Shown: piece by piece, positions 1 to 64,000 of the stretch
Position numbering within the stretch: position 1 is the stretch's first letter
Layout of the letters: each line of letters opens with the position of its first letter
Source of the DNA: Amyelois transitella
Lineage: Eukaryota; Arthropoda; Insecta; Lepidoptera; Pyralidae
Reading direction: 5' to 3'
Assembly: GCF_032362555.1 (NCBI RefSeq)
Contig: NC_083535.1
Coordinates: 2,294,001 to 2,358,000, forward strand
DNA: 64,000 nt
Notes under the pieces: model-generated
The model's input: the letters and a program-made list of their open reading frames with translations, nothing else
The model's database searches: none
What the model was told of the DNA's origin: nothing
Program-made: the position numbers and the translations under genes

Positions 1-404
1 TGAAATCTGATCTAGACCTATATTTTCGCTAACAATCATCGGAAGTTTAAAAAAATATATAATGAGTTATAAAAAATGTTGTTTCATAAAGGATAAGGCG
101 TCCTTGACAACCGTAAGCAGAAATTAATGAATTACTTGATTATCGTACAGTATAGTGCAGTTTTTCTGTTATCCATATTCCCGATGTTTCGTGCCCGTGG
201 AAATAACCTCCCCGGTTAACTATGTCCAAAATCAGTACTGGTGGTTTAGTCGAGAAAGCGTTACAGACAAACAGACTTTTGCGTTTACAATATAACTATG
301 TCACAGACTGATACAGTGACCATATAACCAACGTGATTAAAGTTTTAAAAAGATTTTTATATTTTTTTTCTGAAACGGCTTTTTATCGTGTCGTATTCAA
401 CATG

Positions 405-1000
405 GAATGCTCAGAGTGACGTAGGCACTCACTTTCACTTTCAATAAGCGCAATGTGCAGGTATTGATCTGCATTTCCTATCGATACAGCACACTACTTT
501 ACATGCATGTGGTAAAACCATCTCCTCCTGTTTATGTGATCTTAGTCGAAAAAGGCACACACAGCATGTTCCGAGCTGTTTTGAACACCACATTATGCGA
601 TGGAGGTTAATATTTTACAGCACACCGTTTTTGCGTTAAGGGGTAAAAAGTGGTGAAGTACGCATCACTCTTACTTTCAATATGCGCATTTTCAAGTATC
701 GATCGAAATTTTATATGACAGCACACTACTACAAATCAAGTAACTCTTCATAATTATGTGCTCTTAGTCGCAAAAGGCAATTGTACACCACGTTTAAAAT
801 TTATAAAAACACAATTTTATAACATACCATTTTTATATGCGGGGTAAAGGCAACAGAAAGGCAGCTTTTAAAATTTTAAATACTGTCAAATATTAATATT
901 TTTTTCGTATGTATGCATGTAGCATACTATAATTATATATGCTAGTAACAGACAGTAACTCTTCCGGTTTATATGATCCTGGTAGCAAAAGGCAAAATCG
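405..1000. repeat. Degenerate tandem units of about 220 bp
   Basis: Three diverged units share an ordered set of blocks: ACTTTCAATA.GCGCA, then a CAGCACACTAC-type block (near 486 and 719; diverged near 920), then TTAGTCG-AAAAGGCA-type (near 543, 766 and 978). Spacing is about 215-235 bp. The third unit is the most diverged and contains the ATG of the 108-codon frame 939-1265. Confidence 0.55.
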
Positions 1001-1757
1001 TTGCACCATTGCAGTTGCATACATGATGTTCACTCATTCACTCACCGACCTAGCGTCTTTAATAAGGTATGTTAAAAATTACCATTCGAAATGCAATTCC
1101 GAGGAAAAAACCATCCTTGCCCTTAGTCTCCTTCATTCTGAGGAAAGTCTTTTTCATAAATTTCTTAAATGCAGACAAATTACATCACGAGATGACAAAA
1201 TTAAATATGCAGTCGTGAAACTAGTACATAAAAATGTGTTGATTGAAATTGAGTACTTTTGGTGAAAAAAAAAAACAAATATAAAGTTTCACTATTATTG
1301 ATTTATCATTAAATTTTAAAATATCTAGCAATTAATTGAAAAACTATATTTAACCAAAAATAAATACTTAGTAGGTAATACTACTAAAAACACATACAAA
1401 GTATAAGCTTCGCTTTAAGGTGGGACAAAATACAACTAAGCTAATTAAGGATTATGTTATTATATTTTACGAGTATGTTTGACTAGAAGTGCACTAGTTG
1501 CAATTGCAATAGTGCAAGTACAAGTTGCACGGGCGCACTATTTTAACTAGGAGATCATAAAATGGAAGAGGTATTTTAATGCAAAAAAACTTATATTTGA
1601 TCACGCAGCTTTGTCCGGGTGAAACTCTAATTTTATTACTGAAATAATGAACAATTAAAATAAAAAATATTTTATTTGTAAACAATAACAATTAAAACAT
1701 AGTATAAGCATGACATCTGCAGAAGTTATGTAATTATGTTAATAAATATATATCTTG

Positions 1758-1862
1758 ATCAAATCGGTGGATGAAGCGAAAGAAGTATGCAAGGATTGTG
1801 GCTAGTGGACAGATGTAGTCTCTGCTTACCCCTTCAGGAAAGAGACGTGATTTTAAGTGTGT
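1758..1862 (+). repeat. SINE-like family R2 fragment
   Basis: Carries GGATGAAGCGAAAGAAGTAT, then GTAGTCTCTGCTTACCCCTT and GGAAAGAGACGTGATTTTA. Family R2 ends in the same ACGTGATT-(TATG)n tail as family R1. Confidence 0.6.
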
Positions 1863-2318
1863 AAAACTACCAAAAAATAATATAAGAATTTGACATCATT
1901 TCCAGAAACCTAGTGGTTTTTAACCTTTAATCAAAATTATCAATCAAAAGTCAGTCTGTTAAGCTTTCGCGGTTAAGCCACAAAAGATTGGATGCATAAT
2001 TTCCACTGGAGCAATCCCCACGCAAAGTTAGTGGGGGAAAAAGTGTGTGGTTCCCACAAATTGACCTCTATACCCCTTTATTAGTACCTGTATCACTGTT
2101 TCGCTTTTTATTACTACGTGAAACGAGACAACGCTAGTTTTTCGCGCGATGAAAACGGCGTTGCGCGTGCCATACCACGGGGGCTGCTAATCATAGAACA
2201 CTGCCTCATGACAACAAAAGCATGCGAGCGATGCTTTGCCATAAAAATCGATGCCTCACTGCTACTAAAACTGATGCCTCAAAAATATGAGCTAGATTAT
2301 TCTATCATTAGGCCAAAT

Positions 2319-2401
2319 AGCTGAACGTGGCCTATCAGTCTTTTCAAGACTGTTAGCTCTGTCGACCCCACAAGGGATATAGACGTGGCCTTATGTATGT
2401 A
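2319..2401 (+). repeat. SINE-like family R1 tail fragment
   Basis: GAACGTGGCCTATCAGTC, AAGACTGTTAGCTCTGTCGA and AAGGGATATAGACGTGG. This is the 3' third of family R1. Confidence 0.6.
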
Positions 2402-2567
2402 TTATTCTGATAGGTTCTTATTAACATTTGTGAACTATGATGTCTCCCACAGGCTCAAGAATAGGGATAGACTGGAAATTAGCTCGATGACGCCAAGGGT
2501 CGAAAACTACAGAAAGTTTTGCAGCCAACTACTAACGCAATCGCGAAAGACTTTGATTAGAGTTACA

Positions 2568-3020
2568 AACATACATACATATAATCAGGTTTTTATCCCT
2601 TGCAAGGAAGACCACGAAAAAAGGCCACGTTCAGCTGTATTAAGCTTTGTTATGGAATTACATACATACATATTGTCACGTCTATATCCCTTGCGGGGTA
2701 GACAGAGCCAACAGTCTTGAAAAGACTGAATGGCCACGTTCAGTTATTTGGCTTTATGATAGAATTGAGATTCAAATAGTGACAGGTTGCTAGCCCATCG
2801 CCTAAAAAAAAAAGAATCCCAATTTTGTAAGCCTATCCCTAAGTCGCATTTACGACATCCATGGGAAAGAGATGGAGGGGTCCTATTCTTTTTTCATTGG
2901 TGCCGGGAACCACACGGCACACGGTTATGGAATTAAGATTCAAATAGTGACAGGTTGCCTGCTCATCGCTTACAAGGAAACCCAAGTTTATAAGCCTATT
3001 CCTTGGTCGCCGGAGGTCTG
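2568..3020 (-). repeat. Family R1: full copy flanked by fragments
   Basis: A nearly full R1 copy occupies about 2660-2920, from the (CATA)n tail through TTGCGGGGTAGACAGAGCC and GACAGGTTGCTAGCCCATCG to GGTGCCGGGAACCACACGGC. A tail fragment lies at 2568-2640, and a central fragment directly after it to about 3012. The open frame here is repeat read-through. Confidence 0.7.
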
Positions 3021-5082
3021 ATGGGGTCGCTTCGTATAAAAACCTGACTCACCCAATTGCTGTCTATGTTCAAAGGCAGGCTCCTCTCAAGAGTGGTGAG
3101 GATGCATCGGTACTGAAGTCAGGAGGAAGAAGCGACTTTTTTATTTCGAACAACAAACAGCGTGACAATGCATTCTTAATATTAGTATGGATTCCCGGAG
3201 GAAAAGTCGCGGGCGGGGACTAGTATTTAACAATTTTTTGTGCACGCAGAATAGAACGAGGCTCGATTTCCACTAGAGGCACATAAAACGGAAGAGTTTA
3301 CAGAAGTACAACATACAAACATGTGATAGTGTGCTGTGGGTGGAAGCTGTACGCCACAGAGCACTGAACGACCGGGAAATCATGCTCTGTGCTCGAATCA
3401 ATAGCTCTGATGAAAGTGAAAGTTAGTATCTCCGTCACTAGTGCACGAATCACGAAATATATTCAACACGCAGTTTCGTATACCAGGTCTTTCCAACAAA
3501 TCCTAAGGGAATACAATTGTTTTTACTGGCTGATTCACCAGAGGAGGAGGATGAGGATGAGGATGATCTTCTATTTCTACATTTTCTACGTGTAAGCGCG
3601 ATTTTGGAAAGAAATGTTGTTTGTAATAAAAAAAAAAACAAATGAAACTAACTTTCGCATATATATATTTGAATGCAGAATGCAGTATTTTAGATTTTTC
3701 TCAGGAGTCTGCTCTCATATATTACAATATTATCGTTTATTTCATTTACCTATCCTATTAATCACCGCATATCGGCGGCTGTACTGTGGGAAATGATGAG
3801 ACATCTGAATTCTGCGTAAAATCTGTACAAGTAAACTTTTATTCTTGGTCATCTATGCGTCATTACTTTCGTAGCAATCACGTCTACGAGTTTTGTAGCA
3901 CGCTCGTATACCCACGTTTGTGCTACAAAACGCGTAGACATTTGTAGCCGTAACAATATTCCGCGCGATATAAAATTACAAAGAGAAACAAATATAGCCT
4001 AGAAAAATAATGCGATTACATATTTAGATATGTCATTTAATTATTTAAAATATAAGACTAAGTAATTGCGTTATTACGATCAGCTCGAAAGAGATATGTG
4101 AATATACTATAATGGTGGTAATGACAAAATGTGACTCGGGTTTTTTGTATTATTTGATTATAAAAAATTGTAAAAAGAGATCTATAATTATGTTTGTGAA
4201 GAAACTACCTCCCTATGAATAAACTGTCTGATCTTAAAATTTCCTAGAAAGGTAAGTCAGAGTCGGCCGTCGTTAAAAGTGCACTTGCTGTGAAAATGGG
4301 TAAAAATATCGATCTAATAGTTAGTACGAACAAGAATTTTTCCGACAAAACAGATGCATGCGTACCTTGCATTTATTGAATTGAATGATTCAAATTCAGG
4401 AAATTCTCAGCTGAGCGTAACCCTGGGCAAGAGCCAGTCATGTTTTGTAACAGATTTTTAATAAATTAATAAAAACTTAAATAAAACGCCAAAAACTTTA
4501 AAATTTAAAGTATTTTAAAATAATATACTAGGATCGCATGATTCGTTAAGAGATTGAAGTTGACAGAATGATCGCACACGAGCACAAAACAAATATTGTT
4601 CCGGGAACAGCACACAGTGGAACAACTATTTTTGGATGCACAGACCTCCTCCCGGTTATGCAGTCCTAAAGAGATCAGTTTATTTTAGTTTGCACTATTT
4701 GTTTGTTTATTAAAAAAAAACATGTATCCTATATACATCTATATGAAGGTACTCCCAAAAAGATTTCATTTATATAGTATTGGTTTTTTTAAAGCATGGT
4801 GAAAGATAATTAATATATGATGAAACAACTAAATACAGATTTATTAATATTTAAAATTTTATTTGTTAATTATAAATCAAATCAATTTTTTCATTTTTAA
4901 AAAACATTTTTAGTTTATTCTGGTAAGAAAATTACAGTATATTTTTGCACAGGCATACATCTGGGCATTGCACTTTCATTATTTCAGCCAGGTTAATTTT
5001 TAGACGTAACTAATCTTTAATCTAATTAGCTATTTTTATTAGTTTAATTTAAAAAAAATATATTTTTTTTTAATACACCGAT

Positions 5083-5245
5083 GCACCCAGACGTTGCAAC
5101 AGTCATTTCAGTTCAACGTGTAATGCAGGTGTACCAGGGTCGCACAAAATGAAGGCTGCGTTTTCATTTTTCTGTATATCTCTGGTGAAACATGACCACG
5201 TGGCATTGTTTTGATTCAGGAAAACACCTATTTTCTACAAAATGC
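5083..5245 (+). repeat. CACGTG-box repeat family, copy 1
   Basis: Ordered blocks GACGTTGCAAC, AATGCAGGTGTACCAGGGTC, a C-rich ATAAAAT block and ATGACCACGTGGCATTG followed by TTTTGATTCAGGAAAACAC. It defines a roughly 160-200-bp family. Confidence 0.65.
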
Positions 5246-5603
5246 AACAAAAATGCATGAAGTAAATGCTAAATCATAATATTTTTATTTTTTCCATCAT
5301 CAAGCTGAGCAATTCATTCCATTATAAAGCTGAATGTGGCCTATCAGTATCATCATGACTATTAGCTCTCTCTACTTTGCACGGGATATAGACGAGACTA
5401 TTTATGTAGGTATGTATGTTAGTAATTGTTAAACTTTTTTTTATTTTAATTTTAAAAAGATACCGGTTACTGATGAATGAATCCAGGACATGATAACATC
5501 CTAGAGCAAGTTTAAATTAGTATAGTAGTAAATAAACTCCTGCATTTACTTATATTAATTCAATTAAAAATATACATATATAATAATTTTAAACATTATT
5601 ATG

Positions 5604-5790
5604 AAATTCGGAACGTTGCAACACTCGGTTTTAGTTTCACAGGAAATGCAGGTGTACTAGGGTCATATAAATTAAACTGCGTAGTGATTTGATATCTCTT
5701 GGAGTTCATGATACCCTAGCCGTTTTTCATGTTTTGTGTGAAACATGACCACGTGGCTTTGTTTTGATTCAGGAAAACACGTGTTCTGGA
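5604..5790 (+). repeat. CACGTG-box repeat family, copy 2
   Basis: Same block order as copy 1, with GAACGTTGCAACACTCG at the start and ACATGACCACGTGGCTTTG near the end. Confidence 0.65.
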
Positions 5791-6503
5791 TTGAAACAAT
5801 GCAATCTGAATATTTTCAACAACATTATTATAATTTGGAGTCAGAGTATTAAAATCGTTTTGCCGATTCTTTATGTAGGTGATGGGCTAGCAACCTGTCA
5901 CTTATTTAATTTCAATTTAATCTATGGCCTATCATCATCAGCCACGTTTAGCTGTTTGGCTTAATGATTAGAAATTATAAATAGTGTTTTAGAGACGGTT
6001 GGCTGGAGACGTGAATATATGTAGATCTTTTAAAATATATAATTGATTTAATTAGTGCAAGAAAAGATATATATTATCACTAATTTCAAATACATTTGAG
6101 GCTTTTGATTGCAAATTGTTTTTAAATGTCCGTACAACGATGCCAGTGAATTAGGACGTTGAACTCTATTTCGTTAATACTTTAATCTTTATTTTAATAA
6201 CATTTGTAAGCGAACCGCTTCTAATCAATACAATCAAAGGAGAATATCTCCTTTTTGAAATCGTCGGTTTAGATCTAAAATCTTCTCCTAAGTGTAACAA
6301 ATATTTTTCTGAAAACCACATCAAAATCGGTTAAGCGAAACGCGAGATAATCGCGGACAAACTTACATACGTACAGCGCACACTGAGAACCACCTTCTTT
6401 TTAAAGCGGTAAAAAATCAGTAATCATTACTTTTAAAATCAATTTCTTTTATTTTTAGTTAATTATTCTGCTTAAAAAATATTTATTTATTTTGAAAATG
6501 ATT

Positions 6504-6700
6504 GCATGCATTCGGGACGTTGCAACGCTCGTTTTCGGTTCAAAATTAAATGCACGTGTACCAGGGTCCCATAAAACAATACTGTGTTTTCATTTCCTGA
6601 AGATCTCTTGCAGTTTATGAAACCCTAACCGTATTTCATGTTTTTGGTGATTCATGTACACGTGGCTTTTGTTTTGATTGAAAAACACGCGTTTACAAGT
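6504..6700 (+). repeat. CACGTG-box repeat family, copy 3
   Basis: GGGACGTTGCAACGCTCG, GTACCAGGGTCCCATAAAA, GTTTATGAAACCCTAACCG and TACACGTGGCTTTTG appear in order. Confidence 0.65.
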
Positions 6701-7244
6701 GTGTAAAGTGCATCATTAATTTCTCACTAATTTTTAATTTAAAAAGTACATAGGTACGTATGTATTGTTTAAGTTATTGCATATTTTTCTTAAACTCTAC
6801 ACAATCATCCAACTTATGTAGTATATTTTTATTTAATATGCAGTATATATCTAAAGTCATACTTATGTTTGTAAACTATATTATTATTCTATATATTTAC
6901 GGGTACGGGTGGTGCGATTACTGTAAATGTGGATGTACATCCATCTCAGTTTGGTCCAAAGGTTCGACTGGCAGAGAATGCCTTGTGGCATTTAGACCAC
7001 CTGTTATACATTTTACGTGCATAAAGTTTAAATAAATAAATTTATATATTTTTAAATCATTTCAGAACTATGGCGAAAGCATCCAAGATGTGCGATACCC
7101 TTTTAAAATTGTGTCAGGTTAATTTTTTATTCAAATTCGACTCGCTATTGGACAATTTCTTATTTTGGCTTCTTCTCACTTGAGCTACTTCTCATTTCGA
7201 CTACTTCATACTTTGATGATTAAGAGTAACAATGCATGCACACC

Positions 7245-7445
7245 TGATGCAGTCGGGACGTTTGACACGCTCATTTTCAGGTCAACATGAAATGCAGGTG
7301 CATCATGTTCCCATATAAAGAATATTGTGATTTTCTCGACAGCTTTCCAGTTTATGAAATCCTAACAGTATTTTTTTTTGACATGACCATGTGCACCATA
7401 CGTTTGGGATGTTGCAACGCTCATTCCGGTCCGATATGAAATGAT
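7245..7445 (+). repeat. CACGTG-box repeat family, copies 4 and 5 (truncated, adjacent)
   Basis: Copy 4 starts TCGGGACGTTTGACACGCTC and breaks off at ACATGACCATGTG. A second start block, GGGATGTTGCAACGCTC, follows at about 7406. Confidence 0.55.
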
Positions 7446-7617
7446 ACATAATTTTATATAACAAGAGTTACAAAAGTGAACTCATTTGTTCTGTCATGTC
7501 TTTTTCAAACATCACTTCATTTTTAATTTTTAAATAGTTATTATTTATTGTATTAAAAAAATATATATATTATAAAACACTTTTTATGATTGCAATGCTC
7601 CCGAGTGTGATGCACTC

Positions 7618-7812
7618 GAGAGCGGGACGTGGAAATTGCAACACACGTTTCACTTCGACATGAAATGCAGGCGCACCAGGCTCGCATAAAATGGAGGCTG
7701 CATTTTGGTTTCCTGAAAAGCTCTTGGATTTCATGAAACCCTAAACATATTTCATGTTTTGGCCCAAACATGACCACGTGGCATTGTTTTGATTCAAGAA
7801 ACCTCGTGTCTA
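7618..7812 (+). repeat. CACGTG-box repeat family, copy 6
   Basis: Near complete: AAATTGCAACACACG, GGCGCACCAGGCTCGCATAA, CATGAAACCCTAAACATA and ATGACCACGTGGCATTG in order. The antisense 74-codon frame here is a by-product of the repeat. Confidence 0.62.
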
Positions 7813-8114
7813 CTTAATTATAAATGTGTAGTCCAATTATAATAATTATAAGTTCATTTGTTTGTTTGTTACCTCTTCAAGAGTTTTCTTCTAAATTAAT
7901 ATTCTTGAAATATCACGTATAATTTCAGCCAAACAGTAATGGCAAGAATTTTATTATCAGTCAATACGTTTAATAAAACAGTAGGAAAAGCGAGTTTTCT
8001 GCTCATTGAACTAAAAAAAACTAGTTTATTTAACGGTTTATCTATTTGTACACGCTAATCTCTGAAATTACTGGACGTACCTATATTACCTAATAAAACT
8101 TTTTGACTCTAACA

Positions 8115-8185
8115 TTAAGTCTTTTTAAGACTATTCGCTCTGTCTACCCCGCAAGGGATATATACCTGACCATATGTATATATAA
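8115..8185 (+). repeat. Family R1 tail fragment
   Basis: TTCGCTCTGTCTACCCCGCA then AGGGATATATACCTGACC. Confidence 0.55.
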
Positions 8186-8454
8186 ATGAAACATTTTGAA
8201 GTGAAAATATTTTAAAGCGGCGTTGTTCACTTTTTGTGACGGATAAAAACAATATTAAATTCGCGCTAGGACACATGACCTGATCGTAAATTCGTAAAAC
8301 GGTGCAGGGCGCTTGTGCGAATGTGCGAATACATACATACATAAAATCACGTCTCTTTCCCGGAGGGGTAGGCAGAGACTGTGAGAGAGAATGTGCGTAT
8401 GTTTGTGATTTAGCGTGCTACGCGCTTCCGTTTCAAATTCTTTAGTCTAACAAG

Positions 8455-8580
8455 ATAGGGATTCTTCCTTAAGGCAATGGCCTAACGATCTGTCATTATT
8501 TAGATCTCAGTTCCATCACTAACAGATACAGCTCAACGTGGCCTTTCAGTGTTTTAGTAGTCTTGTAGGCTCTGTCTGCC
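8455..8580 (+). repeat. Family R1 fragment
   Basis: Diverged centre and tail: GGCAATGGCCTAACGATCTG, then CAACGTGGCCTTTCAGTG and AGGCTCTGTCTGCC. Confidence 0.45.
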
Positions 8581-9084
8581 CTTGATAAAATCATTAAGTA
8601 TAGGTGACATGCCGATCACCGAGACTCACCATACCCTTGACAAGTGCTGTTTTTACGTTCAGTCATCACCCACTTGAGGGGTGAAGTTGAGCAGAGACGG
8701 GCGTCATCTCATGTCAAGTACCCACGTAATCTCGATGATAAGTGACTCGCTACCTACGACTACTAAGGTCTTTTAAACGATATTCGTTTTTTTTTTAATC
8801 ACAAATTTATCTGTAATTTATTATAAATGTGTCCGTATTGTTTTTAAAACGAAGTGAATAACTTTTTTTAAAATAATAGGTAAATAAATATTTTGTTAAA
8901 ATATTTTTTATTTTTTTATTTTGACATGAACGGAAATACCATTTTTTTATTATTCCTATGTAGGCAAAAGCTAGCGGAATGAATCACAGAGTTAAATGAA
9001 CGTCGGCCTGTTGCTCGGTGTAATGTAATATGATAACTGATATCTACCGTGTAAGTAATAAAATGTAACCTTTTTGTCGGCATC

Positions 9085-9160
9085 TGTGGTGTAGTTGTAA
9101 AAAGCTGTTAATAGGCCCAGGTTTGATCCCGATCACACGTTATGATCATTTTGAAATTAA
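9085..9160 (+). repeat. tRNA-like SINE head
   Basis: CATCTGTGGTGTAGTTGTAA resembles a box A and AGGTTTGATCCC a box B at the proper distance. No cloverleaf can be closed, so this is a tRNA-derived repeat and not a tRNA gene. Confidence 0.4.
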
Positions 9161-9439
9161 TCCGCTGGTAATAATTAAATTTATCTATTATATAGGTACT
9201 ATTTACTGTAAATTTTACTTCGAGTTTTAAAGCGTTACAAAAAAATCCTTCCCGATCCGAAAAGGACTAATATAAAAATTACATAAATTTTACCCCAATA
9301 TTTAACTTTGCCTTTATAATAATTAGTATTTTTTACTTTTTTTTTCTCTGGAGATAAACAGATAAAATACCGATAAATAGAAACTACACAAGCTTAAAAA
9401 CTTGACATTCGTAGAACGGAAAGAATACAAGAGTTACGT

Positions 9440-9610
9440 TAAATTATTTATTTATTTAAACTTTATTGTACAAAATACAAATGTATAGCACAATTGGCGG
9501 ACTAAATGCTACAAGCATTATCTACCAGTCAACCATTGGGTCCGAAAGAGCAATTTATGTTTAGTCAAACTAAATAAATATATTTAAACCTATACAAAAA
9601 CAAAAAAAAA
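9440..9610. repeat. Dispersed lepidopteran repeat fragment
   Basis: ATTTAAACTTTATTGTACAA, GGCGGACTAAATGC and CTACCAGTCAACCATTGGGT followed by an A-rich end. I recall these blocks as common in lepidopteran genomes; the family is not certain. Confidence 0.4.
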
Positions 9611-10291
9611 ATGTATAATAAACATACATAAAAACTACAACTTTGATTGAAACTAGCTGAATATTTGTGACTTATCCATTCTTTACATCAGTCTGTCTGT
9701 TAGGTACTGTTGCACGCCAAAACCGCTGATTTGATGAAATTTTGAAAGATTTTTTGGGGAATTGCCACAAAGGTAGTGTAGGCCCGGACAAAAGCTTGTT
9801 TATTATATAACAATATATAATTAATAAAGTATATTTAATAATAAATGATGAATTATTATTTGTAGATTAATAATTTATATTGGGATGTAACGTAATTAGA
9901 TCTTCAATTGATTACCGAAATATTTATCCGCATATATATGTTGGCTCTGTCTAACCCGCAAGGGATGTAGACGTGATTATATATTTATATTATGTTACAA
10001 ATTAAAATACGATGGTCCTGTTTATAAGTAGGTGCCTACTTATGTTTTAACAGTTGTAAAAGTTTCTGTGTCGTGTAAATAGAACAAAATCTTTATAAAA
10101 AAAATTTTTAACGTACATATTGCTTAGAGAATTAAAGTATCTGAATAAGTAATTATTAAGAGAACGTAGGTACTTATTATTAGACGCCGAAGTAACTATA
10201 CCGCCAAATAAGTACCAGATCATAGAAATCTCACTTTATTTTATTGCGATTTCTTTAGATTATATGATAAAAAGTAGAAGTTCACACTTAC

Positions 10292-11180
10292 CATGATCAT
10301 TGGCTACGGCGTACTGGTAGTTCGGTATGAGGTCCGGCAGCTCGTGGTGCGGCGGCGGCGACGTCGGCGGCGGCCGGTACCCCGGGTCCACGGCGCCGTA
10401 CCCCAGCTGCCAATCGCGGTCCCCCATCGCGCCGTATGTGCAGTACTCGCTGCCGTACGCCAACTGCTGGCTAGCAGCACTCGAGTGAGAATACGCACAA
10501 GCCCCATAGTCCATCGAAGAACCCCCACTCACACCCGAGCTACTACCACCAGCCAGCTCGTACCCCGAACCCTGAGTCGACGGCAACGCCGCCATCCCGC
10601 TACTACATAAATAGCCCCCGCTTCCGAACTGAGGCTTCAACGCCTGACATTTGCGTCGGAAACCACGAGGGCGCCGTCTGAAAGACCCCTCTTCGAACAT
10701 GAACTCCGCGGAAGGATCTATCGTCCAGTAATGCCCCTTCCCCGGCCGCCCCAACCCCTTGGGCAGCTTAACGAAACATTCGTTCAGGCTGAGGTTATGC
10801 CGCACGGAGTTCTTCCAGCCCTGGTAGGAGCTGCGGAAGAACGGGAACCGCTGTTGGAGGTAGGCGTAGATTTCGCTGAGAGTGAGTTGTTTGTTGGGAG
10901 AGTGGCGGATGGCCATGACGATGAGGGCTATGTAGGAGTAGGGTGGTTTCTCTTGTCGTCTGGTGGCGGGCGGGCGGCGCGCCGCCTCCTCGGTGGTTTG
11001 GTCCTCGATCTTCATGCGTGGTACGCATGGAACGCGGAGTGGATGCGCGAGCGTGCGCAGCGTAGCGCGGGCAAGCGAACAGTGCGCCTGCGCCGCCTCC
11101 CGCCCAGCGCCGACATCTCGCGGCACTCCCACGCCCGCCTCACGCATATGCTTATTGGCAAATCGATTCTCGTAACCCAT
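10292..11180 (-). CDS. bin: FoxF/biniou-type forkhead transcription factor, 5' coding exon (partial gene)
   Basis: This exon encodes a complete forkhead (winged-helix) DNA-binding domain. From the internal Met at 11015 the domain runs from about residue 22 ([11 protein letters not shown]) through the recognition helix [15 protein letters not shown] to about residue 115. The stretch after it, [19 protein letters not shown], is typical of the FoxF subfamily; Drosophila biniou is the insect member and specifies visceral mesoderm. A Gly/Ser-rich and then Pro/His-rich tail follows. The exon ends at a GTAAGT donor (10291-10286), so the open frame past ANDHG is intron. Two starts are possible: Met at 11180, about 30 bases from an initiator-like TCAGTT, or Met at 11015. 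Neither has a purine at -3. The 55 residues between them are Arg/Ala-rich and resemble translated leader. Later exons must lie to the left and were not recognised. The subfamily call is firm; the start is uncertain. Confidence 0.9.
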
Positions 11181-11215
11181 TCAGTACCCACTCACACGCT
11201 GTTACTGAACTGAAC
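11083..11215 (-). promoter_or_regulatory. Putative biniou initiator and GC-rich 5' leader
   Basis: On the minus strand an arthropod-type initiator TCAGTT lies at 11213-11208, directly upstream of the forkhead exon. An NRF1/ewg-like motif (GGCGCAGGCGCA) occupies 11094-11083 inside the putative leader. Strand, spacing and the abrupt rise in GC support a promoter here. No convincing TATA box is fixed relative to it. This is inference from motif and position only. Confidence 0.35.
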
Positions 11216-12858
11216 ATTACATTACAAAATCGGCTGAACAATCGTTATATTATAATGTGTAGCTTTCAGTTTTCCGGTTTACGAAAATCGTTAAAGCTTT
11301 CAAGCGAAACGATTGATAATGGACGAAAAAGTTATTGGCGTGTTTGTTCTGATTCTGACATTTTTAATAAATATGACCAGAGGCATTTCCCATTTGCTTT
11401 AGGAAAGTGTCTAGGTTACTGAACTCTCTGTCTGCATCCAGAGACTCATACAAACAACAACAGAGGAAAACCCGCTTAGACAATAATATTTATCCATCGC
11501 AAGGACGGCTGTCGAACGCCCGTTCTTGACCTCGCACAATTAAACTAAACATTTTACTAGATCTATAAAACAGTTATACGACGTACACCAAATATTTACC
11601 ATAAACCGTACAAACCAAAGTTTTGCATTTAACGTTCCAAGTTTATTTACTCGTCTACGGGTAAACTAAATATGTTTTTGGAGAATAGACTCTATGATGA
11701 TGGCATAGATTTTAAATTGGTGTAAGAAAAAGCGATATTTTATGTTGTTGCTGTGGTTTATACTTTACTGAAGTATACATAACATTGGGGACCGCGTAAG
11801 ATGATGGCATAAGTGTTGAGTATGATGACAAAACAATATGAACAGTTTCTTTTTTATAATTTAAAACAATGTTAACTACGAAAGTAAACTTTTTGACTCG
11901 AACTCTTCTCTACCTTCATTCTTCTTGCGTTAGTCAAATTAACGGAAAAATTACTAACCAAATATAATTAATTGTTCCCTTATATATGTACTCAATGGTG
12001 ATTTATAAAAAAAAAACCAATTAAGGACTCTGACTGAGTTGTCGAAAAAACATTGTACTAACTTAAGTACCAAAGTAAGTACATATCTAATAAGTAGGTA
12101 CCTAACCACAGTTCTTTTTCCGTGCAGATTATATCGGCAAAGGTTCGGTATCACAAAGTTTCTGTTTAGGCGATGGACTAGCAACCTGACACTGATCTGT
12201 GTCAAACTTTGTATACTCTATAAAGATTGAAAGTCGTGATCTAAACACATAATGTCAAAATCCAATGTTGTTACTTAATTGAAAATGGTTGATAAATAAG
12301 ACATTATTGAATGAGCTATAAATATGAGGTCGGCGGGAAGCGGGTTGCTGATCTCTTTTATAAACAACCGTCGTCGTAGTAAATACGCAATACCTACTAT
12401 TGAATTTACTTATGCTTGTCACGTCCTGTCGTTTACGAAGCAGACAAAACTTATTTATATATAACAAGATTGTACTAAAATACAAATCTAAATCGCACTT
12501 TTGGTGGTCATAAGTACTTACCTTTCCTTCTTAAAGTAGTGAGCTGTTAAAATTTGGGTTAAAATGATGTAAGTGATACCTGCTATAAACATAATATTAA
12601 TTAATGATACATTAAGTACCTAAGTAAGATAAAAAAGGAAGAATTTTATGTTTGAAAAACCTAAAATTCAGTCACTGAAAAAATATTCTCGTTGCCACAG
12701 CAAGACAATATAAAGTACCTATTTATTCAACAAAACGCCCGCTCCACATGATTTAACGAAAATTTAAGAACAAAAGATAATAAGGTAACCATTACTGTGA
12801 TATAATAAATCAAGCAGTTTACCCTGGATTATAAATAGTTCTTTCTCTGTCTCACAGA

Positions 12859-12906
12859 TCTGGAACCAGTGGATAAGAGCGAGCAAGGTTTACGCAGAAA
12901 ATGGAT
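12859..12906 (+). other. Exon-like segment of unknown gene
   Basis: A pyrimidine-rich acceptor (TTTCTCTGTCTCACAG) precedes 48 bases that end at a GTAAGC donor. Two frames are open across it (for example LEPVDKSEQGLRRKWM). No partner exon was recognised, so it may be an isolated exon, part of a non-coding RNA, or chance. Confidence 0.3.
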
Positions 12907-12909
12907 GGT

Positions 12910-12954
12910 AAGCTCCGCCCACAAAATGGCGCGGCTCCAGGATGCGCAGGCGCC
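12910..12954. promoter_or_regulatory. GC-box, YY1-like and NRF1-like motif cluster
   Basis: Within 45 bases are GCTCCGCCC (GC box, reverse sense), CAAAATGGCG (YY1-like) and TGCGCAGGCGC (NRF1/ewg-like, 12943-12953), in an otherwise AT-rich region. This combination is common at housekeeping promoters. The gene it would serve is unknown. Confidence 0.35.
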
Positions 12955-13504
12955 GATGTGTGGCTGATCTTGAACTCTCCATTCCATTCATCACCTTTTA
13001 CGACGAACATGTTTTGTTTCTTTTAATCGTTTCAGCTTCATTTTGATGCAATTAGCTTTCTTCGTAAAAGTAACACTGTTGAGACAAGTTTAATGAATTT
13101 TGCGGCAAAGACGTCATTTTTGCTCTGTGTTTCAAAGAATTTCAAAAGGTTCAAAAGAATAACATATCACGTCTTGTGGAGGAGATCGAGTCAAAAATTG
13201 CAAGAATCATAAAGGCTGGATTGAGATTTCATAGGTTTATAGCGGTCATGCAGAATTTCATGGGTTTAATCTAAAAAACGGTACTTAAGTATCTTTTACG
13301 TTTTCAAGTGCAAAAGGTCATGATGGTAGATAAGTACCTATGTATATACTTAGGTATGAAGATTCTCTAGTTAGATCGAATATATAATCCATCCACTGTG
13401 TCTGAAAATCTTATGGGAACACAAATATACATACAAAGGTTTTTTATTATTAATATAAATTTCAACTTGACAATCATATCTCTGATTCTAATGAAAAGTG
13501 ATAA

Positions 13505-13650
13505 GAAACATACATACGAGCATTTCCAGGAGGGGCAGGCAGCGACAACATCTTTCCACTTGCCACGATCTCAGCATAGTTCTTTCGCTTCATTCACACC
13601 ACACAACATTCATAACTCTTCATGCAAGCTCAACGAATTAGGGTACTGTT
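13505..13650 (-). repeat. Family R2 copy
   Basis: Read on the minus strand: GTACCC, GAGCTTGCATGAAGAGTTAT, GAATGAAGCGAAAGAAC, GATCGTGGCAAGTGGAAAGA and CTGCCTGCCCCTCC. The overlapping 99-codon frame is not a gene. Confidence 0.6.
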
Positions 13651-15569
13651 TCATTTCACATTTACCACATAAATGTGAATGGAAGAATTTTTTATAGGCC
13701 CTTGAAAGATCGAGTGAAAGATACTTCAAATTTTTTACGAATTTTTTTAAACTTCATTCATCGTTATCGTCGTGTGAGTTTTAATATGTCAAAACAGAAC
13801 ATAAACGTGGGAGATTTTGGGTTTCATTCAGTTTGATAATATAATGGCTAATAGAGATATAAAAAATTACAAGGTTTTACATATTTCTCTCTTACGGGAT
13901 AGACAGAGCCAACAGTATCGAGACACCTGCCTATGGCAAGTGTAATGATAGTAGTCTTTACCTACGCCTTCAGAATTAATAAGAATTTTTATTTATTCTT
14001 GGTCAAAAACGCACTCTTTTACCTTGAGTAAACTGGAAATTTTATTTTGTGAAGATGAAATTTAGAAACATGGAAATGGCACTTTTGCTTGTATAATATT
14101 CCGTGTACCCTTACAAGTCCCATTGATGAACAACTGTCACTTGTCCTTGGGGTAACCGGGACAAAATCTTTAAAAAAAGGTTTAAATCAATGGGACTTGT
14201 TGGATAGACTGAAAATAATGAGAGAGAGAGAGAAGAAAAATGAAAACAACATACTTATGACAAGTATCTCCAACTTTCGGTACCTAAGGCTTTGTATTTG
14301 AAAATCAAAAGAGATAGATGCACAAAGCCCGGTTAAGATACAACAATAAACTATTTATATATTTCAGAGTAAGGCGCGTGTTTATCCGTGCCATAGACTA
14401 AAATCTACATAGATGATACATGTTCAATTCCATTATTTTTATCTTTGCTACACAGATAAATTAAGAACTGAAATGATATAAATTACATAAAAAACAATGT
14501 TATATTTTTGTACCTAAGTTATAAAACAGCTGAGCCCATAAATAAGCTCTAGACATTTTATGTGATTAATAGCATCGATTTCTACTTTATTTTTATGGTT
14601 TCACTGTAAAAAAAATTTTTACTCGCTTATTTTAGAAACATACCAGATTACAAATTTAAAAAGGTCTAACAAAACTGCCTGTTTTACAAAATTCGTGATC
14701 TACATGTTTCGTAGCAAGTGGAAAAATGTAGCAGCTATCTGCATACACCTTTTGTATGTTTGAATGACTTTTCTGATTTACTTAAAAACGAGTAAAAAAA
14801 CTTCTAAACTGACTGTTTCGAAATTCGAATTTCGCTGAGGCATGCGACTTATTTATTAAGATCATCTATTACATAATTTATCAATGTACGCGTTCCTTCG
14901 AACTGTGCTGGGAGTCGAGTGAGGCAGTAACTCTGGATTTATGACGTGGCCATGTGCTCCATGTACGTCGGCTCTCGGATATTCGGCCGTGACGCATGCC
15001 AGCCCTCCGAACAGGCTTCGAAGTTTGAACGTCGCCCTCGGATAAAAATTACAGAGCAAGACCGTTTGGTGCTCTGTGGTCGAACAGGGTTTGTGGCATA
15101 AAAATACGGTTGAATTCAGAACCTCCTTCTTTTATGAAGTCGGTTAAAAATAAGGCTCTTTGCTGCCTAGTTTTTGTGAGGCAAACCGCTTAATCTTCTA
15201 TGAACGAATACCATATTTAGTTGGCAATTTTTTATGCTGTTTTGCTACATTAGTCCTATCCAACTCAATTCGTGCGTAATATCAAATTTTGCCAAGTAAA
15301 AGTAGACTTTACGTAGCCTATTATTCTTAGTTCGCCAAAGGAAACGGCGCAATACCCTATCACATATGAATCTGCCTACCTACAATGTGCATAGTTCCAT
15401 AACGCCTACATTTGAACGCAGGATCCATTAGCAGTCTCGAATGTAAACAACACCATCTGACGGCAACTTGAAAGGTTACCGAGGTATAGTCGGTGCAGAT
15501 CGAACAGTGTTAAATGTGTAAACAAACTTTTTAATTTTTGTCATACAATTGGTTAAATATATACATATA

Positions 15570-15785
15570 TATATGATCAATTCTATATCCCTTGCGGGAT
15601 GGACAGAGCCAACTGTCTTGAAAAGATTATTTGGCTTAATGACAGAATTGAGATTCGAATAGCGACAGGTTGCTAGCCCGTCGCCTTAAAAAAGAATCCC
15701 AAGTTTATAAGCATATCCCTTGGTCGCCTTTTACGACATATATGGGAACGACATGGAGTGGTACTTTTCTTGGCATTGGTTAAGT
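15570..15785 (-). repeat. Family R1 copy
   Basis: CTATATCCCTTGCGGGATGG, GACAGGTTGCTAGCCCGTCG and GCCTTTTACGACATATATGG. Lacks the last bases of the head end. Confidence 0.65.
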
Positions 15786-16635
15786 AGATATGGAATGAAA
15801 ATGTTAATCATAACGAAAATGTGAAGTTAAAATAGTTTTAATGTTAATTATTTAGATTTATTTAATAATGCGATTATGTGACCTACGCAAAAAATAATAA
15901 AGAAAAAAATTTTAATCCACCGAATTTGTATTGGACATACATACATTCTAATTTTAAATGGCTTTACGAGTAAGAAGATATTTATCCTGGATCAGGATTG
16001 ATATTCAAATTCAAACGAAATTTTAAACTAAAAGTCGCGAGGGCGTAACAGACAGACCTTCGCATCTATGAAAATAAAATTAGCTTGGATTTATTTACAT
16101 ATCTAACACACCTTATCTGACCGGACTATACATAATTGTCTTTGTACAATTACCGCTGCGCTATGGTCACATTACAAAAGATATTACAGACGTATCACTG
16201 TTACAATGTTCTGAGATAGATTGTGTTATTATTTCCGGATATAAAATATTGCTGATACTATGTCTGCTTGCTCTTCCAACGAATCTCGAGTTATTGTTTG
16301 TTAAAATGCGCACTCGCCTTCCTATGTGTCAATTTTTTAATGGCTTTCAGGAATGAGAATTGGTAGGTACGTAAGTATATCGGAAAATATATGTTATATT
16401 AAGATATTTATTACTTTTAGGTGTAGTTTTAGTTTGATTATAAACGTAGAATTTATTAAAAATCGTAATGTAATATTTAATATGGGAAAGGGGCGTGGTT
16501 TTATGTATTCTTTTTACAGTACATTGATAATTTTTGTACGTACAGGTATTAGGTAACAAAAATTTTAGGTTACAATGGTTGGTTGCGGATATTTGATTGA
16601 AGAGATTTTCCCGCGTAAATCAGAAACCTAACAAA

Positions 16636-16715
16636 TGTAAACAAAGCCACGTGGACCATCCACGTGGTCATGTTTTTGCCGGTTATACGACCAGGGTCTC
16701 ATAAATTCAAAGATA
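16636..16715 (-). repeat. CACGTG-box repeat family, partial copy 7 (inverted)
   Basis: Contains two CCACGTGG boxes (16647-16654 and 16660-16667) separated by ACCAT, then CATGTTTTTGC and CCAGGGTCTCATAAA. Partial and rearranged relative to the 5-8 kb copies. Confidence 0.5.
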
Positions 16716-17011
16716 CTGCCAGGACTAAATATTGCATTTTAATAGTTTTAGAGTAATTATTTTCCTACCAGTTCAAAATTTTGGTAAACACCGGAGCAAT
16801 TGTTTTCGCATGATGCGAGAACAAACATACAGACAGACAAACAGATATTCTGAAAATAATATTTTTGGCCTTCTGTTGGCCTTTTATAGATCCCCGATAT
16901 CGATTTATTGTTAATATTTTTCAACGGTCAGTTACAATTTTATAACATGTAACACGAAGTTTAAAGATTTTGCTCATAAAGCAGCTTTGTAGTCAAGGTA
17001 TTCAGAGGTTT

Positions 17012-17197
17012 CACATGTAAACAAAAGCACGTGGACCATCCACGTGGTCATGTTTTTGCATGTTGTACGACCAGGGTCTCATTAACTCAAAGAGCCTGCC
17101 TGGAATTCGCAATGCATCCTTAATTTTATGCAAACCTGGTGCATTCGCATTTGTAGAGAACGAAAATGGGCTTCGTAACTACGTCCCGAACGCATCC
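17012..17197 (-). repeat. CACGTG-box repeat family, copy 8 (inverted, near full length)
   Basis: Reverse complement gives GCGTTCGGGACGTAGTTACG, AATGCACCAGGTTTGCATAA, GAGACCCTGG and ATGACCACGTGGATGG in family order, with the doubled CACGTGG box seen in the 16.6 kb copy. Confidence 0.6.
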
Positions 17198-17571
17198 CTC
17201 CAATAGCGATCGATTAATAAATTCCGATACGTATTCCGTCCAATCAGAATGAAGCACTTACCGTGAACATATCGGAAACGACAGAAGAAGATAGCTGCTA
17301 GATTTTACTCGGACAAGCAAATTTTAAGTTTTAATATCTTTGTCTCCACGCAGATGAAGGCGCTGTTTATATCAACAGATTGTTTGAATAATTCCGCACA
17401 GGCTAAACTATCGCCCTAGAAAGCAGGAATCAGAGATTTAGAACCCTTGCGAAGAAAGGGTGCACTTTTAATAAACTGTTGAAATTTCCGCGGAAACGAG
17501 ATTCTGGATTCTGCGCATAGAGGTAAGTTTGTGTGAATCTCGTACCCGATGGAAACTACATATATACATAG

Positions 17572-17700
17572 TGACAGGCAGCAAGAACATCTCCTAACAA
17601 CAATTCAAAGTTTATGAGCCCTTAGTCGCCTTTTACGACATCCATGAGAATTATAGGTATGGAGTGATTCTATCATAAACCGGAAACCACACAGCCAATC
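17572..17700 (-). repeat. Family R1 head-half fragment
   Basis: GCCTTTTACGACATCCATGA and GGAAACCACACAGCCA, with a diverged centre. Confidence 0.5.
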
Positions 17701-18052
17701 GAAACTACATACATAATATGTATCAAATCAACAATGAGTCAGATTTACTGACAAAAAATTTAACGTGTGTTACTATAACATAATAATTTCGAAGCAAATG
17801 TGTTTTTGTGTAATTTATAGCCTCAACCCTTCGGTGGTAACGGTTACCCTCGCCTGCTTTGTGGACGTAGCGTAAACAAATGTAAATCGGCCAGCACATG
17901 TGCAGTGACGGGTTTAAACAAGAATAAGATCCCAAATTTTGGTACCTACTACGATGATAACTGACTTCAGAGTATCACATTACACGTCTATGTACTATAT
18001 ATACTATGTATGTGTGGGGTGGCCAAGGAAATAGCCATCGTTTAAAATAAGA

Positions 18053-18314
18053 ACATACATACATACATATAATCACGTCTATATCCCTTGCGTGGTAGAC
18101 AGAGCCAATAGGCTTGAAAAGACTGATAGGCCACTTTCAGCTGTTTGGCTTAATGATAGAATCGAGATTCAAATAGTGACAGGTTGCTAGTCCATCGCCT
18201 AAAAGAAGAATCCCAAGTTTATAAGCCTATCCCTTAGTCGCTTTTAACGACATCCGCGGGAACAAGATGGAGTGGTCCTATTCTTTTTTAATCGGTGCCG
18301 GGAACCAGACGGCA
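18053..18314 (-). repeat. Family R1 full copy
   Basis: (CATA)n, TATCCCTTGCGTGGTAGACA, GTGACAGGTTGCTAGTCCAT and GTGCCGGGAACCAGACGGCA in order over about 260 bp. Confidence 0.7.
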
Positions 18315-18704
18315 AAAATAATAAAATAAGAATCCCAAGTTTATACTCACCTCAACCTTGATTATATGTTCAGAAAGAGGACTAGCTGACAACCAATAAG
18401 AATTTACTGTGATACTAAAGTAACATCCTTTTTTTAAAAAAAATCTCTCATCATATTTGGCTGTCTGAACGTGTTTACTTTTTCTCGCAGTAACTTTATT
18501 TCGTAATCGTCCAAGTGTCACATTACCTACTTGTCGAGACTTAAAACATATAGGTATAGTACCTACTTTGCAATGAAAACCCACAAACATCCAGCATTTC
18601 TAGTTACGATATTTCGCTCACATCGAAATAAATATACCATATATACCGACATTTCCTCTAAATGAAGACAAAAGACACCAGGATGCGATCCACCCTTTGT
18701 TATG

Positions 18705-18800
18705 GGAAGCGTGCGCAAGCGCATAGCGGCTTTGAATAAATAAATCGAACACCGAATTGTAACCACACAGCGGCCACACGCCGGCGACTGTGTTTTGACG
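18705..18800. promoter_or_regulatory. Possible promoter with palindromic NRF1-like site
   Basis: TGCGCAAGCGCA at 18712-18723 is close to the NRF1 consensus and is followed by a GC-rich stretch (GCGGCCACACGCCGGCGAC). No gene was recognised on either side; the LTR element starts 140 bases further on. Confidence 0.25.
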
Positions 18801-18940
18801 TCTTTGTCTTACTTTGAAGGAGTTTAGTAGAAGTGTTTAGTGATTTTAGTTTACTAAAGTATGCTAACTATAAGCTGTAAAGCTGATAGGGATGTGTGGT
18901 CCCTTACACACTCCAACTCTTTTCTTAGCTCCGCTATGGT

Positions 18941-19198
18941 TGTAGCGATAGCGATGATTCGGCTCGACCGCCACCAAAGGGAAGATCTTCCGCCAGGCTA
19001 GGTGTTATGCCTGGGGAACCGCGGCTCCGACGATGTTGTGTCGGAGGTTGTATTTTTATAGCTCCAATCCGTGAAATCTCTGAAATCGCGATTTGGGTTC
19101 TTCGCTGCTATTGGCTGAGCGCGTCAATTTCTTCGCGATGATTGACAGTTGTTGTGTGATTTGATGTTGTTGACGAGTGGCGTAGAGATGTCGCCACA
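18941..19198 (+). repeat. Left LTR (258 bp)
   Basis: Starts TG and ends CA. It is identical by eye to the right LTR and follows the TGGT target duplication. The next bases are GTACTCCCCCCC. No standard tRNA primer-binding site was recognised there. Confidence 0.9.
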
Positions 19199-19307
19199 GT
19201 ACTCCCCCCCAAGACCAGAGGTCTGAAGTCTTTTAATCTTGCTGTGCAATCTGTGCTTCGGTAGCTTGCAAGTGCCAGTTGTCTTCCAGTGAGTCGGAAG
19301 TTGCTCG

Positions 19308-20025
19308 AAGTCCTAGTGAGTCAGGAGTGAGCCGTTGCGTTGCTCGTAGTCTGCGGTGAGTCGAGACAGTAGAGAGCGAAGTCGACTTGTTGGCGCCGGT
19401 AGGAGTCGTGCAGAGCTGCCACGCTGGAGAGAAGAGCGGCCGTCGAAGAGATCCAGGCGTGGGCTGCGGTAGATGCGTCGGTCGCTGAAGTCGAAGAGAG
19501 TGAGTGCGGGTGGAGACAGGACCAGGAAGCTCGTTCAGTTGGCTGCGATGGACCTGCTGCGATACCCAGTTGCTGGCTTGCTGTGAGACTGCTTGCAGAG
19601 TGAGGAGTGATGCTGAGGATTGGAGTTGATTGATGATGGAGAAGGTTGCTTCCAATCACGTCGGGGTCACCAATGTAGCGGGAGCAACCTTCTCCATCAT
19701 CAATCAACTCCAATCCTCAGCATCACTCCTCACTCTGCAAGCAGTCTCACAGCAAGCCAGCAACTGGGTATCGCAGCAGGTCCATCGCAGCCAACTGAAC
19801 GAGCTTCCTGGTCCTGTCTCCACCCGCACTCACTCTCTTCGACTTCAGCGACCGACGCATCTACCGCAGCCCACGCCTGGATCTCTTCGACGGCCGCTCT
19901 TCTCTCCAGCGTGGCAGCTCTGCACGACTCCTACCGGCGCCAACAAGTCGACTTCGCTCTCTACTGTCTCGACTCACCGCAGACTACGAGCAACGCAACG
20001 GCTCACTCCTGACTCACTAGGACTT
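19308..20025. repeat. 343-bp perfect inverted repeat with 32-bp spacer
   Basis: Arm 19308-19650 is the exact reverse complement of arm 19683-20025 as read. The spacer 19651-19682 contains GTCACCAATGTAGCG, which mimics the interior-to-LTR junction. Any transcript across this region would fold into a very long perfect hairpin. Confidence 0.92.
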
Positions 20026-20033
20026 AGGACCAA

Positions 20034-20291
20034 TGTAGCGATAGCGATGATTCGGCTCGACCGCCACCAAAGGGAAGATCTTCCGCCAGGCTAGGTGTTA
20101 TGCCTGGGGAACCGCGGCTCCGACGATGTTGTGTCGGAGGTTGTATTTTTATAGCTCCAATCCGTGAAATCTCTGAAATCGCGATTTGGGTTCTTCGCTG
20201 CTATTGGCTGAGCGCGTCAATTTCTTCGCGATGATTGACAGTTGTTGTGTGATTTGATGTTGTTGACGAGTGGCGTAGAGATGTCGCCACA
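20034..20291 (+). repeat. Right LTR (258 bp)
   Basis: Same length and sequence as the left LTR. It is preceded by ACTTAGGACCAA rather than an obvious polypurine tract and followed by TGGT. Confidence 0.9.
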
Positions 20292-20573
20292 TGGTAATTT
20301 CGTTATACAAGATAGTAGTTTTTTATAAGTAACTATATATTTAAAAAAAAACCTAGTTTTTAGATAGGTCCTTCTTTAGATAGGTAACTATTTATAGGTA
20401 CCCACGCTAGGGATGTGTGGTCCCTTACACACTCCAACTCTTTTCTTAGCTCCGCTATGGTAATTTCGTTATACAAGATAGTAGTTTTTTATAAGTAACT
20501 ATATATTTAAAAAAAAACCTAGTTTTTAGATAGGTCCTTCTTTAGATAGGTAACTATTTATAGGTACCCACGC

Positions 20574-22474
20574 AAAATTTCAAGAAAATTTGTTTAGTAG
20601 ATAACGCGTGATAGAACAACAAACAAATAATCTTACTTTCGCGTTTATAATGTCGGAAGTATTCATTCTGCATAAGTTTGTTTGTTTGTATTATCTTTAT
20701 TGCATATAAATTTACACAGTAACAAGAAAATAGTATGTACATAGTTATAAAAAAAGTATAAGTACGAAAGTAACACATTTTCCAAACCAAAATTCAGCTG
20801 GGATGGTAAAGGGAGTTTTATTTTTCGCTTTTTGCTATCAAAATTTTATAGTACTGCGGCATTGAGCCACCCTTGTGCGTGAGTCTGACTTACATTTGCA
20901 TGAGATTTGTAAATGCAAAATAAAAAAAAAACTCTATAAAATCCACAGAGATTACTTAGCTATTGCTCAATGAAATGTATGAAACTACGTATGACCGTAA
21001 CTAAAGCGTTATTACTATTATACTGAAAACACTTTTAAGATATTAGTTAGTTATTAAATAAGGAATCTTGCCTTTGCGTTTACCGAACATTAAGCTTTAT
21101 ACCTTAATTAGTTGCATTACATCGACTCGGCAATGACATACATATGTTCTGGAAGGTCAGGTCAAGAGTACCCTTAACCGAATTCACAAAAGTAGGAGGT
21201 TCTTAATTCGAATGTATATTTTCTTGCATACGGTTCTGGCAATTCGGGAGAGAGGTGTGGCCTGATCATGTATGTGTGTTTACTCGGCAATTATCAATTC
21301 AATACCTGATACTACGACAGAGCAGGACCCAGCGAAAGAGAAGGGTTGTTTTCAGCGCTTTTCAGTGGGAACAGGATGCAATAACTGCATCCGGAATCGA
21401 TAAACCTTTGCGTTCATATGCTCACCTGGTACTTTGTGTGCAACTACAGTTTCTAACTGGTAAAATAGTTTATACTTTGACTAGCGACCCGTCCCGGCGT
21501 CGCTCGGGCAACTGAAACAATGTTTACAGAATTGCTTGCAGTTTGCAACCGAAGCCATCCATGTTCGTATTATACGAAGTGGCAAAGTATATTTGCCTCC
21601 ATGTTCAGAACAAACCGACTGACTTTTTGTGACTGTAGCTAGGAAATTGATAGGATTGAAGGATCTGTGTATTAAATTCTTGCAACTTGCACTTTCCACT
21701 ATGTTTTTGATATTTTGATTTATTTACCTTTATGTAGGTATAGTATGTTCCTAGGCAGGGATATATGATATGCATTATATGGCAATCAATATAAATATTT
21801 AAGTAAATACCTACCCATTTCAAAAGACATTACTGAGCAGTATACTTGGTAAGAATTTATATTTCTATTAAAAAAAGAGAGACGATGTTTGGATTATCCG
21901 TAATTGTCGAATATTCGGAAAAAGAGTAATAGGTGTAAAGGAAGCCGGAGAGGTCAAAAAGGATTGTAGCAAGAGGTAAACCATAGTATCTGCCTACCCC
22001 AATGGGAGACAGGCGTGATGGTATGTAAGTAAAATAGAGAATCATTGAACCTATATAGGTGACGAACATTTTTACACAGCGATCCAATTAGCCGTTACAG
22101 CCAAAATTATAAAACGCCTACTAGACACATTAAAAAAGGTAGGCAAGTTTAAATATAACAGACACAGCATTGAAACAATGAAAGGATTATATTGTGTAGA
22201 TATCTAAGCGACAGTTATAGTGATTAGAATTTGGACAGGTAAGATAATATTTTGACGTATCCTATTACAGCCGACAACACAAACCTACATACAATGTTGC
22301 TCCACACTACCATAGCACTTTTGACGCGCAGTGATACACGTTTTTAAGAGCGAAACTTTCATGGGTATGACAAGAATAGGATCACAATTTGAAAAGAATA
22401 ATGCAACCTCATTGGTTTAATAATAGTAATGGCTGGTAATAGACGCTAAAATAGATGTAAAAAAAAGAAAAGAA
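20574..22474. other. Intergenic region without recognisable gene
   Basis: Contains a LINE-tail-like repeat at about 20665-20760 that recurs inverted at 37865-37950. It also holds an R2-like fragment near 21150, the repeat end ACTAGCGACCCGTCCCGGCG at 21480-21499, and an R2 fragment near 21970-22030. The 86-codon frame 21255-21515 ends in that repeat and is not supported as a gene. Confidence 0.45.
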
Positions 22475-22482
22475 AAATTTGA

Positions 22483-22690
22483 CCTTTCGGCCGTCATGGC
22501 AACCAAACTTCGCAACCGGTTGAGAAAAAGACATTTCAATTCCTTATCGGCAACTAGTTACGAATAAGGATTTTTTTTTCTTTGTAAGCAACTAGTTGCC
22601 AACCAAGAAAATTTTTATCGACCATGGCAACTGAGTTTCTCAACCAGTTGTGAAAAATGATTTAAAATTCTTTCTTGACAACAAGTTGCG
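22483..22690. repeat. Left TIR and subterminal repeats of the MULE
   Basis: The left terminus holds the TIR, followed by a diverged second copy of its own start at about 22624-22690 (CATGGCAACTGAG... after CATGGCAACCAAA...). Near-palindromes CAACCGGTTG, CAACTAGTTG and CAACCAGTTG recur along it. These are plausible transposase-binding sites (inference). Confidence 0.7.
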
Positions 22691-22905
22691 TCAAAAATAA
22701 TGGGAAGTAATGGGTTGACAATCTTTGCGGTCAATCCGTACTTATATTAAATCCTATTTCTAGAATTACTGGCCAGGATTATTTTTCCTTTTAATTGATA
22801 TATGTCAATTAAATAATATGTCATTAATTTTCCCTGTCAAGTCAGTACACATATTTTGTCGCGAACTAGCCTCGCTTGAAAAAAAACGAATTTTATTTCA
22901 TTGTG

Positions 22906-24270
22906 ATGTCTACTTCAAACATATATCCAAATTCCTCTACAGTAGAATATATAACTACAAGAAGAGGAGGTGTATCAATATTACATGAAGGACGCCGTTA
23001 TCATCGTAAAAAAATATATAAAAATGGAGACTCATTTTATAAATGCTATGTTAAAAATGGATGCAGAGGTAATTTAACCATAAATGCACGAAATGAAATA
23101 ATTAAAATAACAAAGGAACATGACGCAGACTGTGAAGCTGATATTGGAAAAAATTTAATTTTGAAAAAGATGGACGACTTGAAGCAAAGGAGCAGTTGTA
23201 ATTTTATATCGATTCAAAAACAGTATGAGGATGTTGTCAAAGGACTCAAAAACGACGGTTTTCAATTTATAAATAAAATACCACAGTTTAATAACATAAA
23301 GACGGGATTATATAATGAAAGAAACAAAGTTTTGGGCGTTGCAAAGTCACGTTTTAATAATTGTCATGATTTTATTGTACCCACTAAATATAAAAATTTT
23401 TGTGTTGCTGACTACGTGGATGACGATAAACGAATCATCGTGTTCTGTTCTAATGAAAACAGAAAGGAGATGAATAAGTATCATCATTTTTACGCTGACG
23501 GCACTTTTAAGTGTTGTCCGAAAGGATTTTATCAACTATATTCAATACATGGATACAATAAGAATAACAATTCAGTAGCTCCTTTAATTTTTGCTCTGCT
23601 GCCGGATAAAAAAACAGAAACATACAAAGTTTTGTTCAGCCTAATCAAGACAAGCATCGGTTGGAACCCCCAAAAAATAACCCTTGATTTCGAAGTGGCA
23701 GCAATAAATGCAATTAAAAAAGTATTTCCAAAAATTATATTCAAAGGCTGCTACTTTCATTTTAATCGTTGCTTATGGAAAAAAGCAAAAGCTTTAAATG
23801 TCAAATTAAGAACCGAAAAGAGGCATGTTGCACGGTGCGTTGGTTTAGCTCGTCTTCCTGTTCAATACATAGAAAAAGGATATGAATATGTTATGAGCAA
23901 AAACCCTAGAAATCCATCTGACGGGTTGCAAAAATTTAATAAATACTTTAATAAACAATGGATAAAGAAAAATGAAATGATGATGTCTTGCTCTTGTGGT
24001 AACGAAAATATAAGAACTAATAATAGCCTTGAAGGATGGCATGCGAAAATTAATAGATATATTGGAAGAAAATATCCAACGTTGCCACAATTATTGGATA
24101 TTCTGTCAACAGAATATAAATCTTATGATTTAAATATTAAAAGTAAAAAGAATAAAGAGTATAAGGCAATTGACGAGGAGATTGACCAGGCGTTGAGTGA
24201 ATTAGTAGAAAAAAAGATATCTGTTGGTCACTGTTTGGAGATTATTAGCCCTTTTGCAATTTCGTTTTAG
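22906..24270 (+). CDS. MULE transposase with N-terminal FLYWCH-like zinc finger
   Basis: The protein is about 454 aa from the ATG at 22906 and has no frameshift or internal stop. Residues about 20-80 form a FLYWCH-like zinc finger (FYKCYVKNGCRG, then KEHDADC as the distal ligands). The central part is a MULE transposase domain: the YADGTFKCCP segment holds the first catalytic Asp, KITLDFE the second, and SLEGWH is the likely Glu region. The GCYFHFNRCLWKKA block between them is typical of the family. The open frame extends 10 codons upstream to 22876 but without an ATG. The coding sequence is AT-rich and intronless, unlike the neighbouring host genes, and sits wholly between the TIRs. It would cut and reinsert its own element. 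Host domestication is unlikely because the TIRs and target duplication are intact. Confidence 0.92.
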   Translation: MSTSNIYPNSSTVEYITTRRGGVSILHEGRRYHRKKIYKNGDSFYKCYVKNGCRGNLTINARNEIIKITKEHDADCEADIGKNLILKKMDDLKQRSSCNFISIQKQYEDVVKGLKNDGFQFINKIPQFNNIKTGLYNERNKVLGVAKSRFNNCHDFIVPTKYKNFCVADYVDDDKRIIVFCSNENRKEMNKYHHFYADGTFKCCPKGFYQLYSIHGYNKNNNSVAPLIFALLPDKKTETYKVLFSLIKTSIGWNPQKITLDFEVAAINAIKKVFPKIIFKGCYFHFNRCLWKKAKALNVKLRTEKRHVARCVGLARLPVQYIEKGYEYVMSKNPRNPSDGLQKFNKYFNKQWIKKNEMMMSCSCGNENIRTNNSLEGWHAKINRYIGRKYPTLPQLLDILSTEYKSYDLNIKSKKNKEYKAIDEEIDQALSELVEKKISVGHCLEIISPFAISF

Positions 24271-24347
24271 CGGTTTAAGTCACTCAGTTAATATAAATAA
24301 ATGAACACTATTAAAATATATTTGTTTTAATATAACAGGGACAATAA

Positions 24348-24415
24348 CCGCCTCCGTGGTGTAGGTAGTGGTTTGAGCGTTCACGAAGTCACGGGCTACA
24401 GCTAGTACGAAATCT
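24348..24415 (+). repeat. tRNA-derived SINE head inside the MULE
   Basis: A segment beginning CCGCCTCCGTGGTGTAGGTA resembles the box-A part of tRNA-derived lepidopteran SINEs and ends in ACGGGCTACAGCTAGTACG. It lies between the transposase stop and the right TIR, so it was inserted into, or captured by, the element. It is not a tRNA gene because no cloverleaf can be completed. Confidence 0.45.
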
Positions 24416-24519
24416 ATGTACTTATTGATCAGTGTTTGTATTCGATGAGGACATTACTACATTGTTGCGTAAGAAGAAATTAAATTCTTATACTGCAACT
24501 AGTGTTTTTGAGAAATTCC

Positions 24520-24642
24520 TTGTTGGCAACTAGTTGCTTATAAAGAAAAAAAAATCTTTATTCATAACTGGTTGCCGACAAAGAATGAAAATGTCTTTTT
24601 CTCAACTGGTTGCGAAGTTTAGTTGCCATGGCGGCCGAAAGG
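24520..24642. repeat. Right TIR of the MULE
   Basis: Read as reverse complement it matches the left TIR from its first base for about 123 bp, including the CAACCAGTTG and CAACTAGTTG motifs and a T-rich tract in the middle. Confidence 0.88.
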
Positions 24643-24959
24643 AAATTTGAATTGTTTTTTGATTGCATAAGTTATGTTTGGTATTAAGATAATCGAGTTC
24701 ACTGATTTTAGATCATAATTTATAATTCAATATAATAAATGAAATGTATTGCATTTAGTTCAAATTACAGTGGAAGTTAAAAATCTAAAGTTCGTTTGTT
24801 ATTTGTTTCACACAAAAAGGATAGTCCCTCATGAAAATTTAGTCTATCTTTGTGTTTGATTCAAATCGATCTAACTTTTTTTTAGAAATAAATCATTTCT
24901 CTGTATTATAAGGAAATCCGAAGAAGGATAAGTATCTGATAACGAAAAATACAAAAGCA

Positions 24960-25130
24960 CAGATACGTAACGCTCGAGCCAATAACAATCGGATGTTTCA
25001 GTTTCAGTTCAGTTTTCAGATGCATTGCCGGCCGCTGCGTCGTTGCTAGTTGAGCGAAGCACAGAGCAGAACAAACATTGATGAAAACTGATCGCCAGTC
25101 AGCCCGGCCGTGCTCTACTCTGTGAAGTCC
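24960..25130 (+). promoter_or_regulatory. Possible promoter / 5' UTR-like segment
   Basis: Repeated TCAGTT-type initiators (TTTCAGTTTCAGTTCAG at about 24998-25014) are followed by a GC-rich leader-like stretch (CCGGCCGCTGCGTCGTTGC) and a short ATG frame starting MKTDRQSARPCSTL. It resembles an arthropod transcription start. No downstream coding exon on this strand was found before the convergent zinc-finger gene. Confidence 0.28.
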
Positions 25131-25789
25131 TTGGTCAAAATATTTTTTTTAATTTTGAACTAATTAAATTCAGAATGAACATAACGAACTGGTCAAACTT
25201 TTCAAATTGGTACTAGGACTTCAGACCAATATAGGAGGTTTTCAACCCTGCACCGACTGCACGACGCATGCGTGCATCCTTGCAGTGCACCAATGAAATT
25301 TATATGCAGGTTTATAGGTCCATCAAAAACAAATAGACTTCCTAGGGTGTATCGATTATATTCTAGTGCAATGAACACTTACTGCTATAACGTTATACTG
25401 TCCTAGTAGAAATTGTGCAAGTACATAGGTACTGTATATAGAACAAACAAACAGAGGGAATGTATGAAGATTAGGGACGTTATTTTATGACAGTGCAATG
25501 CAACAACTTGCAATTTTTCAACTGACTGAATAACACTAGAGAATTGATTCACGTTTGGGACTCACTGTTTTTATCATCGTTTCTTCTACCGAATGGTAGA
25601 GACTACATTATTTTTAAAATTTATTTCAGTATAACTGTGGGATATGAAGTACTTAGCTAATATGATTATGCTTAATTATAATTACGAGATTTTTGACGGC
25701 AATGAGTGAGAATGCAATCAATAAGTATATCAGTCAATCGCTCTCATTACTGAGAAAGAGTGAAAGTATCGAGTAAATATCAATTCATG

Positions 25790-26070
25790 AAGGGATAGGC
25801 AGAGTCTACATCTTTCTACATGCGACGATCCCTACCTGCATCCATGCATGCAAGCTTCTTGGCTTAGGGTGATCTGCGTCATCATACATTATCAAGTTCT
25901 TTGAAGTTTAGACGAGTGTATTTCATTGGTTATTATTGATACATATAACGACGTATATAAACCTAACGGGGTTTTATAAAGACTGACAGGCTCCGTTCAG
26001 CTGTAAAGCTGGGCGATGGAATCAACCAATTATTGAACCCATCGCCTAAAAGAAGAAAACCAAGTTTAAA
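25790..26070 (-). repeat. Family R2 and R1 fragments
   Basis: An R2 fragment (GAAGGGATAGGCAGAGTCTA, CATGCGACGATCCCTACC) at 25790-25895 is followed by an R1 centre fragment (CCGTTCAGCTGTAAAGC, AACCCATCGCCTAAAAGAAG) at about 25975-26065. Confidence 0.45.
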
Positions 26071-26275
26071 CCTTGACTTTAATAATAAGCACGGAAAGAA
26101 AAACAACTGACACGCGCTATGTTTTTTCTTCGCTAAGGTCATTGTTGTAAATAAATGTGTTTCTGTTACAACAAACCAAGAAGTGTTGAAAAATTACAAA
26201 TATAGGTAATTCTTACAATATAGGAAAATTAAATTAAACCAACAACTCATTTGTCATACTTATATATTATTGACC

Positions 26276-26281
26276 TTTATT
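26276..26281 (-). terminator. Polyadenylation signal of the zinc-finger gene
   Basis: AATAAA on the minus strand overlaps the stop codon. If used, the 3' UTR would be only a few tens of bases long. Confidence 0.5.
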
Positions 26282-28881
26282 AAAAAGAGAGGACATTTTC
26301 TGGCAACATTTCCTGGGACTGATAGTTGTAACAATTATGCTGCGGCGCTGCAGCCAACTCAGCAGCGTAATACAAGGTTTCTCCGTCCTGCACCGGCTGT
26401 AAATTAGCCAGATTCAAAAACTCCAACTGATTCTGGTGTGGCACTTCTTGGGCGTACCGTTCCACCACCAGCGAAGATGTGTCCCCAACATGAGACCTCA
26501 TATGGAAATTCAAATGGCTGCTTTGCTTAAACCGCTTACCACATGCGAAACATTCAAAAGGCTGTATGTTAGTGTGAGTTCGCATGTGTTGGCGCAAATG
26601 CACGGACTGCGAGAAGCACTTGCTGCAAATGACACATTTGAATGGTTTTATCTTCGTGTGCGTACGTAAATGCTGGTCTAATCCAGCTTTTTGGGTGAAG
26701 GCTTTAGGGCAAAACGAGCAGGCAAAGGGCCTAACGCCTGTATGCATCCGCATATGCTGTTGTAGACCGCCCTGTTGGGTGAATCTCTTTGCACAAATCG
26801 AGCATTGGTGTGGTTTGATCTTTGCATGGACAATTCTGTTATGCTCATCGTATTGGGCGTTCGTTAGGAAGGTCTGTCTGCATATGTGGCAAGTGAAATT
26901 AACTCTATTGACGGGTTGTAGTTGAGGGGTAACGGTAGGGGTTTGGTACACGTCAGTGTCAAGTCTTTTTTCGCAGACTTGGCAGCGAAGGGCGGCTTTC
27001 CTACGTTTGGTGTGTTCTTCTCTATAATGCATGGAATAGTCACAACAGTTGAAGAAGATTTGGCGACATTGAAGGTCTGGATACAGCGCTGATGGAAGCG
27101 TACAGGTAAATGGGCCTCTGAAAATAGAAATGCTATTGATGTTCAATTAGGAAGACGAAGATTGTCTACGAGATATAAATAAGTATACTCATATTATTAT
27201 GCCCAAATAAAAGTTGCAAACAAACTATGTAATCTTTAAATAAATATTTTGCTGTGATAGCCAACCAATAATAAATCCTTTTCAGGGTACAAAAGTCTCA
27301 AAAAACTCGAAGGCCACGTTCTGAATGGCTAAATGACAGTTAGAGAAGGTAACAATTAAACTACATTAATCCTACTTACTATTATAAAGGCGAAAGTTTG
27401 TATGGATGTTTGTTACTCTTTCACGCAAAAACTACTGAACCGATTACCATGAAATTTGGTATGTAGGTAGCTGAAGACCCAGAATAACACATAGGCTACT
27501 TTTTATCCCAGAGTTCCCGCGGGATTGATAGGGTTTCCATGCGGACGAAGTCGCGGGCGGCCTCTAGTACTATATAAATCATCTAATTATATATTTCCCG
27601 ATAATTTTAAGGATCTGTCATACTCGTAGTAAAATTGAAAATTTACGGAAAATGTGTTACATATAACCTTAGATCAACAGACGGCTTCCCCGCTTTATGC
27701 TTGGCCTTCTTCACGGCCCCTTCCAACCGTGACCTTTTGAGGCTCAAGTTCAGATCTAGATCGTACCCTTCAATTTTCACAATGAGGTAGGATACATCTT
27801 CGGAGAATGTTCTAGTTGTAATGCCATCCTGGACGATGGTAGGGTCTGAGTCGTTAGTCTTTTGGGGGATAAACTTGAAACCGCAGAAGTCATTGAAAAT
27901 CTGGGGAATTTATTTGACGAAAATGTCTCATTTGGAAATATTCACTGTATTTCCACTTTCCAACGCATATTATATATGACAACTAATACTACTAGTTACT
28001 GTTTCGCTTATTATTAAAACATGGAAAGGGACTGCGGGTTTTTTTTCACGCGATAAAAACTTCATCTCTCGTACCATACTATAAAAGCAAGAGGCCAATC
28101 TAAATTTTTTACATCTCGTCTTGACTGACGATCTATATTGAGTGACTCAAGAAATACTATTGCACTACTGAAGCCCACAACGCCGATACGCGAGTGAGGC
28201 CACGAAGTAATACATACCTACATACATACATATGGTCACATCTATATCCCTTGCGGAGTAGACAGAGCCAACAGCCTTGAAAAGGCTGAATGGCCACATT
28301 CAGCTATTTGGCTTAATGATAGAATTGAGATTCAAATAGTGACAGGTTGCTAGCCCATCGCCTAAAAAAGAATCCCGAACCCCGAACGAAGTAATCTATT
28401 TAAAAAAACCCGTAAAAAAAAAAAAAAACTGTTTTCCTAAACACTTACCTGGTCGCTAGACCTAATAAACGGGGCTATATGATCGCTCTCGCTGCCGGAA
28501 GTGTCGGCGTCATGCTGCATGTTCTTGTGGTTCTGTAGGGCTACCGGGTTGTAGAACGACTTCTTACATCGGTGACAGACAAAAGTCGCTGGGCCCTGGT
28601 CTTCTGTGTACATCTTGAACTACGAGACAAAAATCTATCAGTCAAATTTCTGTCTTGTTTATTTGGTAAACCGCTCAGATGCAGTATGTCGGCAAAATAA
28701 GTTTCATTCTATACCTTTCAGCAATTCTTATGATAAATTTAAAATTGTACAGTACATTTAATATGAATAGGGTATATTTTTAAGTACTTACCTGAACAGG
28801 ATTAGTGTTAGCATTTTGTATCACGACAGGGGGATTCGTCATGTGGTTGGAACCCAAATGTGTTCCTGGCAATTCTTCCAT
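26280..28881 (-). CDS. C2H2 zinc-finger protein (4 exons, about 443 aa)
   Basis: Four phase-matched exons were read on the minus strand: about 28881-28791 (Met start MEELPGTHLGSNH), 28619-28449, 27900-27668 and 27117-26280. Exon 2 carries one finger (CHRCKKSFYNPVALQNH). Exon 4 carries a Cys/His-rich segment, a CQVCEKR half-finger, a finger starting FTCHICRQTF, and then four tightly spaced canonical fingers with HMRMHTG/HLRTHTK-type linkers. It is therefore very probably a nuclear, sequence-specific DNA-binding protein. Exon 3 encodes an acidic-to-basic linker with no recognised domain. Donors are GTAAGT except exon 3, whose GTTATA is weak but gives the right phase. An AATAAA (26281-26276) overlaps the TAA stop. 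The gene is divergent from UBE2G2. No orthologue name could be assigned. Confidence 0.88.
27363..27572 (+). repeat. RTE/Metulj-like SINE in a zinc-finger gene intron
   Basis: AAAGGCGAAAGTTTGTATGG, AACTACTGAACCGATTACCA and the end GCGGACGAAGTCGCGGGCGG are hallmarks of this widespread lepidopteran repeat group. Confidence 0.65.
28212..28380 (-). repeat. Family R1 partial copy in a zinc-finger gene intron
   Basis: Tail and centre only: (CATA)n, TATCCCTTGCGGAGTAGACA and GACAGGTTGCTAGCCCATCG. Confidence 0.65.
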
Positions 28882-30056
28882 AATTTGTTCTGTAATTTTT
28901 TTTAATTAGTACCTTTTTAAGTTTGGTGAATCCATACTAATTTATAAATGTGAAAGTGTGTTTGGTTTTACAATTACTGAACCGAAATTTTTCCCCTTCA
29001 AAAGATCTCCATGAAATTTTGCAAAGTATGGAAAAGGGATTATGGTGTCTATAGCCGTGGAGCATAAATAAGAAATATTGGTAGAAGAGGAATTTCATAA
29101 CGCGGGCAGACCCACCGGCAGAAGGTAGCTCGCTTTTTGTAAGTAAATTCTATAACTCGGGTAAGTATCTATCTTTGGATTTAAAGAATAAATACAATGA
29201 CAGTTCACTCATAAAACTGAAAAGAAAAGTATATATACACAAAGTTACAAGATATAGGCAATAGAAGCACAAAGGTATTAAACTGTGTTAGTCGTAGACA
29301 TCTAAATAGGTTTTTTATTATGTTATCTGATTTAAACATTCTTAAATAACTTTTATGACTTTTTTCATCACTTTCTTGTGAATAAATAAGCGAGTTGGAA
29401 TAAGCACAATCATTAAGTGCAAGCCTTAAAAAATCTTGATATACCCTTAATAATTATTATGAGGTATATAAAATAATAGGTATGCGTTTTTTTTGTAAAC
29501 TGAGTTTGTAACCGCAACCTATCGCAACGCTTTTTCATGAAAAACTTCTAATAGCATTATTTACTTGAAAAGCGCGTTTGGTAGGTAAATTTTGTTGACA
29601 GAGGATACAAAGAGTCAACCTATACAATCCTTACAATCTTACCTTATCGGGTTAATTCAGTAGATTTCAAAACCAGTGTTGAAAAAAATTGTTCTCATCT
29701 TAAAAAATATTCTGATAACTTTCAAACAATTAAATTCACCGCCAAATCCACAAACATTTGAGTCGACACCATCTTATATCCAAAGACTAATTAACCATTC
29801 ATAGACTTTGTTGTCTATGCATGAACTACCGAATTAAAATTCAACTGCGTTTTGATATGAGTCTTTGAAATTAGTATGTATGGTAATACTATTTGAACGT
29901 GCTGACGTTTATATTGACACATCATAAGTTTTGACTTTTGCATTTTTACGTCGCTCAGCTCGCGCTCGGAGCTCATTTTTCGGAATTTTTACTATAGTAA
30001 AAAATAGTAATTTGGTTCACTAGCTCATCTTATCTACAACCAGCAAACTTACTATT
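28882..30056. promoter_or_regulatory. Divergent intergenic region between the zinc-finger gene and UBE2G2
   Basis: About 1.2 kb separates two opposed start codons. A GC-richer stretch at about 29950-29975 (GCTCAGCTCGCGCTCGGAGC) lies about 85-105 bases before the UBE2G2 ATG. Part of the space (about 28925-29145) is an RTE/Metulj-like repeat fragment. Untranslated first exons may exist but were not resolved. Confidence 0.35.
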
Positions 30057-31776
30057 ATGGCGGGTTCAGCACTAAGAAGATTAATGGCAGAATATAAGCG
30101 TAAGTTCTGTCCTTACAGAAAAGGTCATAGAAGATAATCCTGAATACCTTAATTTATCTATAATATATCCTCATTTATTTGCGAATTGGTCCTTTTTTTA
30201 ATTCCCATTGTTCTACTTTGTATAATTTCTAAGTTTATTGCGAGTGTGCTGTACTGATTAAGGGGTTGAGTTAAATGACAGGCAGGCGTTCAATTATTGA
30301 GTCTCAATTAAGTTTATAAATAGTGTGAGAACCAAACATAGTCAGAATAGCTAGCTACTAGAGTAACCATGAACCATCTTTTTTGTTTTCTAGAGCTTAC
30401 CATAAACCCACCAGAAGGAATTATTGCTGGCCCAATAAACGAGGAAAACTTTTTTGAATGGGAAGCACTCATAACGTAAGTAAACTATCAGCACTTACCT
30501 GTGATAATCAATATTTTATATTTGTTTTATATAAAAAGTTTTTAAAGTTCTTCTTACATGCCATTTGAGTTTAAAGAAACTATTGGATAAGATGTGATAT
30601 GTGTTCGTGTTCATCTTCCTGGCTTTAGTACCAGTTGCCACTCTGAAGAAGAGTCCGGTTATTCCTTTAAATCATGGCCAAAATGTAATTATAAAATAAG
30701 TAATATAACAATAATTTGATTGATTTTCAGAGGTCCTGAAGGAACCTGTTTTGAAGGTGGCATATTTCCAGCAAAATTAGTGTTTCCTCCTGATTATCCA
30801 CTGAGCCCACCAAAAATGCAGTTTGTATGTGAAATGTTTCATCCAAATAGTAAGTCTATTTTCAGTTTATAGAAAATATTGTCTTATTGGTCTTTACGTC
30901 AATCCTGTCTACATCCATTCCTCTCTAGAGAGGAGCCAGAGGTGCATCAATTATCATGATCCTGGTTTGGGAAGTCAGGTTTTCACAGGAGGTTTCCTAA
31001 CAATGTGTTCCCTCGCCGTAAGAGTATTGGTTACCACTCAAAATAATGTACATAAATCAGAAACAAGTCATTAATACATGGCTAAGATAGGATTTGAACC
31101 TGTACCTCCATGTGCATAATGTTTTTTAATCAGTGTGCCGGCCAATATTCTCAAAGAGAAATTTGTATGTTCTAGTGTGTGTGTGTAGACTAGAAGTTTC
31201 CAATACAATATTATATTAATTTTTCAGTTTACGCTGATGGCAGAGTTTGTATATCAATCCTCCATGCACCGGGAGATGACCCGATGGGCTACGAGAGCAG
31301 TGCCGAGCGATGGTCACCGGTACAGAGCGTAGAGAAAATATTGTTATCCGTTGTTAGTATGTTAGCTGGTAAGTGTACTTTTTATATGTGTTAGTTTGCT
31401 GGCCTGTTTTGCATATGGTTCTTGATATTCCATATCCTATGCATATATCATATTTATTCCATTCTTTTCACATCTCTGAAATCTTTTCTTTGTAGAAACA
31501 TACAAACAAATTACAAAGTTTCAATAGTTTGTCAAGGCGTCCTAAGATTTATCCAACCAAGAGGTGAAAAAAATATTTCGGTATCGTGAAAAGATCTTCC
31601 TCTGCCTACCCCTCTCTTTTTATGTATCTAAACAAATTGATTGGTTGGTTTCAGAGCCGAACGACGAAAGCGGTGCGAATGTGGACGCCGCCAAAATGTG
31701 GAGAGAGGATCGGGAGCAATTCAATAGGATAGCTGAGAGACTGGTCAGGAAAACACTGGGACTCCCGTCTCCTTAG
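30057..31776 (+). CDS. Ube2g2: Ubiquitin-conjugating enzyme E2 G2 (Ubc7)
   Basis: Five exons join in phase to a 168-aa protein: 30057-30099, 30394-30475, 30731-30849, 31228-31368 and 31655-31776. It starts [17 protein letters not shown] and follows human UBE2G2 (165 aa) almost residue for residue. It includes the FHPN motif, the active-site Cys89 in GRVCISILH, and the G2-type acidic loop [16 protein letters not shown] just after it. UBE2G2 charges ubiquitin for ER-associated degradation with gp78/Hrd1-type ligases at the ER membrane. All donors are GTAAGT-like and all acceptors are preceded by pyrimidine tracts. The C-terminal tail GLPSP is slightly longer than in human. An AATAAA at 32027-32032 is a likely poly(A) signal. 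The start codon follows a putative promoter shared with the zinc-finger gene. Confidence 0.97.
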
Positions 31777-34700
31777 TCTTACGAGAAATGTAACGCACGC
31801 AAACACAGAACAAATCAACCCAATCCACGTACAGTTTATTTATTTAATTTTTATATTTATATTCTCAAATCTGGACTTAGGCATCACCCTAATTTGTTTA
31901 ATGTTGTACTGTCCTTATTTAAAGTTTGGAACACAGTAACGTTGTAAAGGCAATTGTTGCGGTTGAAAATTTATTTGGTAACAATGTATTCACAATGAGA
32001 TACATAAAGTTCCCTTATATAACGGGAATAAACGAGCGTTAACATTAAATATATTGGCGATGCCAAGATTGTTTACCCCAGGACTCGGAGCAGCGCCGTT
32101 ATTTTATACTTGATACGATGATGAAACTTCTAGATTTTTAAGTTTATCAAGTTCCAATTAGAATTTTGTTTATTTCTTCTGTGTTTGTCTAAGAAATTCT
32201 TGTTGGTCTAAAATAAATTAGACTGATAGGTCAAGTCATTTACAACTTGTTCAAGTTAACTCCGCATCTTTAAGCTCATGACAACACAGCTTAAGGGGGT
32301 GAAAGTTAGGATGAGTAACATTAAGCAGACCAATCAGACAGTCTTGAAAAGATCATTTTGCTAAAGCGATTGTTTTTTATAATTTATATTATGGTACAAA
32401 TTTTAATTAAGTTTGGGATGACTTATCTAATATAGTAGGCCACAAAAAAGAATTACGTCTTCGTGAGCGAAAAGTAAATGGAAGGGTGACTATTTATTTA
32501 TTTTATCTAATTATTAATATATTTTTATGAAAACGTCGGCAAGAAGCGGATTTCACTTGATCAGTTGTAGATTTAGCAATAAGCAATAGGTACATTTGCA
32601 GGTTGGTGTCCTTTCCATTAAATGTTTAGTATGCTTAATTTGTAAATGCTGAACATACGAAACACTGTTGGACATCGTGGTTTGTTTAATTATGCTATTG
32701 CTGGTAAGCCTACACGCCATTTTTAAAACTGCTTCCACACGATACGATTTTCTACCGATTTGACTAGATTAATAAATTTTGAATTGAAATATAAAATTGA
32801 AGAACTTAAGATACAATGTGTTATCAATTCAGATGGTGTGTGGACGCTTGTATGTTAATTAAATTTTTAGTCACCATTTGATTGTATAAATCCGTTATTA
32901 ATTTAAATTGAAATATAAATCTTTAAATTTTAATTCAATCAATTCATTATTCTATACGTTAAGTGTCACAGTTAGAATATTTTTAATCTCATCTCCTTTC
33001 CTAGTTAAAACCAAGTTGTTTTTCCTTTGTGCGTGCGTCAATTGTAGATTCACAATAAAATTGTACCATGTGGAAGACGTTTTAATCCACGTCAAAATAA
33101 GATAGTCTTGTATTCGTCGGATTACGGATAGAAGGTAATTGGGTTTATTTGTTAAAATATATTAATGTAAATCTGGTATAAACATGGAACCCTTCAAATA
33201 CTAATGACAGCTGACTACGATTTTTTAATATTTGATGATTTTTTTGAATGAAACGGAGGAATGAGGATTGAGAATCAGATATGTAATGAGATTTGAGGTT
33301 GGTAAATTGTTTTTTTTTTATATAAATCATTTTACAAATTGCTTGACTTACTAAATGATCTCAATCAGGACTCTTATCAATATTAACCATTAACCACTGA
33401 TTTGAATTATAAACACTTTATGTGCAATACGAAAAAGAGTGAACCAAGAAGCACATTATAACAAGATATATTGATAAATATACATTTTACTTATATGTAT
33501 AATATAGCTAAAATTCCTTTGCAATCTATATTTTTTCCGCACTGTAGCGACGAAACGCGAAATGTGTTTACCTATAGGGCTATGATGGTATTTAATCAAA
33601 AGAGAATTAATGTAACGGATATTTTAAATATAATATTATTGGGAATCCAACCCAAGCCAGAATAAAATAAATATATCAATCGATTATTGTTTTTTATTTT
33701 TTTTTAGGTTAGTTTCCAATGCCGCCATTTTATTGACCGTAAAATTCGGAATAATGTGTTTTCGTCGTGGAAATACTACATGATTGTTACCAACTACGTA
33801 GTTCCTTACTTAACCTCTTAGAAATCATTTAAAACGAAGGTCTCGCTTAAAATCCTTGATGAGCCCTTAAAAAACGTTAATTCAATCCATAATGCTGACC
33901 TATGGACATGTTCATGATATTTTTTTTAATTTAATGAAACAACGTGTTTACCTATAATAACGTAATACCTTGCGGGATAGACAGAGCCCAACAGTCTTGG
34001 AAAAGATTAAAAGGCCACGTTCAGCTGTTTGGCTTAATATTTAATTTAATGAAACAAGTAGGTAATAACTATATTTCTGTGGGAATTCTGTCTTACTAAT
34101 TACCTTTTGATATAAGTTATAAGTAATTGTATCAATTATGGCAATAAATATATGCAAGCAAGGTCAATGCAGGTAGTTAATTTATTTCATTTGAGGGTTC
34201 TTTAAAAATGTTTTATTAAAATAATAAAGATCACTGTGTTGCAAAAAAATGCAAGTTATCAAGCCAGAATTTTTTAAATGCCGACCCATTAGAAAAGAAC
34301 CACTCCATATCTTTCCTATGGATTTCGTAAAAGGTTACTAAGGGATAGTCTTATAAACTTGGGAATTGCTCTTGTAGGCGATGGGCCAGCAATTTATAAC
34401 TATTTGAAGTTCAATTCAATCATGAAGGTATAAAGCTGAACGTAGTCTTTCAATCTTTTCGAGACTGTTGGCTCTGTCTACCTTGCTAGATATCCGTTGC
34501 GGGGCAGACAGATCCAAGTCTTGAAAAGACCAGGTCACGTTCATACAGCTGAACGTGGCGTAGCTTTAAGTCTATGTTATCAGATTTAAATTGTGACAGG
34601 TTGCTAGCCCATCGCCTACAAGAAGAATCCTAAGTTTGTTAAGCCATTCCCATTATCGCCTTTTACGACATCACAGACAGAGTGGTTCTATTCTTAAGCG

Positions 34701-35470
34701 CCGGGAACCACACGGCCACTCACAGTTATAGCCAAGCAAAAAAACATATTAAATTAATTACCTGACATTAATTAAGAAGTGTGATAATTTTGAGGGTAGT
34801 TTATAAAATGAATATGCTATCGCATGCTACCCGTGATTTGGTGAAATTTTGTACTAAGTAGGTAGCACGATTCGTAAGTAGGTAGGTATGGATGAACCCT
34901 AAATATTAAAAGAATTTCAAAATTGATAGTTACTCATTATAAGCCATTATATCACTATGGGATATATAGATGACAGCCTAATAATAGCTATGGTGCATTT
35001 CACTGTCATTCTTGTTTGTTCGAGGAATATTTTTTTTTCTGCATTTAGAGAAACACCGTTGAAGATAACAAACATAAAAACTGAGATACAAATTAAAAGA
35101 GCGTATTATAATACTCTCTTTCAACAACAATGGTAAATAACTTATTTTTATTAAAAAAAGGGGTAGGTAGAACTTGGTCTTTTTCTCGAAAACTCCATCC
35201 CTGGGTAGACCTTATCTGGTCTGTCATTTAGAAGGGTAGGCATTTTATTTACAATGAGCGAGTGACTACTGTCTGACCTTTTTAGAGAATTTCATATTTC
35301 ATCAACATTTCATACCGCGTGTATCTCAATAAAACTGTTCTTATACTCGTTTGTAGGTAGACCCAAATAATTATTTATCTATTTCCTTTAATTTTACGAC
35401 ATTAAAACATCGGTGCTACTTCTCCGTACACATCAAATAAACATTCTACTTTACTCGTTTTTTTTTTCAG
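31777..35470. other. UBE2G2 3' UTR and intergenic region before the odorant receptor
   Basis: After the likely poly(A) site near 32.03 kb no exon is recognisable. R1 fragments lie at 33960-34045 and in the inverted pair at 34295-34735. The rest is AT-rich with no feature I can support. An upstream odorant-receptor exon may lie near 35130. Confidence 0.5.
34295..34735. repeat. Two R1 copies in inverted, tail-to-tail arrangement
   Basis: A plus-sense copy (CACTCCATATC, GGCGATGGGCCAGCAA, GCTCTGTCTACC) meets a minus-sense copy (GCGGGGCAGACAG, AGGTTGCTAGCCCATCGC, GCCGGGAACCACACGGCC) near 34488. Both have lost the (TATG)n tail. Confidence 0.6.
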
Positions 35471-38400
35471 GAAAAATATTTTGCAGATATCAGCCATGAG
35501 GGGAAGAATGCGTGAGTTTGAAAATTTTATCACATCTACCATCAGTAACACAAACAAATAACTTTTGTTACAAGAGAAACACCTCAATAGATATCCTACT
35601 TTTTTAAGTCGGCTAAATTTCAAAAAACCTCATACTAGTTCTCCTGTATTATATAATACCTACATAGGACAAAATGTTTTTTTTTTTATGGACCTTAAAG
35701 ACAAGTATTTTTATATATTTTTTAAAGTGAGCACTGAAGTTTGTCTTGACGATTTTAATTTTTTACAGGGAATCATATAGGGATTTGAAATATATCAAAA
35801 TTCTAAGATATTGCTTGGCGGTTATGTACATATGGCCCTGTAGGGAACTCGGCGAAAGAGTTAACAAATTTTGGATGGTAAAAAGATTTTCAATACTGAT
35901 CATCAGTATAATTTTTTTCATAATGGGGGCTGGCTACATTGTTTTGAACAGGAGTTTGCCGTTTTTCACGCTGTGCCATAACTTTATCACTCTTATGATA
36001 CATATAAATTATATGGTAAGTACGTATTTAAGTACCTTCATATTTCGATAGTAATTTCTGCTATGTAATTTTATTTTTTATTTTATTTATACTTATACAA
36101 ACAAAAAATCTATGTGTATTGAAATAATCTATACCTACTTAAATTATATTTACACTTAAAATAAAATAGTAACTGACCGATGTTTGTAGCTACTTGAAAG
36201 ATATTGGAAAAATACCGATTAATAGTGATCGAATTATATAAGACCAACAGAGGCTAATAAATGTGATTTCTAGAATTTCTGTCTGAATGTCTGTTTGTAC
36301 TTAGATACATCACGCGAAAACATTTGCTCCGATTTGAATACGGTTTTCATGGGACAATACAGAGAGTCAGTTTTTAGTTACTGAACTTTTGCGGCGAATG
36401 AAGTCGCGGGCAATAGCTAGTATATCTAATACATTTTTTTAACAAACTGCAGATTCCATCTTTTATTAATTTGATAAATACCTATGATTTACTTTTAATT
36501 TCTTTTCTTTCCATTATACTTACATTATTTACAGTGCCGGATATCAATAGGTTATCGCAAAAAGTACAGAAATTTAGCTGCAGAGTTCTTTTCGAAAATT
36601 CATCTCTTTCATCATAAACACAAGTCGGATTTTGCAATGGAGGTAATTATGAATTTTAGGGTTTTGTATATTGATATATCAGAATGATCAGATTTCTGCG
36701 GTATTGTAAGTAAAATACATACATACATATAAACACGTCTATATCCCTTGCGGGGTAGACAGAGCCAACATTCTTGAAAAGACTGATAGGCCACTTTCAG
36801 CTGGGCTCTATGATAAAACTGAGATTTAAATAGTGACAGGTTGCTAGCTTATCGCCTAAAAGAAGAATCCCAAGTTTATAACCCTATCACTTAGTCGCTT
36901 TTACGACATCCATGGAAACGAGATGAAGTGGTCCTATTCTTAATTTATTGGTGCCGGGAACCACACGGCAAAAATACAAAATGGGATAAAAATATTATCT
37001 GATATGATTCGAGTTCGACGAGTGCCGCACATGCAAGGTTGTTTTACGTACACCCGCACGACGCATTCGGTCATTTACAAGTTTCACAATTTACAAATTA
37101 CGACATGACTTTAACCTATGTATTCCGATTTATACTTTTATACATATGTAAGTACATAAATAATGTTTATAATCACATCTTTATCCCTTGCGGGATAGAC
37201 AGAGCCAACAGTCTCGAAAAGACTGAAAGGCCACGTTTAGATAGCGTATAATGGAATTGAGATTAAAATAATGACAGGTTGCTAGCCCATCGATTAAAAT
37301 AAGAATTCCATGTTTATTAGCCTTTCCCTTAGTCCCCTTTTACGACATCCATGGCAAAAAGATGGTCTGGGTCATATTCTAAAATTCTGAAGATTACACG
37401 TCACGGTTATATTAAAGTTAACTAATGAAATAGAATGTGATTCCTAATAGAATACTCGTACACATACTTACGTAAATATAATCACGTCTTTATTTCTTAC
37501 GTTTCATCAAATCGGAGATGTTCTAGCGAAAGGTCTGGTCAAGAGTACCCGAAACCGACGAGCTTGCATGAAGAGAGTTATGAATGTGGATGAAACGAAA
37601 GAAATATGCAGGAATCGTGGCAAGTGGAAAGATGTATGTATATATGTAATGTCTTACGTGGCAGATCTTAGGGGTATATAGAGCGTACAGTCCCGAAAAT
37701 GTATACCCCAAGTTCAGGAGCCTTTCCCTTGGTAGTATTTTACCTCTTAACACAATGACGAATGACTGAACACAGTGAATTGCCGCTTTTTACTGAATTA
37801 TCTAGTTCCTTTATTGTTTGCCGGTTGACTGGAAGAGATCCCTTCATGGGATAAGTCCGCCATTGCAAGTGATTTGTTTCTTTTAAAACTATATACTATT
37901 TTCTTGTTACTGTGTGAATTTCTATGCAATAAAGATATTACAAACAAACAAACGAACTGAACTTTATACTCATTTATAGATACACATAAAAGTACACAAA
38001 ATGTCCCATGTTGGCACGATATACATGGTGATACTGATGATTGTCGGCGTGTTGGGTTTCAACCTGATCGTCATCTACACCACCTACTCCAAGGGCATGT
38101 TTGACAGGAATCTACCAGAAAATTTCACCATTGTCTACGATCATGCCGTTTATTACATGCTGCCGTTTGATTACACCGGCAACCTCAAAGGATACCTCGT
38201 GGTTAATGTTCTGAATTGGTAATTTGGACTTCATGCTAATATCACAGAGAAATGATTTGATTTTTTCGTTTTGCTAAGTACCTACGAATAAATTAAAAAA
38301 ATACTCAAACGATTTTGATGATATTTCGCACAGCGACATAATTGTTCAGGAAATTCTCACTCTATTCAACCGTTATAAATTTCAGTTCATGTTCAGATAT

Positions 38401-41400
38401 GTTTTTTTTGCATTTTATATAAGTATGTAGTGAAGTTTTCATTGTAAATTTAAATGAGTAACACAATAGCCCTTTGTTATCGCATAATTCATACGGACTC
38501 TTATAAGTGTGTTTGTTAATACTTTGTAGAACTAACCTAATTAGAACTTGTATCGTTTGTACGTAATTAATAAATTTTCGTTTATCTTTACCATGTTCGG
38601 CTTTATAAAATCATTTTTATGACATAAAAGAAAATACGGTCGAATTTAGAATACCTCTTTTCTTGAAGTTAAAAGCGATTTCATTTTTCAAGTAACTCAT
38701 ACATACCTACATACAATACATGTAATGACATATTATATGTGGCTGTGAATGTTTTTATAGGTATATATCTTTCTACTGCACATTGGGTCTATGCGTGTTT
38801 GATCTCTACTTATTCGTGATGGTTTTCCACGTGTGGGGACACTTCAAAATACTACTTTTCAACTTGGAAAGTTTTCCAAAACCGAAAGATGTTATGTTCT
38901 CTGAATCTGAAAACAAACTTGTCGGTAAGAGCATAAGAGAATGTGTAAACGATCATCGATACATAACAAGGTAAACCAGACATTATCTTATTTTTTTTAT
39001 CTCGATAAGTTTATAGTTTTATACAGCAAATAAGTTATACAGTTGTTGGTAATTTCATTTTTATAAAAGTTAAAAATTATACATTGTACCTTGAACATTA
39101 TGTAGTGACATATTTTAATTTCTCTATGCTATAATCGCTAACCTTGGAAAGTAGTGGACGGTAAATGTTCTCGTTTGAAATGTTGGAAAGAGGGTATTCA
39201 TAAGGAAGGTTTATATCCATAAATGCTAACCGTGCGAAGCCGAGGCGAGTCGCTAAAAAAATTAAGTATATCTACCCTCAAAATCTTCTTCAGCTTTGGT
39301 CGAATAAAAAGCATGATGCACAGTGAGGCACAGATTCGAATCCTTCTTTAAGTTTGAGTGCCGACCGATGCAAGAACATTTCTAAGTACTTATCTCATAT
39401 TTTCCCTCGTGTGTAAAATCATGAGAAAACGCGCATTTATGATGTGTAACCATAATCCGATATGGTTTAGGATCCGCTGCAGATATGTCTGAGGTCAGAC
39501 GGGAATCACTTCTTGTTAAAACCTGATTTACCCAATCCCGGATCATAGTCAAAAGGCGCGCCCAAAGGCGAGGATATAAAAAAAGCTAACGCTAAAAAGA
39601 AGAAAAGATTCTTCTGTACATAAGCATCGCCCAAACTTTCTTCTGTGAAAAGTAACCTAACCCACCCGTAAGAAAATATTTTGATTATTTTGTTTTAGCT
39701 ATATCAAAATTATGTCATCTGAATTTGGTCCGGTTATATTTATATACCACGCTTTTCACCTGGTGGTATGTTGCTTGTTACTGCTTCAATGTTCTAGAAT
39801 GGTGAGTAATTATTGTCAATTCTATTTTATTGATACCTACAAAATTATTTTTAATGATAACAAATTAATGATAACAAATTAATTCAGTAACTACCTACTG
39901 AGCCGATCATAAAGAAATGTAGGTACCTACTACAAGGATAAACCTTCAGGTGAGACAAAGATTAATTTTTTATCCACGGGAGCGAAGCTGCCTTTTTACC
40001 TTGTAGAAAACAATAGGTGTAAGTACACATGGTCCAGGAGACATATGAACTAACCACGTACTTGTGGCTTTTTACAACAAGTCTTGTTAAATTTTGTCTA
40101 AATGCATGAGATATGCAGATATTAGTTATAAAATTTTTATTAAAAATGCTGCACGTTTGTTATACCTAAGTAACTGATATTTATACGCCTGCGGGTAGAA
40201 TACAAAATGCCTGACTAACATTTTACCTTGTTTGTACCAGTAGGTACAAATAAGTTGTATAGTCACAAATACTTATATAAGTACCTTTATTTTGATTTCA
40301 TTTGCCATTTAAACTAAACTTGCCATTTTTAGACAATGAGCTAGCAACCTGGCACTATTCGTATCTCAATTCCATTATCCCAAATAGTAGGTATTATAAA
40401 TGCGAATTAATTTGTTGGTTTGTTCCCTCTTCACGCGTCATCTACTGAATCAATCTACTTAAACTTTGCGTAACTACATAATAATTAACAGTTTGGAGAA
40501 AAGCATTGAGTAGTTTTCATCCCAGTAAAAATTTAAAGTGGGATTTGCGAAATCCACATGTATTCTTTTGTAGGTGGTACAAAATTCAGTCTTTTCAATT
40601 CTTTTGGCTCTTAGCTGTCTACATCCAAACAGTCCACTGGATGAAGACGTGATAACATGTAATGTTATATGTTTCTTACAGAATGCCGAGGCGTTGTTGC
40701 GGTATGGACCTCTCACTGTGGGAGTGTTTCAGCAGCTTATTCAAATTTCCCTTGTATTTGAAGCCCTTGGCACTATGGTAAGAAATTTCGACTAAAGACG
40801 CATTACAGAAGGGGAAAGATTCGGGTGTTTTAAATCGGATTTTAATATATAACATTAGAACACATAAGCATCAATAAAACGCACGGTACTTATTTGTAGG
40901 TAGATAAAAAAATATCGGGTGCCACTAGAAATTGTAATGTAAGGCACGCATTAATCTTAACTTAATTATTTATTTAGGATGTGGGTACTTTTTATTGATG
41001 ATGTACTACAATGAACAGTGACTTACCTACTTTATTTTAAGTTAAAAAAATACTAATATAAAAATAAATAGGACCACTCCATAATAGTAATTATCTAAGG
41101 AAGTAGGTAATAGTAATTAACATTAATAGTAATAAGGTATCTATTATTTCCAAATCTATTTCCCATGGTTGTCGTAAAAGGCGACTAAGGGGTATGCTTA
41201 TCAACTTGTTATTATTCTTTTAGGCGATGGACTAGCAACGTGACACTATTTGAATCTTAGTTCTAGGTATTTTAGCAAAACAAACAGCTAAACGTGCCCT
41301 TCTTTTTAAGACTGTTGACTCTCTCTACCCCGCAAGGGATATAGACGTAATTATACTATGTATGTCAATTTAGTTAAGTACTTTTTAATAGTAAGTTATA

Positions 41401-42588
41401 CGATAGTAGTAGGTACTTAAGAACGCGACTTTCCCGTATTTACAAGTTTGTTCGCTCTGTCTACCCCGTAAGGGATAAAGACGTGGTATTTGAAGCGCGT
41501 GCTGATAAAATGCCCGCGACCAAAGGAGACTTGATCATATTTTGTAATCGTAATAACAGAATGAGAAACTGATCACGGCGGTATACGACGTTCCGTGGGA
41601 GAGTATGGACAGACCTAATCGCATCATGGTGCAGTTTTTCCTCTTGAACACTCAGGAACCTGTTCAAGTGAAAGCCATGGGAGTCGTCGACGTGGGTGTG
41701 TCGACAATGGCCAAGGTAAAGTCGCACATATTTTAAATTCTCATGGTTATAAAAATGTATAGCATGGTTTTAATGGGTATGAATAACACAGAATAGAGAG
41801 CCCAAAAAAATTTCTAACAATTTAGAATCGTACCACATACTTACATAATTATATAAAATAACGCCTTTTTTTCCGGAGCGTCAGGCAGAGACTACAATCT
41901 TTCCACTTGCCACGATTTCTGCATACCTTCTTCTATCGCTTCGTCAACATTCATCACTCTCTTCATGCGAGCTCGGCGGTTTCGGGTACTCTTGACCTGA
42001 CCCTTTGCCATACCACAATATAGTACCACTCCCTCTTTTCCATGTATGTTGTAAAAGGCGACTAATAGCTAGGCTAATAAATTTAGGATTCTATTTTAGA
42101 TGCTGGGCTAGCAACTGTCACTATTTGAATCTCAATTCCAATTTAAGACCGTACGACTGAGCGTGGTCTTTCAATCTTTGTGAGATTATTAGCTCTGTCT
42201 ACCGTGTAAGAGATAAAGACGTGATTATATTGTATGTACCTATGTTAGCATGTAGGTAAACATAGGCTACTTTTATCTGGATATCCAATGAGAGCAAAAT
42301 ACCGCTCATAAGCTAGTTATCTGCAGTATAAATTAGGATATCTATAAGTACCTACCTACTCATTTCTTATCTTGAACTAATAAACACGGAATTCATCTAA
42401 GTACATAAACAATAGCATCGGCATTATATTTGTTTTGTGTTACGCCTCGAACGCCTATAGGAATTTACTTTACATTTAACTTTAGATACAATTTTCAAAT
42501 AGAAACCGAAAACTCATCATCTCTTTGTTTACAGATACTCAAAACATCGTTTTCCTATTTTACTTTCCTGAAAACAATGGATGGTTAA
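35471..42588 (+). CDS. Lepidopteran odorant receptor, nine exons read (about 417 codons)
   Basis: Exons joined by phase: 35471-35511, 35769-36015, 36535-36642, 37980-38218, 38761-38970, 39699-39801, 40682-40777, 41560-41715 and 42535-42588. The product is hydrophobic, with several membrane segments (for example FSILIISIIFFIMGAGYIVL, TIYMVILMIVGVLGFNLIVI, LYLFVMVFHVWGHF, FHLVVCCLLLL). It has the extracellular loop and the C-terminal ILKTSFSYFTFLKTMDG that mark insect odorant receptors, which are ligand-gated channel subunits working with Orco in olfactory neuron dendrites. Length matches the family's roughly 400 aa. The first exon read has no usable in-frame Met. An ATG directly followed by GTAAAT at 35130-35132 could be a one-codon first exon (speculative). 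Three donors are GTAATT or GTAAAC. AATAAA lies at 42804-42809. The ligand cannot be predicted. Confidence 0.87.
36225..36425 (+). repeat. RTE/Metulj-like fragment in an odorant receptor intron
   Basis: Diverged body ending in ATGAAGTCGCGGGCAATAGC and TAGTAT. Confidence 0.5.
36716..36970 (-). repeat. Family R1 full copy in an odorant receptor intron
   Basis: (CATA)n, TATCCCTTGCGGGGTAGACA, GACAGGTTGCTAGCTTATCG and GTGCCGGGAACCACACGGCA. Confidence 0.7.
37163..37415 (-). repeat. Family R1 copy in an odorant receptor intron
   Basis: TTATCCCTTGCGGGATAGAC, GACAGGTTGCTAGCCCATCG and TTTTACGACATCCATGGC; the head end is diverged. Confidence 0.65.
37515..37640 (+). repeat. Family R2 copy in an odorant receptor intron
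   Basis: GGTCAAGAGTACCCGAAACC, GAGCTTGCATGAAGAGAGTT and GAATCGTGGCAAGTGGAAAG. Confidence 0.65.
37800..37950 (+). repeat. LINE 3'-tail-like repeat
   Basis: GGTTGACTGGAAGAGATCCC, ATAAGTCCGCCATTGCAAGT and GCAATAAAGATATTACAAAC. Its second half is present inverted at 20665-20760. Confidence 0.5.
41160..41490 (+). repeat. Family R1 copy and adjacent tail fragment
   Basis: A diverged copy at 41160-41365 (CATGGTTGTCGTAAAAGGCG, GGCGATGGACTAGCAACG, CTACCCCGCAAGGGATATAG) is followed by a tail fragment at about 41452-41490, just before an odorant receptor exon. Confidence 0.6.
41865..42235. repeat. Family R2 (minus) and R1 (plus) copies
   Basis: R2 at 41865-42010 (CCGGAGCGTCAGGCAGAGAC, CACTTGCCACGATTTCTGC, CTCTTCATGCGAGCTCGGC) abuts R1 at about 42025-42235 (GTTGTAAAAGGCGACTAATA, GAGCGTGGTCTTTCAATC). 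Both lie in the last odorant receptor intron. Confidence 0.6.
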
Positions 42589-42803
42589 GAAGTCAAAAAA
42601 GTCACCAGGCGGATGTTACGTATTAAAGCAAAAAACACCAGTCTCAGCCAAAGAAATCAAAAATTTATCCGATTTGTATGGTCTCAGCTTTTTATGTTAT
42701 TTCGTGGTCGATATTAACTTGTTATCCACCCAGTCACCATCGTCACCTCTATATAGGAGAATCAATACTCAGCTACAGAAAAATATGGTCTGGGAGATGT
42801 GAG

Positions 42804-42809
42804 AATAAA
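42804..42809 (+). terminator. Polyadenylation signal of the odorant receptor
   Basis: AATAAA about 215 bases after the TAA stop, on the coding strand, before the next repeat. Confidence 0.45.
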
Positions 42810-43902
42810 TGTGGACTGGTATAAATAACTGTTTGTTCATCTTACCCAGATGTAAAAATATTTGATTTTTAAAAAAAGATTTGCGAAAATCCTTTATTTT
42901 TTTGTATGTGGCGCTAAATTCGCTCAGGTGAAGCTGCTGGTAAAAGCTAGTAGTAACATAAATCAAAGCCAAGTCCGTTGACTTTTTGATGATTGCTCTT
43001 TAGTCCATAAATAAGTATGTCCACATACCTTTTTGGTCAGATGTAGAAGATTACACCAGATAGCACCATTAATACATTATTAATTAAACCGGTAGTGCCT
43101 GGAATCGCTGTCCTGAAGTAAGTAGGTAGGTAGTTAAGCAATAGAAAAGAGTCGCCAAACTGTGTCACCTTGTTTCATTCCTTTCAACATAAGTAGGTAC
43201 CTACACCAAGAAGATCTCACACAATTAATCTTTCTAAGATCTTCGATTTACTTAGTCCTTCACTCACTCCCTTTGATTATAATTATAAATATATATATTT
43301 CAGGTGATCGAAGCTCACCTTTATTTTGCACCATAAAAACAAAGTCTTATTGATTTCAATTTCTATGACCACGGAGTTTTTGCCTGTACAGTCAGGAACA
43401 TTAATTTGTAGACAAAGCCGTACGTAAGCTTACTAAAAAATAAAAATCAATGAATTTGAGAAAATGGTAGGCATCTGGTACCTAATATTTCAAACGTTAC
43501 GAGTAACTCTTTAAGTAGGTAGTTTAGGAACTCGCACCTACCACTGTTTTAACACAGGTCTGGTTAATAATGTTTTTGTCTGTACCCGAATCATATAGAA
43601 TTATAACTATACTAATAAATAAATTTTAAATATTTTACGTATCAAAGATGCCGGTCACAGAGTGTACTTACTTATTAGTACATACTTTATTAATAAATTA
43701 TTATATTATATTTACACACTGTAATGGAAGTTTTATTTGTGAATCGCTGCAACCCAGCTTCCTTCCCTCACTAGTAATTTATAGATACAGCCAAATCCGT
43801 TTCGTTCTTGCGTTAAATAATAACACAAATGTAACACACCTAGGTAGGTACATTTAAAAAAAACTGTTCTCCTTCCTTTAAGGTTGCATATAGGAATGTG
43901 CC

Positions 43903-44828
43903 CAGAGCCGGATTAACCTTAAGGCAGAGTAGGCAACTGCCTAGGGGCCCAGCATCGACAGGGGCCCCGCCCACTGCACTGCATTCCGAAAATAATTTTT
44001 TTTGAATTGAACGAAAATGATAATTAACAAAACTATTCTTTCTTTTTCAACACCTGTAACACTTTATACATACATAACCATCTAGTATCTAATATTAGAA
44101 CAATATAATCCTTCGAATCGCAACTAACTGGACTTCATGTACGTTGGGGGAATCCCCGATTTGTTGGGTGCGTTCTGTAAGCTTCCGTAGCGTGATAATA
44201 ATTTGTAGCGTAATATTTCCGAAACTTTCAAAATACCTATAACCTACGTATAGTGCCATTGCAAGGTAAATTTTAAAAAGTTTATGTGTTCTCCGTATTT
44301 GAAGACTTACGATTTTCACATACACAAAACCAAAAGTATTTAAAACAAAAGTGTTCCCGCTATTTCGGCATTCATAGAAAGGATTATGAATTCGAAATGG
44401 TGTGAAGAAAGCAACAGAGCACATATATCTTTTATACCTACTAAAAATTAGCTTTTGATTTGTATCTAGTAATTAAAAAATTTACTGCGATAAACCTGCC
44501 AGTTTTATTGGAGAGAAAAAATTGTTAAAAAATGCAAGAAGTGCAAAAAAATATAGTTTTTGGCCAGTAAAAAATAAAAAATAAATTAGTTAAATGTAAC
44601 TTAGGTAATTTTTTATTGTTCCCTACTAAAATACTATATTTATGTGCAAGGTACTATATTTTTAAAAACTTTTATTAAAAAATACTATATTTTGACACTA
44701 AAATGTACACAACCCTAGTAGAAGGCAAAAAAAATACATCACATGATTTAGTCAGTCAGAATAGGTAAAGAAAAGGGGCCCGAAAATGGTAGTGCCTACA
44801 GGCCCATGACAGGGTTAATCCGGCTCTG
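43903..44828. mobile_element. Non-autonomous hAT-type DNA transposon (926 bp)
   Basis: The termini are CAGAGCCGGATTAACC at the left and its complement GGTTAATCCGGCTCTG at the right. A perfect 8-bp target duplication AATGTGCC flanks it (43895-43902 and 44829-44836). Subterminal GGGGCCC blocks occur at both ends. This is typical of hAT elements. A 109-codon frame on the minus strand (44424-44095) has no transposase motif that I recognise. It sits between the odorant receptor and Atg13. Confidence 0.85.
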
Positions 44829-44840
44829 AATGTGCCTATT

Positions 44841-45042
44841 CTGTAAGTCGCCTTTTAAGACATTTAGATCGTCGGGATAGGCTAACAAACTGGGATTCTT
44901 TTTTAAGGCGAACCTGTCACTATTTGAATCTCAATTCTATCATTAAGTCAAACAGCTGAACGTGGCCATTCAGTCTTTTCAAGACTGTTGGCTCTGTCTA
45001 CCCCGCAAGGGATATAGACTTGACCATATGTATGTATGTATG
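44841..45042 (+). repeat. Family R1 copy beside the hAT element
   Basis: GAACCTGTCACTATTTGAAT, CTGAACGTGGCCATTCAG, CTGTCTACCCCGCAAGGGAT and a (TATG)n tail. Confidence 0.65.
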
Positions 45043-45495
45043 GGATAGAGATGGAAGATTCTAGTTAAAGAGTTACATATCTATAATCATTCCCCAAACG
45101 ACTAAGTTTATTACAGTGGAGACAATTTGTATGAAAAAAGATTTTGGACTAAACCGCTAAACCGATTTTGATGAAAATTGATTGCATGACGGTACCTCCT
45201 GATTTTAAAAAAAGTTCAAATCAAACTAAACATTTAAACTAAGTATGTATATGGGTTCCATTATGCCATTTGACTTTTGACTAAGGAATTTACTAACAAC
45301 AACGAACAAACTAACAGCTATAGACAATAAAAATTGTAGTGACCATGACCTTCACGACAATAGCTCACAAACAGCCAACAGATTCGACTCAATTAGCCAA
45401 TAAAGCCATTTTAAAATAAATAAAAACCAATCAGATTTTCTCTTCTAATGTCACATTTGTTTTAACCAATAGGCGATCAACGTCTTGTTCTTTAA

Positions 45496-45513
45496 ATTTG
45501 ACATCTGTCAAAT
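45496..45513. repeat. Short palindrome upstream of Atg13
   Basis: ATTTGACA and TGTCAAAT are separated by TC. It lies about 280 bases before the Atg13 start. It could be a regulatory dyad; no factor is assigned. Confidence 0.4.
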
Positions 45514-45791
45514 AAAATAACCTTTTCTTTTCACGACGCATCCTACCTACCTCTAGAATTCGAACGAAATTGAGGAATTTAAGGGCTATTTTTTTTAACA
45601 TCGCTACCTGATTTTTAACGAACCGAATTTTTTGTCGTGTACCCACAACTTACCTGCATAATTTGAAAGCATGGCGATCCCATATTCATAAAGCATTCTC
45701 ATCTCAACCGTGATAGTTGTTAGCAAAGAAATTATCGCTGCGCAATTTTGTGAAGCTTTAATTTATAGATTGTGCCGAAATAAATATAATC

Positions 45792-48700
45792 ATGGAAGAG
45801 AAAGTCAGGTATAATGACCAGGACAAATTAAAATTGTTGAAATTTATTAAAGTACTTTGCTTGGAAATATCACAGGTTGTTGTGGAAAGTAGGAACGGTA
45901 GGCTGGTTGTTGCTAACAAGAACCTATCTTCGGAAAAATTTGTAAGTTTCTTTATTTTATTTATTTTCCATTTAGATAGATAAAAACGTTTATTCAGTTG
46001 CTACAGACACAAAATACAGAGTTAAACAAAACATTATAAAAACACAGTTGAGATGCATTTGCGTGCTGCAGCAAGTAGAAAAGGTCATAACTCAGCGGAA
46101 TTTTTGCACTAACTGAAGTGCAAAACGCTGATTTTCAGTTATCACCATTGAAGTGGGTGCGGTGCGGTGCATAATTTATAACCATAAATTGTAAAATGCC
46201 AAGGATCTATGCAGAAATCATTCCTATTGGAAATGTATGTAGTCTCTGCCTACCCTTCCGGGAAAGAGACGTGATTTTGATTTTGGTATTTAATATGTAC
46301 CATGTGCTCAGCGACAGTCTACAAAGCTTTGCGAGTTTTTTTACTTATCTTTTCTTTGTCTGTATTATCTTGTTTTACTATCTACTGTTACAGCTAGAAT
46401 TATTTGTCTTTAACTTTTGTTACTTAAATGATAATTTTACTAATAACCACTACTAGGTCTGGTTTGATTCAGATTTTTGTGTAGGGTAGTGTGAAAAGAA
46501 ATGCTTACATGTAAATCTTAAAAAGAACCTATGTTTTTTGTTCAATTCAATGCCATTACAAAAAATGATGTGTTTTGTACGGTTTTTTATTAATATAAAC
46601 ACAAAATTTCTTGTAAGGAATCGTGAGCCACAAAATAATATCCACCTACCCCACATTGCTATTGCCATATTTCAGTTATTCATATTTTTCACATCATAAT
46701 GTATGCCCGACTGCATCCTCAGCTGTTGGTCAGATTCAGAGCACGCTGACATATTGTGCTTGTTATTTAAAAAATTGATTTTAAAAAATTATGTAAAATA
46801 ATATATTGTGAAGAGGACTTGTCTTTGGCATTTTCTCTAATATGGCTGCTGTGACTGCTTGGTACCCACAAAACAGTGTGAAAGTTACATGATATGACAA
46901 AAAATTAACCAATGCCTAAACAAAATCTTTAATATACCTAGTAGTTGTTACTGGTTTGTTCTTCTCAGCATACCTACCTCCCATTTAATGTTTTATTTAG
47001 GGAGACCTAAATAAAATGTGCTGATGATGCCAAGTTATTCTTATTTTCTCATGTTGCCCACAGTTTCCACATTCAAATCAAAAAAAAAATCAATTAAATT
47101 TATAAATTATACATAATATAATGTAAATTAGAAAGTACAAACTATATGGAATATTGTTTTGAAACTACCCTCAGGCAGGATATATAAAAAAAAACAACAG
47201 TTGAAGAGAATAAATGAGACAATATAAAGTTTAGTGGTCCTAATCAAATTTGAAAGTAACCTTTCTAACAAAATAGACCTGAGCCAATAGAGTTTCCATG
47301 TTGGGTTCGTGTCAGACCGACAAATCATTTATGTATTTGTTTTAAGAAACATTTTCGTTGTCCTCAAAATGTTCAAAAAAGAAACTGCTGTTTATATTTA
47401 TTATATATTTAAATAGGTTTAATACATGTGACTCGTTTTTTTTTCTAGTTTTGCTTAACTTCCCCTGAGGACTCGAAAGTGAACAAAGAAACCGTAGATG
47501 CGCTCAAAGAGGAGGGAGTATTAACGTCTCTTGAAAAAACAATGTGTATAGATGTGTCTTTGAGGACTAATGATGGTGAGGGTATGTTGTTAGAAGTATG
47601 GACTTTAAAGTTAATTCCGGACAAAGAACCTACTGATATGGGACTAGCACTACAAACAATTTACTATAGGATGGGAGTCATGCTAAAATCAGCCCTTACC
47701 ATCTCTAGGGTAACACCAGCTTATAAACTATCAAGGAAACAACACAAGGAAAATTACACAATATCGCACAAAATATACAGCGGGGAGCCAAATTTAAATT
47801 TATTAGGTAAGCACTTTTTAAATTTTTTCTTTAGTGTTTTATTCTTAGAAAGTTTTAAATGTAATTAAATCTATACTAAGATTTAATTACATTTTGAATT
47901 AGAGAATCACTCGTGTCTAAACAAAACACAATGTTTTAGGTGAACAATACAAAGTTATAAAAATAAGTGAACTGAAGACGGTGTCGGGGACAATTGTCTT
48001 CCAAGTGGTGCACCGAATGAAAATGACGATAGTACAAGAAAATCAACTCAAACCAGCCGTGCCCGCGGCGAAGCCCGAGGCAGCGAGTCCCGCCACTGAG
48101 ATCATGGTCAAAAGCGATCACTTCGTCACGGAAAGTCCCAAGTAAGTTCATTAATTTATTACAGCGGCCAGTCACAGTTTCGCTCGTGGATACAAAGCCT
48201 ATGACATCACAAGTTGCTATACATTTTTAAAAGAAATATTGTGATCTGTTCAGTAGTTCCGAAGATTCCTAATACACAAAGTGACAAACTATCTGACAGC
48301 TATATGTTAGTTTTTATGCATAGAATTTTCTAGAGGCATATATCCAAATATGAAATATCTTATTTTTATTTTGTACCACTCACAATTTTGGTTTTTGCAG
48401 GAGAGCGCAGACAGACAAGAAGGAAATCGACTTGTCCAAACCGCTGACTAGGGGCGCTTTTGTGGACGAGGTCAAAATTAGGGAACTGCACGATGCACTA
48501 AGCCAGCAATTGCCTCCGGAACCTCCCATGACCTGGCTTTTAGCAGAAAACGACAAGTTGGCACAGGTCATTTTATATTTTATTCTTAAATAATACACAG
48601 CCGAACAAGGCCTATCAGTCTTTTGAAGATTGTTGACTCTGTCTACCCCGCGAGCGATAAAGACGTGACTATATGTATATATGTATGAACAATAATCTTA

Positions 48701-51700
48701 AAATCTAAACATTCATTGACATCCATATCCATACTTTTAAAACAATTGTATTTTTGTTTGTAAGAAATAATCTCACTTTGATGAAATTTGGAAAAACATA
48801 GACATGATGAATCTTTTAAGAGACATTCTTTTATTTCTCAGAATTCCAACGGGAACGCACCATATTTCTTTAATTCCTTATTACCCGAACAGGAGAACAT
48901 TAACTCAAACTTAAAAAAAAATTAAAAAAACCTTCACTAAATCGGTTAATGGTTTTCACATTTTGTTACCTGAATTTGCCTTTTATAAGTACTAAAACTA
49001 GAAATCTTTACAGAAAATGAAGGAACTGACAACAGCCGAGACGGCGTCCACTTCCGATGGGCCGTCAACGTCCGCAGCCGCGGCAGCCGCTGACAGAGCT
49101 TCGACGTCTGACGCTGGCGAGAAGCCGGGCTGCAGCTCCGAAGCCGCCTCGTCCAACAACCGTGTTGCGAGCAAGGCCATCGAGGTGCCCAGAGCGAAGA
49201 ATGGAGACAAGTATTCTAGTCTTATGGTGAGTCGGACCTTTTTTACGGTGAATTACATTTTTAGAAACACAAATCCGTGTGGTTCCCGGCACAAATAAAA
49301 AAAAGAATAGGACCACTCCGTCTCGTTCCCATGGATGTCGTAAAAGGCGACTAAGGGATAGGATTATAATCTTGAGATTCTTCTTTTAGGCGATTGGCTA
49401 GCAACCTGTCACTTTTATTTGAATCTCAATTCCATCATAAAGCCAAACAGCTGAACGTGGCCTATCAGTCTTTTCGGGACTGTTGGCTCTGTCTACCCCG
49501 CAAGGGATATAACCGTGATTATATGTATGTATGTACGGTCGCGTTCATAATTGCAGTCATAGTTCGCAAAACTTTATAGCTTGCACCGCTGCTATCACTC
49601 ACACATTCACACAAATAACACAATAAACAACAAGCGGTGAAACGTTGGGTAACGCGCCATCAAGAAGAGGGTAGTGTAAAAAGTCGACCGCGCAGCGGCC
49701 GTCGGCCGCTAATAATCAACACAGCGACAGCCACACAGTGGAGATCCATGGTGGAACAGTACGAAAATAATGGCTTCATACCGACCAGAATATTTGCGGA
49801 ACAGTTCGACACATTAGTGGTTACTGTTCGTTGAGTTTGCATCGTGAGGGACTACACCACAGACAGCCAGCAAGAAAGCCGTATTTATCCGAAATAAATA
49901 AGCAAAGACGTTTAGAATTTGCTGGGCAGTATTTGGATTTTACCTGGAAAGAAGCGATATTTACGGACGAAAAGTTCGTTTATGTCATCACTACACGGTA
50001 GGCTTCATTTATGGCGAAGAAATGCAACTCGGTATGAAGAAAAAAATATTGTGCCAAATATGGAGTCTGGACACATATCTGTAAATATGTGGGGCTGGAT
50101 GAGTGCTGCTGGACCTGGGGAACAGGTGTGGATAGCAGGACGCGCTACAGCTGCTCATTATGTGCAAGTGCTGGAAGAAACCATGTTACCAACTGTGCGG
50201 TATATTTATCCGATTGATGATATGCCAACAATATCATTTGTGCCCTGTGCATCGAGTCCATATAGTGCGTGAAAGGTTCTGCCAGTTTATATTAAAACTA
50301 CTAATTACTTAGATAGTATTTAAGGACAGCTTCAATATCTTTTCTTTATGAAAACGAATAATTAAGCTGTAACCTTAATAACATGAGATAAGTAGATGAT
50401 ACAATTAGTGTAATATGCTGTATGTATAGCTTTATATAATCATCAATATGTAAACAAAACTACAGGTAAACTGTTTCAATAAAATTTACTAATTTTAATT
50501 ATTGAATGTTTTATTTTCTCCCTCTTGTTTAATATTTCTTGCTGATTTCCATGTTTGAAGACAACTTTCCGTGTTTGTAATTCTTAGATATCAGTTAGTT
50601 AGTCAGTCAGTTACTTAGTTCAAATGGCACCTTGAAACATTAAAAATTGTCAGTAACACAATTTTTTTTTTAATAGGCAGAAAAAATCCTTGAATAACTT
50701 CGAAATCCAAGTAACGCTAGTAACTAGAACAAGCGAGTGTGAGCAAGCGAGATTATCTAATATATCTTAGATCTCACTTGCTCACACAAGTAATAAAATT
50801 GCTACCCAATAACTTTCAAAGGAACCACTACCTATGTTAGGGTCGTGTGCAGATAAACTTTCAACCTTATTGAAATGTCATAAGTCTGGCAGTCGCAGGC
50901 TTCCCTCTATAGGCAAATCTTATGCAAATAATGAGAGACGACGATATCTCGATCGACAATTATCGGGCCCAGTTCGGCCATCGTTGATTACCGTCTCTTT
51001 CTGTTTTGTTATGTTATATGTCATAGAATAATAAACTGTTTTACTTGGTAATCATTGGTATTAAAGACCGTATTCATTTGATGGAATATTTATTCTTTTT
51101 AAATATGCATGTGTGTGTATCTATTGGATCCACAGTGCACGCTATTTTAACCCGTAAGAATTTTAAAACTATGACTGCAGATATGAACGCGATCGTACAT
51201 TTTTTTGTGGTTTCGGGTAGTATAGAATAGAACCATATCCTTCCCGTGGATGTCTAAAAAGGCGACTAAGATATAAGCTTATAAACTTAGATTCCTCTTG
51301 TAGGCTAGTGCAACCTGTCACTGTTTGAATCATACGGCTGAGCGTGGCTTACAATTCTTTTTCTAGACTGTTGGCTCTGTCTACCCCGCAAGGAATGTAT
51401 GTATGTACATTTTCATCAAATCCTGGCTTGACTAGGAGTCTTTAGGAACACATATCATTGTCGCCAATGGTTTCAGAACTGAAGTCTCTGTAGACCGGAA
51501 ATAGTGTAAATTCAATCATCAATCAACAATACGATTAAACTACAACAACTTACTAGTACTTCTACAAAATGGAATCTCATCGCATATTTAATTGCAGGAC
51601 TTCGCGTTCGCGGACGGCAGCCCAATGGCGGAGCTGGCCAACTTCTACCACGAATGCGTGCAAGCTAGATCTGTGAGCGACGAGTGGACAGACTTGGCTG

Positions 51701-51828
51701 GGGAGATCTCCCAGTCTACAGACTCCGACTCACTGTCCCAGCAGCTCAAGATGTTCGAGGACGCGGTACCCGAATTTGATAGCATGGTCGCTTCCATGAT
51801 GAGCAACTCTGAGAACTCCGAAGATTAG
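45792..51828 (+). CDS. Atg13: Autophagy-related protein 13 (Atg13)
   Basis: Six exons give 439 aa: 45792-45941, 47449-47806, 47940-48141, 48401-48566, 49014-49226 and 51598-51828. The N-terminal 190 or so residues form the Atg13 HORMA domain; ISRVTPAYKLSRKQ and the preceding LEVWTL closely follow human ATG13. A low-complexity linker rich in Ser/Ala/Pro follows (ADRASTSDAGE). The conserved tail reads DKYSSLMDFAFADGSPMAELANFYHECVQ and aligns with the human DDFVMIDF...LGTFYREFQ region. Atg13 pairs with Atg101 and links Atg1/ULK to FIP200 at the start of autophagosome formation in the cytosol. It is shorter than Drosophila Atg13. Exon 4 ends at an unusual GTCATT donor; all other junctions are standard and phases agree. 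A likely poly(A) signal is at 52123-52128. Confidence 0.94.
46215..46285 (+). repeat. Family R2 tail fragment in Atg13 intron 1
   Basis: GTAGTCTCTGCCTACCCTTC then CGGGAAAGAGACGTGATTTT. Confidence 0.55.
48598..48690 (+). repeat. Family R1 tail fragment in Atg13 intron 4
   Basis: CAAGGCCTATCAGTC, TGTCTACCCCGCGAGCGATA and a (TATG)n-like tail. Confidence 0.6.
49275..49536 (+). repeat. Family R1 full copy in Atg13 intron 5
   Basis: CCGTGTGGTTCCCGGCAC, GGATGTCGTAAAAGGCGACT, GGCTAGCAACCTGTCAC, CTGAACGTGGCCTATCAGTC, CTACCCCGCAAGGGATATAA and TATGTATGTATG. The Tc1-type relic begins directly after its tail. Confidence 0.75.
49560..50290 (+). pseudogene. Dead Tc1/mariner-type transposase in Atg13 intron 5
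   Basis: Broken frames give the order expected of a Tc1-like transposase. First comes an HTH part (KRWVTRHQEEGSVKSRPRSG), then the first catalytic Asp context (WKEAIFTDEK), then GRLHLWRRNATRYEEKNIVP, then NMWGWMSAAGPGEQVW and LEETMLPTVRYIYP. Frameshifts and stops lie between 49834 and 49920. The second catalytic Asp region is lost where the frame changes after TISFVPC, and the C-terminus is missing. The inverted repeats were not found. It is a neutral relic in the intron. Confidence 0.8.
51222..51408 (+). repeat. Family R1 copy in Atg13 intron 5
   Basis: AGAACCATATCCTTCCCGTG, GTGCAACCTGTCACTGTTTG, GACTGTTGGCTCTGTCTACC and CCGCAAGGAATGTATGTATG. Confidence 0.6.
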
Positions 51829-52122
51829 ATCTGTAATGCTAGAACATTCTAGAATTTAAGAGAACCGTGGACTGTTTAATTGTCGCTTTAAACTTAGGTT
51901 ACGTTCTGAGTTTGTCGTTTTAGTTGTACAACGTCAAATGACTGGTGGTTGATTTTGTTCTATCGATCTGAAAATCGATTGAAGATTTAATCAATCTTTT
52001 TTAGCTCGAGGCTTGACTCCCTTAGGAATTTCTAATATTCCTTCCTTAGCGGATGTCTTTATAATAATTGTTTTATGTTACGAAATTGACTCTGCGTTGA
52101 TAAATATATCAGTCGCCTTAAA

Positions 52123-52128
52123 AATAAA
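52123..52128 (+). terminator. Polyadenylation signal of Atg13
   Basis: AATAAA about 295 bases after the Atg13 stop. Another lies within the A-rich stretch near 52907, so alternative 3' ends are possible. Confidence 0.4.
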
Positions 52129-52945
52129 CGAATATATTTTTTTTTAATGGAGAAATTAGGACTGTGAATGTTGTGACGTTTAGGTAAAACTAACAACCAT
52201 TATATGACTAGTTTAACAATTTTTAAGAGTTAAGCTAAAGATACGAGATCCAGCAAGTAGCCTTGGTGTGCGCCGGAGTAGACCAAAGGCGAAGGCACGG
52301 GGCGCGATATACGACTTCCGCACGTCACAATGTTCATGGCGCGAAAATGGGATATCAAATAAGTCTATATTTTCATTGCTTCGTAAAACCTCTTTACTCT
52401 AGGAAACAACACTTTCTATCTAATTTTCGGTCACTTCAACTACAAGAATGCAATAAATTTTTAAAAGTAAATTTTATCATTTGACGAAGCTAAAGTAGCT
52501 AATTATATTTGCAATATTAGTTTATAGGTGACTTTACTTGAAATAAGCTGACGTTGCTTCCTTGATGTTAATACATATTTTATCCTGCGACTTTCAGAAA
52601 TTTTACTTTAATTGACGTTATTGATTTTATCCTATGACACAACTGAAAAATTCGCGAATTCCCATTTTAGATAGAAAGTAATTTCCTAGAGAAAGGGAGG
52701 TGGAGGAGGACTGAATTGACTTTTTTCTATTCCCCGCCAAAGCGCATTTGTCCAAAAACTTCAGTTAATACTAATAGAACGTCGATAGTGTTACTGGGAT
52801 AGTGTGACTACCAACACTAATAACACCAAATGTAAAAAATAAAACAACTCTTGGTACATTTGTTTTTACAGGCCCGACATTATGCTACATCTTTAAGTAT
52901 ATGCCGAAAATAAAATGCCGGTAAAGGAGCGATTTTGAGTATAAG

Positions 52946-53080
52946 TATGCATGTATTTGAGTGTATGTATGTGCGTGTGGGTGTGTATGGGTATGTATGC
53001 ATTTGAGTGTCAGTATAGAATGTGGGTGTGTGTGTGCGTGTGTATGTGTGTTCCTGTGTATTTGGATGTATGTATGTGAT
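52946..53080. repeat. GT-rich simple-sequence tract
   Basis: Irregular TGTGTG, TATGTATG and TTGAGTGT units over about 135 bases. Imperfect microsatellite downstream of Atg13. Confidence 0.6.
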
Positions 53081-56000
53081 TTTTATGTTAATCTATACTT
53101 ATAGAGTCGTACGACTTTGCCAATTTAATTTAAACGAGATATATTTTATATTTATCCTCACGTACCTTTTATTATAGACGTCTTTAAAGTCTCCCGTTAC
53201 CTTCCGGAAAAAATCCTTTATTGGCAGATCAGTGAGTGAATTGGTGTTTTTCATTTCTTGTCTAAACATCGATAACATATTGTTTAAACATCGATAACAT
53301 TTACAACATACCTATTATAAAGTATTAACTACAAATGTATCAAGTTAAGTTTATTTTTAATGTCTATTTGCAATGAGAATTAATTGCAATTCAGTACAAA
53401 ATTGAAGAAAAAAAGAAAATTACAACAGTATCTTTAGAACATCATAAATGGAAGGAACATTAGAGATAAAACCTTAGATTAAATATGTAGTGACTAGTTT
53501 CATTACTTTATTGAAACATAGTCTATAGCTAGTCCAGCTATATGCGATGCGAATTAAATCATTTATTATCTTCTAATGATTTGTAGAAATAAGCACAAAA
53601 TATATCCTATTCTCTGCCTATTCCATAGAAGAACTGGTGTGATAATTATGTATGTATGTAAGTACAAAGTATCTTAATTAAATTCATGACTTTGAGAATA
53701 GTATCTTTGACCTTTTGTAATTGATGTAACATAATGTTTTGAAATATTCATTATAAGATTTTAAATAATTTATTTCATGTGTATGTTCTGAAGTTTTGGC
53801 CCCATTTTGTAGGTAGTAAATTTCACATTGATTTATGCTAAACATACCTGACTTGATCTCGATTCCATAGAAATTTCCTAAACCTCTGCGTAGGTGTAAG
53901 TGGTTTTAGGCGTACCTATTGTCCAAAATGTAAAACATCTGAACATTTTCGACATACGAAATCCTGCCAATATTCCGAATCGTCGGTCCATTTTATATGA
54001 AGCAGTTAGTGGGGCCAAAATGCACCTACATCATCATCTGTACAAAATTCTATAGAATCATTGTAAATGACATTGGCCTATTTATGTATGTGAATAGAAT
54101 CGTGATGTGATGAATATGACATGTGTGATATCAATCAAAGTTAGCTATGTTGAATTGTATAACTTTATCGAATTATATGTATAACCTGTCAGGTGTTTCC
54201 ATAAAAGGAAATTATAATAATATCATGATTTATTTTAAAATTACAATTAATTTATTGAAATCATGCAAATTTGTGCCCATTTTCAATTATAATAAGCTTT
54301 TTATTTAATTTACGGGTAATTCGATAAGCATTTATACATGGTTACCCCCAATTTAATTAATAATGTATGTAGACGAGCCTCTGAATATCTTCTGAATTTT
54401 TGATGTGGTAATCTATTACTGTATGATAAATTTAGGAGAAATATATATTTTATTTCAAATGATTGTGCTCAAATATAAACGCTTAGTTACATAAAAGTAT
54501 TTTAAAATTCCAGATTGTATTCCTCATCGTAAAATTAAATTAATCAGTCATATTTTCATTTTAATCTAAATTAAGTATTCTCACTGAAGATTTTGCTGGA
54601 AAAATTAATTTCAACTTTAGCATGTGCAACAAGGCGCAAAAAGTTTCAAAATAAAGTAGGCGATATATTTTTATACATTTATAAAAAATATTGATTTATA
54701 TTAGGCTCTGTATGTTCCGCTTTTTCTTGTTCTTAATCAAGTTAAGCTCTAGTGTTAAAATAATCTATGAAAATTGAGTCTATATTATCATAAATTATAT
54801 TCAAATATACAAACTGTTGTATATGCCATCTAGCTAGGAAATTATTTTAAACAAGAGTTCCAATAGTCTGTATTAGTTCACCTCCTATAAAAACAATTGA
54901 AGCTTGTGAGCGCAGCGGTTCGAATTAACTAAAGCTGTTATGTATGATGCGAGGTCTTCTTTCTCTCTTCTCTTTGCAGTTGACCACAGAGTAAAGGGGT
55001 GAGGGAAGTCTATACATATTGCATGTCAGCTTCCGTGAATCGATCCTGAGCCCCCTTGTTCATGACCGTTGACAAGAATCATTAATATAATACATGTTCT
55101 ATCAAGGTTCGTGAATAAGCCCTTCATATCAAGCTCCGAATCCTAAATTGTAGCCAGACTGTGTATGATGTCCAATGTCACTATCACTTCGGCAATCATA
55201 GTCGGAGGCGTAACAAAATGTATTTACAAATTTATAGTAACATGTTTAAACAAGAATTATAATTAAAAATAATTATTTATAGTCGCGCCGTTCGCGGTAT
55301 TAATTAAATCTGAACGCTTTATACTAAAAACAATAGCCGACATTCCGTCCACTTGGAAAACCGCAAATCTGGACTAGGTTTTAATTAGTTTGACAGTGGA
55401 CAGCGTTAAGGCTTTGCGTTTAATTTACTGTGCGACTATAAAACCAGTTTATTATTATTTAGCCATAATGTGTTCAACGGCTAGACAGAGTAGGTAATCT
55501 CAAATATTATAAACTCTGTTAATATTGCATTAAAATATTTGTACTTATTACAACCATTATCTCTCTATTGTTGAAAAATATAGTGAACTTTTAAACATCG
55601 TTTGATCATATCAAATGTAATTCCTATATTTAATTGTCCATTAGATATTTCAAAATAAATCTACTTCAAACAATATAATTACCTGTCGCAAGTCTGCCAG
55701 AGTCTCTGATAACCCCGTAATACATGGGATATGAGTTGCCCAACTCCAAATTTCATTTTGGTTGCATGTTATCATTAAGAGTGCCTTATAGTCATCAGTT
55801 TGATTTTCTTATAATTTTTAGTGATAAAAGTGCCAAGATTTTTATTTTTATAATACGTCATTAGGTATTTTTTTAAGATACTCAAATCAAAATGAAATGC
55901 ATTAATGTTTAAAAAAAGGTAGGCTAATACTTGTTTCATTATTTCTAGAATAAAGTGATGTAATAGGTAACAACACTATGCTATTATTACAAATAAATTA

Positions 56001-57122
56001 AATATTGTGTACATGTGTTTTTTTTCTACACTCACTGCGGCCTTTCCATATAATTTAATTTGACAAAATCATTAGACGATTGCTGAGTATGATTCCCGTT
56101 CCGATCATAGAATCGAAAATTGTCTTACCTATGACACGGCTTTTAATATGTATTGTAATTGAAAAAAACTATGCTTAAATTAATATTTATTGAGGAAATC
56201 AATCATAGTATTATGAAGGAGAATGCATAAACATAGGCATAGTACACATTCAGGCAACAGGATTCCTCTGCTTAGGCTGCATATGTCACCGGGAGGGTGT
56301 TAGGTGAAAACCAGCTTAATTCCAGAGAGGAAGATGATATTGACATTCGTCAGGAAGATATAATAATGTAGTCTTAAAAAGTATTGCTTCCTGGGCCGCA
56401 AAGTTAAAACAAAAGTTTTTTGCGTCCAGCCGCACCCGAGGCGTAACCTCGCGAGGCATTCGACATCACGACGATGGAGGATAGTCTGCCCTTGGCCTTG
56501 ATTGGTTTTTCTTTTGGATGCTATACACCTTCACGTATTGTCCAGTTATATTCTGAAAGAGAGTATCATAATATTGAATTGAGATCGAAGCGAGTAAGGC
56601 TCCCCTCACACTGGCAGCCTTTTGAGTGTCGTAGTCTAACTAGCGCGTACGCAGCGCGCATCTACCTGTTTGATGTATACTTCTAATTCGACGCTCGAAA
56701 GACGCCCAAGACAATTTTTAACTGCCTTCATAAAGGTGGTTCTCAGTTCGACCTGTATGTATGGAATGTATGTTTGTCAACCATTTTCTTGCGTTCAGTG
56801 TATCGATTTTGATGCGGTTTTCAGGTCAAATGTATAGCGTTTGTTACGCTTATTAGATTAAATTAATTTAACCCACTTCCAAAAAGGAGGATATCGATTG
56901 GAGGCGGTTCTCATATTACAAAAGTTATATTCAAATTAATTTGTGGTTCACATTATTTGTGACATGTTTTGTCAAATTGTTAAAAAAATATTCAGAATGA
57001 GAACTATGCTTCATTTTGATGAAGCATAGATTAATAACTTAATGATAACTGAAGATTTTTAGCAACTTCAAAAAGAACCTACTTAGATATAATCAGGTAC
57101 AAACAATGTCTATTTACATTTT

Positions 57123-60100
57123 CTACGGGCAAAGACTATCCGAAAACTGTCTCACCTGGTCATCCAACTTTGGCCAGAAAGTCTTCAAGACTGTATGCTG
57201 CATAGCTTTAGCGGATATCGACCTGCGGTGATGGGCCCTCACGGCTTCGTACAACAGCGTATGCGCAATACATTGGCGGTCGGCGGACCTCGCTACACAG
57301 CGGACCTCCCGGAGTGCGTCCAGGGCTATGTTAAGTCGAACTCGCCCTAGGAATGCGTAGAGGGAATACTCCTCTTCTTGTTCCTGTAATTACGACATTG
57401 AATTCAATAGCATCTTTTAAATTTTAAATTGTGCCCAATATTCTGAGATATTTAAGCCGTTTGAGGCGTAACTAAGTGGTCACGATTTTCACATGTTGGA
57501 ATAGTCCTTTCATTGTACTTAATTAGTTAAGGACGTCCTGGTAAAGGGTCAGGTCAAAGTACCTACCCGAAACCGCCGAGCTTACATGAAGAGAGTTATG
57601 AATGTGGATGAAGCGAAGGAAGTATGCAGAGATCGTGGCAAATGGAAAGAGGTAGTCTCTGCTTCCCCTCCGGGAAAGAGGCGTGATTTTATGTACGTAT
57701 GTATGTATGTTGTACTTTATTGAATCACAGTAGATACCTTTTTGCGATCTCTTTCTATGACGTCCTCCTGCTGGCGCTTCACCATCAATGCCCAACTCCT
57801 GTCAGGAATTTTGAAAAAATGTTATTACATATACCTACTTAAAAGAACCAACAGTCTCAAAAAGACTGAAAGGCCACGTTCAGCTGTATGGCTTCATGAT
57901 GAATTAAGATTCAAATAGTGACAGGTTGCTAGCCCATCGCCTACAAGAGGAATCCCAAGTTTATAACATAAACCTATCCTTTAGTCGCCTTTTACCACAT
58001 CCATAAGAAATATATGTAGTGGTTCTATTGTAAACTGGCGGAAACCACATACACTATAAACAGAAATATATTATTATCCTCGAGAAAAACAATGCCGTTG
58101 TATCCCGAAACTGAACACTAGGAAAAACTAGGGAAACTGAACACACCTACCTAAACTCTTTTCCATAGAAGACGCAAAAGGCGAATAATCACCTCCATCA
58201 TCAGTAAGTCTCCATCACAACTAAAGAACGAACGTGCTCCGACGCCGATTCCAAAAGATAATGCTTTTTAAACTAAAGCAGAGAGCTACCAATCTGACAA
58301 TAACTGAATCTCGCCATACAGAAGAGTGGCGGAACGCTTTTTAAAAAAATAGGTAAAACTGTAGGTAGACTGGACAAACATTTAAAACACAAGTGCATAT
58401 AAGATCAGCTTTAAGCTACTAGTGTATGAATAAATAAATAAAGGTATAAAAACGTATAAATATATGATTTTCACATATTCTAACCTGATAAAAAGTAGGA
58501 ACTCTCTAAGAATCTCGCTGTCCGGAGCCACTGGTTCTACACAGTTGTTGTTTTCTGCCCACACCTCGTTCAGTTTCAACGTGAGATAATGCGAGCACAA
58601 CACTAGTATTGCCTGCAAGATAATTAATCTTTGAGATGGTAATCGGTTAAATAAAGAGCGTTATCAATGGTTGAACGGTTTAGGTGCCCGAATAAAAGAA
58701 CGCGAGGCACAAGGAGAAAATTCTTCTTTATTAATTCAAATCCTTCGGCAGCTATGTCCAATAATCTCTTTTCTCACATTCATTTGATCGCTATAACAGT
58801 TAGGGGAAATAACGTGTGGAAATCAGCACATCTAGGCAATAGGGTGTAACCATGTTACAATTTAGGTAAATAGTTTTTCAGTTCTGCAACCTGTACTTAC
58901 AGTACGGGAAAAGTTGCAGAGGTGCAAATGTGTAATAACCTGACATTATCCAATCCTGAATGATGATCATAACGACAATATAAGATAGAAGGTGCAATTG
59001 GGAACACGCCACGATGAAAGAGAGGTCATAAGGAAACCTCGGTCTGCTTTCCAAGGAGGTGGGAATGTAACTGGGATCTACGCCAAGATGTAAGAAGAAT
59101 TTTCCAAGAATACATAAAGATACCTCGTCCTCTGAAGCCAATTGGACGTTCTTGTACAACTTGTAAGCTTCATCTGCCAACATCACTTTACTTTCCAAAT
59201 CTTCCGATAGCATATGTAACAGAGCAAATGCCTGTTAACAAAAAATATATTAGGTATTTTCGCCAGGGCTAAAAGCATATTAATAGTGGTGGGTTCAAGA
59301 AGTGGGAACAGGATACAAACACACACTACACACTGAGAGACCAAAATTAAGTAATCCAAAAAGCTGTGACCACAGAATTTTACTTCTAATGACACGTGTA
59401 AGTAGGCCTCTGCCAAAGTTTCTAATGACATAATTCTACATTAAGTAAGGTATACTACCTTAGACATCCTGGATCCAGCTATATCACCGACTACCATGCA
59501 ATCAGTCATGTGGTTCTTCAAGGCGGTCTTCATGTCCAGTGACATAATAGGATTGTCAAGATCTACAAATAGCAGTACATTTAACTTTATTCCGTTATCA
59601 GTATTTTCCATGACCGGACATTAGGTTTATACTAGGGAATTTTTATCGAGCTCTGAGAAAGATCAAGGGTTGTTCATCTTCAACTCAAGGGCTTTGTGGC
59701 AAAGACTCCATTTCTGTAAGGTAATCGGGAGAAGAAAACCGACGTAACCAAGCAAAAAGCTAGGACAAAAAGAAGGTACTTATATCGCGTGTTCCTTTGT
59801 ACTGTAGAATAGAACCATGATCCTTTCCGTGGATATTATCAGTGGCGTGGTTTGCGACAACCACTTTTACCTCGTGCAACCATGATCCCAAGGGTCTGGT
59901 TGCTCAGTTAACTGGTCATTTGTTAAGTCAGTCGGGAGGAGTCATTACACGAAGGGATTCCCGACTACTCCTATGTAGTAAGTAGGGTAGGTAGGATAAG
60001 GTACTTCTACCAACTCATGTATCGTGGACTAGGGAGGACCTCGATTCCTCAGGGAGACTTAACCGGCACAACCGCCAGGAGGATGATGGTTACCTTGAAT

Positions 60101-63100
60101 AATCCCGTTTTCATCGAGAGGCACCCCGGTGGCACGGCATTCGTCACGAAAAATGGCTGCCAATAAGCTTGCGATGGTGGCGCCACGCTTCACAAGACCG
60201 GGGTACTGGTACCGGGAAATTGAAATGAAGTGAATCCTTTAGGGTACTAGTGGGATAGGAAGACCTTATACTACCGCGACTGTTAACGGAACCACCCTTA
60301 ACAACTTCTTTTTGGACCCAATCTTCTGCGGAAAATTTGGGGTTAAGTCCCTTAGTGCTAGGTTGAATTAGTCCATTTTTCCTACTACGGTCAGTGAGTC
60401 CGGCTTCGCATTGTAAGTCTATCACTTATCATGGCATTATTTAGTACGAGGTTAAAGATTTGTACCTGCATTGATGATGTTAATCATAGGCTATATTTTA
60501 GATAGAAATTTTAAATTTTCATGTTTTGTTACAGTCGCTCGAACGGACAAATTCAGCTCCTACTCCAAAGCCTTGACTATATTCAACTCAATCACTACTC
60601 AAACCTAACCACTGCACAATTGAAGTAGAAAAGGAAACCAGTCTCACTGCATCAGAAGCCCCCATATTGGCTCTCCAAGTGACCATCTGGCCTATAGCGT
60701 CACCGGCTCTGGCCACGTCACACACCAAAGCTAGTGCTATGCACTGCACGGGCGGCGTCACCATCTGTATAAATAAGTTGTATTTTTGTCACTAAGAATC
60801 TGTACCAATATATATTTTCACATATTTATCCATGTAACATTATTTTTAAAAGTCTTTTCTTCTGTTCGCAATGGATGCATGCTGCATAGAAAAACCACCT
60901 AAACGCTTAAAGCAGCCTCTTTCCATAAAGAGATCTTTTTAATCAATCTACAACCAATGAAGGAATGCTCAAACATTAAGGATGTGTATTAACTTCTGAT
61001 TCTCATGATCCAAGTTTCCCGGAATGCGCCTTTCCTCGGGACAAATCGGGATCCATCTATGAACACCACCAACATGACCAGGAGTCATGGAAATCGTAAA
61101 TAAATCGTCGTTTTTATTAATTAAAGAAAACAATAATAAATTTCATAATGTGCAGTGCGGTCGGTTAAAAATACATATGGCAACACTAACGGTAATGAGA
61201 TCCAGAAGCGCGTACATTCCGTTGTTGGCCAAAAAAGTCTGTCTGTAGTCATCCTTCCAGATTATGCACTCCCAGATGAAGTTCATTAGAGATATCAACC
61301 ACCTGATGATAAATGTATATGATCATTGTCTCATAAAAACCTTGATTACGAGTTTTAACCCCTGACGCGAAAATGACAAGGTGTTGCTTGACGTAGTGGT
61401 TGCTGGTGTCTGTTGTAGAAGCATAGCTTGGGAACGGATGAACCGATATTGCTGTTTTTTTTTTTTATTTGAAAGAGGAATAAGTCAGGAATTAGTTCAG
61501 GCGCCCGTGGGAACATGATGAAAACTTTACTAAATCATTAAACAGCAAAAAAGTAAACATTCAGATGAAGACTCAGAGAATACATCCAATTTAATACGTA
61601 TCTAGTTGTGTCAGGTATATAATTCTATTGAGATCAAGGCCTTTTTGGGAACATTTCAATTAATGAACCCTAGTTAATTTAACATTTCCTTTCCAAACAA
61701 AAGCGAAATATAATCATAGAAATACGATGCATAGGTCTAGGCCAGATAGGAATGGATCGTTCGAGGACTGTTGAAAATTTTTCTAAATATTGGAGTTACA
61801 ATAACCTATCTGACATAATTTTACACAGCGATTGTAATCAAAATAAAATAGGTACCTACCTGTTAAAAAGTCTGTGTTGTAAGGAAAATAATGTATATAA
61901 AATGTTTTTTTTTTATACAAATAATTAACTAACGAAATATAAACTATTTTTTTAAGCCTCACCTATTATTTAACCAACCATCTCCCAAATTGTTTTATCT
62001 GCACTCTAACTAGAGACCTACCACGGGAAAAAGTGAAATTCCATGAAAAAGACTAAAATGCCCGTTTTCACCATGGAGTCCGTAACTTGCCCATAAGTGT
62101 TAACTAAGGTAGGGGCCACCTAATATCAGATACTTAGGTACCTAACCTCATTTTCAACACGCGAGGTGTTTCCAGTAAAGTGACGTTTTGTAAAGAGCTT
62201 TATCTTTCAAAATGAAAAATAACATTCAAAATAAGGGCTCACCCTAGTTGTTAGATATTTACTAAGGGGCACCCTAAAAATGCTGCTTAGGTGACACTTA
62301 AAACTTAGGTACCATTGGTAATAACGGGCATATAAGGCTATAGTTAGGCACTTGAAGTCGGCTCATCTTGAAACTAGCGCAAAAAATTCTCACCTATCAC
62401 TAACAATATAATGTCTCTGAAGGGAATACATCGCCACGTCGAGCATCTTCGAGGCCACCTGGTGGACTGACGACGGCCATTTTATTTGAGGGTAGACGCA
62501 ACAGCTAACCCTCTGATGGTACTCCATGGCGCTGGACAAGAGCCGAAGACACAGGGCTATGATAGCCTGACTCTTTTCTAGTGGAGGAGTCTTTTGGGAT
62601 ACCAGTGTGAAGCAAAGATCTGGAATTTGAGCAGCTGTTGACGTTTCGTAAGAGGCGACTAAGGGATAGGCTTACAAACTTGGGATTCTTTTTTAGGCGA
62701 TTCGTTAGCAACCTGTCACTATTTGAATCTCAATTCTATCATTAAGCTTAATAGCTGAACGTGGCCATTCAGTCTTTTCAAGACTGTTGGCTCTGTCTAC
62801 CCCGCAAGAGATATAGACGTGACCATATGTATGTATGTATGTATGTTGACGTTTAGTAGGTACCACCTAAAGCTGTATACTGTATATGTGAAGTGAATTC
62901 TTAATGAGAATAAAGATCTTAAACCTAAAGCTGTATACCCAAATATGTTGATAGTTCGGCATAGTTTACATACGCATCAGTATGATGACACCGTGCGTAT
63001 CGAACAGGTCGCGGATGGAGCCCTGGCGCTCTGGCGTGTCCCTGGTGTAAGTGGCCATCTGCAGGAGTCGCATGCACCAGTACAGGACTGGCAGCTCGTA

Positions 63101-63137
63101 CGGACTCTCCGAGTACCACTCGATGTACCACAAGGTC
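57123..63137 (-). CDS. CFAP69: CFAP69 orthologue, C-terminal half (5' end outside window)
   Basis: Nine minus-strand exons: about 63137-62970, about 62504-62394, 61302-61191, 60764-60605, 59562-59459, 59231-59124, 58612-58485, 57798-57738 and 57383-57156. From exon 3 on they join in phase. Several blocks parallel human CFAP69: FIWECIIWKDDYRQTFLANN then MYALLDLI; QCIALALVCDVARAGDAIGQ; VQLASEDEAILVLCSHYLTL followed by KLNEVWAE; and the charged helix SWALMVKRQQEDVIERDRKK. CFAP69 is an armadillo-like ciliary/flagellar protein needed for sperm flagella in mammals. The first two boundaries are uncertain: the strong donor after 62974 breaks phase, while GTAAAC after 62970 keeps it. Exon 4 has a weak GTTTGA donor. 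The last exon either splices at GTGAGA or reads through to a TAG at 57125-57123. No promoter is in view. Confidence 0.82.
57535..57715 (+). repeat. Family R2 full copy in CFAP69
   Basis: GGTAAAGGGTCAGGTCAAAG, GAGCTTACATGAAGAGAGTT, GAAGCGAAGGAAGTATGC, CTCTGCTTCCCCTCCGGGAA, GGCGTGATTTTATG and TATGTATGTATG. Confidence 0.7.
57840..58055 (-). repeat. Family R1 copy in a CFAP69 intron
   Basis: GGCCACGTTCAGCTGTATGG, GACAGGTTGCTAGCCCATCG and GTCGCCTTTTACCACATCC; the tail is lost. Confidence 0.6.
59815..60430. repeat. Unclassified GC-richer insertion in a CFAP69 intron
   Basis: Starts with a short R1 head fragment (GAACCATGATCCTTTCCGTG), then a stretch of more even base composition holding a 93-codon minus-strand frame (60425-60144). 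Exons on both sides join in phase without it, so it is not CFAP69 coding sequence. It may be a transposon piece; no family is recognised. Confidence 0.35.
62640..62848 (+). repeat. Family R1 copy in a CFAP69 intron
   Basis: GACTAAGGGATAGGCTTAC, GCAACCTGTCACTATTTG, CTGAACGTGGCCATTCAG, CCCCGCAAGAGATATAGACG and five TATG units. Confidence 0.7.
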
Positions 63138-63202
63138 CTGTTGATTTTGAAAATAAAACAAACATAGGTAGGTAAAATCAAAATAAACATAGGCACATCT
63201 GC

Positions 63203-63464
63203 ATACATACATACATATGGTCACGTCTTTATCCCTTGCGGGGTAGACAGAGCCAACAGTCTTGAAAAGACTGAATGGCCACGTTCAGCTATTTGTCTTA
63301 ACGATAGAATTGAGATTCAACTAGTGAAAGGTTGCTAGCCCATCGCCTAAAAAAGAATCCCAAGTTTGTAAGCCTATCCCCTAGTCGCCTTTTACGACAT
63401 CCATGGGAAAGAGGTGGAGTGGTCCTATTCTTTTTTGTATTGGTGCCGGAAGCTACACGGCACT
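63203..63464 (-). repeat. Family R1 full copy
   Basis: (CATA)n, TTTATCCCTTGCGGGGTAGA, CTGAATGGCCACGTTCAGC, GGTTGCTAGCCCATCGCC and GGTGCCGGAAGCTACACGGC. With the 62.6 kb copy it forms a tail-to-tail pair about 350 bases apart. Confidence 0.7.
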
Positions 63465-64000
63465 TGGTGCATCTGTCTTGTGAAATATTGAAGGACACGT
63501 TTTTCATTCTGATCTAACGATATCTAGCTAGATTTAAGAGAATACAATCTGTTAGAGAAACAAATAAAAACGACCATAGCTTAGCTAACCGTCACCACAC
63601 ACGAAACAGCTGTTTAAATTGATAAAAATTAGAAAATTATTATTTTGGACAAAGCACGTAGGTTTTCTTGTTTTGTTTACCGACAACAAGAAAAACTCAA
63701 GTTGATATAGGTACCATTTACACAGTACCTACCACTTCGTAAAGCTATTTTTTTAATTAGATTAGACATTTGTCTTCCTGCTCACCTGATGGTAAGTGCC
63801 GTTGAAGACAGAAATGTTGCATGTTAATCCAAGAAATACTAATATAATAAATATTTTAGTGGTTAAAAAATGCTGCCATAGCAATCTCTGCCTGATATAA
63901 AATCGAGAGAATATCGCGTTAAAAATAGGTCAATGGTTTTTAAGAACTAACGGGTACCATCTAAATTAAAAATAAGTTATAATAAATCAAGCGGCGTGTG
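63465..64000. other. Right edge, no exon seen
   Basis: Presumed intron of CFAP69. AT-rich, with a repeat-like block TGCTCACCTGATGGTAAGTG near 63779. Confidence 0.4.

Follow-up and report, generated by a model that had tools for sequence, protein, structure and literature searches.

A rearranged copy of a miniature LTR retrotransposon family with a 343-bp perfect inverted repeat between its LTRs

The window, the whole stretch of 64,000 nucleotides of Amyelois transitella DNA that was analysed, contains several open frames and repeats. On the minus strand lie an apparently uninterrupted 306-aa open frame with a forkhead domain (10260-11180) and a C2H2 zinc-finger frame (26280-27146), and a short frame at 47449-47868, perhaps one exon, matches ATG13 (autophagy). 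A DNA transposon at 22483-24642 has 127-bp inverted ends (90%), an 8-bp duplication (AAATTTGA) and a frame of 466 aa in which MULE transposase and FLYWCH domains are recognised. A short repeat around TATATCCCTTGCGGGGTAGACAGAGCCAACAG is scattered frequently over the window, in both orientations (2659-2816, 18056-18213, 28219-28376, 63204-63361 and others). Here, we focus on an LTR element of 1351 bp at 18941-20291, with TGGT at both ends. Its sense strand is the minus strand, with the polypurine tract at 19199-19210 adjoining the LTR at 18941-19198. The features of the element and its insertion site are as follows.

18937..18940, no strand: target-site duplication (TSD) TGGT, left copy, from the sequence and the flank comparison
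18941..19198, minus strand: 3' LTR, identical to 20034-20291 and matching the family LTR
19199..19210, minus strand: polypurine tract GGGGGGGAGTAC, directly before the 3' LTR, at the same place in the ordinary copies L013 and L009
19211..19307, minus strand: tail of the TRIM interior, single-copy
19308..19650, minus strand: forward arm, TRIM interior in normal orientation
19655..19672, minus strand: primer-binding site of 18 nt, TGGTGACCCCGACGTGAT; in ordinary copies the same sequence directly follows the 5' LTR
19674..19685, minus strand: remnant of an LTR (U5) end, 12 nt, GCTCCCGCTACA, in the family form
19683..20025, plus strand: inverted arm, 343 nt of TRIM interior copied backwards
20026..20033, no strand: junction of 8 nt between the inverted arm and the 5' LTR, where the ordinary primer-binding site is absent
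20034..20291, minus strand: 5' LTR, its U5 end GCTATCGCTACA together with TATAAAAATA common only to the 3' LTR
20292..20295, no strand: target-site duplication TGGT, right copy
20408..20573, plus strand: uninterrupted copy of a 166-bp tandem unit, the natural empty site, identical to the joined flanks at 166 of 166 positions

The two LTRs are identical at all 258 of 258 positions and the two arms at 343 of 343. The 343 nt are the perfect part of each arm, which measures 346 nt if the inner edge is extended across one mismatch. A perfect inverted repeat of this length cannot have arisen by chance. The spacer between the arms (32 nt, 19651-19682) contains the 18-nt primer-binding site, whose sequence we take to match tRNA-Trp, and part of the 12-nt LTR end. 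Three bases of this U5 remnant (19683-19685) are common to the inverted arm and form a microhomology. Read in sense, an ordinary copy of the family consists of LTR, primer site, arm, tail, polypurine tract and LTR, whereas the window copy consists of LTR, 8 bases, inverted arm, 12-nt LTR end, primer site, arm, tail, polypurine tract and LTR. The 8-base junction starts like a primer site (TTGGTCCT). The primer-binding site itself is confined to the centre, at a distance of 361 nt from the 5' LTR, whereas in ordinary copies it lies directly after the LTR. The LTR has a TATA-like motif at position 139, and neither AATAAA nor ATTAAA occurs in it. The only open frames of the element are stop-to-stop frames of 131-154 aa that overlie the arms.

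The parent of this element is an abundant miniature LTR (TRIM) family of the same genome, about 984 bp long and with a 472-nt interior in its ordinary copies. In the 327 Mb searched (33 contigs), the LTR gave 2533 first-look candidates, of which the best 40 were scored as matches, and the interior gave 305, with 41 matches listed. Among the loci retrieved, 34 of the 36 two-LTR elements that are distinct in sequence measure 977-991 bp; the other two are the window copy (1351 bp) and L062 (4000 bp). A 4-bp TSD is present in 30 of the 36. The pattern of the junction between U5 and primer site occurs at 179 genome places at up to three mismatches, and 60 of these junctions were retrieved from 100 listed, a sample that skips loci retrieved earlier, the best matches of the LTR and interior searches and at least four others. 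From 48 of the 60, the junction leads into an ordinary interior and a 3' LTR. Seven more lead into a partial interior in normal orientation (L096, L104, L106, L110, L119, L120, L128), four lead into no recognised interior (L074, L075, L099, L115), and L093 (the same as L132) is the odd one. The upstream side of L099 (L133) is a diverged but ordinary LTR. Within the 762 bp read from each of the 60 junctions, in a scan of sequence orientation, no inverted family sequence was found. In the first 92 bases in reading direction, L120 and L128 have a leader of about 60 nt after the primer site and then directly a second U5 end; the two resemble minimal elements. As judged from the arrangement of its parts, the family is a TRIM in structure.

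The insertion site is preserved next to the element. With one copy of the TSD removed, the 54 bp to the left of the element (18887-18940) and the 112 bp to its right (20296-20407) make up exactly one 166-bp unit, the sequence of the neighbouring tandem copy. A genome search with the 166-bp unit gave no match beyond this locus. In the simplest order of events, the unit was duplicated first and the element inserted second. Over 601 paired sites (258 in the LTR and 343 in the arm) there are no differences, which at an assumed mutation rate of 2.9e-9 per site sets a 95% upper bound of about 0.86 million generations on the age of the insertion. The identical LTRs, the intact TSD and the intact empty site thus indicate a young insertion. 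A preliminary description of this DNA, made from its letters only, had proposed a very recent, TRIM-like element with two identical 258-bp LTRs, a TGGT duplication and a nearly complete palindromic interior. The structural parts of that proposal agree with our measurements, and the miniature parent family, together with the identical LTRs and the TSD, bears out the TRIM-like assignment. Of the proposed age, "young" stands, whereas "very" is only bounded, at up to about 0.86 million generations.

The U5 ends reveal at which stage the inverted arm may have formed. The two window LTRs share a U5 end and a change in the TATA region that are absent from 139 other LTR places. The AT form of the U5 end together with TATAAAAATA was found only in the two window LTRs among the 141 LTR places compared, 133 of which end in CCCGCTACA. 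Of the 62 genome places that match the 21-base end CGAATCATCGCTATCGCTACA within one mismatch, only the two window LTRs match it exactly. The AT form is not strictly unique: it also occurs, together with another mismatch, in a degraded LTR fragment at C13:9846929. Unlike the outer LTRs, the U5 remnant in the centre is of the common family form, CCCGCTACA, and ends GCTCCCGCTACA. Among the places compared, no source copy was found whose LTRs have the outer form. Fold-back of an integrated copy would be expected to place the outer form of U5 in the centre. As the centre instead has the family form, it was most likely copied from a different U5, as would happen when minus-strand cDNA passes the primer site, and this points to an origin at the cDNA stage. 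The fold-back most likely arose in reverse transcription, before integration. Such a contrast between outer and central U5, which would date the accident to the cDNA stage, is seldom available from genome sequence alone.

The arms themselves suggest a single source. Although the two arms do not differ from each other, at least 5 alignment columns separate the window arm from each of 87 other arms (counted by genomic place), and both therefore most likely derive from one molecule. Among the 87 other arms, the median difference is 14. That the second arm came from a jump to the cDNA of another copy is unlikely; some room is left for it because identical arms do exist at different places (6 of 3741 pairs).

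We consider it highly probable that the window element is one rearranged TRIM copy that resulted from aberrant strand transfer in reverse transcription, followed by normal integration. A published comparison is Ty3 reverse transcription (PMC5371799). For the order of these steps, a snap-back has close to an even chance of being correct. Minus-strand cDNA would extend past the primer-binding site and copy 12 nt of U5, and its 3' end GGGAGC would then jump back to GCTTCC, which lies just upstream, either in the same molecule or in a sister cDNA. From there, 343 nt would be copied back, a second faulty join would attach an LTR made from strong-stop DNA, and integrase would insert the product with a 4-bp duplication. 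The GGGAGC/GCTTCC stem has six pairs, one of them G-T. Folding of the cDNA end does not favour this stem (z-score 0.57; 144 of 200 shuffles reach the same stability or better), which counts against a spontaneous snap-back. The 8-nt junction is only partly accounted for by this scheme.

A different order of joins is somewhat less probable, though still a serious candidate. Here, plus-strand strong-stop DNA, consisting of the LTR and a partial primer site, would mis-prime on sense TRIM RNA, copy 343 nt antisense and then switch to minus-strand cDNA at the U5 end. The expected end of strong-stop DNA lies behind the 18-nt primer-binding site. This is where the antisense block begins in L062 (C3), an element that has LTRs without difference and the TSD ATCG, and in which the 18-nt primer site is followed at once by antisense Gypsy pol. 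The antisense frame of L062 encodes 1023 aa with reverse transcriptase (RT), RNase H and integrase domains, the primer site, read backwards, supplies its final few codons, and after the pol block the TRIM interior continues from about 218 to 472. In the window copy, the antisense arm likewise comes after the 5' LTR and a truncated primer site. However, priming by strong-stop DNA needs two template switches, placed so as to leave a 32-nt loop, whereas the snap-back yields a short loop for free. We cannot choose firmly between the two orders of joins.

Inverted blocks are also found elsewhere in the family. L089 (C18) consists of LTR, interior, LTR, primer site, a short leader and the inverted first 60 nt of U3, with the TSD CATT. 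As both L062 and L089 carry inverted blocks and have a 4-bp TSD, accidents of the fold-back type recur. The absence of inverted sequence from the 60 sampled junctions shows that the process is rare; L062 was met among the LTR matches, and L089 was retrieved with a targeted pattern, so that together they give no rate. A primer site without the following T occurs at 11 places, 9 of which were read (those on C23 and C32 were left out). These comprise the two inverted cases (L062, L089), one with pol in sense (L090), four ordinary copies (L088, L091, L114, L117) and two in L064, a complex cluster with copies in both orientations. By eye, L090 (1-752) has family U5 and primer site and then a sequence like the C-terminus of Gypsy integrase, in sense. 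Gypsy-type pol is thus associated with the family in antisense in L062 and, with its 3' part, in sense in L090, and this opposite polarity means that not every chimera is inverted. A Ty3/Gypsy-mobilised element would be expected to have a 4-bp TSD and to share its termini with a helper, and the family may be a candidate for such mobilisation. In L061, TRIM 129-472 lies next to antisense gag-like sequence and leader, with no second LTR in the stretch examined. L087 is an LTR followed by TTGG and inverted U3; its sequence is diverged, and inspection by eye showed no TSD. By eye, the left end of L132 carries 19 nt of U5 in inverted orientation, and an inverted U3 once supposed there is unsupported (score 24, with shuffles reaching 29 in a related comparison). 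Further candidates were dropped. L074 and L075 (identical, C1) looked by eye like U5 and primer site joined to an antisense LINE-like frame, but their surroundings (L085) show a single LTR that lacks a 4-bp TSD and recurs 2568 bp further along. L086 contains a 22-nt LTR fragment.

The fold-back centre of the window copy occurs at one place in the genome. Its pattern gave one match at zero mismatches and none at one, a search at up to two mismatches found one place, and the exact arms with a loop of 15-45 nt were found at one place, read on both strands. As the centre was found once, we regard the rearrangement as a one-off event, and the window copy is best called one rearranged copy rather than a spreading hairpin element. 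The preliminary description had looked to relatives in the form of a parent element and other palindromic copies, and had raised a selfish element that spreads despite its folding. The parent family was found, in many copies; other palindromic copies were not, as the centre occurs once, and spreading does not fit a centre present at one genome place only. A self-spreading palindromic subfamily is rejected on the same three pattern searches. As a TRIM, the window copy was probably dead on arrival, because no primer-binding site adjoins its 5' LTR. As the primer site sits in the loop, we infer that cDNA of this copy would gain a hairpin-extended LTR; the genome search for the centre at up to two mismatches found no second-generation copy with such an LTR.

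A full-length transcript of the element is predicted to fold around the 343-bp duplex, in a prediction that has no shuffle control at this length. It is structurally plausible that transcription from the LTR would yield a 343-bp hairpin RNA, and a role of the element as a source of dsRNA and Dicer-2 siRNAs is possible on this model. Rfam gave no match to a known structured RNA at 18600-20700 at the gathering threshold. We consider it unlikely that the hairpin is itself under selection or spreads by itself, or that it restrains its relatives as a source of siRNAs. The predicted single long duplex would suit such a role, as would the identity of the queried arm region to other family members (97-99% among the matches listed) and the precedent of Mu killer in maize (in the part of PMC3440606 available); the single copy of the centre and the lack of a second-generation copy in our searches argue against it. 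A broader idea is doubtful, if a little less so: that the family's reverse transcription complex repeatedly makes fold-back and antisense cDNAs that integrase accepts, which would seed loci able to produce dsRNA against the family itself and its Gypsy relatives. It is plausible that transposons could give rise to sources of siRNAs against themselves by way of integrated fold-back cDNAs.

Inverted duplications do form in chromosomal DNA, and the arm could in principle have been added after an ordinary TRIM insertion, by replication fold-back or gene conversion. This is improbable, as the central U5 remnant differs from the outer LTRs in having the family form, no primer-binding site lies beside the 5' LTR, and both LTRs and the TSD are perfect; an inversion after integration is disfavoured by the same U5 contrast. 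Palindromes and perfect flank duplications such as the 166-bp one here are both assembly hazards, but an artefact, whether a fold-back of reads or haplotypes joined around the insertion, is very improbable, as the arms stop at landmarks of the primer site and of U5, one side of the centre reads TTCC and the other TCCC, the displaced primer site and 8-nt junction are unlike the product of a read fold-back, and the assembly has 33 contigs for 327 Mb. If the aberrant strand transfer is indeed the origin, the window copy is a record, at single-base resolution, of a faulty strand transfer whose LTR retrotransposon product still integrated.

Compared with known systems, the element departs from TRIMs in specific respects. 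TRIMs are defined by a total size below about 1000 bp in the accessible part of PMC3532108, and the parent family falls within this limit (34 of 36 at 977-991 bp), whereas the window copy, at 1351 bp, does not. The direct LTRs of the window copy (258 bp, identical) are within the usual range of about 100-350 bp, and the polypurine tract GGGGGGGAGTAC at 19210-19199 precedes its 3' LTR, but no primer-binding site immediately follows its 5' LTR. PbTRIM of the harvester ant, as far as that part of PMC3532108 describes it, is a small non-coding LTR element, as our family probably is too; it likewise has a 4-bp TSD and LTRs within 100-350 bp, and has a primer site after the 5' LTR and a polypurine tract before the 3' LTR, as do ordinary members of our family. 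It differs in its size (480-781 bp) and in a primer site that matches tRNA-Leu, and the window copy differs from it by the internal inverted copy and the displaced primer-binding site. Helenus elements, in the sections of PMC10886601 available, are also non-autonomous LTR elements, and those of animals make 4-bp TSDs; hymenopteran Helenus families use tRNA-Lys, Leu, Trp or Arg, as named Gypsy elements do. However, Helenus LTRs hold tRNA-like sequence, whereas the window at 18600-20700 is without an Rfam match at the gathering threshold. Mu killer of maize, according to the accessible portion of PMC3440606, shares with our element an inverted transposon duplication and a potential hairpin RNA that matches active relatives, but there read-through from a flanking gene is proposed, whereas the inverted copy in the window lies between two LTRs. 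We found no LTR element with a palindrome between its LTRs in the literature, in a search mostly by titles that is weak evidence of absence. The window element is most aptly described as a variant, produced by fold-back, of a kind of element that is already known.
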